Assembly: GCA_020073585.1 (NCBI GenBank)
Contig: JAIQEV010000008.1
Location: forward strand, 1 to 64,000
Direction of reading: 5' to 3'
DNA length: 64,000 nt
DNA from: Terriglobia bacterium
GTDB taxonomy: Bacteria; Acidobacteriota; Terriglobia; Acidiferrales; UBA7541
The position numbers were made by a program, and so were the translations under genes. Positions 1 through 64,000 of the stretch are shown here, one piece after another (positions within the stretch are counted from its first letter, which is position 1; each line of letters starts with the position of its first letter). Below the pieces are notes generated by a model that was not told the DNA's origin, did no database searches, and worked only from the letters and a program-made list of their open reading frames with translations.

Positions 1-1491
1 CAGCACGATCACCAGCCCCGGCCACGCCGTCTGCGTCCGGTACAGCAGCAGGACGAACATAATGGCCGCGGCCGCCACTATATACAACAACGGCACCGCC
101 GGATACCCAAATGCCCGGTACGGCCGCTCCGCCTCCGGCCGTTTCCGCCGCAGCACGAAGATCCCCGCAATCGTCAGCACGTAGAACAGCAGCACCGCGA
201 ACACCACATAGTCCAGCAGGTCGCTGTATAGGTTGCCATAAGTCACCGCGCCGGCCCCGTTTACGTGCCGCGTGCGCAGCAGGATCAGCACCGCAATCCA
301 CAGGCCCTGAAAGAGCAGCGCATTCCCCGGCACCCGCTTGGCATTCAGCTTCCCCGTCGCGCGGAAGAACAGGCCATCCTTGGCCATCGCGTAATACACC
401 CTCGCTCCCGCCAGGATCAGCCCGTTATTGCAGCCGAAGGTCGAGATGATGATGGCCACCGCCATGATCGCCGCGCCCGCCGGCCCGAAGATCGCGTTCA
501 GCGCCGCCGTGGCCACCCGGTCGTCCGGCGCGCTCTGAATCTGCGTGATGGGCAGCGCCAGCAGGTAGGCAAGATTGGCCAGCACGTACAGCGTGATCAC
601 GATCAGCGTGCCGAAGGCCATCGACAGCGCCACGTCGCGCTTCGGATTCTTCACTTCCCCCGCCGTGAACCCGATGTTGTTCCAGGCATCGGCGGAAAAC
701 AGCGAACCCACCTGCGCCACCGCGAACGCCACGAACAGCCCGAACGCCCCGCTGCCCGCGGCCACCACCGGCACCAGCCCGCGCAGAAAATTCGCACCCG
801 GCTCGATCGGCTGCGCCCCGTGCACCGCCCACAGATGCGCGAAATTCTCCGCGATCGCCCCGGCGTTGCGCCCCACGAACACCCCGAGCAGGATCAGCCC
901 CACCAGCGACAGCGTCTTCGCGCTCGTAAAAATATTCTGGATCAGCTTCCCCAGCCGCACCCCCAGCGTATTCAGAAACGTCAGGAAGACGATCATCAGC
1001 ACGGCCACCAGCTGCTGCACCGACAGGCTCACCGCATATTTCGAAGAGATCACCACCGGCGTCACGATCCACGTCTCCGCCGAGATCCCCGGAAACAGCA
1101 CCCCCAGATAGCGCGCGAATCCGATGGCTACCGCCGCGATCGTCCCCGTCTGGATCACCAGAAACAGCGTCCACCCGTACAGAAAGCCCCACAACGGCGA
1201 ATACGCCTCGCGCAGGTACACGTACTGTCCCCCGGCATGCGGATACAGCGCCGCCAGCTCCCCGTACGACAACGCCGCGGCTACCGTCAGCAGCCCCGTA
1301 AAAATCCAGGTGAAGAGCAGCCCCCCGGCCGACCCCGTCTGCCGCGAAATATCCGCAGCCACGATGAAGATCCCCGACCCGATCATCGACCCCACGACGA
1401 TCATCGTGCCGTCGAACAACCCGATCGCCCGGACAAATCCGTGCTCTTCCCCGGCCACTGCTGGACTGATTGTTTGCCCGGTATCTGTCAT
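1..1491 (-). CDS. APC-superfamily amino acid permease (3' end outside window)
   Basis: The frame is open from an ATG at 1491 to the left window edge (497 codons, no stop), so the gene is truncated by the window and not broken. The translation has a short hydrophilic N-terminus, then FDGTMIVVGSMIGSGIFIV, the first membrane helix with the GSGIF substrate-backbone-binding motif of APC permeases. SYGELAALYPHAGGQYVYLR follows at about residue 75, and about a dozen hydrophobic segments continue to the edge. It is probably an inner-membrane amino acid or polyamine transporter; the substrate cannot be told. It is the last gene of the minus-strand run that begins at the pilus genes, 26 bases after thiE. 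Confidence 0.9.
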   Translation of the reverse strand, partial: MTDTGQTISPAVAGEEHGFVRAIGLFDGTMIVVGSMIGSGIFIVAADISRQTGSAGGLLFTWIFTGLLTVAAALSYGELAALYPHAGGQYVYLREAYSPLWGFLYGWTLFLVIQTGTIAAVAIGFARYLGVLFPGISAETWIVTPVVISSKYAVSLSVQQLVAVLMIVFLTFLNTLGVRLGKLIQNIFTSAKTLSLVGLILLGVFVGRNAGAIAENFAHLWAVHGAQPIEPGANFLRGLVPVVAAGSGAFGLFVAFAVAQVGSLFSADAWNNIGFTAGEVKNPKRDVALSMAFGTLIVITLYVLANLAYLLALPITQIQSAPDDRVATAALNAIFGPAGAAIMAVAIIISTFGCNNGLILAGARVYYAMAKDGLFFRATGKLNAKRVPGNALLFQGLWIAVLILLRTRHVNGAGAVTYGNLYSDLLDYVVFAVLLFYVLTIAGIFVLRRKRPEAERPYRAFGYPAVPLLYIVAAAAIMFVLLLYRTQTAWPGLVIVL

Positions 1492-1517
1492 TCCTTTACC
1501 TCACGCCGCCGCCCCGC

Positions 1518-2144
1518 TCAGATCGCGGCCAGCAGTTCCTGGTATTGCCGGATGCGCGCCCGCGGATCGGCCGCGCGCCAGATGTCCCCGATCACCACCA
1601 GCGAGTCCGCCCCCGCCGCCAGCACTTCCCGCGCGCGCTCCAGGGTGATCCCGCCAATCGCCACCAGCGGCTTCTCCGTCAGCGCTCGCGCCTCCCGGAT
1701 CAACTTCGTCCCCACCACCGGATCGGGGTTTTCCTTGGTGGTCGTCGCGTAAATCGGCCCCACCGCGATGTAGTCCGCGGAACTCTCCGCGGCGCGCCGC
1801 ACCTGGTCGGCGTTGTGCGTGGACACCCCGATCCACTTCTCCCGGCCCACAATCCGCCGCGCATCCTCCACGCCCAGGTCCTCCTGCCCCACGTGCACGC
1901 CGGACGCTCCCGCCAGCACGGCCACATCCGGCCGGTCATTCACAAAAAATGTCACGCCATTGGGAAGGAAGCGCTCGGCAAGCCATGTGGAAACGCGCAG
2001 CTGCTCGCGCGCGGAAACTTTCTTGCTGCGGTATTGGATCAGGCGCACGCCGGACTCGATGAGCATTTGAGCGCTGTCTGTTTCTCCGGAAGCGAGCTGT
2101 GCTGCGTCAAGTATCACATACAGCCTCGGGAGCACAAGCCGCAT
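1518..2144 (-). CDS. thiE: thiamine-phosphate synthase ThiE
   Basis: This 208-residue protein fits the family length. It should couple hydroxymethylpyrimidine diphosphate with thiazole phosphate to give thiamine phosphate in the cytoplasm. TIM-barrel signatures are in order: RLIQYRSKK near residue 35, FVNDRPDVAVLAGASGVHVG near 68, GPIYATTTK near 130 and a phosphate-binding IGGIT then GADSLVVIGD near 165-185. It lies 6 bases after accC in the same orientation, so it is probably co-transcribed. No TPP riboswitch or other thi gene was seen near it, so control by thiamine is not evident here. Confidence 0.93.
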   Translation of the reverse strand: MRLVLPRLYVILDAAQLASGETDSAQMLIESGVRLIQYRSKKVSAREQLRVSTWLAERFLPNGVTFFVNDRPDVAVLAGASGVHVGQEDLGVEDARRIVGREKWIGVSTHNADQVRRAAESSADYIAVGPIYATTTKENPDPVVGTKLIREARALTEKPLVAIGGITLERAREVLAAGADSLVVIGDIWRAADPRARIRQYQELLAAI

Positions 2145-2150
2145 GAGCGC

Positions 2151-3500
2151 CTATTTTCCTCCGGTGCCCAGCATCCGTTCGATGAAGTGCGTGTCCAGGC
2201 GCCCCGCCACGAACTCCGGATCGGCCAGGATCCGCCGCTGCAGCGGAATGGAGGTCTTGATGCCCTCGATCACGAACATCTCCAGCGCCCGGCGCATCCG
2301 CGCTATCGCTTCCGCGCGGTCCCGCCCGTGCGTGATCAGCTTGGCGATCAGCGAATCGTAGTACGGCGGAATGTACGCCCCCGCATAGGCCGCCGAATCC
2401 ACGCGCACTCCCGTGCCCCCCGGCGGCTGGTACGCCGTGATCCGCCCCGCGCACGGCACGAATGTCTCCGGATCCTCCGCGTTGATGCGGCACTCGATGG
2501 CGTGCCCCACGAAGCTCACTTTTCCCGCCGCCGCTTCCAGCGTCTCTCCCGCCGCGATGCGGATCTGCGCCTTGATCAGGTCCACCCCGGTGACCCGCTC
2601 CGTGACCGGATGCTCCACCTGGATGCGCGTGTTCATCTCGATGAAGTAGAACGACCCGTCCTCATCCATCAGAAATTCCACGGTCCCGGCGTTGGTGTAC
2701 CCGATCTTCTCCAGCGCCCGCACCACCTGCCCCCCCAGCTCATCGCGCCGCTTCGCGGTGATTGCCGGCGACGGCGACTCCTCCACCAGTTTCTGGTGCC
2801 GCCGCTGGATGCTGCATTCCCGTTCGCCGAGATGGATCACTTTCCCGTGCTGGTCCCCCAGCACCTGAAATTCGATGTGCCGCGGCTTCTCGATGAACCG
2901 TTCCGCGTAGACGTCCGGCGTGCCGAAGGCCTGCTGCGCTTCGCTGCGCGCCGTCTGGTAGGCCGTCAGCAGCTCTTCCTGCTTGCGCACAATGCGCATC
3001 CCGCGTCCGCCCCCGCCCGCGGTGGCCTTCAGGATCAGCGGATAGCCGATCTTCGCCGCCTCCGCCGCCAGTTGCGCCTCGCCCTCGATCACTCCCTCGC
3101 TGCCCGGCACCGTCGGCACTCCCGCCGTCTTCATCTCCCGCCGCGCCCGGTCTTTTTCCCCCATCAGCTCCAGGATTTCCGGCCGCGGCCCGATGAACGT
3201 AATCTCCGAGGCTTCGCACACCTTCGCAAAATTCGCGTTTTCGGAGAGAAACCCGTAGCCCGGATGGATGGCGTCCACGTTGGTGATTTCCGCGGCGCTG
3301 ATCACGTGCGGAATGTTCAGGTAGCTTTCGCTGCTCCGCGCCGGCCCGATGCACACCGCTTCATCGGCAAACCGCACGTGCAGCGCGTTGCGGTCCGCCT
3401 CGGAATACACCGCGACCGTCGCGATTCCCAGCTCTTTGCAGGCGCAGATCACCCGCAGGGCGATTTCTCCGCGGTTGGCGACGAGGATTTTTCGGAACAT
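2151..3500 (-). CDS. accC: acetyl-CoA carboxylase, biotin carboxylase subunit AccC
   Basis: At 449 residues this matches the usual length. It carboxylates the biotin of AccB with ATP and bicarbonate, the first half of the malonyl-CoA-forming reaction. Visible signatures are the N-terminal [15 protein letters not shown], the ATP-grasp glycine loop [12 protein letters not shown] near residue 160 and the catalytic segment [13 protein letters not shown] near 290. accB lies 13 bases upstream, so the pair is an accBC operon. The carboxyltransferase genes accA and accD are not in this window. Unusually, the pair sits downstream of type IV pilus genes. Confidence 0.97.
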
Positions 3501-3513
3501 GGTCTGGCGCGGG

Positions 3514-4035
3514 CTACTTCTTCCGGCTGGGACGGATGCCGAACAGCGGCTGCCCGTATTCCACCGGCTGGCCGTTTTCCACGAAGATGCGCATCACTTC
3601 CCCGCTCGCGTCCGATTCGATTTCATTCATCAGCTTCATCGCTTCCACGATGCACAGCGTCTGCCCGGCGTCCACATGCGAGCCCACCTTGACGAACGCG
3701 GCCGCCCCGGGGCTCGGCGCCGAATAGAATGTCCCCACGATCGGCGATTTCACCAGATGCAGGTCTTCGGTGGCCCGCACCTCCGCCGCCGCAGCCGGCG
3801 CCGCTCCGGCGCCCGCCTCGGCCGCCACGATGATTTCCGGCGCCGCGGCCCGCAGCGGCACCAGCGTGGCCCCCGCCGAGGGCTTCCTCAGCCGGATGCG
3901 CAGGTCGCCCCGCGAGTATTCGAACTCCTCCAGGTTGTGCTCGCTCATGAATTCGAGGAGCTGTTCAATCTGCTGGATTTCCGGCGCCGCAAACGACGCC
4001 CCGCCTGCTGCTTTCTTCGCCTTTTTCGGTTTCAT
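3514..4035 (-). CDS. accB: biotin carboxyl carrier protein AccB
   Basis: This 173-residue protein carries the biotinyl lysine in [10 protein letters not shown] (lysine near 134), inside the C-terminal biotinyl domain that starts at about [12 protein letters not shown]. The N-terminal part has a Lys-rich start, a segment resembling the helical region of BCCP ([21 protein letters not shown]) and an Ala/Glu-rich flexible linker at about 70-95. The carrier shuttles between AccC, encoded 13 bases downstream, and a carboxyltransferase encoded elsewhere. It starts 7 bases after the proline peptidase gene. Confidence 0.96.
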
Positions 4036-4042
4036 GCCTGTT

Positions 4043-5125
4043 TTAGATCTCGATGAGATCCCGCGGAATGCGGGTCAGCACTTCTGTTGATTGCAGGTGT
4101 ACCGCCACGTCGTCTTCGATGCGAATTCCCCCCACACCGGCGACGTATACCCCTGGTTCGATGGTCACCACGTTCCCTGGCGCCAGCCGCTGCTTCTGCC
4201 CCCGCGCCACCCGGGGTTCCTCATGCACCTCCAGGCCTAGTCCATGGCCCGTACTGTGCACGAACCGGCGCTCCAGCCCGTACCCGGCCAGCACTCGCCT
4301 TGCAGCCGCATCCACCTCCCCGCACTCCACCCCGGCTCTCACCGTGGCTATGGCCGCTTGCTGGGCCTCCAGAACCCCCTGGTACCAGTTCCGGATCCGC
4401 TTGGGCGCCCGTCCTACGTAGACCGTGCGGGTTATATCGCTGCAATAGTGGGCGAGTATAGCACCCAGGTCCAGGACCACCAATTCATTTTTCCTCAGCT
4501 TCCGGGTCGTCGGCCGGGCATGCGGCAGCGCGGTACGCTCCCCGAAGGCCACAATGCTTTCAAAGGCCGCTCCCGATGCGCCCTCCCGCCGCATCCGGTA
4601 TTCGATCTCCGCCGCGATCTCCACCTCGCGCACACCGGGCTTCAGCAGCCTCAGAACGCTCTCCAAGACTTCCCCCGCAAGCACGGCCGCCTTGCGCATT
4701 TGCGCCAGCTCGCCGGCCTCCTTGCACGCCCGCAGGCCCTCGACCACCCCGCTGCGCTCCAGCCACTTGCGCCCCCTGCCGCCCGCCCGGCGCAGCCTCC
4801 GGAATTGCTCCACGCTCAGCGCTCCCGCGTCGTAGCCGATCCGCTTACTCCCGCCCGCGCGCAGCCATTGCCCCACGCTCTCGTACAACGACCCCTTCTG
4901 CTGCACGATGCGCACACCCCGCGTCTCCTCGCGGGCCTGGGTCGTAAATCGCCCATCCGTGAACAGCGCCGTGCCCTTCCGGGAGACCACCAGCGCCCCT
5001 GCTTCTCCCGTAAACCCCGTCAGGTAATACCAGTTGGCCGTTTGCGGCACGACCAGCGCGTCCAGCCCGGCGGCGGCCAGCCGGGTGCGCAGGGCGCTTC
5101 GTCTTTTCGAAAAAGGTTCGCTCAT
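4043..5125 (-). CDS. M24B-family Xaa-Pro aminopeptidase
   Basis: A 360-residue pita-bread metallopeptidase that should release N-terminal residues preceding proline. The N-terminal creatinase-like domain ([18 protein letters not shown]) is followed by the catalytic domain, with metal ligands in [38 protein letters not shown] and GGIRIEDDV. An in-frame GTG at 5131 is possible, but the ATG at 5125 gives the standard N-terminus. A strong hairpin at 5135-5156 lies just upstream, so expression may be uncoupled from pilQ. It precedes accB by 7 bases, a peptidase-accBC order seen in other bacteria. Confidence 0.9.
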
Positions 5126-5134
5126 AAACACAAC

Positions 5135-5156
5135 GGAGGAGACCGAAGTCTCCTCC
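5135..5156 (-). terminator. UUCG-capped hairpin between pilQ and the peptidase gene
   Basis: On the minus strand GGAGGAGAC, a TTCG loop and GTCTCCTCC form a perfect 9-bp stem with an exceptionally stable C(UUCG)G tetraloop. It lies 29 bases after pilQ ends and 9 bases before the peptidase ATG. No T-run follows (GTTGTGTTT), so it is not a classic intrinsic terminator. It may act as an attenuator or RNA-processing and stability element. The only GGAGGAG on this strand near the start is buried in the 5' arm. Confidence 0.5.
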
Positions 5157-5185
5157 CTTATGCCCTCAGTTGGAAGCCCGTTAAA

Positions 5186-7156
5186 CTACCCGGGGATAAT
5201 CCGCGGCGTCAGGAAGAAGAGCAGTTCCTGCGACTGCACCACGACGTTGGTGCGCTTGAACAGGTGCCCGATGACCGGCAGGCTGCCCACCAGCGGCACC
5301 TGCGTGACGTCCGTGCGCTGCTGCGTGATGATGATCCCGCCGATGACCACCGTGCCTCCGTCCGCCACCAGCACTTTGGTCTCCGCCGACTGCGTATTCA
5401 GCGCCGGGGTGCCCTGCACGCGCGGAATACCCGCATCAATCTGCGTATTTTCCACCACCACGTCCATGAACACCGTGCCTTCGGCCGTGACCAGCGGCGT
5501 CACCTCCAGCTTCAGCACTGCGTCGATGAACTGAATCGAAATCGTGTTGTTGACGGTGGTCTGAATCGGTATCTTCGTGCCTTGTTTGATGATCGCTTTT
5601 TCGTTGTTCTGGGTGATGATCTTCGGCTTCGAGAGCAGCTTGCCCACGCCCTTGGCTTCCGCCGCGCTGATGAAGAAATCCACCGCGAAGTTCGGAGAAC
5701 GGTGCCCGAAGAACATCCCGCTCGTCGGACCCACGGCCCCCAGGTTCACGTTGAAGGGCATCCCGCCCCCGGTGGACACGAGCGGCGGTGGAATCGGACT
5801 GGTCGTAATCGGGCTGACGCCGACGTTCTGGTTCCCGGCAAATAGCGTCCGGCCGCTCGTCGTCGTCCCCGCAAAACCCAGCTGCACGCCGATGTCCTGC
5901 GCAAACGAGCGCGAAGCGGAAACCACCCGCGCTTCAATTTCCACCTGCTGCGATTTCCGGTCCAGCTGCCGGATCAGATTGTCGATCACCGGTATCGTCG
6001 ACGGAATGTCGCGAATGATCAGCTGGTTGGAGCGGTCATCGGCCAGAATGTCGCCGCGCGAGCTGAGGAATTTCCGCAGCGTCCCCGTCAGCTTTTCGGC
6101 CTTCGCGTAGCTCAGCACGCGCGTCACGGTCACCGGGTCCACGGCTTCCTGCTGCGCCTTCTGCAGATCGCGCGAGACCTCCGCTTCTTTCTTTAACGCA
6201 TCGCGCGTGGCGATGCGCAGCACGTTGCCGGTGATCTGCTTGTCCAAGCTGTTGTTCTGCAGCACCAGGTCCAGCGCCTGATCCCACGGCACCTCATCCA
6301 GCACGATCGTCAGCGAACCCTTTACCGCCGGATCCAGTATCACGTTCAACCCGCTGATCTCGTGAATCAGCCGGAAGAAGTCGCGCAGGTCCACATCCTT
6401 CAGGTTCACCGAGATCGGCTCGCCTGTGTAGCGCGTCGCCGTCACCGCGGCTCCGCTCTCCTGCGCCGGGCGCGCCGGCATGCCCGGTCGCCCGCTCCAC
6501 GAGGCCAGCACCTGCGCGGGCTGCGTCAGTTCGCGCGGCAGTTGGAATTTCGGAGTGCTCACCGTCAGCTTCCGCTTTGCCGCCGTTGGGCGCGCCGCGC
6601 GCGGTGCCGCCGGCGCGTACCGGAAACTGCTGCGCCGCACTGCCGGCTGTTCCGCTGGTGCTGCCTTCGTCGTCAGATTCGCCGCATGCTCCTTGGCCGC
6701 TGGCCCGTCGCCCGCAAAGGACCCGCCCGCAAAGGAAATGACCAGTGCCGTGCCCTCATGGGTAATCTCATAGGGCGTCTCGGCGCTCAAGTCGATCACC
6801 ACCCGGGCCACGTCCCGCTTGTATTGCCCCAGGCGCACGCCACGGACCGGCGCCGGCGCTCCCGGCACATCCGTCCGGTGGTGCACGGCCAGCCGCGTGC
6901 CGCTAAAATCCAGTACCAGCCGCGGCGGGTTTTCCATGTGTGTCGCCAGGGCTTCGCGCAGGCCTTCACCCTCAACCCGCACACTCGCGCGCTCCCCCGT
7001 CTGCGTGACCGCCACGCTCGAAATCACCGCGGCCGCCGCGCTCCCCTGCGCTGCGCCGGCGGCCTTCTGGGCCTGCGCCGCCACGGAGCCCGTCAGCAGC
7101 GCCGTGCTTGCCAATAGCAGGCAGCCGCACCGAATGGCCGGCCAAGTCGTCTTCAT
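5186..7156 (-). CDS. pilQ: type IV pilus secretin PilQ
   Basis: This 656-residue protein is the outer-membrane channel through which the pilus emerges. An N-terminal signal segment is followed by an AMIN-like domain (about 45-140), a Pro/Ala-rich linker, secretin/STN repeats (INVNL-type ISVNLKDVDLRDFFRLI near 250) and an N1-type domain (VTRVLSYAKAEKLTGTLRKF). The C-terminal secretin domain has the VPLVGSLPVIGHLFK signature near the end and finishes LLFFLTPRIIPG. Its ATG overlaps the pilP stop by 4 bases (ATGA), so translation is coupled. It is the last pil gene of the cluster. Confidence 0.96.
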   Translation of the reverse strand: MKTTWPAIRCGCLLLASTALLTGSVAAQAQKAAGAAQGSAAAAVISSVAVTQTGERASVRVEGEGLREALATHMENPPRLVLDFSGTRLAVHHRTDVPGAPAPVRGVRLGQYKRDVARVVIDLSAETPYEITHEGTALVISFAGGSFAGDGPAAKEHAANLTTKAAPAEQPAVRRSSFRYAPAAPRAARPTAAKRKLTVSTPKFQLPRELTQPAQVLASWSGRPGMPARPAQESGAAVTATRYTGEPISVNLKDVDLRDFFRLIHEISGLNVILDPAVKGSLTIVLDEVPWDQALDLVLQNNSLDKQITGNVLRIATRDALKKEAEVSRDLQKAQQEAVDPVTVTRVLSYAKAEKLTGTLRKFLSSRGDILADDRSNQLIIRDIPSTIPVIDNLIRQLDRKSQQVEIEARVVSASRSFAQDIGVQLGFAGTTTSGRTLFAGNQNVGVSPITTSPIPPPLVSTGGGMPFNVNLGAVGPTSGMFFGHRSPNFAVDFFISAAEAKGVGKLLSKPKIITQNNEKAIIKQGTKIPIQTTVNNTISIQFIDAVLKLEVTPLVTAEGTVFMDVVVENTQIDAGIPRVQGTPALNTQSAETKVLVADGGTVVIGGIIITQQRTDVTQVPLVGSLPVIGHLFKRTNVVVQSQELLFFLTPRIIPG

Positions 7157-7965
7157 TGCTGTTCTCCTGGACTGGGGTACAGTCGCTTATTGACCTGACG
7201 CTCCACGGGTTTGCCGAAGGCGTCTTTCCCCACTTCGTGGAATGACACGCTATCCATCAAGATCTTTTCCACACGCCCGTCATACAGCTGATCGCCTTCG
7301 CGCAGAAAATACGTCCGCTGCTGCGGGTTGGACACCACGGCGATCATTCCGCTCGGCGCGCGTACGATCCCGTCAAGCTTCAGGGTATTCACCAGCAGCC
7401 CCGCTTTGCCTGGCGGCAGACTCTTGCTCGCATCGGCCAGCGACTTCTGCCTCCCGATCAGCGATTCGAACGGATCCCGCCGTACCACCTTCTCTTCCGC
7501 AAATCCTGGCGCAACACCCGGTGCCGCGGCCTTCTTTTCCACCGCGCTTTCCTTGCCCGCTGGCCGCGGTTTCTTCGCCACCGCCTCGCTCTTCTTCTTT
7601 TCGACCTTGGCCGGTGCCGCTTTCACCGGAGCTTTGGCTGCCGGCTTCACCGCCGGCTTGGACGCGCCCGCGGCCGGCTTGCCCGCTTGCGCCGTCCCCG
7701 CTGTCGCTGGTTTCGGCGCTGCCTTTGCCGCCGGTTTCGCCGCCGGCTTGGCGGCCGCTTTGCCTGCGCTTTGCGCGCCGCCCGGAGTCGTCGCACTCTT
7801 CGTGGCTGGCGCCGCGGGTTTCCCCGCCGGTGCGCTCTTGGCCGCTGGCTTCGCGGCCTCCTTCGAGCTCTCCGGTTTTTGCCCGGACGCTGTGCCCTGC
7901 GCGCGCACCCCAGGTGCCGCCAGCGCTATCAGAATCCCTAGTACGAGTGCATGTGCAGAACGCAT
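7153..7965 (-). CDS. pilP: type IV pilus assembly protein PilP-like, with long Ala/Lys/Pro linker
   Basis: This 270-residue exported protein fits the PilP position between PilO and PilQ, where PilP links the inner-membrane complex to the secretin. It has a signal-peptide-like start (residues 1-23). Residues about 30-160 are almost wholly Ala, Lys and Pro in PAAK/KPAA-like repeats. The C-terminal homology region (about 165-270) contains DPFESL, then GLLVNTLKLDGIVRA and YFLREGDQLYDGRVEKI, typical of PilP. The linker is much longer than in classical PilP proteins and resembles histone-H1-like tails. No lipobox cysteine is obvious. Confidence 0.82.
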   Translation of the reverse strand: MRSAHALVLGILIALAAPGVRAQGTASGQKPESSKEAAKPAAKSAPAGKPAAPATKSATTPGGAQSAGKAAAKPAAKPAAKAAPKPATAGTAQAGKPAAGASKPAVKPAAKAPVKAAPAKVEKKKSEAVAKKPRPAGKESAVEKKAAAPGVAPGFAEEKVVRRDPFESLIGRQKSLADASKSLPPGKAGLLVNTLKLDGIVRAPSGMIAVVSNPQQRTYFLREGDQLYDGRVEKILMDSVSFHEVGKDAFGKPVERQVNKRLYPSPGEQQ

Positions 7966-7982
7966 AGTTCGCTCAACCCCGC

Positions 7983-8630
7983 TTAGGGTCTCCCTGCCGG
8001 TTTATCCGCGGCCTTGCCTGCCTGCGCAGAGGACGCCGTTTCCGCCGGCTTCGTGAAAAACGTCGTTGCTGTAAAGTTTCCCGTGACCGTCGTGCCCGGC
8101 CGCATCGGATACTTCAGATTTCTTCCGCTTTCCGTCTCTTGAAAAGTCAGATCGCTGACATTGATGATCCGCGACAGATGACTGAGCCGGCTGAAAAAGT
8201 CCAGAATATTGAAATACGGCCCGTCCACCTGAATATCGAACGGCGCCTCGTAGTGGTACTCCTTCGCCACCAGCGGCAGCGTCGTCAGCCGCCGCACTTG
8301 CACGTTCGACGCCCCCGCCGCGCCTTGCATCAAGCGGATAAACTCATCCACTTCCTTCTCTTCCGGGACGATCGTCTTCAGCGTCTCCAGTTGCTTCGAG
8401 AGCGCGTCCATCTGCTGCCGCAATTCCCCGTACCGTTGCCGGTACACCTGCAATTGCTGCACTTCCTGATTGAGCCGCGTCTTCTCCTGGACCGCCTTGT
8501 CCACCTTGTCACGTGTGTCCTGCACCGGCGAAAACGGGAGATACAGCCCCAGAACCACCAGCACCACCGCGATGGCCACGGCCACCAGAACCTGCATGAA
8601 GACCGACATGTCTCGGAACGGATTCGGCAT
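7983..8630 (-). CDS. pilO: type IV pilus inner-membrane protein PilO
   Basis: A 215-residue bitopic protein: a short cytoplasmic N-terminus, one membrane helix near 12-30 (VLVAVAIAVVLVVLGLYLPF), a coiled coil about 38-85 and a ferredoxin-like periplasmic domain (FIRLMQGAAGASNVQV, YFNILDFFSRLSHLSRIINV). PilO pairs with PilN in the alignment complex. The C-terminal 30 residues are Ala/Lys/Pro-rich, a weaker form of the PilP tail. It starts 11 bases after pilN. Confidence 0.9.
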   Translation of the reverse strand: MPNPFRDMSVFMQVLVAVAIAVVLVVLGLYLPFSPVQDTRDKVDKAVQEKTRLNQEVQQLQVYRQRYGELRQQMDALSKQLETLKTIVPEEKEVDEFIRLMQGAAGASNVQVRRLTTLPLVAKEYHYEAPFDIQVDGPYFNILDFFSRLSHLSRIINVSDLTFQETESGRNLKYPMRPGTTVTGNFTATTFFTKPAETASSAQAGKAADKPAGRP

Positions 8631-8641
8631 GACGGTTCCCC

Positions 8642-9286
8642 CTACCCTTTCTTAGCCGCAGCCGCGGCTTTCGCGCCCGGCTGCGCCCCGGCGCTGGCCG
8701 GCTTGGCCGCCGGCGCCTGCTGCGGCGGCGCGATTTCCGCGGAAATCTGGAAGGTGAACGTCTGCACGGCCACATTCCTTTCGTCCTGGTGCGATTCCTT
8801 GATCTCGATCTTCTGGAAATACCCCGAGCGCTTCAGTTGCGTGATGAAGTTCGCCACCGAACTGATCGACGCCGCCGCGCCCTCGATCGACAGCGCGCTG
8901 CCCTTGCGCGTCATCATCGTCAGCCACAGGTTTTCCGTCCGCGAAACCGTATTCGCCACCATGTCCAGCAGGTCCTGCCCGCCCGTGCGGTCCCGCTGCA
9001 GCTGCTCGATGATCGAAACCCGCTGCTGCAGAATCTGCTTCTGCCTCTCGAACGATTCCACCTGTTGCTTGATCTGCTCCAATTCCGTCTTCTGCGCCTG
9101 CAGCTGCTTGATGCGTTCCTGTTCCTGCTTCAGGTCCTTCTGCAGCGTCATGTAATAGAAGCTCAATACCAGAAGTCCGAACACCACGCCGGCGCCGATC
9201 AGCGCCGTCGGCAGCGCGGCGCCCAGCGGCACCGCCTTCCGTGCGGCCTTGGGTCGGGCTTGACCGAGAAGATTTATGCGGATCAT
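8642..9286 (-). CDS. pilN: type IV pilus inner-membrane protein PilN
   Basis: This 214-residue protein begins MIRINLLGQ, the conserved PilN N-terminus that binds the groove of PilM. A membrane helix follows at about 25-48, then a long Gln/Glu/Lys coiled coil (about 50-95) and a periplasmic domain with LSIEGAAASISSVANFITQL. The tail is Ala/Lys-rich. It starts 2 bases after pilM, and the PilM-PilN-PilO order is canonical. Confidence 0.92.
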   Translation of the reverse strand: MIRINLLGQARPKAARKAVPLGAALPTALIGAGVVFGLLVLSFYYMTLQKDLKQEQERIKQLQAQKTELEQIKQQVESFERQKQILQQRVSIIEQLQRDRTGGQDLLDMVANTVSRTENLWLTMMTRKGSALSIEGAAASISSVANFITQLKRSGYFQKIEIKESHQDERNVAVQTFTFQISAEIAPPQQAPAAKPASAGAQPGAKAAAAAKKG

Positions 9287-9288
9287 GG

Positions 9289-10341
9289 CTAGTCAAAGCT
9301 CCTCAGCGCGAGTCCCACGGCTATCGCCAGCCGCGGGGACAGCTCCCGAATTTGTTCGTCCGCATGCTTGGCCGGATTCACCAGCACCTTGCGGAAGGGA
9401 TTCAGTTCCTCGACCGGCATGGCGAACTCTTCCCGCAACAGGTCCACCAGGCCCGGCACGCGCGCCGTTCCGCCCGCCATGTAGATGCGTTGGATATTCT
9501 CCCCGCTGGCCGTGGCCCGGAAAAAGTCGAAGGTCTTCTGGATTTCCAGCGTCAGAATGTCGGAAACGCTGCGCAGGATCTGCTGTTTCTGTTCGTCCGA
9601 GACGCTGGCGATCTGCTCGCCCTTCTTCAGCCGCTCGGCGTCCTCGAAGCTCAAGTCCAGTTCTTTCTGCAGCGCGTCGGTGTACTGGTTCCCGCCCACC
9701 GAAACGTCGCGCGTAAACAGCGGTATGCCCCCGCGCACGATGTTGATGTTCATCACGCTGGCCCCGATGTTCAGCAGCGCCACCGTCTGTCCCGGCTCCG
9801 GGTCGTAGTTCACCTCGAAGCAGTTCTGCAGCGCGAACGCGTCGATGTCCACCACCACCGGCGTCTTCCCCGCCTGCGCCAGCACGTTCGTGTGGTTCAG
9901 AATCTTGTCCTTCTTCACCGCCACCAGCAGCACGTCCATCTGCGAATCCATCGTTTCCAGCAACTGGTAGCTCAGGCTCACGTCCGCAATGTCGAAGGGA
10001 ATGTGCTGGCTGGCTTCCGCCGGAATCCGGTCGTACAGCTCTTCTTCGCTCATCAGCGGCAGCGGCACCCGCTTCACGATCACCGAATGCCCCGACACCG
10101 ACGTGGCCACGCTCTTGGTCTTGATCTTCTGGGCCTCGAAAATCTTGCTGATGGCATTGGCCACTTGCGGCGCGTCCATGATCGCCCCGTCCACCACCGT
10201 ATCCTGCGCCAGGGCCTCGATGCCGAAACTCACCAGCTCGTAGCCGGCCTTCGTGGATTTCAATTCCACGGCCTTGATGGAATTGGACCCGATGTCCAGC
10301 CCCACCAGCTGCTTGCTCCCTTTTCCGATGCCGAACAACAT
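9289..10341 (-). CDS. pilM: type IV pilus assembly ATPase-fold protein PilM
   Basis: A 350-residue actin-like cytoplasmic protein that binds the PilN tail. It starts MLFGIGKGSKQLVGLDIGSN, with the phosphate-1 loop, and shows further nucleotide-binding motifs VALLNIGASVMNINIV near 185 and IYMAGGTARVPGLVDLL near 290. Length and motif order match PilM. It is the first pil gene here. The pilus motor genes pilB, pilT and pilC are not in the window. Confidence 0.95.
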   Translation of the reverse strand: MLFGIGKGSKQLVGLDIGSNSIKAVELKSTKAGYELVSFGIEALAQDTVVDGAIMDAPQVANAISKIFEAQKIKTKSVATSVSGHSVIVKRVPLPLMSEEELYDRIPAEASQHIPFDIADVSLSYQLLETMDSQMDVLLVAVKKDKILNHTNVLAQAGKTPVVVDIDAFALQNCFEVNYDPEPGQTVALLNIGASVMNINIVRGGIPLFTRDVSVGGNQYTDALQKELDLSFEDAERLKKGEQIASVSDEQKQQILRSVSDILTLEIQKTFDFFRATASGENIQRIYMAGGTARVPGLVDLLREEFAMPVEELNPFRKVLVNPAKHADEQIRELSPRLAIAVGLALRSFD

Positions 10342-10375
10342 AGTGCGGCCTCTCTCCCCATTCGCCCGCGCCAGG

Positions 10376-10585
10376 CTACCGGCGCTTGGCGTGCACCTGG
10401 CTCATCTTCCGTTCCATCCAGCGGTCCAGGATCGTCTTCCTGAGTTTCCAACGATTTCCAAGTTTGAACGCGGGGATTTCGCCCTCCGTGATGTAACGGT
10501 ACAGAGTATCCGGCGAGACCCCCAGATACTGCGACGCCTGCCGTACATTCATCACTTCGCGCGACTCATTCACGGGAAACGCCAC
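10376..10585 (-). CDS. excisionase-type helix-turn-helix protein
   Basis: A 69-residue protein carrying a MerR/excisionase-type HTH (VRQASQYLGVSPDTLYRYI, then GEIPAFKLGNRWKLRK) and a basic tail. It probably binds DNA. It lies 34 bases upstream of pilM on the same strand, so it may be the first gene of the pilus operon or its regulator. The longest frame starts with GTG at 10585; an ATG at 10552 would give 58 residues and keep the whole domain. Neither start has a strong ribosome-binding site. Confidence 0.7.
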   Translation of the reverse strand: MAFPVNESREVMNVRQASQYLGVSPDTLYRYITEGEIPAFKLGNRWKLRKTILDRWMERKMSQVHAKRR

Positions 10586-10871
10586 CCCAGGCGTTCAGCA
10601 CTGCTTCGCCCGTACTCTGTACTCGATCGGCTTTCCGGCGCGCCCGCTCCTGCTCTGCGGCCCCCGCGGGCGATTGCCGTGGTCCCCTTATGACATCCGC
10701 GAATAGCGGGCGTCAAGGGATTGATTGCCGTAGTTGTCCTAAGAATACGGGTAATTGCAGGCAGTTGTGGGGGGATTGCAGCAGACGATTCACAGATATT
10801 GCGTTCTGTGGGACCTAGTACCACTACAAATTGTGGTTTTTCACAGACCCCCTACCTGCCCGCAGGGACGG

Positions 10872-12344
10872 TTATTCTTTGAAACCAAACGACATCCAAA
10901 GCGCCTGGATCCGCGCCTTCGTCGCCGCGTCCATGCGGATCTCGTCCGGCCACGGCCGCGCAAAGCCCTCCGAGGCCCACTTGCGCGTGGCGTCAATGCC
11001 CATCTTCGAGCCGTAGTCCTGCAGCCGCGCGGCGTGGTCCAGGGTATCCACCGGACCCAGCACAAACTGCACATCGCGCTCGGGATCCAGCGCGCAGAGG
11101 GCCTTCCAGGCCACCTCCCGGGGGTCCTGCACGTTCACGTCGTGGTCCACCACCACGATCACCTTGGTGAACATCGCTTGGCCCAGCGACCAGATGGCGT
11201 TCATGATCTTCCGCGCGTGCCCCGGGTAGGACTTGCGGATGGCCACGATCATCAGGTTGTGGAAGATGCCTTCGGCGGGCATGGCCACGTCCACGATCTC
11301 CGGGTATTGCATCTTCATTATTGGCAGGAAGATGCGCTCCACCGCATAGCCCATCCAGTAGTCCTCTTGCGGCGGCGGGCCCACGATGGTAGTCAGGTAG
11401 ACGGGGTCTTTGCGGTGGGTGATGCACTCCACGTGGAAGACCGGGTAATCCCCTTCCAGCGAATAGAATCCGGTGTGGTCGCCGAAGGGCCCTTCCACGC
11501 GCATCTCGTTCAGGCTGACGTAGCCTTCCAGGACGATCTCCGAGTTGGCCGGCACTTCCAGGTCGCAGGTTTCGCAGGCCACCATTTCCACCGGCTCGCG
11601 CCGCAGGAAGCCCGCGAACATCATTTCATCCATATCCGGGGGAATCGGCAGCATCCCGGCCAGCGCCGTGGCGGGGTCCGAGCCGATAGCCACCGCCACC
11701 GGGATGCGCCCCTGGGGGTCCTTGGCCTGGGCCCGGCGGAAATGCTCCGCGCCGTGCTTCTGCGTCTGCCAGTGCATGCCGGTGGTGCGCTCGTCGTACA
11801 CCTGCATGCGGTACATGCCTGCGTTGCGTTTGCCGTTTTCCGGATTCTTGGTGAATACCAGCGGAAAGGTGATGAACCGCCCGCCATCCTGCGGCCAGCA
11901 CTTCAGGATCGGGAACTCGTTGAGATTGACGTCCTTGCCGCGCTTGATCACTTCCTTGCACGGCCCGGACTTCACCATCTTCGGAAAGAAGGAACCCAGT
12001 TCGGCCAGCTTGGGCAGCATCTTGAGCTTGTCAAAGAGCCCCTGCGGCGACTGCATGTCCAGAAAGCCGCGGATACGCGCCGCGATTTCATCCAATGCGT
12101 CCACCTCAAACGCCAGCTCCATCCGCCGCAAGCTGCCAAAGGCATTGATCAGCACGGGATAGCGCGAACCCTTGGGCTTCTCGAAGAGCAGCGCCGGGCC
12201 GTTGGCCCGGGTCACGCGGTCGGTGACCTCAGTGATCTCCAGGACCGGATCCACCTCCACGGTAATGCGCTTCAGCTCCCCGGCCTTCTCCAGCTTGTGG
12301 ACGAACTCCCGCAAATCGCGATACGCCACGTCATCCTCCCTCAT
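10872..12344 (-). CDS. ubiD: UbiD-family decarboxylase
   Basis: A 490-residue protein of usual UbiD length. These enzymes decarboxylate 4-hydroxy-3-polyprenylbenzoate or related aromatic and acrylic acids, using prenylated FMN made by UbiX. The protein starts at ATG 12344 (MREDDVAYRDLREFVHKLE). Upstream in-frame codons exist but encode nonsense that overlaps the divergent antitoxin gene, so they are rejected. Visible family segments include KCWPQDGGRFITFPLVFTKN, GMYRMQVYDERTTGMHWQ and VEGPFGDHTGFYS. No ubiX is nearby, so substrate and pathway stay open; quinone synthesis or aromatic acid catabolism are both possible. Confidence 0.92.
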   Translation of the reverse strand: MREDDVAYRDLREFVHKLEKAGELKRITVEVDPVLEITEVTDRVTRANGPALLFEKPKGSRYPVLINAFGSLRRMELAFEVDALDEIAARIRGFLDMQSPQGLFDKLKMLPKLAELGSFFPKMVKSGPCKEVIKRGKDVNLNEFPILKCWPQDGGRFITFPLVFTKNPENGKRNAGMYRMQVYDERTTGMHWQTQKHGAEHFRRAQAKDPQGRIPVAVAIGSDPATALAGMLPIPPDMDEMMFAGFLRREPVEMVACETCDLEVPANSEIVLEGYVSLNEMRVEGPFGDHTGFYSLEGDYPVFHVECITHRKDPVYLTTIVGPPPQEDYWMGYAVERIFLPIMKMQYPEIVDVAMPAEGIFHNLMIVAIRKSYPGHARKIMNAIWSLGQAMFTKVIVVVDHDVNVQDPREVAWKALCALDPERDVQFVLGPVDTLDHAARLQDYGSKMGIDATRKWASEGFARPWPDEIRMDAATKARIQALWMSFGFKE

Positions 12345-12432
12345 ATCCGTAAAACGGGGGACATCCCAAAGCGGAAACTGTAGCATGAAGGAATGGCGGC
12401 AACGAATTCCAATATCCCTGGCGGGGGCTGGA

Positions 12433-12454
12433 GCACAGCCGCGATTGGCTGTGC
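12433..12454. repeat. perfect inverted repeat GCACAGCC-N6-GGCTGTGC
   Basis: An 8-bp perfect inverted repeat with a 6-base loop lies in the 186-base gap between the divergent ubiD and antitoxin genes. No T-run follows on either strand. It could be an operator for either gene or one of the dispersed palindromes common in this genome. Confidence 0.45.
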
Positions 12455-12530
12455 CACGAGAGGTATGATCGTCGTTGAAGAACACGGGGAATCGCATGAC
12501 AAACCGCCACGGATACGGTAACTTTGGGGC

Positions 12531-12797
12531 ATGGAAACCGTGCGCGTGGAGTTGCCCTCGGCGCTTCTGAGGGCGGCAAATCTCGAGGGGCGGAACCTCT
12601 CCCAAGAAGCCGCGCAATTGCTGGCGCTCGAACTTTATCGCGAAGATAAGGTCTCGCTGGAGTGCGCCGCCGAGCTGTGCCAGACGCCGCTGGCGGCTTT
12701 CATGGATTTCGCCGCAAAGCACGGTGTCCCCCCGCTGCGCTACAGCCCTGAGGACCTGGACGAGGAACGCCGGTCCACCGACCGTCTCAAAGCGTGA
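12531..12797 (+). CDS. UPF0175-family antitoxin
   Basis: An 88-residue protein with the UPF0175 pattern: an N-terminal beta strand (VRVELPSALL), a ribbon-helix-helix-like region (NLSQEAAQLLALELYREDKVSLECAAELC) and TPLAAFMDFAAKHGVPPLRY. In known loci this family pairs with PIN-like DUF3368 toxins and is thought to bind its own promoter and neutralise the toxin. Here its stop overlaps the start of such a gene by 4 bases (GTGA), strongly supporting a toxin-antitoxin pair. Confidence 0.85.
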   Translation: METVRVELPSALLRAANLEGRNLSQEAAQLLALELYREDKVSLECAAELCQTPLAAFMDFAAKHGVPPLRYSPEDLDEERRSTDRLKA

Positions 12798-13288
12798 TTG
12801 TCGCAGCAGATTCATCGCCACTGGTAATTCTGGCAAAGCTCGGCTGCTTCGACCTCCTCAATAGGCTCTTTCCACGCATCTATATCTCCACGGAAGTTCA
12901 CCATGAAGTGGTCGTCGCTGGCGCTGGCCTGCCCGGAGCATCGGAAGTTGCGAAAGCGGAATGGATCGAAGTAAAGAAGCTTCAAAATCGGGCGGACTTG
13001 CTGGCGGCCCGGGAAAAATATGCTTTGGGTCTTGGGGAGCTCAGCGCCATTCTGCTGGGGAAGGAACTCCATGCGAATGCGGTGCTGCTCGATGATTACA
13101 ATGCGCGCAAACTCGCCAAAGCGGAGGGCCTCCAAGTTCGCGGCAGCGTGGGTCTCCTCGAAACTTTCTACTTGCGAGGCCACTTACCCGATCTTCGCGC
13201 CGCCTTTCGGCTGCTCCTGGCGCACAGTTATATTGACCAGCGGCTGTTAGACCTCCGGCTACGAGCCTTGGGCCTTCCTCCGCTCTGA
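12794..13288 (+). CDS. DUF3368 PIN-like toxin
   Basis: A 164-residue protein of the PIN-like DUF3368 family, predicted to be a metal-dependent RNase toxin. Acidic positions expected of PIN folds are visible: aspartate in the N-terminal IVAADSSPLVILAKL, glutamate in LGLGELSAILLGKE near 80 and the aspartate pair in AVLLDDYNARKLAKAEGL near 100. It starts with GTG inside the antitoxin stop and is translationally coupled. The target RNA cannot be told from sequence. Confidence 0.85.
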   Translation: MIVAADSSPLVILAKLGCFDLLNRLFPRIYISTEVHHEVVVAGAGLPGASEVAKAEWIEVKKLQNRADLLAAREKYALGLGELSAILLGKELHANAVLLDDYNARKLAKAEGLQVRGSVGLLETFYLRGHLPDLRAAFRLLLAHSYIDQRLLDLRLRALGLPPL

Positions 13289-13355
13289 ACTTTCCGCACA
13301 TTCGACGAGCCACCCCCGCTATCCCTCTCCATCCAAACCATTTACCAGTAATCAC

Positions 13356-13397
13356 TTGACAAATAGTACGACTATGATAACATATAAAGTTTATGTT
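13356..13397 (+). promoter_or_regulatory. sigma70-like promoter with overlapping inverted repeat
   Basis: TTGACA at 13356-13361 is followed after 16 bases by TAACAT at 13378-13383. An inverted repeat AACATA-N7-TATGTT spans 13379-13397, covering the -10 and the likely start site, as an operator would. It lies in an AT-rich island and faces the cysteine desulfurase gene about 400 bases away. The 13289-13791 gap holds no convincing gene; it contains this promoter, three direct repeats and three hairpins. Confidence 0.5.
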
Positions 13398-13477
13398 GAC
13401 CCCCTCCACCCCCGCCGCCAACTCCCATCAACCACTTCCCGCACACCCCGCCCCGCTCCCTTCCCGCCCGCGCAACC

Positions 13478-13576
13478 CCTTTCCAATCTGCACTTACACA
13501 AACTGCGCCTCTAACCTCTTTATCATCTGCACTTCCAAAACAAACAACTTAAAACCCTTTGGAATCTGCAGTTACA
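13478..13576 (+). repeat. three direct repeats at exact 39-base spacing
   Basis: Copies of a 21-base unit start at 13478, 13517 and 13556. The shared core is ATCTGCA followed by CTTNCA or GTTACA, preceded by a CTTT block. Units 1 and 3 agree at 18 of 21 positions; unit 2 is more divergent. The 18-base spacers are unrelated. The exact period suggests regularly phased protein or RNA binding sites in the desulfurase leader. Three degenerate copies and no cas genes argue against CRISPR. Confidence 0.6.
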
Positions 13577-13612
13577 AAAAACCCGAGGGGGTGGGGGTCT
13601 TATCGTTAACTT

Positions 13613-13681
13613 GCCCCGATGCAATCGGGGCCAGATACCCGATGAAGGGTATCTGTCCTGCCTGCTCCGGCTTTGCCGGAG
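13613..13681 (+). other. three consecutive hairpins in the nifS leader
   Basis: Three perfect stems follow one another. They are GCCCCGAT-GCA-ATCGGGGC (13613-13631), CAGATACCC-N6-GGGTATCTG (13632-13655) and CTCCGGC-TTT-GCCGGAG (13665-13681). None is followed by a T-run, so they are not plain terminators. If the promoter at 13356 is used, all three lie in the untranslated leader of the cysteine desulfurase mRNA. Confidence 0.55.
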
Positions 13682-13791
13682 AGCGACCATCGGGAGCCGA
13701 AGGACCTCTCTTTCTCCTCCAACCCTGCCCCTCCTCCGCCACTCCTCCCTCGCCACTTCCCGCTCGCTCCTGCTATCCTAAATACACAGCC

Positions 13792-15111
13792 ATGAAGCGG
13801 ATATACATGGATTACAACGCCACCACGCCGGTCGAGGCGGGGGTGCTCGAGGCGATGCTGCCCTACTTCTCCGCGGAGTATGGGAATGCCGCGTCCATCC
13901 ACAGCTTTGGACAGAAGGCGCGGGCAGCGGTGGAGGCGGCGCGGGAAGCGGTGGCGGCGCTGATCGGGGCGCGGGCGCAGGAGATCGTCTTCACCAGCGG
14001 GGGGACGGAGTCGGACAACCACGCGATTTTCGGGATTGTCGCCGCGGTGAGCGGCGCCAGGAAGAATGTTGCGGCAAGCGGCGCCGGGAAGGATATTGCG
14101 GCGGGCAGCGGAGAACGAGATGCCGGGCTCCCGACCGGGTCGGGACAAGTTCCGCCCAGCGCTACACATGTAATCACTACCGCCGTCGAGCATGAGGCGG
14201 TGCTGAACGCTTGCCAGGCGCTGGAAAAGCAGGGCGTGGCGGTGACGTATCTGGCGGTGGACGGCGCGGGGCGCGTGGACCCCGAGGCGGTGCGGCGGGC
14301 GCTGCGGGCGGAGACGGCGCTGATCACCGTGATGCACGCCAACAACGAGCTGGGGACCGTCCAGCCGATCGAAGAGATTGGCAAGATCGCGGCCGAGGCG
14401 GATGTGTACTTCCATACGGACGCGGTGCAGAGCGCGGGCAAGATTGCGGTGGACGTGGAGCGGCTGGGCGTGGACCTGCTCTCGCTTTCGGGGCACAAAT
14501 TCTACGCGCCGAAGGGCGTGGGCGCGCTGTACATCCGGCGGGGGACGCGGCTGCGGCAGTTGCTCTATGGCGGACGGCACCAGCACGGCTTCCGTCCGGG
14601 GACGGAAAACGTGCCGGGGATTGTGGGGCTGGGCAAAGCGGCGGAGATGGCGCGCGCGGCGCTGGCGGAAGACGCGCGGCGGGTGGGCGCGCTGCGCGAC
14701 CGGCTGGAGCGCGGTCTGCTGGAGCGGGTGCCGCAGGCGCGCGTCAATGGTATGCATGACCGCAAAGCGGTCAATGGTATCGGTGGCCACGGGGGCGGCG
14801 GCGCGGCGCGCACACCGAACACGACGAACATTCTGTTTCCCGGCGTCGAGGGCGAGGCCCTGGTGATCGCGCTGGACCTCAAGGGGCTGGCGTGCTCGAC
14901 GGGGGCGGCGTGCTCGTCCGGGGCGGTGGAGCCGTCGCACGTGCTGACGGCGATCGGGTTGCCGGCGGGAGAGGCGCGGGCGAGTTTGCGGTTCAGCCTG
15001 GGGCGGCATACGACCGAGGCGGAAGTGGATTTCGCGCTGGAGGTGGTGCCGGGGGCGGTGGCGCAGTTGCGGGAGCTGTCGCCGGTGTATGGGAGAAAAG
15101 TTAACAGTTAA
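13792..15111 (+). CDS. cysteine desulfurase (NifS/IscS type) with in-frame insertions
   Basis: A PLP enzyme that takes sulfur from cysteine for Fe-S clusters or tRNA thiolation. Start ATG 13792 gives MKRIYMDYNATTPV, the standard N-terminus, and 439 residues against about 380-400 usual. The PLP lysine is in LSLSGHKFYAPKG and the catalytic cysteine in ACSTGAACSSGAVEPSH. Two insertions explain the extra length. One at about 14050-14165 holds a 27-base tandem repeat (SGARKNVAA, SGAGKDIAA) and a palindrome. The other at about 14744-14777 adds nine residues around HDRKAV, from a GACCGC palindrome. Catalytic motifs are intact. mnmA follows at once, suggesting a role in tRNA 2-thiolation. Confidence 0.9.
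   Translation: MKRIYMDYNATTPVEAGVLEAMLPYFSAEYGNAASIHSFGQKARAAVEAAREAVAALIGARAQEIVFTSGGTESDNHAIFGIVAAVSGARKNVAASGAGKDIAAGSGERDAGLPTGSGQVPPSATHVITTAVEHEAVLNACQALEKQGVAVTYLAVDGAGRVDPEAVRRALRAETALITVMHANNELGTVQPIEEIGKIAAEADVYFHTDAVQSAGKIAVDVERLGVDLLSLSGHKFYAPKGVGALYIRRGTRLRQLLYGGRHQHGFRPGTENVPGIVGLGKAAEMARAALAEDARRVGALRDRLERGLLERVPQARVNGMHDRKAVNGIGGHGGGGAARTPNTTNILFPGVEGEALVIALDLKGLACSTGAACSSGAVEPSHVLTAIGLPAGEARASLRFSLGRHTTEAEVDFALEVVPGAVAQLRELSPVYGRKVNS
14050..14145 (+). repeat. 27-base tandem duplication plus palindrome inside the desulfurase gene
   Basis: Two 27-base units (14050-14076 and 14077-14103), each starting AGCGGCGCC, differ at 5 positions. They are followed at 14129-14145 by TCCCGACCGGGTCGGGA, a near-perfect palindrome. 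All of it lies in frame inside the cysteine desulfurase gene, in a loop before the ITTAVEHEAV segment where homologues are short. Confidence 0.7.
14758..14772. repeat. GACCGC-AAA-GCGGTC palindrome inside the desulfurase gene
   Basis: A 15-base palindrome with 6-bp arms and a 3-base loop, the same sequence as copies at 17039 and 31087. It is flanked by an 11-base direct repeat, GTCAATGGTAT, at 14743-14753 and 14769-14779, as if 26-27 bases had been inserted with a duplication. Confidence 0.75.
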
Positions 15112-15127
15112 CAGTTGACAGTTAAAA
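15100..15127 (+). repeat. four tandem heptamers across the nifS stop
   Basis: GTTAACA, GTTAACA, GTTGACA and GTTAAAA follow without gaps. The nifS stop codon TAA (15109-15111) lies inside the array. Copy-number slippage would change the last few residues of the desulfurase and the distance to mnmA. Confidence 0.75.
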
Positions 15128-15171
15128 GCAACGGAGAAGAAAGAAAGAAGGAGAGAGAGAAAGCGCAGGGC

Positions 15172-16341
15172 ATGGAGACGAAGATACAGAGCGGGGACGG
15201 GAGCGAGCGGGTCGCGGGGGCGCGCGGGATGGTCGCGGTGGCCATGAGCGGGGGCGTGGACAGCTCGACGGTGGCGGCACTGCTGTGCGGGCAAGGGCGG
15301 GCGGTGGTGGGGCTGACGATGCAGCTGTGGAACCAGCGGCGGCTGCCGGAGCTGCAGGGCCCCGAAGCAGCAGGACCGGCGGCGGGGCGCTGCTGCTCGC
15401 TGGACGACGTGTACGACGCGAAGCGCGTGGCCCAGCAACTGGGGGTTCCGCACTACGTGGTGAATTTCGAGGAGCAGTTCGAAGAGCGCGTGGTGCGGCC
15501 ATTCGTGGCCGACTATCTGGCGGGGCGCACGCCGATCGCCTGCGCGCACTGCAACACCGACGTGAAGTTCGCGCCGCTGCTGCGCATGGCGCGGCAGGTG
15601 GGCGCGGAGCGCCTGGCCACCGGGCACTACGTGCGGGTGCGGAAGAATCGAGAGACGGGGCGGTGCGAGCTGCTGCGCGCCAGGGACGAGAGCAAGGACC
15701 AGTCGTATTTTCTTTTTGGGCTGACGCAGGAGCAGCTCGGCCGCAGCGAGTTCCCTCTCGGCGAGCTGACGAAGGAAGAGGTGCGCGAGCTGGCGCGCTG
15801 CGCGGCGCTGCCGGTGGCCGAAAAGGCGGAGAGCATGGAGCTGTGCTTCGTGCCCAACGGGAATTACGCGCAGTTCATCGAGGCGTATACGCGGGAGCGG
15901 GGCACGCCGCTGGCCGCGCAGGAAGGCGAGATACGCACGCAGGGCGGCGAAGTTCTGGGCCGGCATAGCGGGCTGCACCAGTTCACGGTGGGACAGCGCA
16001 AGGGACTGGGCATCGCCACGGGCGAGGCGCTGTACGTGATTGCGCTGGACACCGCGGGCAACCGGGTGATCGTGGGCGAGGACGCGGCGCTGCGCCAGAC
16101 GGTGTGCGCCGTGGAGAACGTGAACTGGATTGCCGGCGCTGCGCCGGGACAGGCGCTGCGCGCGGAAGTGAAGATCCGCCACAAGCACGCGGCCGCGCCG
16201 GCGACCGTGGAGCCGCTGGGCGCCGCGGGCGCGCGGGTGACGTTCGATGCGCCGCAGCGGGCGATTACGCCGGGGCAGGCGGCGGTGTTCTACGCGGGCG
16301 AAGTGGTGCTGGGCGGCGGGTGGATCGCGCGGCAGGACTAG
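15172..16341 (+). CDS. mnmA: tRNA-specific 2-thiouridylase MnmA
   Basis: MnmA thiolates U34 of Lys, Glu and Gln tRNAs using ATP and sulfur relayed from a cysteine desulfurase. The PP-loop is [15 protein letters not shown], the nucleophilic cysteine is in [15 protein letters not shown] and the second catalytic cysteine is in [20 protein letters not shown] and the C-terminal barrel ([19 protein letters not shown]) are also present. Start ATG 15172 gives 389 residues. A longer frame from TTG 15115 adds a Lys/Glu-rich stretch arising from purine-rich leader and is unlikely; ATG 15229 is another option. It lies directly after the cysteine desulfurase, its likely sulfur donor. Confidence 0.94.
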
Positions 16342-16358
16342 TCAGTAGAACGAAGAGA

Positions 16359-16383
16359 GATTCCTCGCTTCGCTCGGAATGAC
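16359..16383. repeat. short dispersed repeat with ATTCC/GGAAT arms
   Basis: The segment GATTCCTCGCTTCGCTCGG continues as AATGAC just after mnmA. It is an imperfect stem with ATTCC/GGAAT ends and a CGCTTCG loop region. Similar elements recur between genes in many environmental bacteria and give spurious HSERSEES-like translations. A related end, CTCAGAATGACA, occurs near 24058. Confidence 0.6.
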
Positions 16384-16451
16384 GTGTTCGTTTTTTTACA
16401 AACTGCCGGACTGCAGCCGACACGTCAGATGAAGAGTTCGTCTTCCTGGGA

Positions 16452-16943
16452 TTACGGGGTTTCGGCGGGCGCGTCGCCGCGGCGGCGCGAACGGAAGAAA
16501 TCCAGGCCGACCTTGACGCCCTGCACCACCGCGGAAACCTTCTGCATGGGGCCGAGGAAGTTGCGGCGAAAATGCGAGCCGGCGTCCTCGATGGTCTCCA
16601 GGGTGCCGGTGAGAATGCGGTCAAAGTGGATGAGCTGGCCGCGCAGGCGGTCGGCGGTTTCCGTGAAGATGCGGTCCACCTTCTGGGCCTGGGAGCGCGC
16701 GAGATAGACGAAGTGCGCGGCGTCGGCCACCAGGTCGGAAATGCGCGGCTGGGTGTCTTCCAGCATGATTTGCACGCGGGTGAGGATGGGGCCGATGCGC
16801 GCCTGCAGATCGGTGAGGATGCGCTGGGTCTGGTCGAGGCGGCGCTTGAGCTGGAAATAGAGGGCGGCCAGGATGACCGTCTGGAGAATGACGGCCACCG
16901 ACATCGCCACCACGAACACGGCTAGCCAGGTTTGCATACGCAC
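16452..16943 (-). CDS. DUF948-like single-pass membrane protein
   Basis: A 163-residue protein with one N-terminal membrane helix (about 5-30, WLAVFVVAMSVAVILQTVIL) and a long amphipathic helical region whose heptad-like pattern suggests a coiled coil. This resembles DUF948 proteins, which are often encoded next to YtxH proteins, as here. It starts 139 bases after the YtxH gene on the same strand, with three palindromes in between. The role is unknown; an envelope or stress function is a guess from context. Confidence 0.65.
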   Translation of the reverse strand: MRMQTWLAVFVVAMSVAVILQTVILAALYFQLKRRLDQTQRILTDLQARIGPILTRVQIMLEDTQPRISDLVADAAHFVYLARSQAQKVDRIFTETADRLRGQLIHFDRILTGTLETIEDAGSHFRRNFLGPMQKVSAVVQGVKVGLDFFRSRRRGDAPAETP

Positions 16944-17011
16944 CCCGCGGGCCCCGCTGCACGGCGGGCCCTAAACCGCTGAGCTGCTCGATCCCGAAAA
17001 ACTGCCGGCGC

Positions 17012-17080
17012 GACCGCGAAGCGGTCAGCCATCTGAGTGACCGCAAAGCGGTCAACTGCAAGCGTGACCGCGAAGCGGTC
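17012..17080. repeat. three GACCGC-RAA-GCGGTC palindromes at 27-base period
   Basis: The 15-base palindrome occurs at 17012-17026, 17039-17053 and 17066-17080, exactly 27 bases apart. The middle base triplet is GAA, AAA, GAA. The 12-base spacers differ. It lies between the YtxH and DUF948 genes, 2 bases after the YtxH stop codon in transcription order. Seven copies are seen in the window in all. Confidence 0.85.
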
Positions 17081-17082
17081 AA

Positions 17083-17373
17083 CTACGACTTGGACTTTTC
17101 GCGCTGGTAAGCTTCGCGGCCGGCTTCCACCGCCGCGCTCAGCGATTCCTTCTGGCGGGAAGCCACTTCCTTGCCGCGCTCGAGGAGATCCTCGGCGCGT
17201 TCGCGCAATTCGCGAGCCTTGCGCTGGGCGTAGTCGCGGCCTTCATCGGCGCGCTTGGAGAGATATTCGCGGGTCTCTTCACCCGACTTGGGAGCAAACA
17301 GCACGCCGACGAGAGCGCCGACGCCAAGTCCAACGAGAAAATAGGTGACTTTGGAGCCTACGTTGTCTGCCAT
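17083..17373 (-). CDS. YtxH-domain small membrane protein
   Basis: A 96-residue protein: MADNVGSKV, a membrane helix (TYFLVGLGVGALVGVLFAPKSG) and a charged helical tail rich in Arg, Glu and Lys. The APKSGEETREYL junction is the YtxH hallmark. Start ATG 17373 has a good GGAGG site; an upstream in-frame codon at 17418 is rejected. YtxH proteins are linked to general stress in some bacteria, but the exact function is unknown. The DUF948 partner is downstream. Confidence 0.85.
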   Translation of the reverse strand: MADNVGSKVTYFLVGLGVGALVGVLFAPKSGEETREYLSKRADEGRDYAQRKARELRERAEDLLERGKEVASRQKESLSAAVEAGREAYQREKSKS

Positions 17374-17431
17374 GGAAGCCTCCAAATGCAAGCTAGCACA
17401 GGGGCCCGGGGGGCGCAAGGCGGGCTAACCG

Positions 17432-19273
17432 CTATTCCGCAGCAGAGCGGTTCCGGGCGTCCTGCAGATGCTGCAGGATTTTTTCGGCGCGCTTGCGCGG
17501 CAGGATGCGGCTGAGGGCGTCCAAGCCGGCGCGGCGCAGGTTGGCGACGCTGCCGAATTCGCGGAGGAGCTTCTGCGCGGTGCGCGGACCGACGCCGGGA
17601 ATTTCGCCGAGGACGGTGCGGGTCTGGCGCTGGGCGCGGCGCTGGCGGTGGAAAGCCACGGCGAAGCGGTGGGTTTCGTCGCGGATCTGCTGGACGAGGT
17701 GCAGGACGGGGGAGTGGCGATCGAGGACGATGGGCTCGTGCTCCCGGCCGCAGACGTAGAGGATTTCTTCTTTCTTGGCGATGCTGACAATAGGCTGGTT
17801 GATAATCTGCAGGGATTCGAGGGCCTGAGCGGCGGCGTGGAGCTGGCCGATTCCGCCGTCGATGAGCACCAGGCCGGGAAGAGGCTGCTTCTCTTCCAGG
17901 AGGCGGCGATAGCGGCGGGAGACGGCTTCGCGCATGCTGGCGAAATCGTCGTTGAGGACGGGCGCGCCGTCCGGGCCGGGAACGCCGCGAATGATGAACT
18001 TGCGGTAGCCGGATTTTTTCATGCGGCCGTTTTCCCAGACGACCAGGGAAGCCACGGTGTCGGTGCCCTGGATGTGCGAGACGTCGAAGCTCTCGATGCG
18101 CTGGGGCGGCTCGGGAAGATCGAGAGCGCCCTGCAGGGCTTCGGCGATGGCGCGGGAGGTGGGCTTGAGCACGCGGAAGCGCTGCGTGAAGGAGTGCTGG
18201 GCGTTGGTTTCCACCAGGTCGAGGAAGGCGCGCTTGGGGCCGCGTTGCGGGGCGAGGATTTCCACTTTGTGTCCGGCGCGCTCGGAGAGGGTGTCCTCGA
18301 GGAGCGCGCGGTCCTCGAAATCGGCGGGGACATGGATGGCGCGGGGGAGATATTCGGCTTCGAGGTAGAGCTGCTTGAGGAGCGCGGGGACGAATTCGCG
18401 GGGGTCGAACTCGGCGAGATCCTCCCAGTAGAATTCGCGGCGGTCCACGACGCGGCCGCCGCGCAGGTGGAAGAGATTGGCGGCGACGAGGGGCGGCTCG
18501 GCGTAGCAGGCGAGAACGTCGGTGTCGTCGCCCTGGGCGGCGGCGATGCGCTGGCGCTCTTCGATGTCCTCGAGGGTGCGGAGAAGATCGCGGTAGGCGG
18601 CGGCCTGCTCGAAGCGCTCTTCGCGGGAAGCGGCGGCCATGCGCGCTTCGAGGCTTTTGATGAGGTCGTGGCGGCGGCCTTCGAGAAACATGCGGGCGTC
18701 GCGGGCGGCTTCGGAGTAGCGCTCGTCGGAGGTGAGGCCGGGGACGCAGGGGCCGAGGCAGCGCTGGATGTAGTGCTGCAGGCAGGGGCGCGGATGGGGG
18801 CGGGTGAGGTCCACGGTGCAGGAGGGGACCTGGAAGCGCTTGTGGATGAAATGGAGGATGCGGCGGGCGAGGCTGGAGGGAAAATAGGGGCCGAAGTAGA
18901 GCGAGCCGTCTTTCTTGATGCGGCGGGTGAAATAGACGCGGGGATATTTTTCCGCGGCGGTGAGCTTGATGTAGGGATAGGTCTTGTCGTCGCGGAGAAG
19001 GACGTTGAACTTGGGGCGGTACTGCTTGATGAGGTTGTGCTCGAGGGCCAGGGCCTCGCGCTCGTTGCCGACGACGATGGTTTCGAGGTCGGCAATTTCG
19101 CGGACCAGCGAGCCGGTCTTGGCGTCGGCCCAGCGGGATTCGAGGAAATAGGAGCGCACGCGGTTGCGAAGCACGCGCGCCTTGCCAACGTAGAGGACGG
19201 TTCCCGCGGCGTCCCTGAAGAGGTAGACGCCCGGGCTTTCGGGGAGGCCGGCGGCTTTTTGCTGCGGGTCCAT
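17432..19273 (-). CDS. uvrC: excinuclease ABC subunit C (UvrC)
   Basis: UvrC makes both incisions flanking UvrAB-recognised DNA damage. The 613 residues show the N-terminal GIY-YIG nuclease (GVYLFRDAAGTVLYVGKA, then LRNRVRSYF), a UvrB-binding UVR region near 200 (LEARMAAASREERFEQAAAYRD), an RNase-H-like domain (ESFDVSHIQGTDTVASLVVW, LVLIDGGIGQLHAA) and tandem HhH motifs (LGEIPGVGPRTAQKLLREFG). Length is typical. uvrA is at 33-36 kb on the same strand but in a different operon; uvrB is not in the window. Confidence 0.97.
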   Translation of the reverse strand: MDPQQKAAGLPESPGVYLFRDAAGTVLYVGKARVLRNRVRSYFLESRWADAKTGSLVREIADLETIVVGNEREALALEHNLIKQYRPKFNVLLRDDKTYPYIKLTAAEKYPRVYFTRRIKKDGSLYFGPYFPSSLARRILHFIHKRFQVPSCTVDLTRPHPRPCLQHYIQRCLGPCVPGLTSDERYSEAARDARMFLEGRRHDLIKSLEARMAAASREERFEQAAAYRDLLRTLEDIEERQRIAAAQGDDTDVLACYAEPPLVAANLFHLRGGRVVDRREFYWEDLAEFDPREFVPALLKQLYLEAEYLPRAIHVPADFEDRALLEDTLSERAGHKVEILAPQRGPKRAFLDLVETNAQHSFTQRFRVLKPTSRAIAEALQGALDLPEPPQRIESFDVSHIQGTDTVASLVVWENGRMKKSGYRKFIIRGVPGPDGAPVLNDDFASMREAVSRRYRRLLEEKQPLPGLVLIDGGIGQLHAAAQALESLQIINQPIVSIAKKEEILYVCGREHEPIVLDRHSPVLHLVQQIRDETHRFAVAFHRQRRAQRQTRTVLGEIPGVGPRTAQKLLREFGSVANLRRAGLDALSRILPRKRAEKILQHLQDARNRSAAE

Positions 19274-19360
19274 GGAGAGCGGGCCGGGCGCGGAGAAAGC
19301 TGCGCGGACCGGGCATCTTCCATCATACTAGAGCGAATCGGATAGAAGGGAGGGATGAGA

Positions 19361-19846
19361 ATGAAGAGCGGGTTAGCAAGGCGCTGGGCGCTGGCGCTGG
19401 CCGTGGCGGGGGCGTTTGGCGCGCCGGGCGCGCGAGGCATGGCGCAGGAACCGCAGGAGTCGACGTCGAAGCGGCCGCTGGAAGAGGGCGAGACGCGGCC
19501 AAAGGCTGCGCCGCTGCCGGCGCGGCCGGCGGCGCCGGAGCAGCCGAAGTTCGATCCGCTGCGCGCGGAAAAAGACATCGAGGTGGGGCGGTATTACATG
19601 CGCAAGGGGGACGTGGACGCGGCCATGGACCGCTTCCGGGACGCTATCGAGGCGCGGCCGAATTATGCCCTGCCCTACCTGCTGCTGGGCGAGGCGCAGC
19701 AGAAGAAGGGGCTAAAGCGGGAGGCGGTGCGATCGTTCACGCGGTACCTGGAGGTTTTTCCGCACGCGGAAGACGCCGCGAAGGTGCGCAAACGGATCGA
19801 GAAACTCCGGAGTGAGCTGGAGAAGAAGCGCGGGAAAGCGGAGTAG
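19361..19846 (+). CDS. exported TPR protein
   Basis: A 161-residue protein with a signal peptide (about 1-28, ending near ARGMAQ), a Pro/Glu/Arg-rich linker and about two tetratricopeptide repeats (EKDIEVGRYYMRKGDVDAAM, then NYALPYLLLGEAQQKKG). The C-terminus is basic. ATG 19361 is preferred over ATG 19355 because GGGAGG sits 7 bases upstream of it. It is divergent from uvrC. It probably scaffolds an envelope complex; one similar to the BamD/YbgF type is possible but not shown. Confidence 0.75.
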   Translation: MKSGLARRWALALAVAGAFGAPGARGMAQEPQESTSKRPLEEGETRPKAAPLPARPAAPEQPKFDPLRAEKDIEVGRYYMRKGDVDAAMDRFRDAIEARPNYALPYLLLGEAQQKKGLKREAVRSFTRYLEVFPHAEDAAKVRKRIEKLRSELEKKRGKAE

Positions 19847-20074
19847 GGCGGACATTTCACGCGCGTCCTGTCACAATCTACGCAGTGGTCGCATCCCGCC
19901 GTCAGCAGGATGGGTTCGCCAGCGGTGCTCACGGAAGCAGCGCAGGAAATAGCCGCGAGGATGGTTGGCGTTTCGGTCACACAACTTTACGAACAATTTC
20001 GCGCGTTCCCTGGCGGATTCAAACTACTACTTGGTCCCTCCCTCCTTCGACCTTTCGGCCTGGAGAACGACGCC

Positions 20075-21037
20075 ATGGGCAAGAAATGGATAGACCGAGC
20101 CGCAGAGATCAACAAAGAGCTGCTGCTGATTTTCAGCATCATTGCCTTTGCCGGGATCGTAAACCGCTTCGTAGCGGGCCAGCGGCTGATTCTGACTTTT
20201 TACTGTCTGCCGACGCTTTTTGCCGCCTACTACTTTGGACGGCGGCGGGCGGTGCAAACGTCCATCGCTTCCATCCTGATCGTCAGCTGGGTGGATGTTC
20301 TTAACCCCGCGGCGCTGAGCAATACCCTGCACGTCGAGATGACCCACCTCATGGCTGTGTCGGATCTCACGATCTGGGACAGTTTCCTGCTGATCACCGC
20401 GTATGCGGCGGGAACGCTGCACGAGAAAGAAGCACGAGCGCTGCGGGAGGTACGCGATACGTACTACGGGGTGCTGCAAATTCTGAATCAGTTCATCTCG
20501 AACGACAAATACACGCAGAACCACTCGTTCCGCGTTTCGGTCTACGCCACGCAGATCGCCCAGCACATGGGCTTTGCCAGCGAACGGGTGGAGGACGTGC
20601 GCACGGCCGCGCTGCTGCACGACATCGGGAAACTGGAAACCAGCCGCGAACTCCTATACAAAGCGGCGCGGCTGACCGACGAAGAACTGACGGAAATCAA
20701 GACCCATGTGGATAAAGGAATGGCATTCCTCAGCCCGGTAGGCGGTTCGCTGCGGCGAATTCTGCCGATCATCCTTGCGCACCACGATAAGTTCGACGGG
20801 ACGGGCTATCACGCGACGCAGGGCGAGGATATCCCCCTGGAAGCGCGGATTATCAGCGTCGCCGACGTATATGATTCGCTGATCAGCGACCGGCCGTACC
20901 GCAAAGGAATGTCGCCATTCGAAGCCCGCGATATCCTGCTGCAAGGATCGGGCAAAGACTTCGATCCCGCGGTCCTAAAGGCTTTTGACGCCGCCTTTCG
21001 CAACCGGCAACTGGAAGTTCCCGAAGTGCTCGCCTAG
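20075..21037 (+). CDS. membrane HD-GYP-type phosphodiesterase
   Basis: A 320-residue protein with three or four N-terminal membrane helices (about 15-120) and a C-terminal HD-GYP domain, which in the family hydrolyses cyclic-di-GMP. HDIGK gives the HD metal ligands, with later HHDKFDGTGYH and ISVADVYDSLISDRPYRKG. The GYP triplet is GYH here, a degenerate form; metal-ligand positions look intact. ATG 20075 begins MGKKWIDRAAEI; the frame also opens at 19910, giving 55 extra residues of unclear worth. The PilZ protein at 50390 is another possible c-di-GMP component. Confidence 0.82.
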   Translation: MGKKWIDRAAEINKELLLIFSIIAFAGIVNRFVAGQRLILTFYCLPTLFAAYYFGRRRAVQTSIASILIVSWVDVLNPAALSNTLHVEMTHLMAVSDLTIWDSFLLITAYAAGTLHEKEARALREVRDTYYGVLQILNQFISNDKYTQNHSFRVSVYATQIAQHMGFASERVEDVRTAALLHDIGKLETSRELLYKAARLTDEELTEIKTHVDKGMAFLSPVGGSLRRILPIILAHHDKFDGTGYHATQGEDIPLEARIISVADVYDSLISDRPYRKGMSPFEARDILLQGSGKDFDPAVLKAFDAAFRNRQLEVPEVLA

Positions 21038-21092
21038 AAGAAGTCCGCTCTCCCGGGCGAAAGCCTCCGCATCCTCTTCGTTCTCCGGACTC

Positions 21093-21108
21093 TGTGATGT
21101 GTGTCACT
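21093..21108. promoter_or_regulatory. CRP/FNR-like operator TGTGA-N6-TCACT
   Basis: TGTGATGTGTGTCACT matches 9 of 10 conserved positions of the CRP site TGTGA-N6-TCACA. It lies 131 bases before a small alpha-helical ORF. A second, very similar site is at 29764. No CRP-family regulator gene is in the window. Confidence 0.45.
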
Positions 21109-21238
21109 GAATCCAGGAGGGCAAAGGAGTTCCCCTTATAGAGGTTCCCTTCCCGTTCATACCGGCCGTTTTCGCCAAGAACGATCGCCAACCAATACGC
21201 CACGAGTCCGGAAGAGAGTCCGATGAGGAGAACGAAGC

Positions 21239-21436
21239 ATGTTACGGAAAACGCGACTTGAAACAGCAGCAGTGAAAATCGGAACCGCAGCGGGGCGGGC
21301 CGATCACGCCGCCCACAAGGTGGCCAAGGCGGCAGAAGTCGCCAGAGAAGAACTGACGCAGTTGTCGAAGCGGGTCGAGAATCTGGCTCACGACCTGAAG
21401 AAGGCCGGCACACGCCTGAGAAAGACCCTGCGCTGA
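21239..21436 (+). CDS. small Ala/Lys-rich helical protein
   Basis: A 65-residue basic protein with no recognised family. It is almost wholly predicted helix, with heptad-like Leu/Val spacing in its second half (LTQLSKRVENLAHDLKKAG). A GAGGAG ribosome-binding site 7 bases before the ATG supports translation. It stands alone between the HD-GYP gene and the convergent TrmJ-like gene, with a CRP-like site upstream. A nucleoid- or membrane-associated role is a guess only. Confidence 0.55.
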   Translation: MLRKTRLETAAVKIGTAAGRADHAAHKVAKAAEVAREELTQLSKRVENLAHDLKKAGTRLRKTLR

Positions 21437-21464
21437 GCCGGCGGGAAGGGCTGCCGGCAACCGG

Positions 21465-22286
21465 CTATTTTCCGGAGCGGGTTTTCCAGACGATTTGGCG
21501 GAGCATGCCCAGCCAGAGGCCGGCGTCACGCGCGGGAAGATGGAGGCGGCGGACGAGGCGGCGGACCTTCTCCTCGGCGGAAGGCGCGGAGCGCGGGGAC
21601 AAGTAGCCGCTGGAGCGCAGCGCGTCCAGGAGCAAGGCGGTGATGCGCTCGAGCTCGCCGGCCGTTGCGGGCTGCTCTTGCGCGGGCTGGCGCGCGGCGC
21701 CGGAATGGCGCACAAGTTCGTAGAGGCAGATGGCCACCGCCTGGCCCAGGTTCATCGAGGGATGCTCCGCGCGCGCCGGGATGCGCAGCAGCCAGTGGCA
21801 GTGGCTGAGATCTTCATTCCTGAGGCCCACCTTCTCGGAACCAAACAAAAGAGCGACGCGGCTGGAGGCGAGCTGCTTGCGGATGAGGCGCGCGCCGTCT
21901 TCCAGGCGGCGGAGGGGATGCTGCAATTCGCGGCGGGTGAGCGCGGTGGTGCCCACGACGAGGGAGCAATCGGCGACGGCTTCGGCCACGGTTTTGAACT
22001 CTTCGGCGGTGGCGAGAAGCGCGGAGGCGCCGACGGCGGAACGGGCTTCGCGAAAGGCGACGTCGTAGGGGTGGACCACGCGCAGACGGAGGAAGCCGAA
22101 GTTGCTCATGGCGCGGGCGGCGGCGCCGATGTTGAGAGGATTGCGCGCGGCCACCAGGACGACGCGCAGACGGCCGAGTTCAGACGGAGCAAGCAAGGAT
22201 GACCATTCTACGACAGGGCCGGGCCCGGCGCTCCTGCGGCTAGCGGAAAAATCGCAGGAGCCGGGTCGCGGTGTGCCGTTCCGCAT
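21465..22286 (-). CDS. TrmJ-like RNA 2'-O-methyltransferase (SpoU family)
   Basis: A 273-residue SPOUT methyltransferase. Motif 1 is LVAARNPLNIGAAARAMSNFG near 45, motif 2 LLFGSEKVGLRNEDL near 150 and motif 3 HPSMNLGQAVAICLYEL near 185, which build the knotted SAM site. A C-terminal helical extension (about 205-273, with EKVRRLVRRLHLPARDAGL) matches TrmJ, which methylates position 32 of tRNAs. ATG 22286 leaves about 35 residues before the domain; a TTG nearer the domain is possible. The substrate is inferred from family resemblance. Confidence 0.85.
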   Translation of the reverse strand: MRNGTPRPGSCDFSASRRSAGPGPVVEWSSLLAPSELGRLRVVLVAARNPLNIGAAARAMSNFGFLRLRVVHPYDVAFREARSAVGASALLATAEEFKTVAEAVADCSLVVGTTALTRRELQHPLRRLEDGARLIRKQLASSRVALLFGSEKVGLRNEDLSHCHWLLRIPARAEHPSMNLGQAVAICLYELVRHSGAARQPAQEQPATAGELERITALLLDALRSSGYLSPRSAPSAEEKVRRLVRRLHLPARDAGLWLGMLRQIVWKTRSGK

Positions 22287-22641
22287 GGCAAACCCATTTT
22301 CCGCGGGATTTGCGCGGGGCCAGGAGACATGGCGGCCCTGCGGGTCGCCGCAAAACTCGCGCAGACCCGTCACGCATCGAGAAGCAGGACAGAAACCGCG
22401 GCGCCCAACGATGGGGCGGAGGGAGGGCCGCAAGACTGGTGAAGGGTTGGGGAAGGATGAGATTTGTGTGCGTCTTGTTAGTAACTGTTAGTGCCCTTTT
22501 TGTGAGTTTTGGTCCGTTCGCTGATTCCTTACGTATATTGAATCCTAAGACCGGCTCTCCATCAGGCTGCAAGCAGCACGCCGGGCGCGTCGTGGAGTGG
22601 CCCGAGGTTCTTGCAACTGATTGCTTGTGAGGAGGAGAACT

Positions 22642-23995
22642 ATGAAGGATCGCACCGATCTTGAGCTGCAACTCTCGGGGAATGATCTGACGGATCCCGC
22701 GCGGCGGCGATTCATCCAGAACTCAGCGGCCGCCGCGGTGGTGGCCATAGCCGCTCCCGGGCTATTGCTGGGCAAGCCCGCGGATGCGGCGGGGCGGGTG
22801 ATCAAGATCGGTTTCGTGGGCCCGCGCACCGGGGCATTAGCACGCTTCGGGGAGGGCAACGATTACATACTCTCCGGAATACGCAAGCTGGTTGCCGGCG
22901 GGCTGGTGATAAACGGCAAGCGGCACCCCGTGCAGATCATCGAAAAGGACAGCGAGTCGAACCGGAAGCGCGGCGCAGAGGCCGCCGCCGAGATGATCAA
23001 GCCGGAGCGGGTGGACCTGATGCTGGCGTCCAGCACGGGCGAAACGGTCATCCCGGTGAGCGAGGAATGCGAACGGAACAGCGTGCCGTGCATCACGACG
23101 GATTGCCCGTGGCAATCGTACTTCTACGGGCGGGGCGGGAAACCCGAAACAGGATTCGATTGGACGTATCATTATCTTCTGGGGACTGGAAGACCTGATT
23201 GCGGTGTTCACGAACATGTGGGCTGCCATCCCCACGAATAAGGTGGTGGGAGCGCTTTGGCCGAACGATGCCGAGGGGAGCGCCTATTCCGACCCAAAGT
23301 TTGGGTTCCCCGGGGCATTGCAGGGGAAGTACAAGCTGGTGGATCCCGGGCGGTTCGAGTTAGCGACGAGCGACTATTCCGCGCAGATCCGCGCGTTCAA
23401 AGAAGCGAAGGTGGAAATCCTTACGGGGGTGCTGCCGCCACCGGCGTTTGCAACGTTCTGGAGCCAGGCCGGGCAGCAGGGCTTCAAGCCAAAGATAGCG
23501 ACGATGGCCAAGGCCATTCTCTTCCCCACCGCCGTGGAAGCGCTGGGCGCGCGCGGGGCGGGTTTGACGACCGAGGTGTGGTGGTCGCCCAGCTTCCCGT
23601 TCAAGTCGGGGCTCAGCGGACAGAACGCGGTCGAGTTATGCGTGGCGTACGAGGATGAAGCGAAGAAGCAGTGGACGCAACCGATCGGTTTCCTGCATGC
23701 CTTGTTCGAGGTCGCGCTGGATGTTCTCCAGCGCACCAAGGATATTGATTCGCCGGGAGCGATTCGGGATGCGATCCGCACAACGGACTACAACTCAATC
23801 GTCGGGCGCATCGCCTGGGAAGGCAAACCCTTCAAAAACGTGGCCAAGACAACGCTGGTCGGCGGGCAGTGGATTCCTGGGTCAAAGTTCAAGCAATGGG
23901 CTGCCGGCCAGAAATTCAAAAACGATCTGGTGATCGTGAACAACGACACCGATAAATCGATCGGAACACAATGGGAAATGGAGCCGCTTCCCTAG
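22642..23995 (+). pseudogene. Tat-exported ABC substrate-binding protein, single-base frameshift
   Basis: A periplasmic binding protein of the branched-chain amino acid/amide type (Peripla_BP_6). ATG 22642 has a strong GGAGGAG site. The N-terminus holds the twin-arginine motif RRRFIQ and IKIGFVGPRTGALARFGEGN. At 23176 one extra C shifts the frame after WTYHY; the first frame then ends at 23241. Skipping that base restores WGLEDLIAVFTNMWAAI and a normal C-terminal half to 23995. The gene is either broken or contains a sequence error. No permease or ATPase genes flank it, so it is an orphan component. Confidence 0.88.
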
Positions 23996-24194
23996 CGGCT
24001 TGCGGAAAAGGCTGCACGACGCGTCCTCCTCCGTCCCGGTGCTTTATACCGCTGGGGCCTCAGAATGACAGCCGTAAAACAGGCATGCCATAAACTGCAA
24101 GGCCGTGCCCTTCTGAAACGCTCCGCATTCCGGACAAACTCCGAATTCCTGCGCCACAAAGCCTTCTTCACAACGATTACGACTCTCATGGGCG

Positions 24195-25562
24195 TCACCC
24201 CTGTGCGGGATGCGGAGCAACGGGCGCCGGCGCGTCCATCTCCTCGAGGCGGCGCTTCCTGGGCTCGATGCCAAAGAGAAAAACAACCACAATCTGCACG
24301 ATCAGAAAGCCGATCATGATGCTGAGGACGCCGCCGACGCCGTGGGAGCGGAGCAGGGCGACGACGAGGAAGGGCGTGACGATGGTCGAGCCGCGGCCGA
24401 AGGTGTTGCAGATGCCGGTGGCGCGCAAGCGAACTTCGGTGGGAAAGAGTTCGGGGATGTAAATGGCGAAGAGCAGCGTGACGAGAACGTAGATGGGGAT
24501 CATCAGCAAGAAGCCCACGAGCGGCAGCAGCACCGGATCCCGGATGAAGGGATAGATGCCGCCGAGCAGGATGGTGAGCAGGGACGCGCCGATGATGGTG
24601 GGTCGGCGCCCCCAGGAATCCGCGGTAAAAGCGCCAATGGACGAGCCGACCGGCGCGCCGATGGACATGATGAGCGAATAGCCGAAGGATGTGGCGATGC
24701 TGCGGCCTTCCCGGACGAAGAAGGTGGGCAGCCAGGTCACAAAACCGTAGACCAGGGTGTTGGCGACGATCAGGGTAACGGCGCCCACGAGCATGCGCGG
24801 GAAAAGCACGGGGCTGAGCAGCGAAGCGAGGCTCCGGGAAGGGGGAGCGGATGCGAACGGCGCGGGCGGGGGAAGAGGGCCGTGCTGGAGGGAGACTTCG
24901 CGCTCGATGGCTTGCAGGATGGCATCGGCTTCCGCGTGTTTTCCGACCGATTCGAGCCAGCGGGGCGACTCCGGCAGTGATTTGCGCAAGTACCAAACGA
25001 TGAGCGCGCCCAAGCCGCCGAGAACGAACATGGTTCGCCAGCCGAAGCGCGGGATGATCAGCGTGGCGGCCAGCGCGGAGATGGGCAAGCTGGAAACCAC
25101 GGTGACGGAGAGGGCGCCCAACCATCTGCCGCGGGCCTGCGGGGGAACGAACTCCGTGAGCGTGGAAAAACCGACGACGATTTCGGCGCCCAGCCCCAGT
25201 CCCATGATGCCGCGAAGCAGGATCAGCACGTGCATGGAAGGAGCGAAAGCGGAAGCGAGGGAGGCGAGGCCGAAGATGGCCAGATTGGCCTGATAGGTGA
25301 AGCGGCGGCCGAAGCGGTCGCCGAGGAAACCGGTGAGAAAGGAGCCCAGCATCATGCCCAGGAAAGTGACGGAGACAAACTGGGCGTTCAGAGCGAGGGT
25401 GGAGAAGCCGCTCTTGAGCGTGGCGCCGAGGACGGTCGCGGCCACGTAGACGTCAAAGCCGTCGAAGAACATGCCGATGCCGATAAGCGCCAGGATGCGG
25501 CGATGGAACGAAGAGGCCGGGAGGCGATCGAGACGCGCGGCGGCATTGGCGTGCAGAGACAA
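24195..25562 (-). CDS. MFS transporter, AAHS/metabolite:H+ symporter type
   Basis: A 455-residue protein with twelve predicted membrane segments. FFDGFDVYVAATVLG near 33 matches the DGxD motif of helix 1 in aromatic-acid and related symporters, and GFLGDRFGRRFTY near 80 is the MFS loop 2-3 signature. It starts with TTG, one base after the stop of the enoyl-CoA hydratase gene, so translation is probably coupled. The pairing suggests uptake of an organic acid handled via CoA thioesters; the substrate is not identifiable. Confidence 0.87.
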   Translation of the reverse strand: MSLHANAAARLDRLPASSFHRRILALIGIGMFFDGFDVYVAATVLGATLKSGFSTLALNAQFVSVTFLGMMLGSFLTGFLGDRFGRRFTYQANLAIFGLASLASAFAPSMHVLILLRGIMGLGLGAEIVVGFSTLTEFVPPQARGRWLGALSVTVVSSLPISALAATLIIPRFGWRTMFVLGGLGALIVWYLRKSLPESPRWLESVGKHAEADAILQAIEREVSLQHGPLPPPAPFASAPPSRSLASLLSPVLFPRMLVGAVTLIVANTLVYGFVTWLPTFFVREGRSIATSFGYSLIMSIGAPVGSSIGAFTADSWGRRPTIIGASLLTILLGGIYPFIRDPVLLPLVGFLLMIPIYVLVTLLFAIYIPELFPTEVRLRATGICNTFGRGSTIVTPFLVVALLRSHGVGGVLSIMIGFLIVQIVVVFLFGIEPRKRRLEEMDAPAPVAPHPAQG

Positions 25563-25563
25563 T

Positions 25564-26322
25564 TCAGTCTGGCCTCGCGAGCAGGGCCAGGCTGCCGGCG
25601 GTCAGGGCGTCAACGGCGAGGTGGCAGTTGTGGTCGAAGGAGTTTTGCTGGGCGGTCTGGAAAAATTCCTTGCAGCGGCGGGTGGCCGCGGGGTCCAGGC
25701 GCAGGACGCGCCGGACGAGGGCGTCCGCGGCGGCGGCGAGACGTTTGGCGGGGCAGACTTGCGAGATGAGGCCGATCTGCAGGGCGTGCCGGGGGGCGAT
25801 GGGCTCGCCGAAGAGGACCAGGGGAAAGGCGAAGCGCGGCAGAGCGTACTCGCCGAGGTAGGCCATGATGGCGGCTGGGGCGAGGGCGTTGCGCATCTCG
25901 GGAAAACCCAGGGCCGCGCGCTCGGCGACGAGGACGAAGTCGCAAACAATGGCCAGGCCGAAGCCGAAGCCGAGAGCGTCACCCTGGACCTCCGCGACGC
26001 AGATCAAGGGGGAGGCGCGGAGAGCGCGCTTGAGATCGATGAGGCGGGTTACTTCGTGACGGATGGCCGCGGCGTCGCGGCCGGCGCGCTCGCGTCCGGT
26101 GCAGAAGACCTTGCCGCGCGCGCGAATGCGCAGGACCCGGGCGGCGGGGCGAGCGGCTTCGGAGCGCAGCTCGGCCAGCATGGCGTCGAACATCGGCCCG
26201 GTGACCTCGTTGCCGCGCTCGGGATTGTCCAAGGTGAAGGTGAGGACATCGGCGGCGCGTTCGATGAGCACGCCGCTGCGCGCCGCGGTGCGCGCCGAAG
26301 CGAGCGGTTTCCTGGATGACAT
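25564..26322 (-). CDS. enoyl-CoA hydratase/isomerase family protein
   Basis: A 252-residue crotonase-fold protein. The segment KVFCTGRERAG resembles the first oxyanion-hole loop and CVAEVQGDALGFGFGLAIVCD near 115 the second (AxVxGxAxGxG). Expected catalytic glutamates are not clearly placed: FPEMRNALAPAAIM keeps one Glu. The reaction may therefore differ from simple hydration. ATG 26322 lies only 8 bases after a -10-like TATACC, so the mRNA may be leaderless. The MFS gene follows after one base. Confidence 0.85.
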   Translation of the reverse strand: MSSRKPLASARTAARSGVLIERAADVLTFTLDNPERGNEVTGPMFDAMLAELRSEAARPAARVLRIRARGKVFCTGRERAGRDAAAIRHEVTRLIDLKRALRASPLICVAEVQGDALGFGFGLAIVCDFVLVAERAALGFPEMRNALAPAAIMAYLGEYALPRFAFPLVLFGEPIAPRHALQIGLISQVCPAKRLAAAADALVRRVLRLDPAATRRCKEFFQTAQQNSFDHNCHLAVDALTAGSLALLARPD

Positions 26323-26330
26323 GCGGGCAC

Positions 26331-26357
26331 GGTATAGAAGGACTGCGGGGCTGTCAA
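26331..26357 (-). promoter_or_regulatory. promoter giving a leaderless enoyl-CoA hydratase mRNA
   Basis: On the minus strand TTGACA (26357-26352), a 15-base spacer and TATACC (26336-26331) end 8 bases before ATG 26322. Transcription would start at or within a few bases of the ATG. The spacer is short of the 17-base optimum. Confidence 0.45.
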
Positions 26358-26374
26358 CTCGCCGCGGTCGGGGG

Positions 26375-26980
26375 CTACCACACGCCGGGAATGAGGGCCG
26401 GAACTTTGGCGCGATAGTGCTCGAATTGCGGGCCAAATCTGGCGCGCAGCAACTGCTCTTCCAAGCGCACACGCCAGATGGTGCCGACGAGAAAGAGGAC
26501 GCAGCCCAGGAGCAGGCCCAGCCAGTGACCGGCCACGAGGCCCGTGGCGATGAGCATGCCGAGCATGCCCGTATAGATGGGATTGCGAACGAAACGGTAG
26601 GGGCCCGCGGTGATGAGCTGATGGCCCTCGATGAGGCGCGCCGCGATGGCCCACTGTCCGCCGAGCGTGCGCACACTGACCAGGACCAGGCCGACGGAAG
26701 ACGCCGCCAACAGGACGGCCAGGATGCCGAAGAAAGGAGTCCAGGCCGGCGTGAACAGGGGCGACGCGGGATGGCGGTGCAGGGCCCAGACGGCGGCGTA
26801 GGCGAGGGCCTGGAGGGCGATGGGCCAGAGAGCGCGGCGGTCGCGGACGCTTTCCGGCAGGGCGGGTGGGCGTTTGCGGAACAGGAATATGGCGGCGAAA
26901 GCGCACCAGCAGAAGATCACGGCGTAGAACGGAGCGAGCGTCCAGTCGAAGCGCAAGGGATGATCTCCCGCTTGAAACAT
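26375..26980 (-). CDS. isoprenylcysteine carboxyl methyltransferase-like membrane protein
   Basis: A 201-residue protein with about five membrane helices. The C-terminal signature LITAGPYRFVRNPIYTGMLG, then EEQLLRARFGPQFEHYRAKVPALIPGVW, is that of the ICMT/PEMT-like family, whose members methylate lipids or small molecules with SAM. ATG 26980 is chosen; a TTG at 26989 adds three residues. No partner gene indicates the substrate. It lies upstream of the enoyl-CoA hydratase on the same strand, separated by a likely promoter. Confidence 0.85.
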   Translation of the reverse strand: MFQAGDHPLRFDWTLAPFYAVIFCWCAFAAIFLFRKRPPALPESVRDRRALWPIALQALAYAAVWALHRHPASPLFTPAWTPFFGILAVLLAASSVGLVLVSVRTLGGQWAIAARLIEGHQLITAGPYRFVRNPIYTGMLGMLIATGLVAGHWLGLLLGCVLFLVGTIWRVRLEEQLLRARFGPQFEHYRAKVPALIPGVW

Positions 26981-27165
26981 GAGCCGCAAAGCACCTTGAT
27001 GAGAATACGCCGAAACGGTCCAAAGGTTACAAGTGTGCGGTTGCCGGCAATGGGTGTAAACTCACGGCCACCGGGAGGCCGAAATGGAAATTCCCGGTGA
27101 ATGGTGCCGCCTCGGAAGTTTGGACGTGATTTGAAACCGGATGCCAATCGAAGGGAGATTACAGA

Positions 27166-27702
27166 ATGACTCGCGTGAAACTTTTGACCGGGTTCGCCCT
27201 GCTGCTGCTTCTTGCTTTGTTGCTGCAGATTCCGTTTGCCGGCGCCGCTCCTGCGGCGAGCGATGCCATCCTCAAGGCCAACGACATTGGCGCAAAACTC
27301 TTTCCCGAAAAAATCTTCTTCCATGGGCAGGTCACGTCCGTCCAGTTGCGCAACTCCGGGGGAGTCCGTTTTAGCGATGACGCCTACACCCTGGCGGGGG
27401 TGGTGGACGCTTCCGGTTATGCCAGCGGAATTCGCGAGAAATTGCAGGGCTATCTGATCAGCGAGGTGGCGCTGGTCATCGGCGGACAGAAGCTGCCGAC
27501 TGGCGCCTACGGTTTTGGCTTCCTGAAGGACGGCAAGTTTGTGGCGATGGACCTCGGTGCGCACGACGTGTTGCAGGTTGCTTCCTCGAAGGATGCGGAG
27601 ATGAAGCGGCCGGTGCCTCTCCAGGTGGCGAGCGCCGCAGCGGCTGGCACGTACCGGCTGTACATGGGCCGCGATTTTGTGGAATTTTCCCGCAGCAAGT
27701 AA
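27166..27702 (+). CDS. exported protein of unknown function
   Basis: A 178-residue protein with a clear signal peptide (MTRVKLLTGF, hydrophobic core, cleavage near FAGAAPAA). The mature part holds ILKANDIGAKLFPEKIFFHGQVTSVQLRNSGGVRF and YLISEVALVIGGQKLPTGAYGFGFL, a small beta-rich domain. No enzyme motif is seen. GGGAG precedes the ATG at good distance. I do not recognise the family; the style resembles small periplasmic proteins common in soil Acidobacteriota. Confidence 0.7.
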   Translation: MTRVKLLTGFALLLLLALLLQIPFAGAAPAASDAILKANDIGAKLFPEKIFFHGQVTSVQLRNSGGVRFSDDAYTLAGVVDASGYASGIREKLQGYLISEVALVIGGQKLPTGAYGFGFLKDGKFVAMDLGAHDVLQVASSKDAEMKRPVPLQVASAAAAGTYRLYMGRDFVEFSRSK

Positions 27703-27779
27703 CCGCGCGCTTTGCGGAACGCAACACGCGGCACGAGCGATCACCGGCGATTACGCCATGTCCAGGAGGCCGCATCCGG

Positions 27780-29654
27780 TCAGCGAGCAATACGCAGGGA
27801 GGCCGCAGCCTCGCTGGGAGGCTGGGTTTGCGGAATTTGCCTGCTACGGAGGAGTTCCACGATTTCGTGATAGAGGCGCGATCGAACTTCATGGCGTTCC
27901 TGGGCGCGCGTGATGTAGCGGACGATCACATTCACACCGAGGGTTGTGGGCCGCACGCTGATCGCCGGCGCTGCCGAAAAAGCGCGTCCGGCGGGGGCCG
28001 GCACCACACGCTGCCATTCCTGCTCGGCCAGCCGCACATTGGACAGGGTCTCCTCGGCGACACTTTTCTGAATGGCTTCGGCAAGGGAATAGGGATCGGC
28101 GCCCGGAGGGATAGGCACCTGAATCTCGTCCCAAAGCCACTGCCCGGAGGTTGAAAAATTGAAGTAGTGGCCTTCGATGGCAAAGCTGTTTGAGAAGGTC
28201 ACCTTGCGGCCGGTGGGGTGGGAGGCGTCGGCCCAATTTCCGGTTTCCAAGAGGACCGTGTGGAGCAGGCCGACCTCCAGCACTTCGCCGCCGATGCCGC
28301 TAATTTCCACCCAGTCGCCCGGGCGGATGCCATTGCGTCCCATGAGTGCGAACCAGCCGAAGAAGCCGATAATGAAATCCTTGAGAGCCACGGTCAAGCC
28401 CGCACCGGCAAGAGCGACGACCGTCGCCAACTGATTTGGCGGCCCGAAAAACACCAGCAAAATCAAGGCGATTCCGACGGCCTGCGTGGCGAAACGCGCT
28501 ATGGTGCGGATGGTAAGCAGGCGTTTTTTTTCCAGAGCGGCCCGGGAAAGTATGGCCCGCAGCAAGGGATCCGCTAAAAACACCAGGAGAAGGGCGGCGA
28601 GTATCCAGAGCGCCGACTCGAGCAGTCCGGTCACATAGACGCGCTCCTGGGCTTGGACCAAGCCGCTCCACTTCCCATAAATGTTCTCGAGTTGCTGGAG
28701 ATCCTGAACCCGTTTGTCCAGCTCCGCCAGGCTCTTCTGTTCCGCCGCGGCGCGCTTCAAGGTGGAAAAAATATCCGAGGAGTCCGGCTCCTTGGTTCTT
28801 GCCGCGTCACCCGCTTGAGGAGCGCCGGGTGCCTGCTGGCCGGTATCCGGCGCCCCTTCCCCTGCGGCTGCGCGTTCGAACGCTTGATGTTTTCCGGTCA
28901 GCTCCGCCGAGCGCAGCTTCACTTCTTCCACGGCCCGCGCCAGTTCCCGTTGTTTTGCCGACAGTTGCCGCCAAACGCGGAATTGCGCGATGACGCTGCG
29001 AGACTCGGGTTCTATGGTCTTTACCTGCGCGTTTCCGGGAGCAAGACCGCCGGCGGCAGGACCCTCCTGACGCTGGTGCCATGCCTCGTGCTGTTCCATC
29101 AAGCGTTGAATGATGCTCCGCGGATCACCTCCGGCGCGGATGAGTTCCTGCCGGGCAGCATCGAGGTCCTCCTGGTCGACCTCCAGGACCGCTTGTTCGA
29201 GTTGCAGCTCCTGTTCGAGCGCTTCCCTTTGGTCCGCTTTCGCCTTGGCCAGAAGCTGCTCCAGGCGGGCCACGTCAGACTGTTCCGCTTTCACGCGGTC
29301 CTGGATTTCCTCGACGCGCGTCAAAATCGTGCGCGCTGCCGGAGTCAGGGGAGGAGGATGTAAAGTCAAATTCCGAAGCGCGGAGGTGAAGGTCAGATCC
29401 ACTTCATGATCCGCCACGCGCACGGCCTCATGCGCGAAGTCCATTTCTTCCGAGGTCACGGCAAGCGCCGCCAGCCTTTGCGCGGTCACCAGCGGCTGCT
29501 CGTCCACAAGACCCGGCCGGTCGTTCAGCGCGGCCTTGGCCGCAGTCTGCTGCTGCGGGCCGGTGACCCAGTATCTGGTGAGCACGATTCCAACCATCGC
29601 CAGGGCCACCAGCGACAGCAAGAAAATGGGAATCGTCCGATGCAAGGTTTTCAT
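27780..29654 (-). CDS. MscS-family mechanosensitive channel with long coiled-coil N-terminus
   Basis: A 624-residue protein. A signal or first membrane helix (about 8-30) leads into a large Gln/Glu/Lys-rich periplasmic coiled coil (about 100-330). Membrane helices near 345-425 and an MscS core follow: VVALAGAGLTVALKDFIIGFFGWFALMGRNG is the pore helix region and IRPGDWVEISGIGGEVLEVGL the start of the beta domain. Long periplasmic N-termini occur in MscK-like channels. A CRP-like palindrome lies 110 bases upstream. It should release solutes on hypo-osmotic shock. Confidence 0.87.
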   Translation of the reverse strand: MKTLHRTIPIFLLSLVALAMVGIVLTRYWVTGPQQQTAAKAALNDRPGLVDEQPLVTAQRLAALAVTSEEMDFAHEAVRVADHEVDLTFTSALRNLTLHPPPLTPAARTILTRVEEIQDRVKAEQSDVARLEQLLAKAKADQREALEQELQLEQAVLEVDQEDLDAARQELIRAGGDPRSIIQRLMEQHEAWHQRQEGPAAGGLAPGNAQVKTIEPESRSVIAQFRVWRQLSAKQRELARAVEEVKLRSAELTGKHQAFERAAAGEGAPDTGQQAPGAPQAGDAARTKEPDSSDIFSTLKRAAAEQKSLAELDKRVQDLQQLENIYGKWSGLVQAQERVYVTGLLESALWILAALLLVFLADPLLRAILSRAALEKKRLLTIRTIARFATQAVGIALILLVFFGPPNQLATVVALAGAGLTVALKDFIIGFFGWFALMGRNGIRPGDWVEISGIGGEVLEVGLLHTVLLETGNWADASHPTGRKVTFSNSFAIEGHYFNFSTSGQWLWDEIQVPIPPGADPYSLAEAIQKSVAEETLSNVRLAEQEWQRVVPAPAGRAFSAAPAISVRPTTLGVNVIVRYITRAQERHEVRSRLYHEIVELLRSRQIPQTQPPSEAAASLRIAR

Positions 29655-29763
29655 GGAGGTCTCGCGGCTTCAGCAAATCCCTACAGAACCGAGGCAACTT
29701 CCCCACTTACAAGGAGCACGTCTCCCGCTCCATCACTTTGTCTCATGAAACTGAAGCAAATAC

Positions 29764-29779
29764 TGTGATACGTATCACT
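29764..29779. promoter_or_regulatory. CRP/FNR-like operator TGTGA-TACGTA-TCACT
   Basis: A 14-base perfect palindrome, GTGATACGTATCAC (29765-29778), forms a near-ideal CRP-type site, 110 bases upstream of the MscS gene start. It agrees with the site at 21093 in 13 of 16 positions. The rest of the 29655-29926 gap holds nothing else recognised. Confidence 0.5.
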
Positions 29780-29926
29780 ACTTCCTGCGCGGATCGAGAC
29801 AGCGAAGAGCGGACTCTTGGAGTGACATCATGAGACGAGGGTTGCTCATGCTGCAGCGGGCAGAGCCCCGACTGTTGTCCAGGACAAGTCCCGCCTCTGC
29901 AAAGTGACGATTGAGAAAAAGGCGGG

Positions 29927-30637
29927 CTAGAGGCGGTCGAGGAAACGGCGGGCGCGGGCGTAGGCGGGAAAAAGTTTTTCTTCGGCACGGAAGGCGGGGG
30001 AGTGGGAGACGAGGCTGCAGCCGGCGCGGCGGGTGGGATGTTTCACGTGGAGCATTTCGTGGTAAAGGACGTATTCGACGGCACATGCGGGGACGCCGGG
30101 GCGGTCGAGGCGGCGATTGAGGAGGATCTGGTTGGGGCCGGGGTCGTAGCAGCCGAATTGGCGGCGCCAGGAGCGGGTGCTCCAGCCGAGATGCGGGCGG
30201 GCGAGGGCCGCGGAAAAGTATTCGCGGTTGAGGCGTTCGAAGATGGCCTCGAGGTCGAAGACCAGACCGCGGGGATGAACGGCGCGGGGCACGACGCGCT
30301 GGCGGCGCATGCGGTGCATGCGGTCGCGGGTGCGGCCGGAGCGGGCGTAATCGAGATACGGGGCGATGAGCGAAGCGGGGGGCCGCTTGCGGTAGAGGCG
30401 GGCGAGCAGGAGGGCCGCAGCGCCTTCGAGGACCGCGCGCGGGGCGCGGGCCAGGAGATCGGAGAAGCGCACGAGGACCGTATCCTCGCGGCGGCGAATG
30501 GTGAGGACCAGGCTGGAATAAGGATAGAACTCGAGGCGGAAGCGCGGGGGGCGGCCGTCGCAGCCGAGACGGGTGTAGAGGCGCAGGCAGAGGGCGTCCC
30601 CGCCGGGCATGAGCTGCGAGCGCTTGCGCTGTTTCAC
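29927..30637 (-). CDS. SprT-like zinc metalloprotease-domain protein
   Basis: A 236-residue protein whose C-terminal half has a SprT-like domain: LEAIFERLNREYFSAALARP, then YVLYHEMLHVKHP with the HExxH zinc motif, and a downstream histidine in SHSPAFRAEE. Spartan/SprT relatives cleave DNA-protein crosslinks, but bacterial roles are poorly known. The N-terminal half is Arg/Leu-rich and unassigned. The GTG start at 30637 overlaps the upstream stop by 4 bases (GTGA). It is the last gene of the operon that contains uvrA, which fits a repair link by inference. Confidence 0.78.
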   Translation of the reverse strand: MKQRKRSQLMPGGDALCLRLYTRLGCDGRPPRFRLEFYPYSSLVLTIRRREDTVLVRFSDLLARAPRAVLEGAAALLLARLYRKRPPASLIAPYLDYARSGRTRDRMHRMRRQRVVPRAVHPRGLVFDLEAIFERLNREYFSAALARPHLGWSTRSWRRQFGCYDPGPNQILLNRRLDRPGVPACAVEYVLYHEMLHVKHPTRRAGCSLVSHSPAFRAEEKLFPAYARARRFLDRL

Positions 30638-31185
30638 GGCTGATTCCTGCGGCGCACCGGCGGAGGCGCTACTTCTTTCTTGGCTTTTTCGGCGTCGCTG
30701 AGGGCGTCCCGGGTGCCTTCGATGGCGTCGTCGAGATTGTCCTTGTAGAGTTCGCGCTCGGCGCCGCTCGCGGCCAACTGCTCGAGAGTGGCCAGGAACT
30801 CCTTGGAGCGCGCGATCATCAGGTCAATTCCCTGCCGGATATTTTCCTGCTTCTCCTTGCCGAGCTGGATGAGGTCGGCGGCGTCGTCCACGCAACTGAC
30901 GTAGGAATTCAGCAGGGCGTTGAGGATTTCCGGATGACGGTAGGGCGAGGGGTGGGCGAGCTCGTACTGAAATTTTTTCAGGCGGTCGCCGGCGAAAGAG
31001 AGAAAGAGCTTGATGCGCTCGTTGGGGGTTTCGGCGTCGCGGATCTTGTCGGCTTCGATGGCGGAGAGGTAGTCCTTGTTTTGTGTGACCGCAAAGCGGT
31101 CAACTTGCTGCGGCGCGGCGGCGCCCAGCAGGGGAAAGAAGATTCCCAGGAAAACAGAGAGAGCCAGGGTTCGCATACGGATCAT
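30634..31185 (-). CDS. exported helical protein with in-frame palindrome insertion
   Basis: A 183-residue protein with a signal peptide (MIRMRTLALSVFLG to about GAAAPQQ) and an all-helical mature part (IEADKIRDAETPNERIKLFLSFAGDRLKKFQYEL). It is of unknown function. Directly after the signal peptide, VDRFAVTQN (nine residues) is encoded by a GACCGC-AAA-GCGGTC palindrome and its flank, probably a 27-base insertion. It sits between another exported protein gene and the SprT-like gene, 7 and -4 bases away. Confidence 0.72.
   Translation of the reverse strand: MIRMRTLALSVFLGIFFPLLGAAAPQQVDRFAVTQNKDYLSAIEADKIRDAETPNERIKLFLSFAGDRLKKFQYELAHPSPYRHPEILNALLNSYVSCVDDAADLIQLGKEKQENIRQGIDLMIARSKEFLATLEQLAASGAERELYKDNLDDAIEGTRDALSDAEKAKKEVAPPPVRRRNQP
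31087..31101. repeat. GACCGC-AAA-GCGGTC palindrome inside an exported-protein gene
   Basis: The 15-base palindrome is identical to those at 14758 and 17039. It is read in frame as part of VDRFAVT in the exported protein encoded at 30634-31185, right after the signal peptide. Confidence 0.8.
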
Positions 31186-31192
31186 AGCAGCC

Positions 31193-31711
31193 TCACGGCG
31201 CGGGAGGTTTCTGCGGTGCGGGCTGTTCGCCCGGCCGCCGCGGAAACAACAGACGCAGCAATTCCTCCTCGATCTGTTGCAGATCGTCGCGCACGATCTG
31301 CAGCGGCGGCCGGTATTGCGGCGGGGCCACGAGAAGAGTCTCGTCCAGCTCGCGCAGGCCGCTGCGCACGTGCACTTCGATCCTCTTATATTCGCCGGAT
31401 TCTTTCTCCGCCTGGGGATGCCGGCGGCGCACGGCGGCGAAAGCCGTGCGCACGTTATCGCGGTACTTTTCCAGGAGCAGGCCGACCGCCTGGTAATCCC
31501 CTTCCCTGCCGGCGCGGCGGGATTCGGCAAACTGGGCGTCGCCGAGTTTTTCCAGGAGCTTGGCCTTGCGCCCGGAATTGCTCTCGCGGTCAAAGCGGGC
31601 CTGCAGCTCCGCGATCCTGGCCGCGGGAGCGGCCTGCTGCGCGGCGCCCGCGCCGCCAGCCAGCGCCAGCCAGGAGAAAACCACGGCCGCAAATGGGCTT
31701 CGCGAGGTCAT
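31193..31711 (-). CDS. exported helical protein of unknown function
   Basis: A 172-residue protein with a signal peptide (MTSRSPFAAVVFSWLALAG to about AGAAQQ) and a charged helical body (IAELQARFDRESNSGRKAKLLEKLGDAQF, then EEELLRLLFPRRPGEQP). No enzyme motif is seen. It resembles its downstream neighbour in size and helical character but not clearly in sequence. ATG 31711 follows the TPR gene stop by 4 bases, so both belong to the uvrA operon. Confidence 0.7.
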   Translation of the reverse strand: MTSRSPFAAVVFSWLALAGGAGAAQQAAPAARIAELQARFDRESNSGRKAKLLEKLGDAQFAESRRAGREGDYQAVGLLLEKYRDNVRTAFAAVRRRHPQAEKESGEYKRIEVHVRSGLRELDETLLVAPPQYRPPLQIVRDDLQQIEEELLRLLFPRRPGEQPAPQKPPAP

Positions 31712-31715
31712 GGAG

Positions 31716-33028
31716 TCAGCGCTTCTTCTCGAGCATGTGGCGCAGTACCGCGATGCGTTGCTGCGCCTGCCAGTCCTGATTGGAGTTCTGCCCATTGTCG
31801 AGGCTCAGAAACTTCTGATAGGCCTCGATGGCCTCGGGCGTCTTCCGGAGTTTATCGTAGCAGGTGGCGCGGACAAACCACGCGCCGGAATTCAGGGCCT
31901 GGCGGCGGGCGAGTTCGTCGAGGGCCGCCAGAGCCGCGGGGCAATTGCCCTGGAGATAATAGGCGGAGCTGAGGTCCTTCCACGCCGCGGAATCGCCGGG
32001 GTCCGCGCGCAGGACGGCCAGGAGTTCGCGCTCGGCGGCGGGAAAATCGCGCTTCTGGAGATAGACGCGGCCGAGGCCGGCGCGGAGGTCGCGCTGCTCG
32101 GGAGCGAGAGCGATGGCGCGCTGCAGGGTGGCGACGGCCTCGTCCCAGCGGGATTGCGCGATCCGGATGTCGGCGCGGAGGCGCAGGAGGAGGACGTCCG
32201 GGGGCTGCGCGGCGTCCATGCGATCGAGCTCCGCCAGCGCGGCGTCATATTCCTTCTGCTCGAAGAGAAAACGCAAAACTTGGGCGCGGGCTTCGCGGTC
32301 GGCGGGCTGGAGCTGGAGATAGCTGCGGTAGGCCTCGACGGCTTCCGGTTTCCGCTGGGCGTCGAGAGCGTGCGCGAGGCCCAGGCGCGCCGGAGCGGAG
32401 TCCGGCTGGAGGGCCAGGGCTTCGCGGAAGTTTGCTTCCGCGGGAGCGAACTGATCGGCGCGGAGGAGGACGCTGGCGAGGGCCAGATGGGTCTCGAAAT
32501 CGCGCGGGTCAAGTTTAGCGGCGCCTTGCAGCGCTTCCACCGCAGCGGGCAGATCGCCGGTGCGCTCGAGGGCCAGGCCCAGGAGGAAGCGCGGGCGGCT
32601 CTGCGCGGGAAGCAGCTCGACGGCTTTGCGGAGCGGAGCGACGGCCGCGGCGGGGTCGCGGTCCAGGAGGAGCAGGCCGAGGTTGAGGTGGGCTTCGGCG
32701 AGCTTGGGGTCGAGCGCGAGGGCGCGCTGGTAGGCGGCGCGCGCGTCGTCCCAGCGCTGCAGCGCGGTGAAAACGTAGGCAAGCTGAAAATGGCCGTAGG
32801 CAAATTCGGGCTGCTGGGCGACGACTTGCTGCAGCGGAGGCAGCGCGGCCGCGAAGTCCTGGCGGTCGATGGCGCGCTGGGCCTCGTCGAGGAGGTCGTT
32901 GAGGGGGTTGCGGAGTTTCTGCGTGGTCGCCGGGCGGGGCTGGCGCGGCGCGGGGGCCTGCGCGCGGGAGCCCGCCGCGCCGGAAAGGAGCGCGAGGAGC
33001 GAGACGCTGAGGAGGCGTGCGGCGTTCA

Positions 33029-33029
<1 letters not shown>
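31716..33029 (-). CDS. exported tetratricopeptide-repeat protein
   Basis: A 437-residue protein with a signal peptide (about 1-23) and roughly ten TPR units, for example FAYGHFQLAYVFTALQRWDDA, LAEAHLNLGLLLLDRDP and SAAWKDLSSAYYLQGN. TPRs usually scaffold protein complexes, here in the periplasm. ATG 33029 overlaps the uvrA TAA by one base (TAATG), which indicates translational coupling. Longer in-frame upstream codons run inside uvrA and are rejected. Confidence 0.85.
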
Positions 33030-35962
<2,933 letters not shown>

Positions 35963-36008
35963 AGGGGTGTCCAGACAGAGCGCTTCGCGCGCGCTGTCTA
36001 AACCGCTA

Positions 36009-36046
36009 ATTATACGGCTGTGCACGAAAGCGGGCAAATGCCCGCT
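36009..36046 (-). promoter_or_regulatory. uvrA promoter with 18-base palindrome over the -35
   Basis: On the minus strand TTGCCC (36037-36032), a 17-base spacer and a perfect TATAAT (36014-36009). An 18-base inverted repeat, AGCGGGCA-N2-TGCCCGCT (36029-36046), covers the -35 hexamer. It could be an operator, or the stem of a terminator for the gene ending at 36056, although no T-run follows. Confidence 0.65.
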
Positions 36047-36055
36047 GAAGACGGA

Positions 36056-37000
36056 TTAGGGCTCGAGTTCGAGGTTGATCTGGCCGATGCCGCCTTCGAC
36101 CGTGAGTTTGAGGGTGACGGGAGATTTGCCGTAGGCGTCGTTGACGTAGGCGCCGCCGTCCTTCTTGAGACCGTGGGCGTCAATGGAGCCGAGACCGCCG
36201 GAGGCGTGGACGATGACGCCGACGTTCCTGGGGAGGCGGATGGTGGCTTCGCCGACGCCGCCGTGAATCTCGGCCTGCAGATCGTTCTGGCGCGCGCCGG
36301 TCAGGTCGGCGTGCAATTCCCCGGCGCCCATCTCCACGCTGAGACGGGTGAGGGGAACGTCGCGGAGGCGCAGGTCGCCGCTGCCGGCGCCCATGTGCAG
36401 GCGGAGGTCGAGCGGAACGTCATTGCCGAGGCGCAGATCCCAGTCATTTTCGGTGCGGCCGAAGTGCACGCTCTCGCCGTGCTGGCGGATGCGCAGGTCG
36501 CCGGCGCCATTGGAGACGCTGTAGTCCACGCGCGGGGCGCCCTGGTTTGCGGTGTAGCGGAAATCGGCGTCCAGGAGGCGGCTGGAGCCGCCGCTCAAGC
36601 GCAACTGGCCCGCGGGCATCTCGATCTCGGCGCGGAGGGATTGCGCGCCCTGGCGCTCGAGGGCCTTCACGTCATGCACGCTATGCGCGTCGAATCCGGG
36701 TGCGGCGGCGTATTTGCCGCGGACCACGGCTGCGCCAAAGAGGATGAGGAGCAGGATCAGGGCCACGGAAGCGCCGGAAATGCGCGGGCCGGACGCGGCG
36801 CCGGGATGCCGGCACAGCCAGACGTAATCCCATAGCTTGCCCAGGCCGAGGAAGACCAGGAGCAGGGGCCAGTAGCGGGAGACCACCGGCCAGGGATTGG
36901 CCTCCGGGCGCAGATTGAAGAACAGGAAGAGCAGACCGAGCGCGATGAGAAAAATGGCGCCACCGATGGACCGGCGCTGCAGACCGTCACTTTGTGCCAT
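36056..37000 (-). CDS. LiaF/toast-rack-type membrane protein
   Basis: A 314-residue protein with about three or four N-terminal membrane helices ([56 protein letters not shown]), as in LiaI/LiaF-like (DUF5668) proteins. A C-terminal right-handed beta region (about 125-314) is built of short repeats ending in Gly-Asp/Gly-Glu: [41 protein letters not shown]. Such proteins sense envelope stress in Firmicutes; the role here is not known. ATG 37000 has an AGGGGG site. Confidence 0.8.
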
Positions 37001-37049
37001 GGCACACCCCCTCTTGCTCAGGAGATACGCAGACCGCGCGCGAAATGTT

Positions 37050-37676
37050 TCACGTTCCTGGCTGGCCGGGCCGCCCATTCTGCCGGGGGCGCCAGCGGAA
37101 TTTTTTCTCGGTGGCGAGGACGCGCCAGTCGATGCGGATGAAGGCGTAGACGAGAAAGAGGAGAAAGGTCTGGGTAACGATGAAATAGACGCCGAAGTAG
37201 GAGCCGGTGACCAGCGCATCCATGTTGAGCTTGCGCACGGCGCTGGCGGCGGTAGCGTTCCAGAAGGTGTAGCTAACCAGGCGGCCGCAGAAGAAGGGCA
37301 CGGCAATGAAGCGCCAGCCGAAGCGGGTGAGACCGTAGGCGATGAAGAGGTTGTTGGTGGGCAGGGGGCTGAAGGCATAGAAGAGGAAGAGGCCCAGGGT
37401 AACGTGTTTGCGGCCCTCGAGGGCCAGGCGGATGGAGTCGACGTTTTCGCGGGTGGCGACGCTGAGCAGCTTCTGGCGGATGAGCAGGCGGGAGAACAAG
37501 GCCAGGGTCAAGCGGCCGAGGGTGGCCGCCGTGGCGCCCGCGAGGGCCACGGCAAAAGGGTTGATGGCGGGATATTTGATCCCGATGTAGGACATAGCCA
37601 TCCACGTGGGGGGCGCAAAAGCAGGGATCACATTCAGGAGGAAGACGACAGCGAAGATAAGCAGGAGGCTCAGCAT
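37050..37676 (-). CDS. VTT/DedA-like membrane protein
   Basis: A 208-residue protein with about five hydrophobic segments. The region AINPFAVALAGATAATLGRLTLALFSRLLI and FYAFSPLPTNNLFIAYGLTRFGWRFIAVPFFCGR resembles the two re-entrant loops of VTT-domain (DedA/SNARE-associated) proteins, with the Pro-rich SPLPTNN segment. These are proposed lipid or small-molecule flippases. It is 49 bases upstream of the LiaF-like gene on the same strand and probably opens that operon. Confidence 0.72.
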   Translation of the reverse strand: MLSLLLIFAVVFLLNVIPAFAPPTWMAMSYIGIKYPAINPFAVALAGATAATLGRLTLALFSRLLIRQKLLSVATRENVDSIRLALEGRKHVTLGLFLFYAFSPLPTNNLFIAYGLTRFGWRFIAVPFFCGRLVSYTFWNATAASAVRKLNMDALVTGSYFGVYFIVTQTFLLFLVYAFIRIDWRVLATEKKFRWRPRQNGRPGQPGT

Positions 37677-37815
37677 CGCACTTATACGCTAGCACACTGC
37701 GAGTGGCGGCGCGCGGCTTCCGGAGAGGCGCGGGCGAGGCGCCGGGAACACGGCGCAGGGCGGTGTGCTAGAGTGAATTTAAGGCCGGATGGGGGCGGAA
37801 GCGGAGCAGCAGGCC

Positions 37816-39006
37816 ATGGCGAAATTCGAGCGCATCTTCTGGATCGTGCTGGACAGCGCGGGGATCGGTCCGCTGCCGGACGCGGGCGAATACGGAGACA
37901 CAGGGCGCAGCACGCTCGGGCACATCGCGGAATCGCGGCCGCTGGCGCTGCCGCATCTGCTGCGCATGGGCCTCGGAAATATCGCGCCGCTGGCGCACCT
38001 GGCGCCGGCCAGCAAGCCGACGGCGGCCTTCGGCAAGGGCGCCACGCATTCCCCGGGAAAAGACACGACCACGGGACACTGGGAGATGGCCGGGGTGTGG
38101 CTGGAGCAGGCGTTTCCGGTCTATCCGCAGGGCTTCCCGCGCGAGCTGATCGCGGAGTTCGAGCGGCAGATCGGGCGGAAAACGATCGGGAACAAGCCGG
38201 CCTCGGGCACGGAGATCCTCAAGGAACTGGGGAACGAGCACGTGCGCACGGGCTTTCCGATCGTGTACACGTCGGGGGACAGCGTATTTCAGATCGCGGC
38301 GCACGAGGAGGTGATCCCCGTGGCCGAGCTGTACCGCATGTGCGAGATCGCGCGGAAGCTGCTGGACGGGCCGCACCGCGTGGGGCGGGTGATCGCGCGG
38401 CCGTTCAGCGGCACGAGCGGGGCGTATGCGCGCACGGCGCGGCGGCACGACTACGCCGTGGACCCGCCGCGGCCGATGCTGCTGGACGTGCTGGCGGAAC
38501 GCGGCGTGGCGGTCTTCGGGGTGGGCAAGATCCACGACATCTATAACGGGCGCGGGGTGGACGACTACGCCGCGACAGCGAGCAACGCCGACGGGATGGA
38601 AAAGCTGGGAGCGGCGCTGCGGGAACGCCCGGCGGGGCTGGTCTTCTGCAACCTGGTGGATTTCGACATGCTCTACGGGCACCGCAAGGATGTCGAAGGC
38701 TTCGCGCGCGCCCTCGAGGAATTCGACCTCTGGCTGGGCGGATTTCTGCAGGGCTTGCGCGGCTCGGACCTGCTGCTGCTGACCGCGGACCACGGCTGCG
38801 ACCCCGATCCGCGCTGGGAGACCACCGACCATTCGCGGGAGTATGTGCCCATCCTGGCCTATTCGCCCGGGGTGGCGGGCGGGGCGGCGCTGGGAACGCG
38901 GGCGACGCTGGCGGACATGGGCCAGAGCGTGGCGGAAAATTTCGGGGGGACGATCGCGCACGGAGTGAGTTTTCTGGGGGAGCTGGGAAGCGAAAAGCGG
39001 GCGTGA
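37816..39006 (+). CDS. deoB: phosphopentomutase DeoB
   Basis: DeoB interconverts ribose or deoxyribose 1-phosphate and 5-phosphate in nucleoside salvage. The 396-residue alkaline-phosphatase-fold protein has metal and phosphate motifs: WIVLDSAGIGPLPDA near 10, GKDTTTGHWEMAGV near 88 with the catalytic Thr, LVDFDMLYGHRKD near 290 and LTADHGCDPDPRWETTDHSRE near 325. ATG 37816 is preferred; ATG 37789 adds nine residues. It is divergent from the VTT gene. No deoA, deoC or deoD is nearby. Confidence 0.96.
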   Translation: MAKFERIFWIVLDSAGIGPLPDAGEYGDTGRSTLGHIAESRPLALPHLLRMGLGNIAPLAHLAPASKPTAAFGKGATHSPGKDTTTGHWEMAGVWLEQAFPVYPQGFPRELIAEFERQIGRKTIGNKPASGTEILKELGNEHVRTGFPIVYTSGDSVFQIAAHEEVIPVAELYRMCEIARKLLDGPHRVGRVIARPFSGTSGAYARTARRHDYAVDPPRPMLLDVLAERGVAVFGVGKIHDIYNGRGVDDYAATASNADGMEKLGAALRERPAGLVFCNLVDFDMLYGHRKDVEGFARALEEFDLWLGGFLQGLRGSDLLLLTADHGCDPDPRWETTDHSREYVPILAYSPGVAGGAALGTRATLADMGQSVAENFGGTIAHGVSFLGELGSEKRA

Positions 39007-39076
39007 GCGAACACGACCCCGGCGCGCCGGGGCAAAGCATGCCGCGCCCCTGCGGACCAGGGACTACAAAAGTGGA

Positions 39077-40114
39077 CTAGTTGCCGGAGCTGCCCACAGC
39101 GGGGCTGCCGGAGGAGGCGCTGCCGCCGGAGGCCGAGCCGCCGGGAGCATAGTAGCCGTTGCGGGTGCGTGCGCTGAGCTTGCCGTGGCCGCGCGGGGGA
39201 AGCACTTCCACCTGCACGGCGCGGAAGGTGCCGTCGCGCTTGGCATTGCTGGGGTAGTAGGCCAGGGTGTACTGGTTGCGGATGTCGTGGGCCACGTCCT
39301 CGCAAATGTGGTGGACGTCGGCGACGTCTTCCGGGAAGAAGGCCAGGCCGCCGGAAGCCTCGGCGATCTCCTTGAGGGCCTTGCGGGCGCGCTTGGCATT
39401 TTTTTTGCTCTCCTGGCTGAGCAGGCCGATGGTGTAGATGACCACGTCCGTCTGCTGGATTTCGTGGACGGTCTTTTCCAGGGAGTTGCGGCTGGCGTTG
39501 TCTTCGCCGTCGGTGACCACGAGCAGGACCTTCTTGTCCTTGCTGCCCTTCTTGAGGTGGTCGAGCGAGCCGATGAGGGCGTCGTACAGGGCGGTGCTGC
39601 CGCGGGAATCGATGCGCTCGAGGGCCTCCTTGAGGTCGGGGATGCTGCTGGTGAAGTCCTTGTCGAGGTCCAGATAGAAATCGTCGTTGAAGTTGACGAC
39701 GAAGGCTTCGTCCTCGGGGTTGCTGGTCTGCACGAGAGTGACGGCGGCTTCGTTCACGCGGGGGCGCTTGTCGCGCATGCTCCCGCTATTGTCGATGACC
39801 AGGCCCATGCTGACGGGAATATCCTCGCGCTTGAAGACCGAAAGCTTCTGCTGAACCTTGTCCTCGAGGACCCGGAAATTCTCCTCCTTCAAGCCGTCCA
39901 CGAAGCGGCCGCGGTCGTCGAGCACCGAGGTGTGCAGCACCACCAGGTTGACGGTGCGGCGGATGCTGTAGCCTTCCTGCTTCTGCCCGGGCGCAGGAGC
40001 GGCAGCGCCCTGCCCTGGCGGGGGAGGCGGCGCGGACGGGGAGACGGGAAGCTGCGCGCTGGCCGAGACGGCAGAGAACAGCAGCGCCACTAGCGGCGCG
40101 AGAAAAAGGAACAA
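39077..40114 (-). CDS. VWFA-related exported protein (second of pair)
   Basis: A 345-residue protein of the VWFA-related family that is expanded in Acidobacteriota. The MIDAS metal site is LVIDNSGSMRDKRPR, with VVLHTSVLDDRGRFVDGL before it and GLAFFPEDVADV after. The open frame runs to 40273, but that part overlaps the preceding gene and reads as its shadow. TTG 40114 gives FLFLAPLVALLFSAVSASAQ, a signal peptide, 22 bases after the preceding stop; no ATG is available. The tail is Gly/Ser-rich. It is probably a paralogue of its neighbour; the function of this family is not established. Confidence 0.82.
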   Translation of the reverse strand: MFLFLAPLVALLFSAVSASAQLPVSPSAPPPPPGQGAAAPAPGQKQEGYSIRRTVNLVVLHTSVLDDRGRFVDGLKEENFRVLEDKVQQKLSVFKREDIPVSMGLVIDNSGSMRDKRPRVNEAAVTLVQTSNPEDEAFVVNFNDDFYLDLDKDFTSSIPDLKEALERIDSRGSTALYDALIGSLDHLKKGSKDKKVLLVVTDGEDNASRNSLEKTVHEIQQTDVVIYTIGLLSQESKKNAKRARKALKEIAEASGGLAFFPEDVADVHHICEDVAHDIRNQYTLAYYPSNAKRDGTFRAVQVEVLPPRGHGKLSARTRNGYYAPGGSASGGSASSGSPAVGSSGN

Positions 40115-40136
40115 AGCGCTGCGGTGGAACGAGCGC

Positions 40137-41132
40137 TCAGTGGCTGGGCGCGTAGTATCCGGTCCTGGCGAAGACGTTAAGGGGCGGAAGCCCGCGGAGG
40201 GCCCGCAGCTTGACCTTGATCTTGCGCCAGCGCGCGTCGTGAACTTTGTTGCTCGGCCGATATCCCAGAACATATTGGTTGCGCAGCTCCATTCCGATCT
40301 TGGCGGCGATATCCGGAAGCTCGTTCAGATTCTCGACCGCAAAAACGCGGCCTCCGCTCATGTCCGTGACTTCCGAGAGCAGCGAGGGCCCGTTCAACTC
40401 TTCCGGCGTCCGGCCACGATACCCGAGCGGGTCATAGACCCCGATCGCGTAGAGCTGGCAATCGGATTCCTTGACCAGGCGCTTGATATCGCTCTCGCTG
40501 TACCTACTATGATTATCGCCTCCATCGGAGATGATGAGCAAGGCCCGCTTGGCGTTATGTGCACCCCTCACCTCGCTGAGGCCGAGATAGATGGCGTCGA
40601 GAAGAGCGGTGCGGCCTTTGGTGGCGGTGAACATCATGCGTGACTGGAGGTCTTCGATGCTGTTGGTGAAGACGCTGGTGAGCTCGGCGCGCTCGTTGAA
40701 GCTGACCAGAAAGAATTCATCGCGGGGATTGGCGGTCTTGAAAAACTGGATGGCGGCCTCGCGGGACTTGGCCACCTTGTTGGCCATGCTGCCGCTGAGG
40801 TCGAAGATCACCCCGATGGAAATGGGCACATCCTCGGAGGAGAAATGCACGATCTCCTGCTCGACGTTGTCTTCGAAGACCCGGAAATTCTCCGCTTCCA
40901 GGCCGGTGACCAGGCGGCTGTAGGGATCGGTAACGGTGACATTGACCAGGGCCAGGTCCACGTCGATTTTGAGGGCTTGGCCGGGCTTGAGGGCAATTCC
41001 GGGGGTGTCCTTTTTCAGGTCGCCGGACACGGGGCCCTGCTGGGCTTGCGCGGGAAGCAGGGCGAGGCAGGCGAGCAGGAGAAGGCTCGTCAAGAACGAG
41101 GTGCCGCGGAGCAAGGCCGCGCAACGTCTCAT
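40137..41132 (-). CDS. VWFA-related exported protein (first of pair)
   Basis: A 331-residue exported protein: signal peptide to about PAQAQQG, then VNVTVTDPYSRLVTGLEAENFRVFED, typical of the family, and a VWA domain with MIDAS motif VIFDLSGSMANKVAKS. AKRALLIISDGGDNHSRYS is the second metal loop. ATG 41132 has a GGGGAG site; a promoter lies at 41188-41215. The two tandem genes share domain order, and the protein ends NVFARTGYYAPSH like its neighbour's NGYYAPGG. Confidence 0.9.
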   Translation of the reverse strand: MRRCAALLRGTSFLTSLLLLACLALLPAQAQQGPVSGDLKKDTPGIALKPGQALKIDVDLALVNVTVTDPYSRLVTGLEAENFRVFEDNVEQEIVHFSSEDVPISIGVIFDLSGSMANKVAKSREAAIQFFKTANPRDEFFLVSFNERAELTSVFTNSIEDLQSRMMFTATKGRTALLDAIYLGLSEVRGAHNAKRALLIISDGGDNHSRYSESDIKRLVKESDCQLYAIGVYDPLGYRGRTPEELNGPSLLSEVTDMSGGRVFAVENLNELPDIAAKIGMELRNQYVLGYRPSNKVHDARWRKIKVKLRALRGLPPLNVFARTGYYAPSH

Positions 41133-41187
41133 GACTCCCCCACGGTCTCCGCACCGAGACACGTGCGCAGACCAGCGCAACAATATA

Positions 41188-41215
41188 ATTCTACCATTCG
41201 TCCCGAAGGAAGCAA
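41188..41215 (-). promoter_or_regulatory. promoter for the VWA gene pair
   Basis: On the minus strand TTGCTT (41215-41210), 16 bases, then TAGAAT (41193-41188), about 50 bases before ATG 41132. On the plus strand TATAAT at 41184-41189 overlaps it and could serve kdsB, but its -35 is poor. Confidence 0.5.
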
Positions 41216-41295
41216 GGCCATCCCCGCAGGCGGACTTCGGAGTGTGTTAGCATCGGCGCTGGCGCGGGAAAAAAGCGAGTGGAGCGGCGTTGCTT

Positions 41296-42051
41296 ATGGA
41301 CAGTCCCCGGGTAGTGGTGGTGATTCCGGCGCGGTACGCGGCGCTGCGGCTGCCCGGCAAGCCGCTGGTGGCGCTGGCGGGCAAGCCGATGATCCAGCGG
41401 GTGTGGGAGCGGGCGCGGCTGGCGCAGCGGGTCTCCCGGGTGATTGTGGCCACCGACGACGAGCGCATCCGGAAAGCGGTGGAGGATTTCGGCGGGGAGG
41501 CGCGGATGACCCGCGCGGATCACCGCTCCGGGACGGAGCGCATCGCGGAGGTCGCGGCGCACGTGGAGGGCGACGTCTTTGTGAACGTGCAGGGGGACGA
41601 GCCACTGCTGGACCCCGCTTCGGTGGATGCGGCGGTGGCGGCGCTGCTGGAAGAGCCGGCCGCGGCCATCGCCACGGTGGCCACGCCGGTGAAAGTGGCG
41701 GCCGACATCATGGACCCCAACGTGGTGAAGACGGTGCTGGATTTCGACGGCAACGCCCTCTATTTTTCGCGCGCGCCGATTCCCTGGGTGCGCGACGAAC
41801 AGCACCGCGTGCACGCACGGCACCTGAAGCATCTTGGACTGTACGTTTTCCAGCGCGCGGCCTTGCTCGAGTTCCCTACCCTGCCGCAGGGCGATCTGGA
41901 GCGAGTCGAGCAACTGGAACAGTTGCGTTGGATGGAGAACGGCTGGAAGATCCGCGTGGCGGAAGTGCCTACGGACTCGGTGAGCGTGGACGTGCCGGAA
42001 GACGTGGCGCGAGTGGAAAAGCTGCTCGCCGGCGAAAACCACCCGGCCTGA
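41296..42051 (+). CDS. kdsB: CMP-Kdo synthetase KdsB
   Basis: KdsB activates Kdo with CTP to CMP-Kdo for lipid A-core assembly. The 251-residue nucleotidyltransferase starts MDSPRVVVVIPARYAALRLPGKPL, with CTP-binding GKPMIQRVW, and has ADHRSGTERIAEV near 78 and VNVQGDEPLLDP near 97. ATG 41296 is preferred over TTG 41290. The other three Kdo genes plus pyrG lie 2.3 kb downstream on the same strand, separated by two minus-strand genes. Confidence 0.95.
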   Translation: MDSPRVVVVIPARYAALRLPGKPLVALAGKPMIQRVWERARLAQRVSRVIVATDDERIRKAVEDFGGEARMTRADHRSGTERIAEVAAHVEGDVFVNVQGDEPLLDPASVDAAVAALLEEPAAAIATVATPVKVAADIMDPNVVKTVLDFDGNALYFSRAPIPWVRDEQHRVHARHLKHLGLYVFQRAALLEFPTLPQGDLERVEQLEQLRWMENGWKIRVAEVPTDSVSVDVPEDVARVEKLLAGENHPA

Positions 42052-42087
42052 CTGGCCCGGGCGGCTCGATTCCCTCATGTATCGCGC

Positions 42088-43629
42088 TCAGGGCTGGCGC
42101 GCGTTCGCGCCCACGATGACGCGATTGCCATCCACACCCACCAGGAACACGGTATTCGCATCCACGACGTAGGCCGCGAAGTTGAACGTCGCGGGAGGAT
42201 TAGGCGGCGCGTTCGTGGTCACCGTGAAAGTGTTCCTGCCGGCCGGGTTGGAGCCGAGGGCCAGTGTTCCGGCAATTGGAAAATTGAAGAACTGCTTCCC
42301 CGTAGCGAACTCGTTGGCGTCCAGTGTGCCGCTGGCATTGCTGCCGGAGGCGGATGTCAGCTTCAACTGCCCGGTGAAGTCCTCCTCGTCGCTGCGCACG
42401 CCGCTCCACACGAAGGCGTAATTCCCCGCCAGTGCGGCGGAGGTGATCGGGCTGGACGTTTGCCCCAGGAATGAGCCGTCGCTGGTGATCTGGGAGTCGG
42501 TTTCCTGGAAGACGGCCTGCGCCGGCGAAAGCAGATAAAAAATAAAGGAAAAGGTTCCGGCGCTGGAGTCGGTCCACGTGGCCGTGCCGCCGCCCAAGCC
42601 GTTGGCGTCCACCGTATAGCTTCCGGTGACCGTGCCTCCCGAAGTCGGCAGAGAAGTGCGCAGGCCATTGTTGTTCTCATCGAGAACGACCGAGGTCAGG
42701 TTGCCGCCGCCGTCCGCGGTGAAACGCCCGGCGGTGGCCAGCGGCCCGCTCGTGCTCGAGCCGCCCATCAGGAACGCAAAGCTGCCGTTCAGCGATGTGG
42801 CGCTGAAGGTCATATTCTGCTGCGCCTGGGCGTCGCCCACATACGCCGCGGGGAAATCCGTTCCCATGCATTTCACGCGCGTGCCATCCACGATGTAGAA
42901 GGTGAAATTGTGCCCGGCAAAGTTGGCGGTGCCGCGGCCGGACTGCGCATAGGAGGGATCCAGTTGGTAGAAAGCGCCGGCCGGAAAGAGCTGCTGCCCG
43001 GAGAGCGTGCCCGCTTCGTTGGAGTCATACAAGCCGTTCTGCACGCCCCCCGCGCCATCGGCGGTGAAGCGGCCGATGATGGATTGCGGGTTCAGGGCGC
43101 TGCTGATGCCGGAGAAATCGAAGACGTAGCCTCCGGCGATCTGCGTGACGGAAAAGGCCGCGGGATTCTGGAGCTGGAGCGCGCCGCTGGCCGTCGCCGC
43201 ACTGTCCGTCTGAATGAGGAAGCCCTGCGCGGGAGAAGCCAGCGCGATGCTGTAGCTGGTGACGCCCGTGCTGTTCGAGAGGCTGAGGGTGCCGCGGCCG
43301 TCCGCCTGGATCGAATAGCTGCCGCCCGTGAACGGCAGGGTCAGCACCCCGCTGCAAACATTGACGTCCTCGACGCCGCCGGTGATGTGGCCATTCCCAT
43401 CCGCGGTGATGCTCCCGACGCGCGCGAAGAGGCTGCCCGTGCTTCCGCACAACTCCCGCCCGGTCATGGAAAAGGCGTACTGTCCCTTCAAGCTGGCGTT
43501 CGTGAAATTCCCGGCGGGCGGAGGGGGCACGAAAATCGTGCCGCTGCCGCTCCCCCCATTGCAAGCCGCGGCGAAGGATGCGGCGAGGAGCGCCACGAGG
43601 AGAACCGCGCGCTTGCGCCGCGGAGTCAC
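42088..43629 (-). CDS. exported lipoprotein with repeated beta segments
   Basis: A 513-residue protein with a lipobox-like AASFAAACNGG at about 16-26. The body has four or five repeats of a pattern such as LKGQYAFSMTG...GSITADGNGHITGGVEDVN, LNGSFAFLMGGSS...GRFTADGGGNLTSVVLDENN and LAGNYAFVWSG. This family is common in Acidobacteriota and has no known function; a surface adhesin or beta-propeller-like fold is possible. The GTG start overlaps the upstream stop (GTGA). It converges on kdsB. Confidence 0.8.
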   Translation of the reverse strand: MTPRRKRAVLLVALLAASFAAACNGGSGSGTIFVPPPPAGNFTNASLKGQYAFSMTGRELCGSTGSLFARVGSITADGNGHITGGVEDVNVCSGVLTLPFTGGSYSIQADGRGTLSLSNSTGVTSYSIALASPAQGFLIQTDSAATASGALQLQNPAAFSVTQIAGGYVFDFSGISSALNPQSIIGRFTADGAGGVQNGLYDSNEAGTLSGQQLFPAGAFYQLDPSYAQSGRGTANFAGHNFTFYIVDGTRVKCMGTDFPAAYVGDAQAQQNMTFSATSLNGSFAFLMGGSSTSGPLATAGRFTADGGGNLTSVVLDENNNGLRTSLPTSGGTVTGSYTVDANGLGGGTATWTDSSAGTFSFIFYLLSPAQAVFQETDSQITSDGSFLGQTSSPITSAALAGNYAFVWSGVRSDEEDFTGQLKLTSASGSNASGTLDANEFATGKQFFNFPIAGTLALGSNPAGRNTFTVTTNAPPNPPATFNFAAYVVDANTVFLVGVDGNRVIVGANARQP

Positions 43630-44099
43630 CGGGCACCTGCCTGCGGCTGCGTCTTCGGCGCGCCCGAGGCGCGGGCGCCGGCCAGCCCGAGCGGCGCGCC
43701 CTGCGCGGTGCGCAGCACCAGCGCCTGCCCGCCCTTCTGGATCACCCGCGCGAGAAAGACGCTGCCCTGCCGCGTGCTGGATTGCACGCCGGCGATCCGC
43801 ACCACGTCACCGCTGGCCAGGGAAAAGTGATTGGCCTGGAGATAGGAAGCCGCACCGAGAGGAACGTCCACTGCGCCGCCGGCCGTCTGCAGAACCACGT
43901 GGGCGCCCAGGGGCGGCGTCGTGGCCGACGCCGTATAGCGCAAGACCTGGCCTTCGAGCACGATCTCCCGCGCGGCGTTCCCGGCCAGGCCGCGCGGCGG
44001 GGCCTGCGGCCGCTGCGCCAACTGCTGCGCGCGAGGCGCGCCGCCCAGAAACAGCACAATGCCCGCCAGAATTGCGGCTCTGCGGATGGAACGTTTCAT
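43626..44099 (-). CDS. exported protein of unknown function
   Basis: A 157-residue protein with a signal peptide (MKRSIRRAAILAGIVLFLGGAPRAQQ). The mature part contains REIVLEGQVLRYTASATTPPLGAHVVL and GDVVRIAGVQSSTRQGSVFLARVIQKGG, suggesting a small OB-like or beta-barrel domain. ATG 44099 follows a GGGGG site. Its stop overlaps the next gene's GTG, so both proteins are made from one message and may act together at the cell surface. Confidence 0.72.
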   Translation of the reverse strand: MKRSIRRAAILAGIVLFLGGAPRAQQLAQRPQAPPRGLAGNAAREIVLEGQVLRYTASATTPPLGAHVVLQTAGGAVDVPLGAASYLQANHFSLASGDVVRIAGVQSSTRQGSVFLARVIQKGGQALVLRTAQGAPLGLAGARASGAPKTQPQAGAR

Positions 44100-44276
44100 G
44101 ACATCCCCCTGCCTTGGCGGCTGCGACGTGTGTCTTGACGGACCGCACTGCGCCGCAACCCGCCGGCCATGCGCCGGCACACTGGCAGACCACTCACTGT
44201 TATTAGAAACACCGCGGCGAGCGAAAGGTTGCAAGAATTCCCGGCGGCGCGCCGTGCGGAAACGGAAAGAGCGCAT

Positions 44277-44305
44277 TTGACAGACCGAGGAGTTGTGGCC
44301 ATAAT
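44277..44305 (+). promoter_or_regulatory. consensus sigma70 promoter for pyrG-kds
   Basis: Perfect TTGACA (44277-44282), a 17-base spacer and CATAAT (44300-44305). Transcription should start near 44312 and leave about 65 bases before the pyrG ATG. This is the best promoter match in the window. Confidence 0.8.
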
Positions 44306-44335
44306 ACGGCGTACTGCCACTCCCTTGGAGGTTAG

Positions 44336-46048
<1,713 letters not shown>

Positions 46049-46108
46049 ACCGCCGGAAACGTTTGTACCCGTTGCAAAACCCGCGCGGTCTGCGTAGCCT
46101 TTGAGGCC

Positions 46109-46948
46109 ATGACCCCCGTGCACGAGATCGCGCTCGGCTCGCTCCGCCTCGGCGGCGGCCATCCCCTGTTTCTGATCGCTGGGCCGTGCGTCATCGAAAG
46201 CGAAGCGCACACCCGGCGCATGGCGGAAGAGGTGGCGCGCATCGCCGGGGAGTGCGGCGTTCCGCTGATCTTCAAGGCTTCCTACGACAAGGCCAACCGC
46301 TCGTCGGGAAAATCCTATCGCGGGCCGGGGCTGCAGGAGGGCCTGCGCATCCTCGGCAAGATCAAGAGCGACCTGCGCCTGCCCATCCTCACCGACATTC
46401 ACGAGAGCGCGCACGCGGCGCCCGCCGCGGAAGTCTGCGACATCCTGCAAATTCCGGCGTTTCTGGCGCGGCAGACCGACCTGCTGGTAGCCGCGGCCAA
46501 GACCGGGCGGATCGTCAATGTGAAGAAGGCGCAGTTTCTTTCGCCGTGGGAGATGGGCAACGTGGTGGAGAAGATCGCCGGGGCCGGCAACCGGAAAATC
46601 ATGCTGACCGAGCGCGGGGCTTCGTTCGGCTACCAGAACCTGGTGGTGGATATGCGCGCGTTTCCGATCCTGCGCAAACTGGGCTATCCGGTGGTGTTCG
46701 ACGTAACCCACTCGGTGCAGATACCCGGCGGGCAGGGCCACGCCAGCGGCGGGCAGCCGGAGTTCATCGAGCCGCTGGCGCGCGCGGGGGTTGCCGCGGG
46801 CGTGGACGGGGTGTTCCTGGAAGTGCACGACAATCCGGCGCAGGCGCTCTCTGACGGCGCGAATGCTTTGCCGCTGGCGCAGCTCCCTGCCCTGCTGGCG
46901 CGGCTCAAGGAACTTTCCACGCTGGTGCGGCGCTGGGGTGCGCTATGA
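46109..46948 (+). CDS. kdsA: Kdo-8-phosphate synthase KdsA
   Basis: KdsA condenses phosphoenolpyruvate with arabinose 5-phosphate. The 279 residues carry [32 protein letters not shown] near 54, the phosphate-binding [11 protein letters not shown] and [19 protein letters not shown] near 170, then [13 protein letters not shown] near 200. Length matches the family. It is 60 bases after pyrG and overlaps kdsD by 4 bases. Confidence 0.97.
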
Positions 46949-47904
46949 GCCTGGAAACCGCACGGCGCGTGCTGCGCATCGAGGCGCAAGCCATCCAGGA
47001 CGTCCTGGGCCGGCTGGACGATAGCTTCGAGAAGGCCGTGGCGCTGTTCTTCAACTGCCGCGGGCGGGTCGTGGTCAGCGGCATGGGCAAGTCCGGGCTG
47101 ATCGGGCGGAAGATTTCCGCGACGCTCTCCAGCACGGGCACGCCGTCGCTGTTCCTGCACCCCGCGGAAGCGATGCACGGGGACCTGGGAATGCTGGCGC
47201 GGGGCGACGCCATGCTGGCGATCTCCTACGGCGGGGAAACCGAAGAGCTGGTGGGGCTGCTGGAGACCCTGAAGCGGCTGGAGATGAAGCTGGTCACGCT
47301 CACCGGGAACGTGCGGTCAACGCTGGCGGGAGCGAGCGACGCGGTGCTGGACTGCAGCGTGCGCGAGGAGGCTTGCTCGCTGAACCTGGCGCCGACCGCG
47401 AGCACCACGGTGGCGATGGCGGTGGGGGACGCGCTGGCCGTGTCGCTTCTGGAGCGGCGCGGATTCAGCCCCGACGATTTCGCGGCGCTGCATCCCGGGG
47501 GCCGGCTGGGCAAGAAGCTGCTGCGGGTGGAGCACCTGATGCACGGCGGGATGGAACTGCCGCGCGTGGCGCGCGATGCGCGCATGCCGGACGTCATCTA
47601 CGAAATGAGCAAGAAGGGCCTGGGCATGACCACGGTGGTCGAAGCGGACGGGCGGCTGGCCGGGGTGGTGACCGACGGCGATCTGCGGCGGCTGATGGCC
47701 ACGCAGAAGAGCGCGGTGCTGGAGATGACCGCGGGGGCGTGCATGACCAGCAACCCGCAGACCATCGGGCCGCTGGCGCTGGCCAGCGAAGCGCTGAACG
47801 TGATGGAGAAGCGCAAGATTACGGCGGTGGTGGTGGTGGACGACACGCACAAGGTGCTCGGAGTGGTGCACCTGCACGATCTGTGGACGCTGGAGCTGAT
47901 CTAG
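46945..47904 (+). CDS. kdsD: arabinose-5-phosphate isomerase KdsD
   Basis: KdsD converts ribulose 5-phosphate to arabinose 5-phosphate, the first step of Kdo synthesis. The 319-residue protein has a SIS domain ([20 protein letters not shown] near 50; [15 protein letters not shown] near 93; [12 protein letters not shown] near 180) followed by two CBS domains (about 200-319). This is the KdsD/KpsF layout. Its ATG overlaps the kdsA stop (ATGA). Confidence 0.95.
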
Positions 47905-47949
47905 GAAACAGAGATAACCCACAGGGCACGGAGAAACGAGGAGAAGACT

Positions 47950-48516
47950 TTGGCGCGCGGGGCGAAGAAGATTCCGGCGAAGCTGGCAAAGCGGGCGAAA
48001 CAGATTCAAGTGCTGCTGATGGACGTGGACGGAACGCTGGCGCGCGGGGTCTGGCTGCTCTCGCGGCCGGACGGGACGGCGGTGGAGCTGAAGGCCTTCG
48101 ATCCGCACGACGGGCAGGGGCTGACGCTGGCGCGCACCGCCGGCCTGCGCACCGGGCTGATCACCGGCCGGGAAAGCCCCGCGGTGACGCGCCGCGCGCG
48201 GGAGATGAACATGGAGTTCGTCTACCAGAAGCAGGTGCACAAGACCGCCTGCTACGAGGAGATCCTGCAAAAGGCCGGGGTCACGGACGCCGCCGTGGCC
48301 TACGTCGGCGACGACCTGCCGGATATTCCGCTGCTGAAGCGCGTGGGGCTGGCGGTGGCCGTGGGCGACGCCGCGGCGGAGGTCAAGCGCATCGCGCATT
48401 TCGTGACCAAAGCGCGCGGCGGCGAAGGGGCCATTCGCGAGGCGGTGGAATTGATTTTGAAGTCCCAGGGGAAATGGGAAGGCATGATTGACAAGGCGCG
48501 TGCGGCGCCGTATTGA
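47950..48516 (+). CDS. kdsC: Kdo-8-phosphate phosphatase KdsC
   Basis: A 188-residue HAD phosphatase that releases Kdo from Kdo-8-phosphate. Motif I is LLMDVDGTLARG, motif II LITGRES, motif III lysine in QKQVHKTACYEE and motif IV YVGDDLPDIPLL. It lacks a cap domain, as KdsC does. The TTG start at 47950 is backed by GAGGAG 6 bases upstream. The N-terminus is Lys/Arg-rich and slightly longer than usual. It completes the Kdo set with kdsA, kdsD and kdsB. Confidence 0.93.
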   Translation: MARGAKKIPAKLAKRAKQIQVLLMDVDGTLARGVWLLSRPDGTAVELKAFDPHDGQGLTLARTAGLRTGLITGRESPAVTRRAREMNMEFVYQKQVHKTACYEEILQKAGVTDAAVAYVGDDLPDIPLLKRVGLAVAVGDAAAEVKRIAHFVTKARGGEGAIREAVELILKSQGKWEGMIDKARAAPY

Positions 48517-48620
48517 AAATCACAGCGAAATTCCTCGCCCGCCGGCAACGCGGGCCAAGCGGCGGGCGGCGGGCGGCGGAGCAGAATCCGCTTGCGAGCC
48601 GCGCAACTACGGAGCATCCA

Positions 48621-49424
48621 ATGGCCACGCCCGGAACGGAAGCAGCGGGAAGCAGAAAAATCCTCGCGGGAAAAGCCGCGATCGTCAGCGGGGCGGCGTC
48701 CGGGATCGGGCGGGCTACGGCGCTGTTGCTGGCGCGCGAGGGCGCGGACGTCACCATCGCCGACCGCAACGAAACGCAGGGCGCGGCGGTGGCGCAGGAG
48801 ATCGCCGTCGCGGGCGGGCGCGCCACGTTTGAAAAGACGGACGTGTCGCAGGCGGCGGATTGCCGGCGGGTGGTGGAAGCGACGGCCAGGCGCTGCGGCG
48901 GCTTGCACATCCTGGCCACGTGCGCGGGGATCATCCGGCGCTATTCGGTGGTGGACCTGGCGGAAGAGGATTGGGACGCGATGATGGCGGTCAACGCCAA
49001 GGGGGCGTTCCTGCTGTCGAAGTTTGCGGTGCCGGCCATGGCCCGGAGCGGCGGCGGCGCGATCGTGCACATCGCCTCGGACTGGGGCATCAACGGCGGG
49101 AGGAAGGCCGCGGGGTACTGCGCTTCGAAGGGCGCGGTGGTGCTGCTGACCAAGGCCATGGCCATTGACCACGCGGCGGAAGGTATCCGCGTGAACTGCA
49201 TCTGCCCCGGGGACATCGATACCCCGATGCTGCGCGCGGAATCGCAGCAACTGGGGCAGAGCGACGAAGAGTTCCTGGCGGCGACCTCGAACCGGCCGCT
49301 GGGGCGGATCGGCAAGCCGGAGGAAATTGCCCAGGCGGTGCTGTACCTGGTGAGCGACGCGTCGTCGTTCGTGACCGGGATTGCGCACTTGGTGGATGGC
49401 GGCGCCAACGCCGGGTCCATGTAA
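48621..49424 (+). CDS. short-chain dehydrogenase/reductase
   Basis: A 267-residue Rossmann-fold oxidoreductase. It has the cofactor motif IVSGAASGIGRATALLL near 20, where DRN after beta-2 suggests NAD preference. ATCAGIIRR (variant NNAG) follows, and the catalytic Tyr-Lys is in YCASKGAVVLL near 170. The C-terminus ITGIAHLVDGG-like FVTGIAHLVDGGANA is typical of the FabG-like group. ATG 48621 with GGAG is preferred. It follows kdsC by 104 bases; a role in the envelope pathway is not shown and the substrate is unknown. Confidence 0.88.
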   Translation: MATPGTEAAGSRKILAGKAAIVSGAASGIGRATALLLAREGADVTIADRNETQGAAVAQEIAVAGGRATFEKTDVSQAADCRRVVEATARRCGGLHILATCAGIIRRYSVVDLAEEDWDAMMAVNAKGAFLLSKFAVPAMARSGGGAIVHIASDWGINGGRKAAGYCASKGAVVLLTKAMAIDHAAEGIRVNCICPGDIDTPMLRAESQQLGQSDEEFLAATSNRPLGRIGKPEEIAQAVLYLVSDASSFVTGIAHLVDGGANAGSM

Positions 49425-49462
49425 ACGGATCTTCAGACAACTCACACTCTACAGGACGTGTT

Positions 49463-49475
49463 TATAATTGCGGCG
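49463..49475 (+). promoter_or_regulatory. TATAAT -10 box placed for a leaderless transcript
   Basis: A perfect TATAAT (49463-49468) ends 6 bases before the GTG start of the pseudouridine synthase, so transcription would begin at about the start codon. No ribosome-binding site precedes the GTG. No good -35 is seen at 16-18 bases. Confidence 0.45.
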
Positions 49476-50242
49476 TGGCTTCCCCGCACAAGAAACACGC
49501 GGCACCCGGCGACCGCTCCCGAAAAACCGGCCTGGCGCGGGCGCTTTCCAAGCTGGGGTACTGCTCGCGGGCCCAGGCGGGGGAGCTGATCCGCGCGGGG
49601 CGGGTGCGCCTGAACGGCGCGGTACGCAAGGACCCCGAGACGCCGGTGCGCCTGGGGCGCGACCAGATCGCAGTGGATGGCGCGGCGGTGGGCGCGGCCA
49701 AGAAGCTGTACCTGCTGCTCAATAAGCCGCGGGGCATCGTGACCACGGCTTCCGACGAGCAGGGCCGCGACACGGTGTACTCCTGCCTGCACGGAAATCT
49801 TCCGTGGGTGGCCCCGGTGGGCCGCTTGGACAAGGCCAGCGAAGGCTTGCTGCTGCTGACCAACGATTCGGAGTGGGCGGCGCGGGTTCTGGCGCCGGAA
49901 ACCCATCTGGACAAAACCTACCACGTGCAGATCCGGGGCGTGGCGGATGCGCGCCTGCTGCAGGCGCTGGCAGCCGGAGTGGCCACGGACGACGGCGATT
50001 TTCTGAGCGTGAAGCGCGCCCGCGTCCTGCGCGGCGGCGAGCGCAACACCTGGCTGGAGATCCTGCTCGACGAAGGCAAGAACCGCCAGATCCGCCGAAT
50101 CTTCGAACAACTGGGCATCGCGGTACTGCGGCTGATCCGCGTGGCCATCGGCCCAGTGGTGCTTGGCGGCCTGCCCAAGGGCGCCTTCCGGCCCCTGAGC
50201 GGCAGCGAAAAACAGGCTCTCGACCAAGCCCTGAAGCAATAG
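49475..50242 (+). CDS. RsuA/RluB-family pseudouridine synthase
   Basis: A 255-residue enzyme that isomerises uridine in rRNA. An N-terminal S4 RNA-binding domain (ALSKLGYCSRAQAGELIRAGRVRLNG, about 23-70) precedes the catalytic domain. The catalytic aspartate is in APVGRLDKASEGLLLLTND near 112, with DKTYHVQIRG and LDEGKNRQIRRIFEQLG following. The start is GTG 49475. Whether it is RluB-, RluE- or RluF-like cannot be decided. The mRNA may be leaderless. Confidence 0.92.
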   Translation: MASPHKKHAAPGDRSRKTGLARALSKLGYCSRAQAGELIRAGRVRLNGAVRKDPETPVRLGRDQIAVDGAAVGAAKKLYLLLNKPRGIVTTASDEQGRDTVYSCLHGNLPWVAPVGRLDKASEGLLLLTNDSEWAARVLAPETHLDKTYHVQIRGVADARLLQALAAGVATDDGDFLSVKRARVLRGGERNTWLEILLDEGKNRQIRRIFEQLGIAVLRLIRVAIGPVVLGGLPKGAFRPLSGSEKQALDQALKQ

Positions 50243-50389
50243 CAGAAGGTCCCGTCTGGAAAGCCGCCGGCACCTGCTATCCACCTGTGTTTTCAGATAG
50301 CTGCGGCTTACTAGTAGGCGTCAGCGGCGCGCCAAATCGCTGGCCAGGGTTCCCCCGGGCCGATAAACTGGGCGCAAGTTCAGCGAAAT

Positions 50390-50743
50390 GTGAGCAATGC
50401 GATGTCCCCGAGGAGAATCTCCCTGGTGCAGACCAAGAGGCCGCGTGCGCGCCGCTATTCCTTCGTCACCGCCATCGAAATCACCGATGTGCTGACGGAC
50501 GCCCAGTGGATGGAACAGACCAGGAACCTGAGCCTTTTCGGGTGCCATGTAAACACGCCGAAGCCCCTGAAGGTGGGCACCAAGGTGCGCATCCGCATCG
50601 CGCACAACAGCACCGTCTTCTCCGCGCTGGGACGGGTGGCGAACGTGCGGCCCAATGCGCGCATGGGGATCGTCTTCACGGAGATCGAAGCCCACGACCA
50701 GACCATCCTGGAAAATTGGCTCGAAGAACTGCGCGAGCGCTGA
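50390..50743 (+). CDS. PilZ-domain protein
   Basis: A 117-residue protein fitting a single PilZ domain: RPRARRYSFVTAIEITDV, then TRNLSLFGCHVNTPKPLKVGTKVRIRI and GRVANVRPNARMGIVFTEI. PilZ domains bind cyclic-di-GMP through an RxxxR motif and a later (D/N)xSxxG. Here RARRY and NLSLFGC are near-matches, with serine retained. It may respond to c-di-GMP and influence pili or surface behaviour. Start is GTG 50390 or ATG 50402. Confidence 0.82.
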   Translation: MSNAMSPRRISLVQTKRPRARRYSFVTAIEITDVLTDAQWMEQTRNLSLFGCHVNTPKPLKVGTKVRIRIAHNSTVFSALGRVANVRPNARMGIVFTEIEAHDQTILENWLEELRER

Positions 50744-50856
50744 AACACCCGCCGCCGCAGCCGTCCGCGCCGCGCTCTCACGCCATCGCCTCTGCGCTCA
50801 CCGCGGACCATGCTTTCAAAATGCTTTAATTTCCGGCAAACGTCCGGTACCCTGTT

Positions 50857-50898
50857 CACCGCTTTGCGGTCACACAGGACGTTGTCCGCTTCGCGGTC
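50857..50898. repeat. two degenerate GACCGC-type palindromes 27 bases apart
   Basis: CACCGCTTTGCGGTC (50857-50871) and GTCCGCTTCGCGGTC (50884-50898) each differ at one or two bases from the window-wide palindrome read on the minus strand. Their starts are exactly 27 bases apart, as in the array at 17012. They lie just upstream of the Tat-exported protein gene. Confidence 0.75.
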
Positions 50899-50918
50899 GC
50901 GCATATCGAGGAGAAGCT

Positions 50919-51467
50919 ATGGACCCACTCACCACGCTGCATCGCCGGGAGTTCCTCAAGACCTCGACCGGCCTGCTGACGGGTCTGGTGGCCGCGGGCA
51001 GTTCGCTGGCGCTGCTCGCGCCGGGACGCGCGTGGGCCGTGGATCTGACGGCCCTCAGCAGCGCCGAGGCCGCCACGCTGCTGGTGGTGGCCCGCACCAT
51101 CGCGCCGCACGACAAGCTGGATGACGCCGCCTACGCGCTGGTCATCCAGGCGGTGGACGGCGATGCGAGCAAGGACGACAAGACGCGCCAGATGATCCGC
51201 GAGGGCGTCGCCAGCCTGGGAGCCGGTTTCCCCGGCAGTCCGGAGAGCGAGCGGGTGGAAGCGCTGAAGAAGATGGAAGCCTCCGGATTTTTCCAAAGCA
51301 TGCGCCTGAAGACGCTGCAGGTTCTCTACTCCAACCCCATCGCCTACGCCTATTTTGGCTACGAGGGCGAAGCATTCTCGAAGGGCGGCTATCTCTTCCG
51401 CGGATTCAATGATCTGCGCTGGTTGCCGGAAGTGCCGCTGGCGGACAGCGGCGCCCTGCCGGCTTAG
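50919..51467 (+). CDS. Tat-exported small subunit-like protein (gluconate 2-dehydrogenase subunit 3 type)
   Basis: A 182-residue protein with a twin-arginine signal, HRREFLKTSTGLLTGLVAAG, and a body matching the subunit-3 style: LSSAEAATLLVVARTIAPHDKLDDAAYALVI and MRLKTLQVLYSNPIAYAYFGYEGEAF. Such subunits accompany GMC-type membrane dehydrogenases and may carry the large subunit through the Tat system. ATG 50919 has a GAGGAG site. The GMC gene follows by 23 bases. No cytochrome c subunit is encoded here. Confidence 0.85.
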   Translation: MDPLTTLHRREFLKTSTGLLTGLVAAGSSLALLAPGRAWAVDLTALSSAEAATLLVVARTIAPHDKLDDAAYALVIQAVDGDASKDDKTRQMIREGVASLGAGFPGSPESERVEALKKMEASGFFQSMRLKTLQVLYSNPIAYAYFGYEGEAFSKGGYLFRGFNDLRWLPEVPLADSGALPA

Positions 51468-51490
51468 CGGACGAGGAGTGGAGAATCGCG

Positions 51491-53059
51491 ATGGCGCGCA
51501 TAGATCTGCATGACGAAGGTGCGGTGGTAATCATCGGCTCGGGCGCCGGCGGCGGCACGCTGGCCCACGAACTGACCCGCCGGGGCATCCCGGTCGTGCT
51601 GCTGGAGGCCGGCAAGCGGCAGTCCACGGCCACGTTTTCGCAGGTCCCGGGAGAAGCCTTCCAGCAATTGACGTGGCTGGATACCAGGACGCAAAGCGGC
51701 AGTTGGGGCGTGGCCCGCGACTTTCCGGGATTGCCCTCCTGGCACTGCAAGACCGCCGGGGGGACGACGGTGCACTGGACGGCGTCCACGCCGCGGCTGG
51801 AACCTTGGGAGCTGCGGGCCAAGAGCACCTATGGCCACGTTCCCGGCACCTCGCTGATCGACTGGCCGATCTCCTATCCGGAACTGAAGAATTATTACCT
51901 GCTCGCGGAACGCCGGCTGGGGGTGACGCGGCGCAACGGCGTTCCGGGCTTGCCGGCCTCCAACAATTTCAAAGTGATGTATGCGGGCGCGAAAAAGCTC
52001 GGCTACAAGCGTGTGCACACCGGCCACATGGCCATCAATTCGCGCTCCCGCGACGGACGCGGCTTCTGCATCCAGCAGGGCTTCTGCGTGCAGGGCTGCA
52101 AGATGGGAGCGAAGTGGAGCACGCTGTACACGGAGATCCCCAGCGCCGAAGCGACCGGCAAGCTGGATCTGCGGATTGAGTGCCGGGCCATGCGTATTGA
52201 GCACGGGGCCAACGGCCGCGTCAACGCGGTGGTCTACCGGGATAGTCAGGGCCAGGAGCAGCGGCAGAAGGCGCGCCTGGTGTGCGTGGCCGGCAATGGC
52301 ATCGAGACGCCGCGCCTGCTGCTGCTCTCGGAATCCGCAAAGTTCCCCCAGGGTCTCGCGAATTCCTCGGACCAGGTGGGGCGGAACTACTGTCACCAGA
52401 TCGTCGGCTATGTATGGGGCATCTTTGACCAGCCCGTCTATTCCTGGCGGGGAGCGACGGTGGCAGGCGTAGTGGAAGACGAAGTGTTCAACGACCCGAA
52501 GCGCGGCTTCGTGGGCGGGTACCGCATCGAACTGGTCGCGCTCGATCTGCCAACGATGCCGCAGGTGGGCCTACCGTACGGGTGGGGCCGGGACTTCGCG
52601 TCCATCATGGAAGAGTACCGGAATATCGCCGGCCTGCTGATCAATGGCGAGGATATGCCGCGCGCGGAGAACCGCATCACGCTGAACCCCGAGGTCAAGG
52701 ACGCTTTCGGCCTGCCGGCGGCGAATGTCCACGTGGACGAGCATCCCAACGACCAAGCCTTGCGCAAACACGCGCAGGGGCAAATGTCCAAGATGTACGC
52801 GGCCCTCGGCGCGAAACGCATCTTCCCCGGCCCGAGTCTTCCGGCGACCCATAACACATGCTCGGCGCGCATGAGCGCCGAGCCGCGGGACGGGGTAACC
52901 AACGGCTGGGGACAGACCCACGATATCCCGAATCTATTTATATCCGACGGCAGCATGATGAGCACGCCAGGCTCCGCGAATCCGACGCTAACCATCGTGG
53001 CCTTGGTGCTGCGGCAGGCGGAGTACATCAGCCGACAAATGGCCGCGGGCAAGATCTGA
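51491..53059 (+). CDS. GMC-family FAD dehydrogenase, large subunit
   Basis: A 522-residue flavoprotein with FAD motif VIIGSGAGGGTLAHEL near 12, TAGGTTVHWTASTPR near 85, CVQGCKMGAKWS near 200 and the C-terminal catalytic block ATHNTCSARMS near 455 followed by LFISDGSMMSTPGSANPTLTIVAL. This is the gluconate/sorbitol/alcohol dehydrogenase group. With the Tat-exported small subunit it probably oxidises a sugar or alcohol in the periplasm; the electron acceptor is not encoded nearby. It has no signal peptide, consistent with piggy-back export. Confidence 0.92.
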   Translation: MARIDLHDEGAVVIIGSGAGGGTLAHELTRRGIPVVLLEAGKRQSTATFSQVPGEAFQQLTWLDTRTQSGSWGVARDFPGLPSWHCKTAGGTTVHWTASTPRLEPWELRAKSTYGHVPGTSLIDWPISYPELKNYYLLAERRLGVTRRNGVPGLPASNNFKVMYAGAKKLGYKRVHTGHMAINSRSRDGRGFCIQQGFCVQGCKMGAKWSTLYTEIPSAEATGKLDLRIECRAMRIEHGANGRVNAVVYRDSQGQEQRQKARLVCVAGNGIETPRLLLLSESAKFPQGLANSSDQVGRNYCHQIVGYVWGIFDQPVYSWRGATVAGVVEDEVFNDPKRGFVGGYRIELVALDLPTMPQVGLPYGWGRDFASIMEEYRNIAGLLINGEDMPRAENRITLNPEVKDAFGLPAANVHVDEHPNDQALRKHAQGQMSKMYAALGAKRIFPGPSLPATHNTCSARMSAEPRDGVTNGWGQTHDIPNLFISDGSMMSTPGSANPTLTIVALVLRQAEYISRQMAAGKI

Positions 53060-53063
53060 ACAA

Positions 53064-54368
53064 TCAGTCGCCGGAGACCCGCTTGAAACGGCGCGCCTTG
53101 GACTCATAGCGGGGCAGGCTGCCTTCGGCGACCCTTTCCACGTGGATGCGGATATTGAACTGCGTGCGAAAGGCGTCGGCCACGCCCTGCGCGGGATCTC
53201 CCGCCGATCCCTCCGCGGCCTCGATCTTGAAGTACAAATCGTCCATTCCGGCCAGGCGGCGGATTTCCACTTCGTATTCGAGGACCGCGGGCAGGCTGCG
53301 GATCAGATTGTCTATGGCGCTGGGATAGAGATTCACTCCGCGCACGATCAGCATATCGTCCGCCCGGCCGATCACACCCCCCTGAATGTGCGCCAGGGTG
53401 CGTCCGCAGGCGCACGGGGCCGTCCCCATCTCCACAAGATCGCCCGTGCGATAGCGCAGGACGGGCATTCCGGCGCGCCCCAGTGTGCTGACCACCAGCT
53501 CGCCGCGCTCCCCTTCCTGGGCGGGACGCCCGGTGGCTGGCTCGATGATCTCGAAGAGAAACTCGGTTTCGTTCAGATGAATGGCCCCGTTGCGGGCCTC
53601 GCAGGCAAAGCCCCAGGCGCCGACTTCGGTTGCTCCCGCATGGTCATAGCAGGCCGCGCCCCAGCCCTCCTCGATCACGCGCTGGACGTTGGGCACGCTC
53701 GCGCCCGGCTCCCCCGCATGGATGGTGATGCGCACCGCGGAAGCGCGCAGATCGAGCGCGTTCCGCCGAGCGACTTCGAGCAGGTGCAGGGCATACGTCG
53801 GCGTGCAGAGCAGGACGGTACAGTTGTTGTCGAGGATGGCCCGCAATCGCTGCTCCGAACTGAGACCCCCGCCGGAAATGGCCAGGGCCCCCATGCCTCG
53901 CGCGCCTTCGATGGCCGCCCAATGACTGACGTAGGGCCCAAAGGAATAGGCGCAATAGACGATGTCGTCTTCGGTTACGCCCGCGCCGCGATAGACATAT
54001 CCCCAGCAGCGCAGCCAGGTCTCCCAGCTCTCCGGCGTATCGAGCCACTTGAGCGGACGGCCGGTGGTGCCCGAAGTCTGGTGCAGATAGCGATAGCGCG
54101 ACAGCGGATAACTCAGCAGACGCCCGAAAGGCGGATGCGCCGCCTGTTCGGCCACCAACTCACTCTTGGTCGTAAACGGCAGCCTCTGCAGATCCCCGGC
54201 ACACTGCACGTCTTTCCGCTGCATCCCCGCGGCGCGGAATTTTTCCGCGTAAAATCCGTTCCCTTCCATCTCCTGCAGCAGGAGCCGCAGCTTCTCGTTC
54301 TGCAGCTCCCGGAGCCGGCTGCGCTCCAGGGTTTCCAGCCCGCGATCGTAGTAGTGGAAGGGTTTCAT
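53064..54368 (-). CDS. PaaK-like AMP-forming acyl-CoA ligase
   Basis: A 434-residue phenylacetate-CoA ligase-type enzyme. It has the phosphate loop QTSGTTGRPLKWLDT near 95, YDHAGATEVGAWGF near 240, YRTGDLVEM near 315 and the hinge GRADDMLIVRGVNLYPSAI near 345. The family converts aromatic acids to CoA thioesters with ATP. It converges on the GMC gene with a 4-base gap and is followed upstream by the PanE-like gene. An aromatic or aryl substrate is inferred. Confidence 0.9.
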   Translation of the reverse strand: MKPFHYYDRGLETLERSRLRELQNEKLRLLLQEMEGNGFYAEKFRAAGMQRKDVQCAGDLQRLPFTTKSELVAEQAAHPPFGRLLSYPLSRYRYLHQTSGTTGRPLKWLDTPESWETWLRCWGYVYRGAGVTEDDIVYCAYSFGPYVSHWAAIEGARGMGALAISGGGLSSEQRLRAILDNNCTVLLCTPTYALHLLEVARRNALDLRASAVRITIHAGEPGASVPNVQRVIEEGWGAACYDHAGATEVGAWGFACEARNGAIHLNETEFLFEIIEPATGRPAQEGERGELVVSTLGRAGMPVLRYRTGDLVEMGTAPCACGRTLAHIQGGVIGRADDMLIVRGVNLYPSAIDNLIRSLPAVLEYEVEIRRLAGMDDLYFKIEAAEGSAGDPAQGVADAFRTQFNIRIHVERVAEGSLPRYESKARRFKRVSGD

Positions 54369-54396
54369 CGGCCCGCCCGTCCGAAGTTCATCCCGC

Positions 54397-55326
54397 TCAT
54401 GACGGATCCTCCCAGGAGTGCTCCAGCCCCTTCACCAGTTGCCAGATCGCGCGATTCAGCGGCACCGGAACGCCCAGCTTTTCACCCCAGTCCGCGATGG
54501 CCCCATTCACGAAGTCCACTTCGGTCGGCCGTCTGTCCAGGATGTCCAATAACATGCTTACTTTTCTTTTTCCCGGCGCTCTTGCCCCTTCCGCGATCAT
54601 TTGCCGGGCGTCCCCATGCAAGGCGATGCCCAGCGTCCGCGCCACGGACTCTCCTTCGAGGAGCAGGGCCTCGTACAGCGCGGCGGTGGGCGCAAAACGC
54701 GTTGCCGCCCCATGGTGCAGGCGCGTGAGCGCCCCGGCCGGATTGACGGCCGCATTGAAAATCAATTTCGTCCACTGCGCGCCACGCGCATCGTGGAGGG
54801 GGACGACGCGCAGCCCCGAGCGATTCATGAGCTCCGCGAGCTGCGCCACGCGGGCATAGGGCGTGCCCGCGGGCTCGAAGGGGCCGATCCACAGGTCGCT
54901 GTAGAATTCCAATTCCGCGTGGCCGGGCCCGATGAGGTGCGCCGCCATGGTCGTCGCGCCGCGGATCACCTGGCTCACGTGCCCGGCGATGATCTCTTCA
55001 TTGCCCAGACCGTTCTGCACCGAACAGACCGCGCCGGAAGCCCCGAAAATGTGGGCGGTCTGCTCGATCGCCGCGCGGGTATGCAAACTCTTGGTGGCCA
55101 GGATGCCGAAATCACAAAGGGGAATCTCGCGCGGCTGCGACGTGGCATGGAGCCTGGCGGTGAATTCGATTGCGCCGCTGATCCGCAGTCCGCGCTCGCG
55201 CAGCGCGCGGACATGGTCCGCCGAGGTGTCGTAGGCATGGACCTCCACATCATCGAGGCGCGCAAGGTGCGCCCCGATAACGCTGCCAATCGCGCCACAG
55301 CCTACAATGCAGACCTTCACAGCCAT
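54397..55326 (-). CDS. ketopantoate reductase-family protein (PanE/ApbA-like)
   Basis: A 309-residue NADPH-dependent reductase. It starts MAVKVCIVGCGAIGSVIGAHLA (GxGxxG), with LATKSLHTRAAIEQ near 95 where the catalytic-site Lys is expected, VQNGLGNEE near 120 and the C-terminal WTKLIFNAAVNPAGALTRL near 190. True PanE makes pantoate, but its place beside a CoA ligase and a ThDP decarboxylase suggests a catabolic 2-ketoacid/2-hydroxyacid role instead. It is 28 bases upstream of the CoA ligase gene. Confidence 0.87.
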   Translation of the reverse strand: MAVKVCIVGCGAIGSVIGAHLARLDDVEVHAYDTSADHVRALRERGLRISGAIEFTARLHATSQPREIPLCDFGILATKSLHTRAAIEQTAHIFGASGAVCSVQNGLGNEEIIAGHVSQVIRGATTMAAHLIGPGHAELEFYSDLWIGPFEPAGTPYARVAQLAELMNRSGLRVVPLHDARGAQWTKLIFNAAVNPAGALTRLHHGAATRFAPTAALYEALLLEGESVARTLGIALHGDARQMIAEGARAPGKRKVSMLLDILDRRPTEVDFVNGAIADWGEKLGVPVPLNRAIWQLVKGLEHSWEDPS

Positions 55327-55508
55327 AGCCGTTCCGTCAGATCCTTACGCTGGGGATCGCCCGCAATTCCCTTCCCGCAGACTTCGATCGCGCACTCGGC
55401 CCAGAGAGGGGGAGACGATACCATCGCTCGGAAGCGAGATTCAACCACGCGATGAAGACGCGCCGCCGCTCGGCCGCGGCTCTTCCCCACCGCTTTGGGG
55501 AAAAATGG

Positions 55509-55535
55509 TATAACTTCCGCACCTCGCGACGCGAG
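55509..55535 (+). promoter_or_regulatory. extended -10 promoter and palindromic operator
   Basis: TGGTATAAC (55506-55514) is an extended -10. Nine bases on, CTCGCG-A-CGCGAG (55523-55535) is a perfect 13-base palindrome at the expected transcription start, well placed for a repressor. It lies between the divergent PanE-like and decarboxylase-like genes. Confidence 0.45.
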
Positions 55536-55559
55536 ATTCCGCACATCCGGAGCCTAACG

Positions 55560-57179
55560 GTGAGCACGGTACGAGAAGCCACATATCAGGTATTGCGCGA
55601 CGCAGGGATGACCACCATCTTCGGCAACCCCGGCTCGACCGAAATTCCTTTTCTGCGCGACATGCCCGCGGATTTCCGCTACGTCCTGGGGCTGCATGAG
55701 CGCTGCGCCGCCGGCATGGGGCTGGGCTACGCCCTGGCCCGGGGCCAAGCGGCGTTCGTGAACCTGCATTCGATCGCCAGCGCCGGCAACGGACTCTCCG
55801 CGCTGATTGATGCCTACTACTGCCACGCGCCGCTGGTCGTCACCACCGGGCAGCAGGATCGCAGGCAAATCCTGGCCGAACCTTTCCTGGTGAGCCGGGC
55901 CGTCGAGGTGGTCAAGCCCTACGTGAAGTGGGCCACCGAGCCGGTGCGCGCCGAGGATGTGCCGGCGGCCATTGCGCGGGGATACTACCTGGCGATGCAG
56001 CCGCCCCGGGGACCGGTATTCATCTCCATCCCCATGGACGACTGGAATCACGAATGCCCGCCAGTGGCGCTCCGCGAAATGAGCCAGACCGTCCTGGCGG
56101 ACCCCGCGGCGCTGGACGCCGTGGTTCACGCGCTCCAGGCCAGCCGCAATCCGGTCCTCGTCGCCGGTGCACAGATTGAGGAGGACGGGGGCTGGCAGGA
56201 CGTCATCGCGCTTGCCGAGCACCTTCAGGCCGATGTGTATCAGGAGCCGATCGCCTCGCGGTGGACCTTCCCGCGGACGCACCCGCTCTTTTGCGGCGGC
56301 CTTTTGCCCGCACAAGGACCGCTGGCGGAGCAATTGGGCGCGTATGACACGGTGGTGGTCCTGGGCGCGCCCATCTTCCTCTATTACGCCTACGTGCCCG
56401 GCAATCCCATCAAGCCCGGAACCCGGCTTTTCCAAATCACCAACTCCCCGCTCGACGCTTCGGCGGCGTTGGCCGGAAGCAGCATCGTGGGAAATCTGGC
56501 CGGCGCAGCGCAATACCTTCGTGCCCACACCCAGCCGAGAAAACGCAGCACCGCCGCCGCGCCGCGCAAGGCGCCCCCAGCGCCCCAGCCCGAATATCCC
56601 ATCACGCCCGGTTATTTGTTCAGCGTTCTGAACCGCATCCTGCCGCGCGATGCGGTCATCTGCGAAGAATGCCCCTCCTCGAAAGGTGATCTGGACCGCT
56701 ATCTGCTAAGGGAGCAACCCGGCTCCTTCTACTCGGTGCGCACCGGCATACTGGGCTTCGGCCTGCCCGCCGCCGTCGGTCTGCAGCTCGCGCATCCGGA
56801 CCGCCGAGTGGTCTGCCCCGTGGGCGACGGTTCCATCCAGTATTCGATCCAGGCGCTGTGGACCGCCGTGCAGTGCAACGCCCCGGTCATCTTCATCGTT
56901 CTGCGCAACGCCGACTATTCCGCCCTGAAATCCTTCTGCGATTTCACGCAAGTGGGCCGCAATGTGCACGGCATGGATTTGCCGGGAATCGACATGGTCA
57001 AGATTGCGCAGGGTTATGGCATGCCGGCGCAGGAAGTGGACCGCCCGGAAGCTCTCGAGGCCGTCCTGAAAGAGGCCTTCGCGTCGCCAGGGCCGCGCCT
57101 GATCAGCGTCAACGTGGCCAAGGCCGGACCCACGTGCATGGGGATGGATCAGTCGGTCAATCCGCCGAACTATCGCTGA
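55560..57179 (+). CDS. mdlC: ThDP-dependent decarboxylase, benzoylformate decarboxylase-like
   Basis: A 539-residue ThDP enzyme. The N-terminal IFGNPGSTEIPFLRDMP and VLGLHERCAAGMGLGYA carry the serine, glutamate and histidine positions of benzoylformate decarboxylase. ASRWTFPRTHPLFCGGL near 240 holds a second active-site histidine. The cofactor motif is CPVGDGSIQYSIQALWTAVQCNAPVIFIVLRN near 420. GTG 55560 with GGAG upstream is chosen over an ATG at 55452 that adds basic nonsense. It probably decarboxylates an aryl or branched 2-keto acid; benzoylformate itself is not proven. Confidence 0.87.
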   Translation: MSTVREATYQVLRDAGMTTIFGNPGSTEIPFLRDMPADFRYVLGLHERCAAGMGLGYALARGQAAFVNLHSIASAGNGLSALIDAYYCHAPLVVTTGQQDRRQILAEPFLVSRAVEVVKPYVKWATEPVRAEDVPAAIARGYYLAMQPPRGPVFISIPMDDWNHECPPVALREMSQTVLADPAALDAVVHALQASRNPVLVAGAQIEEDGGWQDVIALAEHLQADVYQEPIASRWTFPRTHPLFCGGLLPAQGPLAEQLGAYDTVVVLGAPIFLYYAYVPGNPIKPGTRLFQITNSPLDASAALAGSSIVGNLAGAAQYLRAHTQPRKRSTAAAPRKAPPAPQPEYPITPGYLFSVLNRILPRDAVICEECPSSKGDLDRYLLREQPGSFYSVRTGILGFGLPAAVGLQLAHPDRRVVCPVGDGSIQYSIQALWTAVQCNAPVIFIVLRNADYSALKSFCDFTQVGRNVHGMDLPGIDMVKIAQGYGMPAQEVDRPEALEAVLKEAFASPGPRLISVNVAKAGPTCMGMDQSVNPPNYR

Positions 57180-57235
57180 AAGCCGGCACGCCGCGCGCAC
57201 GCAGCCGTTCCGCGAAAATTTCCTAAAGGGGAGCC

Positions 57236-58525
57236 ATGGTCAAGAAACCCGACTTTTACGGCTGGAAGCTGGTGGCCGCATTGTATTCCCTCGATTTCCT
57301 AAATATGGGCTTCCCGCTCTACGGCGGCGCTGTCATTCACACCTACATGGTGAAAGAGATTGCCATGAGCCGCAGCACCTTCGGCCTGGGCTTCACCCTC
57401 CTGAACCTGTTCATCGGTGTGCCTTCGATTGTCGTGGCCGCGGTCATCCTGCGCTGGGGCATCAAGGTGACCTTCGGGATCGGCTCCACGCTGATTCTCC
57501 TGGGCGCGGTCTGGTTGTCGTTCTTCGCCACGCGTCCCTGGCACTACCTGGTGAGTTTCGGGATCTTGATCGGCACCGGCATCAGCTTCGGCACCATCGT
57601 CCCCGCGGCCACCATTGTGACGCGCTGGTTCAAGCGCTACCGCGGAAGAGCCATGGCCATCACCCTGGGCGCCTCCGGCGCGGCAGGCTTTGTCGCCGCA
57701 CCCTTCATCAATCGGGTGCTGGCCGCGAATGGCGGCAACTGGCGGCAAGCCTGGCAGGTCGTGGCGGGCATCGCGGTGCTGTCCGCGCTCATCGCCTTTC
57801 TTTTTGTAAAGGAAAGACCGGAAGATCTCGGACAACTCGTGGATGGGCTGCCGGAAGAGGCCCTCGGCGCGCACGCTTCCGCGCAGAACGCCCTGGTCAC
57901 CAAGCATCCCTGGACCCCCTGGGAGGCCTACCAGACCCCGGCCTTCTGGTTGATTCTGGCCGGCGGGATCGGCTGCCAATTCCCGTTTTTCTTTTTCACC
58001 GCCCATTGGATTCTGCACTTGCGCGGCGCGGGCATTTCCCCCGCCGATGCGGCTTGGGCCATGGGGCTGTTCACCCTGGCCGGGATCGGCGGCCGTTTGA
58101 TCGGCGGGTGGATGATGGACAAAATGGCCGCGCGCTATGCGTTCATGATTGGCCTGTGCTGCTACGTGATCGGCTCGACCCTGGCGATGCGCGTCAATCC
58201 CCACGCGCTTCAGATCGCCTTCCTGGCCGCCATGTTTTACGGCATGGGCTTCGGGTGGACCTTCGTCTGCGCGAACACGGTCACCGGCCACTTTTACGGC
58301 CCCGCGGCCTTTCCCAAGGTGAATGGAATGATGCTGCTGGTGACGGGTCTGGTCTGTTCTCCCGCCGGAGTCATTGGCGGAAAACTATTCGACCGCTTCG
58401 GAAGCTATAAACTCGCCTTCGAACTCAATATCCTTCTCAGCCTGGTGGGGATCACTGCCCTGGCCTTCGCGACCATGCCGCGGCCCGCCACCCGCCTGCG
58501 CGCAGCGCAACCCGAGACAGCCTAA
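57236..58525 (+). CDS. MFS transporter, oxalate/formate antiporter (OFA)-like
   Basis: A 429-residue protein with twelve membrane segments: FYGWKLVAALYSLDFLNMGFPLYGG, SRSTFGLGFTLLNLFIGVPS, and FKRYRGRAMAITLGASGAAGF in the loop 2-3 and 4 region typical of OFA/monocarboxylate carriers. ATG 57236 has AAAGGGGAG. It follows the decarboxylase by 56 bases and probably imports its 2-oxo or aromatic acid substrate or a precursor. Confidence 0.88.
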   Translation: MVKKPDFYGWKLVAALYSLDFLNMGFPLYGGAVIHTYMVKEIAMSRSTFGLGFTLLNLFIGVPSIVVAAVILRWGIKVTFGIGSTLILLGAVWLSFFATRPWHYLVSFGILIGTGISFGTIVPAATIVTRWFKRYRGRAMAITLGASGAAGFVAAPFINRVLAANGGNWRQAWQVVAGIAVLSALIAFLFVKERPEDLGQLVDGLPEEALGAHASAQNALVTKHPWTPWEAYQTPAFWLILAGGIGCQFPFFFFTAHWILHLRGAGISPADAAWAMGLFTLAGIGGRLIGGWMMDKMAARYAFMIGLCCYVIGSTLAMRVNPHALQIAFLAAMFYGMGFGWTFVCANTVTGHFYGPAAFPKVNGMMLLVTGLVCSPAGVIGGKLFDRFGSYKLAFELNILLSLVGITALAFATMPRPATRLRAAQPETA

Positions 58526-58564
58526 TTCCCTGTCCGGCAAGAGCCCTCGAAGCACTGAGATTTC

Positions 58565-58597
58565 TGGAGCGGGCGATGGGAATCGAACCCACGTCCA
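58565..58597 (-). other. attachment site: 3' end of a tRNA gene, probably tRNA-Gly
   Basis: On the minus strand the T-arm GTGGG-TTCGATT-CCCAT, the acceptor strand CGCCCGC, discriminator T and CCA are all present, ending at 58565. There is no matching 5' acceptor GCGGGCG, D-arm or anticodon arm upstream, so this is a fragment. A GCGGGCG acceptor suggests tRNA-Gly. It lies 38 bases from the stop of a tyrosine integrase gene, the usual layout of an att site. Confidence 0.8.
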
Positions 58598-58635
58598 GCG
58601 ATCCGCAAGTGGTTGAATCTACTCACCATTCATCC

Positions 58636-59793
58636 TCAATTTGGGCGCATCTGGGCGCACAATTTTACGTCCGGACGAAGAATCTCGCCCACCCTGTCCA
58701 CTGCATCGCGCTGAGAATCGCCAATGATGTGGCTGTAAATCCCCAACGTGATTCGCGCATCCGAATGCCGCATCTGCTCTTTCGTGACCGTCGGATTCGC
58801 TCCTACGTCCATCAGCAAACTCGCGTGGCAGTGCCGAAATGCGTGCATGCCGGCGCGCTCGATCTTGAGCTTGTCGAGGACAGGCCAGAGGCCGTACTCG
58901 ACAACCTTGTTTGCAGCGTATGGCCTTCCGTTGCGGTTGAGGAAGAGAAAGCCCTCGGGGTTCGCCTTCCACGTCGCCAGATAGTCCTTCAGCAACGCGG
59001 CGAGTGCTTCCGCCATCGCTACGGGCGCCCGGCTCGCCTTGCTCTTCACCGTCTGCACCCGGCCGTACCACGCGGATCGCTGCACGTGAATCACGCGACG
59101 GTCCAAGTCAAGGTCTGCTTTTTGCAGTCCCATGACTTCCCCGGCGCGCAGTCCTGTCATCGCGGCGATTGCGAACATGGTGCGGTACGGCTCAGAAGCG
59201 AGCATGATGACCTTGCGCGCCTCTTCCCCGTTGAAGAATCTTGCCGATTTGCGAAGCTCATCCGAAGGCAGCGCCAGCTCGCTTGTCGTCACTGGCTGCG
59301 TGCAGTAACCCCACGACTTCGCCGTGCGCGTCATCGAACTGAGAGTGCCGAGGATGTTGAGCACGGTTTTGCGGGACACCTTTTGCGAAAGCAGTGTGAC
59401 GAAGTTTTGCTGCATCTGCGGCGTGAGTTCGTGGAGAAGAACTTTCCCCAGGTGTTTTCTGATGTACGTGCGGAGGTGGGATTCCACGGCCTTAACGCTG
59501 GATGGCTTTTGGTGCGTGAGCACCTGAGCCTCCCAGGCGTCTGCGAATTTCTCCACAGTGACGAACTTACTCGGGCGGTAATCGAAGGAATTGATTCTCG
59601 CGAGGATCGGATCGAGAAGACGCTGAGCGATACGCTTCGTCTTAAGCTCGGCGACTGTACCGAGCACCATCGAGCGCTCAACCCGAATTGTTTGCTCTCC
59701 CTGAATCACGTCCTCCCGCCACCGGCCAACGAACACCGGCGGATTCTTCCCACGAACAATTACCCTTCCCGCTTGGTGCCTGCGCCTTGCCAT
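58636..59793 (-). CDS. int: tyrosine recombinase integrase
   Basis: A 385-residue phage-type integrase. The catalytic set is visible: Arg in MTGLRAGEVMGL near 205, Lys in the following beta-hairpin (VKSKASRAPVA), HAFRH near 305, His in MRHSDARIT near 335 and the nucleophile Tyr in LGIYSH near 345. A SAM-like N-terminal core-binding domain covers about 65-160. ATG 59793 is preceded by AAGGTAG; a longer frame to 59913 is less likely. It should recombine the tRNA att site 38 bases from its stop. Confidence 0.93.
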   Translation of the reverse strand: MARRRHQAGRVIVRGKNPPVFVGRWREDVIQGEQTIRVERSMVLGTVAELKTKRIAQRLLDPILARINSFDYRPSKFVTVEKFADAWEAQVLTHQKPSSVKAVESHLRTYIRKHLGKVLLHELTPQMQQNFVTLLSQKVSRKTVLNILGTLSSMTRTAKSWGYCTQPVTTSELALPSDELRKSARFFNGEEARKVIMLASEPYRTMFAIAAMTGLRAGEVMGLQKADLDLDRRVIHVQRSAWYGRVQTVKSKASRAPVAMAEALAALLKDYLATWKANPEGFLFLNRNGRPYAANKVVEYGLWPVLDKLKIERAGMHAFRHCHASLLMDVGANPTVTKEQMRHSDARITLGIYSHIIGDSQRDAVDRVGEILRPDVKLCAQMRPN

Positions 59794-59918
59794 TGAGCTA
59801 CCTTCTTTGCTCGTTGACTCGGCTGTCCCTGCCGTCACGGTACACGCACTCATTCGGCGAAGCAACGATTCGCTTCCGTTGCCGGCAGGAACGATTTGGA
59901 GTGCGGTAGCCATCTGCT

Positions 59919-60704
59919 CTACGCGGATACCTCCACAGGCCGCAGTTCGGGCGGGATGCCGTCCATGTTTCCGGGCTTTGGATACTTCTGCAGGACGAAT
60001 TGCTTTTGGCGCTCCACCTCTTCCGGCGTTGGAGCTTTGCGCGCCTCGGACGGCCAGCGGTGAAGCACGGCTCTTTTCAGTGGCGCAGCTTCCTCGATAG
60101 CCTGCTGACGTTCTTCCGGTTTCGGTGCCGGGAGCTGCTTTGCCGGCTGCGCTGCGCGATTGAGTAACTTCCGCAGTTCTCCGCCGGTAAGCAGCCCGGC
60201 CAAGTCACCAGTCTTGCGCGAGCGGGATAGGTCTTCGATGAAAGCCTTCTTCCGCCAGCCAAGCTCTTCTTGCGAGCACTCTCGGAGAAAATGCACGCCG
60301 CCAGCCGCGCGAGCGGCGTGGTCTATCTCGGCCGGGAGTGATGGCGTACCACTAAAGCGAATGTCCGGGTGGACCCATTCGCAGCAGTAGTCGAGCAAGG
60401 CTTGCCACTCGTCCTCGAAGGCTCCTTGCTGCGCGGTTTCAATCTGAGCGCGGATCTCCGCTGGCGCCGGGAAGAATTTGCAGGTCTGCATTGCCCGCCG
60501 GCAAGCTGCGTCGAGCACGTCCGGCTCAAGGTCGGCCAGTGCTGACACCCATAAGTCCACGAAGCGCGGTCCACGGTCTGCGAGCCTAACGGAGAACAAT
60601 TCCGCAAACGTCGCGGCCCACTCGCGCGCCAGACGTTCAGTTTGGCTGGGGTGCTGGCCGCAATCCCGCTGCGACGAGATTGTCGAGAGTGCGCTGGTCT
60701 GCAC
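59919..60704 (-). CDS. phage replication protein, helicase-loader G39P-like
   Basis: A 261-residue protein. Its N-terminal part (ERLAREWAATFAELFSVRL, WVSALADLEPDVLDAACRRAM, FFPAPAEIRAQIE) follows the helical pattern of small phage helicase loader/inhibitor proteins such as G39P. The C-terminal half is charged and Pro-rich and ends YPKPGNMDGIPPELRPVEV. GTG 60704 with AAAGGAG 8 bases upstream is the clear start, although the frame is open to 60965. It overlaps the preceding replication gene by 68 bases. The assignment is by pattern only. Confidence 0.6.
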   Translation of the reverse strand: MQTSALSTISSQRDCGQHPSQTERLAREWAATFAELFSVRLADRGPRFVDLWVSALADLEPDVLDAACRRAMQTCKFFPAPAEIRAQIETAQQGAFEDEWQALLDYCCEWVHPDIRFSGTPSLPAEIDHAARAAGGVHFLRECSQEELGWRKKAFIEDLSRSRKTGDLAGLLTGGELRKLLNRAAQPAKQLPAPKPEERQQAIEEAAPLKRAVLHRWPSEARKAPTPEEVERQKQFVLQKYPKPGNMDGIPPELRPVEVSA

Positions 60705-61464
60705 TGATGTTCTCCTTTCGTCCCGCGTCCCTAAGCGGGCCTGCGATGAACGAATCGAAATGTCCGAGGAAGTACGTGAGTGAATCGCCTTGCTTGCGGG
60801 TGAAGTTTTCCGTCGAGTCGAGATAGTGGGCCCAGCGGAGCCGCCATTCTTCGAGCGGCACGACGGCGTGCTCTTTGAGGAACGCCTTGAGCGTTTTCCC
60901 TTCGCGGGCTCCCCAGGTCGGTGGCTGTCCGTGCTTGACGCGGTAGGCTTCATAGGCGAAGTCAAAGAAAGGCTTGTGCCGGGGATCGGCGGGTGGCGCG
61001 GTTTTCGCCGCAGGAGTTTTCATTTTTCTCTGTTCTCTATTCTCTATTCTCTTCTGAGAGGTCACATGCTCGCCCTTGTGCTCGCCCTCCTGCTCGCCAG
61101 AGAAGTACCGCAAATCGACGGGACTCGTTGAAGCTATTGCGTTTAACTGCTCGCCCTTGTGCTCGCCGTCCGTGATGAGAAATTTGTGCACCAGAATCGG
61201 GTAACAAGCATGCTTCCCGGGAGTAGGAAATCGCTTTGTGTAGTCGCCCCGGTCCAGCCGCTCGAGGAATCTGCGAGCCTTGCGCGGCGAGATCGTAAGC
61301 TCCCCGGCCAGTGCGCCCGCCGATCCGTTCCATACGCCCGTGCGGGTATCGGCCTGTGAGGTGATGTAGGCGTGGACGGCGCAATCCGCCAGAGACATAC
61401 GGCCATCGCGGATGTGCTCCCAAACGCCACGCCGCAATTGGAGAAAGCCTTTGTCTTTGCTCAC
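60637..61464 (-). CDS. phage replication initiator-like winged-helix protein
   Basis: A 275-residue protein. The N-terminal FLQLRRGVWEHIRDGRMSLADCAVHAYITSQA and LAGELTISPRKARRFLERL form a winged-helix domain as in phage replisome organisers. The middle is Glu/Lys-rich (GEQEGEHKGEH) and the C-terminal helical region (FFDFAYEAYRVKHGQPPTWGAREGKTLKAFLKEH) matches their accessory domain. The GTG start overlaps the upstream stop (GTGA). The repeated GEHKGE units near 98 and 122 are notable. Confidence 0.65.
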   Translation of the reverse strand: MSKDKGFLQLRRGVWEHIRDGRMSLADCAVHAYITSQADTRTGVWNGSAGALAGELTISPRKARRFLERLDRGDYTKRFPTPGKHACYPILVHKFLITDGEHKGEQLNAIASTSPVDLRYFSGEQEGEHKGEHVTSQKRIENREQRKMKTPAAKTAPPADPRHKPFFDFAYEAYRVKHGQPPTWGAREGKTLKAFLKEHAVVPLEEWRLRWAHYLDSTENFTRKQGDSLTYFLGHFDSFIAGPLRDAGRKENISADQRTLDNLVAAGLRPAPQPN

Positions 61465-61967
61465 GGCCGCACCCCCGCGAACAGAGGGCCGGCATCGGCG
61501 GGCGTAATCGGCTGGCCGTGGGCGTCAGTGGCGACACGCGGGCGCTGGTCCCACGGCTCGGCCTGGTTCTTTGCTTCGCGAATCTCGGCAATGATTGCCT
61601 CGTACTTCTCGGGTGAAATTGTCTTTGTGCTCGTGAATCCGGCCGCGCGGATGATGGCCCGGACCTGCTCCACGGCGACATGCCCGGCAGTAGCGATCGT
61701 CCAGAGCCGCGTCACCTGGGCTTCACTGATCCGCGGCGCAAACCGATACCAGGAATGAACTACGCCGGAGTCGTCGCGCTCGATTTTGTTTTCGATGTGG
61801 AAGTTTGAGCGGCGGAGCTCCAATATTCGAGCCCCGAACTGAGCGCAGCCGAGCGCGAGAATCTGCGGCAAGGGCACCCAGCTTCCGCGAGCGTCAATCA
61901 GTAGGCGCAAAATGCGAGCACGCTGTGTCTTGCTCTGCGGTGGAAGATCATTTACATTACGCGGCAT
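61461..61967 (-). CDS. helix-turn-helix protein of the integrated element
   Basis: A 168-residue protein with an N-terminal winged HTH: RARILRLLIDARGSWVPLPQILALGCAQFGARILELRRSNFHIEN, similar to small phage HTH domains. The C-terminal part (VTRLWTIATAGHVAVEQVRAIIRAAGFTS, YEAIIAEIREAKNQ) is helical. It probably binds DNA during replication or regulation. The ATG overlaps the preceding gene's end by 11 bases. Confidence 0.65.
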   Translation of the reverse strand: MPRNVNDLPPQSKTQRARILRLLIDARGSWVPLPQILALGCAQFGARILELRRSNFHIENKIERDDSGVVHSWYRFAPRISEAQVTRLWTIATAGHVAVEQVRAIIRAAGFTSTKTISPEKYEAIIAEIREAKNQAEPWDQRPRVATDAHGQPITPADAGPLFAGVRP

Positions 61968-62358
61968 TGCTTCTTCTCTCTTGGGCCGGTGAGCGCTCCA
62001 CGTTCCCCAACGTTCGCTTTCCGGCCTTTTCTTTTACACTTCGCACTTCGAAGCAGTCGGACTGCGCCAATCTTCGCGGACTAAAGGCGCGCGCAAATTG
62101 GCGGCGTCGAGTCTGATTCAAAATCTGCCGACGAGCCTCCGAACGAAATTCAACGGCGGCGGCTAGAAGCCTCTGAGTATGCGCATAGCGAAGAGGCTTG
62201 CCTTGGCTCGAAACGCACGGCCTGCCCACGCTCGCAAAACATCGTGGACACCGCGCATCGGTCGCTCGATACGGAAGCGCTGCTTTGGAATGTCTCTGGT
62301 TAGGAGCTTTCCGGATTGGTGATTGACAGTGAGAAGTGACTTCGTGTAGATTCTGCAC
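61957..62358 (-). CDS. small zinc-finger protein
   Basis: A 133-residue basic protein with a central zinc-binding pattern DARCPRCFASVGRPC near 33-47 followed by Gly and His (GKPLRYAHTQR). This module is found in small phage and actinobacterial proteins of unknown role. The GTG start at 62358 has GAAAGGA upstream. The long Arg-rich tail is of uncertain reality, so the start and tail are less sure than the finger. Confidence 0.55.
   Translation of the reverse strand: MQNLHEVTSHCQSPIRKAPNQRHSKAALPYRATDARCPRCFASVGRPCVSSQGKPLRYAHTQRLLAAAVEFRSEARRQILNQTRRRQFARAFSPRRLAQSDCFEVRSVKEKAGKRTLGNVERSPAQERRSNAA
62323..62352 (+). promoter_or_regulatory. plus-strand promoter for a candidate small RNA
   Basis: TTGACA (62323-62328), 18 bases, then TAGATT (62347-62352). 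All annotated genes here are on the other strand. Transcription would start near 62359 and meet a terminator at 62420-62450. Confidence 0.5.
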
Positions 62359-62450
62359 GTTGATGATTCCTTTCTAGTGGGCTTGCTTGCCTGCGCGCCC
62401 ACAAATTCGATTTGACCAAAGCCCCGGTCCTGCTGGGGCTTTTGGTTTTT
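62359..62450 (+). ncRNA. candidate small RNA antisense to the zinc-finger gene leader
   Basis: A promoter at 62323-62352 and an intrinsic terminator bound a transcript of about 90 bases with no ORF. The terminator stem is CCAAAGCCCC with GGGGCTTTTGG (62417-62445) followed by TTTTT. The RNA would be complementary to the leader of the minus-strand zinc-finger gene, including its GAAAGGA site. No family is recognised. Confidence 0.5.
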
Positions 62451-62459
62451 ACCAAGACT

Positions 62460-62687
62460 TTAAGTGTGTACGACCTCCGCCCTTGCGCTGGCCAAGACGC
62501 CCTCAATCCACGCAGAGCGGTCGCGGATGGCAGCGAGAAGCACCCGGCGCACGGCACTTTCCTCGTTCGCCGTCAATCGGATGTGGCCGTTCTCAACAAG
62601 AGAAAGCCGCGTGCGGTCGAGCCCAGCGCAATTTGCGGCTGCGAACTGGCTTAACCCCGAAGCCTCGCGAAGTGATTTCAAGTCCAT
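62460..62687 (-). CDS. XRE-family helix-turn-helix regulator
   Basis: A 75-residue protein with a clear XRE/Cro-type HTH: LKSLREASGLSQFAAANCAGLDRTRLSLVENGHIRL. A short helical C-terminus follows. ATG 62687 has a strong GGAGGAGGGG site; a longer open frame to 62741 is rejected. A palindrome overlapping the -10 at 62701-62724 suggests self-repression. It is a plausible element regulator. Confidence 0.82.
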   Translation of the reverse strand: MDLKSLREASGLSQFAAANCAGLDRTRLSLVENGHIRLTANEESAVRRVLLAAIRDRSAWIEGVLASARAEVVHT

Positions 62688-62700
62688 CAACCCCTCCTCC

Positions 62701-62724
62701 ATCACGCACCACAGCGTGATTGTA
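62701..62724 (-). promoter_or_regulatory. operator and -10 of the XRE regulator gene
   Basis: A perfect inverted repeat ATCACGC-N6-GCGTGAT (62701-62720) overlaps a -10-like TACAAT read on the minus strand (62724-62719), just upstream of the regulator's ribosome-binding site. The -35 is weak. The rest of the 62688-62868 gap shows nothing else clear. Confidence 0.5.
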
Positions 62725-62868
62725 CGAGATCGTTTTACCATGCAGACTTAACGACTCAGCGGTCCGACATGTGCAAATCGCCTGTGTTTATGCGGCTTTC
62801 TGTAATTCTAGTGCCATGCCAAGGAGGGGTCAGAAGCGGATAAATTGAGGGATTTTGCGTGCGCAGAT

Positions 62869-63762
62869 TTAATCTGTTGTTTTGCCCACGGCCTTGTGGC
62901 TCGCCGTACCTTCGGAGATCCTAGCGATGCGGCATGCGTAGTGGCGAGCGACAAATGCGGGGGTTAGAGGACCGGGGGTTGTCTTGGCCAAGTCTAAGAA
63001 AATCTCGCGCGGCACCAAATTGAACGGTCGAAACCTGTCCACCTGCCCCTGATGAAATCGGCTTTGAGTCAAAATGTTTAACTCCCGTCCGTGACATCCT
63101 AGAGCTTCCAGTTGAGAACGTATGGAATCTATGGTCTGAGATTCGCTCCAGGCGAGTAGTTCTACTCCCGCTAAACGGCGCAATTCTTTGTGGCGCTTAT
63201 TTTCTTCGTCTTGGAGCCTCTCCTCGTCTGCGTTTCCGGCAAAGCGGATATACCGAACTGTTGGCAAGGGCTGCAAGACGTAATCCCGCCAAAGTTTTCC
63301 CCTACTTACTGTCGGGCATGAAGCGCGCGCGACTCGAATAAACTGCCGCGCTTGGAGACACAGAGGCTTTAATGCTCTGTACCAATGTCTGTATACATCA
63401 CGGTCACTCGGAAGCAGGTCACGGCGCTCAAAGTCCTTGAGAATTTGATCTGCAACAACAGCAAAGCGGCGAATTTCAGTTAGTCGACCTACCAGCTCGT
63501 AGAACGAAGTATCGAGGTTCGAACGGTCGACATTCTCATCCAGGTAATCTTCGATGGCTTGCAGATCGCCCTTCAGAATGCGCTCGTAGAAAGGTCGGAA
63601 ACGAACATCCACGGGACTTCGCAGGGGATGCGAGGAAAATTCCCGTGCAATGAACCAGCCGTCTTCTTGAAGTACCCGCTTCTGCTCGGCTTTCGGAGGA
63701 CGGCCGCGACCAGGCTTGCTCTGCGCAGCGGAAGAAGTGCTATGATGCTTCCGACTCTTCAC
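62869..63762 (-). CDS. unknown protein with N-terminal AT-hook
   Basis: A 297-residue protein not recognised as any family. KPGRGRPPKAEQK at about 16-28 is a classical AT-hook for minor-groove DNA binding. The body is helical and charged (PFYERILKGDLQAIEDYLDE, FAVVADQILKDFERRDLLPSDRDVYRHWYRALKPLC, EENKRHKELRRLAG) without enzyme motifs. It starts with GTG 63762. It lies between two XRE-type genes in the element and may be a DNA-binding accessory protein. Confidence 0.65.
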   Translation of the reverse strand: MKSRKHHSTSSAAQSKPGRGRPPKAEQKRVLQEDGWFIAREFSSHPLRSPVDVRFRPFYERILKGDLQAIEDYLDENVDRSNLDTSFYELVGRLTEIRRFAVVADQILKDFERRDLLPSDRDVYRHWYRALKPLCLQARQFIRVARASCPTVSRGKLWRDYVLQPLPTVRYIRFAGNADEERLQDEENKRHKELRRLAGVELLAWSESQTIDSIRSQLEALGCHGRELNILTQSRFHQGQVDRFRPFNLVPREIFLDLAKTTPGPLTPAFVARHYACRIARISEGTASHKAVGKTTD

Positions 63763-63777
63763 AATCGTTGTACCTTC

Positions 63778-63804
63778 GCCCCGGTGCCAGCCGGGGCTTT
63801 TCTT
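63778..63804 (+). terminator. plus-strand intrinsic terminator
   Basis: GCCCCGG-TGCCAG-CCGGGGC followed by TTTTCTT. It is oriented for plus-strand transcripts although the flanking genes are on the minus strand. Its sequence is close to the terminator at 62420-62450. A TATGAT at about 63740 could start a short plus-strand transcript. Confidence 0.6.
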
Positions 63805-63810
63805 GAACCC

Positions 63811-64000
63811 TCACACCAGCGAGACTTCCAGTTCCAGCGTTGGTTTCTTTTGGGCGTGCAGCGATAGCGTGACGCCGCAGGCCGTGGCGATCTTCTCCAG
63901 CGTTTGCAGAGAATGCGCCGTGTACTCGGCATCTTCCAGGCGGGCGATCACAGATTGCGTCGTTCCGGCACGCTCGGCGAGCTGCACCTGGGAAAGTTTC
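63811..64000 (-). CDS. XRE-family HTH protein, HigA-like (5' end outside window)
   Basis: The last 63 codons of a minus-strand gene are present, ending with TGA at 63811. They read KLSQVQLAERAGTTQSVIARLEDAE then SLQTLEKIATACGVTLSLHAQKK, a standard XRE HTH as in HigA-type antitoxins or phage repressors. The gene continues beyond the window edge, where a toxin gene could lie. Confidence 0.85.
   Translation of the reverse strand, partial: KLSQVQLAERAGTTQSVIARLEDAEYTAHSLQTLEKIATACGVTLSLHAQKKPTLELEVSLV

Follow-up and report, generated by a model that had tools for sequence, protein, structure and literature searches.

The cysteine desulfurase gene described here lies in a stretch of 64,000 nucleotides, which we call the window, and carries an extra palindromic segment in one of its loops. 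The relevant features of the window, with the evidence for each, are as follows:

13792..15111, + strand: NifS/IscS-type cysteine desulfurase gene, host of the insertion (open reading frame, Pfam, NifS model, alignment)
14743..14748, + strand: host GTCAAT, resembling the target motif RTCNWY, directly 5' of the insertion (G009, the sister species, has GTGAAT there; motif statistics)
14749..14793, + strand: 45-nt in-frame insertion, 15 residues MHDRKAVNG... in a loop (missing from G009 and from 23/23 genus orthologues)
14749..14775, + strand: one full 27-bp unit of a dispersed family (unit consensus, G009 comparison)
14757..14773, + strand: hairpin core TGACCGC-AAA-GCGGTCA (perfect 7-bp stem, 3-nt loop)
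14776..14793, + strand: 18 nt, possibly the remnant of a decayed second unit (begins GGTAT like the first unit, in the 27-bp register)
17011..17081, + strand: three-unit intergenic array of the 27-bp family (two units in G009)
31086..31102, + strand: single unit core of the 27-bp family (common to G009)
50856..50899, − strand: two-unit cluster of the 27-bp family (core matches, G009 comparison)

The hairpin lies in a 572-aa open reading frame (13393-15111), whose methionine at 13792 is the likely true start according to homologue alignment. This reading frame matches Pfam Aminotran_5 (E 1e-77) and reaches 511.8 bits with the NifS model; since that score falls under the cut-off of 530.75, the name desulfurase applies at family level only. 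When 28 named homologues were aligned, lysine 237 and cysteine 375 (numbered on the 440-aa translation of 13789-15108) fell in invariant columns; both motifs are present, as the first-pass annotation had stated, and we take the two residues to be the catalytic ones of the family. In an AlphaFold model (mean pLDDT 83.6), pLDDT drops below 50 at residues 325-337, that is inside the insert (322-336) and just beyond it, in a stretch flanked by a long helix and a strand. With the catalytic residues intact and the insert in a loop modelled at low confidence, it is plausible that the enzyme tolerates it. The same gene holds a second 27-nt tandem duplication (window 14050-14102) in another variable loop, SGARKNVAA/SGAGKDIAA, unrelated in sequence to the 27-bp unit.

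The insertion and its empty site

The first-pass annotation read the loop as VNG-MHDRKA-VNG, took it for an inserted element and proposed aligning relatives over it. The reading is correct within the 572-aa frame, and no homologue carried the segment: the 15 extra residues have no counterpart in any of 23 same-genus orthologues, where the loop is uniformly short (e.g., RVNG-GGAA-RTPN in G009), or in any of the 28 named homologues aligned, which constitute the named set (among 80 named desulfurase loci, 22 gave no loop by pattern). At the DNA level, G009 provides an empty site in which the 45 nt are missing. The palindrome itself is real but longer than first described, since it spans 14757-14773 and the original limits, 14758-14772, mark its inner part only; it also exceeds chance in the window, with 11 matches at ≤3 mismatches versus 0.26 expected.

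The direct repeat GTCAATGGTAT does occur twice, at 14743-14753 and, 27 bp further on, at 14770-14780 rather than at 14769-14779. This spacing equals the unit length of the dispersed family described below. The repeat had been interpreted as a duplicated target, and this holds only weakly. The left GTCAAT(GG) is indeed host sequence (the VNG codons), with GTGAATGG as its G009 counterpart, but an 11-bp target duplication has to be rejected because TAT is missing from the empty site. The most natural interpretation of the second GGTAT is that a further unit, since decayed, begins there, which would account for the whole repeat: six of its bases correspond to the target and to the unit end, and five to the starts of two successive units. 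GTCAAT would then recur because the 3' end of the unit resembles its target. The desulfurase copy probably consisted of two units originally, the second having since decayed. The match past GGTAT is weak, and it is a guess on our part that the 18-nt tail is what remained of this second unit once 9 nt had been lost; slippage may also have been its source.

A dispersed family of 27-bp units

The desulfurase palindrome represents one of about 250 copies that a dispersed family has in the 4.03-Mb genome of this soil bacterium. At ≤2 mismatches the core was found 261 times forward and 251 times in reverse (reversed control, 1 and 0), each copy of this near-palindrome being counted on both strands, while a 19-mer with non-palindromic ends gave 125 + 122 occurrences in this genome (G000) at ≤1 mismatch, with none in the control. 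In 1.20 Mb of G000, TGACCGC leads the perfect 7-bp stems with 70 occurrences, the runner-up having 9.

Units were grouped over 1.20 Mb of each of the two genomes, which gave 60 clusters with 90 units in G000 (its stretches were picked partly from contigs with listed matches, and densities are not unbiased) and 64 clusters with 95 units in G009. Their consensus is approximately TNTATGYG-TGACCGC-RNA-GCGGTCA-AC, with RNA denoting a purine, any base and A in the triloop; it covers 27 bp, from -8 to +18 around the core, and is followed by background sequence past AAC. Neighbouring units are spaced at 27 bp in 54 of 61 cases (26 in six, 25 in one) and are co-oriented by their flanks in 59 of 61 pairs, forming head-to-tail arrays. 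The consensus can be read through without a stop in four of its six frames.

Both strands of the unit fold alike, at -7.0 kcal/mol (ViennaRNA, DNA parameters), and the energies do not separate the loops. Loop counts (GAA 85, AAA 51, AGA 16, CAA 9, GCA 8, TAA 6, GGA 3, TGA 1 and ACA 1) are biased towards AA, since the search pattern contained AA at that place. Loop orientation matches flank orientation in 180 of 185 units; in the other five the loop is flipped, as if the core had been inverted (e.g., at 12898-12941 of stretch L132 from G000:C48). About half of 11 units that G000 and G009 have in common are unlike in their first loop base, which varies more than the arms do, although this was judged by eye and the units are too few for a proper test. 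The commonest core includes GCGAAGC, a DNA mini-hairpin to which PMC4686876 ascribes extraordinary stability, with melting at up to 78 C. The presence of this motif in the core would suggest that one of the strands occurs as single-stranded DNA.

Across 36 genomes of the genus, the family is abundant in three (forward + reverse: G000 247, G009 261, G005 105), the other 33 having 0-16 matches; low-copy members also show unit pairs at 27 bp. There was no match in the 16 genomes searched outside the genus, no exact match to one 20-mer pattern of the unit in viral contigs, and no Rfam RNA family within the window. A search of literature outside subscription papers found no description of the family.

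Unit-wise differences and a one-sided motif

Among 17 G000 clusters with clear synteny in G009, the script called nine shared, six empty and two partial; one of those scripted as shared (C49 92484) has 26 nt extra and was counted as absent from G009. Conversely, of 12 G009 clusters compared with G000, ten were shared and two partial. The two genomes differ by one unit at C58 62986 (net 27) and C80 37206 (27-nt gap, net 28), and by two units at C21 69808 (net 54), C48 52898 (54-nt gap, net 57) and C12 15404 (net 50). In addition, existing arrays changed by one unit at C6 17011, C80 36314 (net 27) and C61/g9b 382148 (27-nt gap, net 23-24). Steps of 27 prevail among these differences. Where the empty site is clean, the two alleles are 27 or 54 bp apart in length, without any longer duplication, and in most empty alleles a target-like sequence can be seen by eye before the junction (e.g., GTCTAT, TCCAT or GTCATT).

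Such a motif shows in the statistics of first units, 37 of 124 of which have RTCNWY at -14 to -9 (any other offset, ≤4) and 63 of 124 have TC at -13,-12. Downstream of last units there is only background sequence, making the motif one-sided. Within arrays, positions -14 to -9 read GTCAAC, the end of the preceding unit, which itself fits RTCNWY. Spacers of neighbouring units are alike at 4.97/8 versus 3.59/8 between clusters, and near-identical neighbour spacers were seen in 11 of 61 pairs versus 1.4 expected, most pairs being clearly different; this excess over chance implies that some arrays arose by duplication. We think that arrays grow by both routes, insertion at GTCAAC and local duplication. 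No association was seen between unit orientation and GC skew (Fisher p 1.0 in G000 and 0.32 in G009), and targeting of the lagging strand is therefore not supported.

By home-made gene calls, and leaving aside 26 G009 clusters added later, 75 of 98 clusters are intergenic versus 688 of 5000 random places. The remaining 23 were called coding automatically, some of them wrongly, and such calls are rough: the gene caller even put the desulfurase region in an overlapping minus-strand ORF. A second in-gene example is at 17663-17760 of stretch L248 from G000:C64, where four in-frame tandem units encode (VDRSAVTQN)x4 in a TonB_C-domain protein. Other units lie inside PBP, MOSC and GH57 proteins, and these in-gene cases are less certain than the desulfurase.

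Nature and spread of the element

On balance, we favour the view that a loop of the desulfurase has received, in frame, one copy of a mobile palindromic element that is REP-like and dispersed through the genome. Under this scenario, the strand with the RNA triloop would fold, when single-stranded, into a very stable hairpin, and a trans-acting single-strand nuclease/ligase, for which the Y1 HUH kind is the most plausible candidate, would attach the 27-nt unit immediately downstream of RTCNWY, leaving no long duplication of the target. As the unit end GTCAAC fits the same motif, a new unit could insert after the old one, building head-to-tail arrays at exactly 27 bp, and some copies would be added by local tandem duplication. 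Insertions within genes could be tolerated as short peptide loops (MHDRKAVN here, VDRFAVT elsewhere) because 27 is divisible by three and four frames are open. Several observations sit less well with this view: the desulfurase insert measures 45 nt rather than 27 or 54, two G009 differences amount to net 50 and 57, and the full RTCNWY fit is confined to 37 of the 124 first units. A more specific and tentative proposal is that of a self-targeting REP-like element with its own target at each unit end, so that repeated single-strand insertion would extend arrays head to tail, and with an unlinked enzyme to move it. Such an element would scatter 9-residue peptides into proteins, and hairpins to places just upstream of ribosome-binding sites.

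The family is of wider relevance, since many bacterial genomes are shaped by REP-like repeats, and those without an adjacent transposase pose the question of how they spread. Here, two sister species offer empty sites, unit-wise gains and a one-sided motif, which lend themselves to a direct reconstruction of the insertion reaction. Copies lying in frame, in turn, are instances of non-coding repeats becoming protein segments outside Rickettsia.

Insertion of the IS200/IS605 type is one-sided. The single-strand insertion of these elements, as outlined in PMC6006769, combines hairpin recognition with a short flanking target motif. We propose the like for the 27-bp family, for which both the enzyme and any excision intermediate are putative. 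According to PMC3733652, REPs are marked by GTAG or CGTC tags and are found for the most part close to the 3' ends of genes, head-to-tail dimers being rare among them. CGTC elements, which have no dedicated transposase, include RPE-4 and RPE-6 (CGTC-4 and CGTC-1), found inside Rickettsia protein genes, where they add peptides. Like these elements, the 27-bp family consists of short, mostly intergenic palindromes in high copy that sometimes fall in ORFs, and it likewise appears to lack a dedicated transposase. The desulfurase copy, being an in-frame insertion in a protein gene, parallels the rickettsial elements; these, judging from the CGTC-tag description in PMC3733652, which does not fit our 27-bp unit with its 3-nt loop, appear to differ from it in sequence, and they also differ in how long stem and loop are, in phylum and in array form.

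The alternative that we regard as unlikely, yet the least so among those considered, is that the units form a canonical REP family moved by a RAYT (Y1_Tnp) of the genus, which would make this ordinary REP biology. The unit fits in its size (27 bp, within the roughly 20-65 nt of REPs), its copy number, its hairpin and its preference for intergenic places, and 29 of the 36 genomes of the genus have Y1_Tnp genes, including the three rich ones (one in G000, three in G009, nine in G005). However, the hairpin foot has no GTAG, GTGG or CGTC, reading TGYG before the stem and AAC after it, and both location and array form depart from the REPs portrayed in PMC3733652: the 27-bp family lies near gene starts and in head-to-tail arrays, whereas REPs sit at 3' ends and favour inverted dimers. 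Moreover, no unit was found within 1 kb of the ten Y1_Tnp loci read, out of 13 in the three rich genomes (all those of G000 and G009 and six of the nine of G005), the search reaching as far as the contigs allowed; on four sides the contig ended or the stretch began sooner. In Y1_Tnp genes of the main type the inverted repeats are different ones, of the GGCGGGTGGCCC type. These genes look similar in arrangement to TIRYTs, the TIR-flanked tyrosine transposases of Acidobacteria, the same phylum, that are treated in PMC3733652, yet these inverted repeats are unrelated to the 27-bp unit. For the loci read, RAYT linkage was accordingly rejected, and since the tag test fails as well, we do not file the family as a canonical REP and read it as a new REP-like variant. 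The mobilising gene might be absent from the draft assembly (96.66% complete). The Y1_Tnp genes of G000 and G009 are themselves flanked by inverted repeats of the GGCGGGTGGCCC...GGGCCACC type, apparently their own REP-like ends.

Less probable still is that selection has spread the units because they act in cis as regulatory sites, either protein-binding operators or leader hairpins, the desulfurase copy being a stray. The 5' side points towards a gene start in 51 of the 75 intergenic clusters (control, 377/688), 26 gene starts fall within 60 bp of that side versus 8 on the other, and many clusters are common to G009, all of which would fit regulatory sites. Against this, the family is abundant in just 3/36 genus members, its presence differs recently between sister species, copies lie within unrelated genes, and the start bias may instead reflect TCC-rich complements of ribosome-binding sites serving as targets. 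Slightly more improbable again, in our view, is what the first-pass annotation implied, a miniature inverted-repeat element (MITE) that duplicates its target site when a cut-and-paste transposase moves it: it would explain the 11-bp direct repeat around the desulfurase palindrome, but neither the G009 empty site without TAT, nor clean sites elsewhere that differ by whole 27-bp units, nor the background sequence 3' of last units. Finally, it is scarcely credible that local slippage produced a 27-nt tandem duplication within the gene and the palindrome by chance, for although the repeat is tandem-like and the gene has its other 27-nt duplication (14050-14102), the same 17-mer recurs at hundreds of places with TGACCGC as the top stem, and this genome count rejects slippage as the source of the hairpin.

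Apart from the 27-bp family, the window contains short heptamer arrays. AGTTAAC is repeated 3.9 times across the desulfurase stop codon (15099-15125), a related 17-mer occurs at 22 genomic places (control, 0), and TTCTCTA forms a further array of 3.9 copies at 61026-61052.

Follow-up and report, generated by a model that had tools for sequence, protein, structure and literature searches.

A candidate cis-encoded antisense RNA gene of P22 Sar type at the start of a zinc-finger operon in an acidobacterial prophage-like element

The window analysed here, a 64-kb stretch of DNA, is the start of a 93,988-bp contig from a genome of 4.03 Mb. From about 58.6 kb onward it is occupied by an integrative, prophage-like element. 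The genome is of the soil Acidobacteria type, a placement drawn from relatives of the element's integrase in Acidobacteria MAGs. The genes follow each other on the minus strand in the order HigB/HigA-like pair, 297-aa gene, XRE regulator, zinc-finger gene, winged-helix gene, 275-aa gene, phrog_9804 gene and tyrosine integrase (Table 1). The zinc-finger and winged-helix genes overlap by 11 nt and the winged-helix and 275-aa genes by 4 nt, and the zinc-finger, winged-helix and replication-type genes are probably translationally coupled. Judging from synteny with the related locus L182 and from weak family matches in sister elements, this is probably a replication operon. The 275-aa gene gave no domain match of its own in the domain search and its AlphaFold model was set aside (pLDDT 40), while the true start of the phrog_9804 gene is probably near 60650. 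The leftward run opens with a HigB gene (PF05973, Gp49-like) and a HigA-type antitoxin gene (63811-64000 and L002 3812-4536). The same element carries a second tyrosine recombinase and a serine resolvase (the latter recognised by eye) on the plus strand of L002 (5429-6778 and 7385-8020), followed by a DNA methyltransferase-like gene. Beside the integrase, at about 58565-58620 on the minus strand, a sequence ending in ...GGGTTCGATTCCCATCGCCCGCTCCA resembles a tRNA or tmRNA 3' end and is a likely attachment site; ARAGORN detected no complete gene there.

Table 1. Positions of the genes and predicted elements of the locus in the window.
Feature	Position	Strand	Basis or remark
Tyrosine integrase, final gene of the leftward run	58636-59913	-	PF00589, E=5e-19
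phrog_9804 operon gene	59919-60965	-	shares 43% identity over 143 aa with its positional counterpart in L182
275-aa gene, positional counterpart of the L182 DUF1376 gene	60637-61464	-	synteny with L182
Winged-helix gene, second in the presumed operon	61461-61967	-	phrog_4973; homologs in L027 and L028
Zinc-finger gene (133-aa phage zinc-binding protein), presumed target	61957-62358	-	PF24623, E=1.7e-8
Sigma-70-type promoter of the antisense RNA	62323-62352	+	TTGACA-18-TAGATT, within the first zinc-finger codons
Predicted antisense RNA of about 89 nt with two hairpins, one at 62377-62402 and the terminator	62360-62448	+	fold; likeness to L023 and L182
CCTTTC, complement of the zinc-finger Shine-Dalgarno GAAAGG	62369-62374	+	sequence; CCTTTC also in L023 and L182
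Intrinsic terminator, stem 62418-62442 and T-rich tail TTTTGGTTTTT	62418-62450	+	antisense to the operon
XRE/HTH regulator gene, directly upstream of the antisense unit	62460-62741	-	HTH_31
Second, weaker antisense unit, 50 nt, terminator 63778-63797	63754-63803	+	TTGCTC-19-TATGAT, extended TG

The original prediction placed a promoter and a strong terminator on the plus strand around some 90 bases devoid of ORFs, among genes of the minus strand, and this arrangement is borne out. The -35 (62323-62328) and -10 (62347-62352) hexamers agree with the consensus in 10 of 12 positions. Scored with a matrix of E. coli-type base frequencies, applied here to an acidobacterial host, the promoter reaches 12.27, which is rank 1 in the element and rank 4 on both strands of the entire window, and a value that none of 200 shuffles of the local sequence attained. 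It also beats the only other sigma-70-like site within 58000-64000. Transcription is predicted to start at about 62360, so that the start site proposed earlier (62359) is shifted by 1 nt. In the sense direction no good promoter was found in the region just upstream of the hairpin (best score 5.5). The fold predicted for the RNA has an energy of -38.7 kcal/mol (z = -4.55 relative to dinucleotide shuffles, 0 of 200 as good); the terminator stem has 11 pairs and -16.8 kcal/mol. Its predicted end at about 62448-62450 lies 10-12 nt before the XRE stop codon, and the stem itself is 18 nt away from it. Within the element part of the window, the only strong intrinsic terminators are this one and that of the second unit in Table 1, and a strict scan of all 64 kb added just three sites, each within called ORFs. 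The transcribed stretch contains no real ORF, its open frames being one ATG frame of four codons (62363-62377) and TTG-opened frames which run past the terminator. No Rfam family matched the window at gathering score.

The zinc-finger gene starts with GTG at 62358 and is preceded by the ribosome binding site (RBS) AGAAAGGA, which is mostly single-stranded in the predicted fold of the leader. The predicted antisense RNA spans both the RBS and the leader, with its CCTTTC facing the Shine-Dalgarno sequence. The earlier proposal, an RNA that would pair with this leader and RBS, is supported, also by the recurrence of the cassette with a different sequence in a homologous place of related elements.

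Two such elements, L023 and L182, are distantly related left arms that have the same design at the same position: a promoter just within the gene, an RNA start near the start codon, CCTTTC in the 5' part, a hairpin and a terminator. The RNA lengths are 89 nt in the window, 85 nt in L023 and 81 nt in L182. In L023, which comes from a genome of the same genus, an XRE gene in the same place (32% identical to the window XRE) is followed by a small gene, more genes and an integrase, with the antisense design located between XRE gene and small gene. The small gene is similar to the C-terminal region of the window zinc-finger protein, at 56% over 27 aa, and on the antisense strand a TTGCGG-17-TATACT promoter leads to an RNA that starts 1 nt from the start codon and carries CCTTTC. 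L182 was held out, being found by a search for winged-helix relatives in 399 genomes of the class after the detector described below had been fixed. Its antisense promoter is TAGACA-17-TATACT and its RNA carries CCCTTTC, a hairpin and a terminator, facing the leader of a small gene; the start of that gene (GTGGCGAAGTATA) agrees with that of its L023 counterpart. The two small genes resemble each other (43% over 53 aa), and the tie of the L182 gene to the window zinc-finger gene runs solely via L023. Further downstream are a winged-helix gene, a DUF1376 gene, a phrog_9804 homolog (43%) and an integrase, while the XRE gene is divergent on the opposite side. The stems of the three RNAs differ in sequence and pairing is kept in all of them; because they share no sequence, alignment-based covariation is uninformative: when the three homologs were aligned with MAFFT for RNAalifold, the stems fell out of register.

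For comparison with chance we scored antisense promoters at sites picked by their terminator alone, seven of which have a clear downstream start codon, against 201 gene starts from the same and sister loci. The mean score was 9.5 for the seven starts preceded by a hairpin and 4.8 for the controls (sd 1.76; Mann-Whitney p=5e-5, and likewise p=5e-5 with controls from the same element); 2.5% of control starts reached 8.5 and 0 of 201 reached 12.27. These values bear on the possibility that the hairpins are mere antisense-oriented terminators, guarding against stray antisense transcription, and that the promoters are there by chance. In its favour, the antisense strand carries the T-tract almost throughout, and at L172, L178 and L023 4396 (score 5.1) the promoter is poor or absent. 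The orientation of the strong intergenic terminators in these left arms, antisense to the operon with few exceptions, is counted in support of an antisense RNA gene. The promoter scores at the remaining sites are far above the 201 controls and the predicted RNA lengths fall into two clusters, 48-61 nt and 81-89 nt, so that we regard this explanation as improbable. Even less probable is a role of the hairpins in the sense mRNA, as leader structure or for RNA stability or RBS insulation, with no antisense function: several genes do have a hairpin immediately before their RBS, but the A-tract ahead of the hairpin, which is the antisense T-tract, and the antisense promoters would be left unexplained. 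Related genes in L079 and L081 have similar GCGGGCGC hairpins with antisense T-tracts immediately behind their stop codons (L079 reversed, 6082-6103 and 6600-6623; L081 reversed, 6972-6994), possibly a duplicated cassette.

A composite detector, combining promoter, a distance of 40-130 nt and terminator, yielded no match when run on 383 kb generated by a first-order Markov model. In about 1.1 Mb of acidobacterial DNA it returned mainly the antisense units described here and tRNA-Met genes adjacent to integrases, besides one host unit and one site within a gene. Under relaxed settings the positive control lambda OOP, with its known 5' end at 38,675, was the sole match in its lambda stretch. The strict detector fails to find P22 sar, probably because of the weak U-tail. 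Matches in L143 (within a long gene) and L147 (within a gene on the same strand) were discounted, and that at L030 5201-5254 (identical to L137 9200-9253) was not counted as an element unit since it lies in host DNA. The latter comprises 54 nt with a TTGACA-17-TACAGT promoter (score 13.5) downstream of a gene with a zinc-finger domain, and is a possible small RNA. The tRNA-Met genes are those of L079 (161-290), L084, L088, L089, L100 and L119, where the integrated element appears to provide the tRNA-Met terminator, right after the tRNA and antisense into the integrase gene.

Shorter units of 48-61 nt with a single hairpin also face gene starts, in L027, L072, L074 and at 63754-63803 of the window. 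The window unit faces the RBS and start of gene 62869-63762, the target in L027 is a winged-helix gene, L074 belongs to the window's own genome on a different contig, and the L072 unit directly precedes a replication gene resembling O (phrog_345, E=0.0016). The antisense unit is carried by a minority of integrase-linked loci. One of 21 held-out loci passes the strict detector with the window layout, three more combine a weaker promoter with a terminator on the antisense strand, and a further 573 kb of integrase-linked loci contained no unit. A DNA similarity search with the region gave chance-level matches only among 101 relatives, and no close relative of the exact locus was found among them for a test of purifying selection. 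Searches of viral contigs with the zinc-finger, XRE and winged-helix proteins returned no relatives, a winged-helix alignment search gave six contigs, none with a unit of window layout, and the integrase relatives L011-L013 are too short to show the left arm. The L081 unit sits in a leader and stops short of the RBS, which would fit a small RNA acting in trans and lying opposite the zinc-finger leader by coincidence. Most units contain the complement of the Shine-Dalgarno of their own downstream gene, and their sequences change along with the leaders, as cis-encoding requires; of all explanations weighed here, a trans-acting RNA is the least likely.

Among known systems the window unit is closest in geometry to Sar of phage P22 (RF00262), an RNA of 68-70 nt with two hairpins that lies between arc, which encodes a DNA-binding regulator, and ant and blocks the ant RBS. 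In the P22 annotation sar runs from 15090 to 15021, with the ant start at 15091, the arc end at 15022 and the sar promoter within ant. In both cases the 5' end adjoins the downstream start codon (predicted offset -2 in the window, -1 in L023 and -2 for sar), the promoter is inside that gene, the RNA is complementary to the RBS and the terminator is located at the end of the upstream regulator gene. Unlike Sar, the window RNA is 89 nt long, resides in an acidobacterial element and faces a zinc-finger, replication-type operon instead of an antirepressor gene. The RF00262 covariance model scores P22 at 97.8 bits and has no match in the window or the element loci. We place the candidate among the phage cis-antisense RNAs directed at an RBS, a kind already known, and outside the Rfam sar family. 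The pO-oop-tO unit of lambda is comparable in layout, being a short antisense unit between an HTH regulator and replication genes, with its promoter within the start of the downstream gene; the replication genes of the window are probable ones, by synteny with L182. The similarity to antisense control of replication or lysogeny noted from the outset holds in the Sar geometry, in the OOP-like gene order and in an operon that is replication-like by synteny. Plasmid copy-number antisense RNAs (CopA, RNAI type) act on initiator or primer leaders of plasmids that replicate autonomously; for the window, the comparison goes as far as downstream genes that are replication-like by synteny. IS10 RNA-OUT acts at the start of a mobile-element gene; it differs from the window unit in element, structure and target. 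Ma and Simons 1990, a paper cited in PMC7968456, name its antisense block of ribosome binding in their title. A chromosomal antisense RNA overlapping the 5' UTR of the replication initiator gene dnaA in Bacillus subtilis is comparable by its description in PMC12112137. A type I toxin-antitoxin system was rejected, as a small hydrophobic toxin would be expected and the window target is a 133-aa zinc-binding protein.

The OOP likeness raises another explanation, in which the antisense promoter tunes transcription of the replication genes by head-on interference and the RNA is of little weight. In lambda, pO reportedly limits pR transcription into O-P by polymerase interference, oop RNA itself being of little importance (PMC3985674). 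The position between HTH and replication-type genes matches the lambda layout, which the detector finds, and the L072 unit right before an O-like gene points the same way. OOP, however, overlaps the 3' end of cII and has its 5' end 11 nt before the O start codon, outside the Shine-Dalgarno, whereas the window RNA ends before the XRE stop codon and covers the RBS. The geometry fits P22 Sar rather than OOP, which favours RBS pairing and leaves room for interference. RBS masking and promoter interference cannot be separated by sequence; we consider interference as the main function unlikely, though the strongest of the alternatives.

An antisense RNA against the zinc-finger leader and RBS is the best supported reading, as both its promoter and its terminator are beyond what chance would give and related elements carry the cassette again in a different sequence. 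With a probability of roughly two thirds, on the evidence of sequence and comparison, 62323-62450 would be the gene for an antisense RNA that is encoded in cis, resembles P22 Sar in type and gates the zinc-finger operon. The RNA would be made from the near-consensus promoter in the plus direction and pair with the zinc-finger mRNA at its leader and GAAAGG Shine-Dalgarno, thereby blocking ribosome loading. The zinc finger, the winged helix, the replication-type gene and perhaps the integrase would then be kept off until sense transcription outruns the RNA, and head-on transcription may add repression. Given the gene overlaps, masking of the first RBS could restrain the later genes via translational coupling, and given a near-consensus antisense promoter and no good sense promoter found just upstream of the hairpin, the antisense RNA may exceed the mRNA in a quiet lysogen.

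Those cis-antisense RNAs of temperate phages that are well studied, such as Sar and OOP, belong for the most part to a small number of enterobacterial phages, and our literature search of open-access papers retrieved no report of an RBS-masking phage antisense RNA in Acidobacteria. The Sar geometry with unrelated sequence in Acidobacteria suggests a convergent or widespread RBS-masking device between regulator and operon, and such units are detectable via architecture, not homology. A wider class in acidobacterial elements is a moderately supported hint. Tentatively, and with somewhat less than an even chance, Sar-type antisense RNAs of 48-61 or 81-89 nt may form a recurrent class in temperate elements of Acidobacteria, diverged in sequence and conserved in architecture. 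They would sit where regulatory and replication genes start, at times two or more to an element. If this is true, such antisense RNAs would add a general tier of control over lysogeny or replication.
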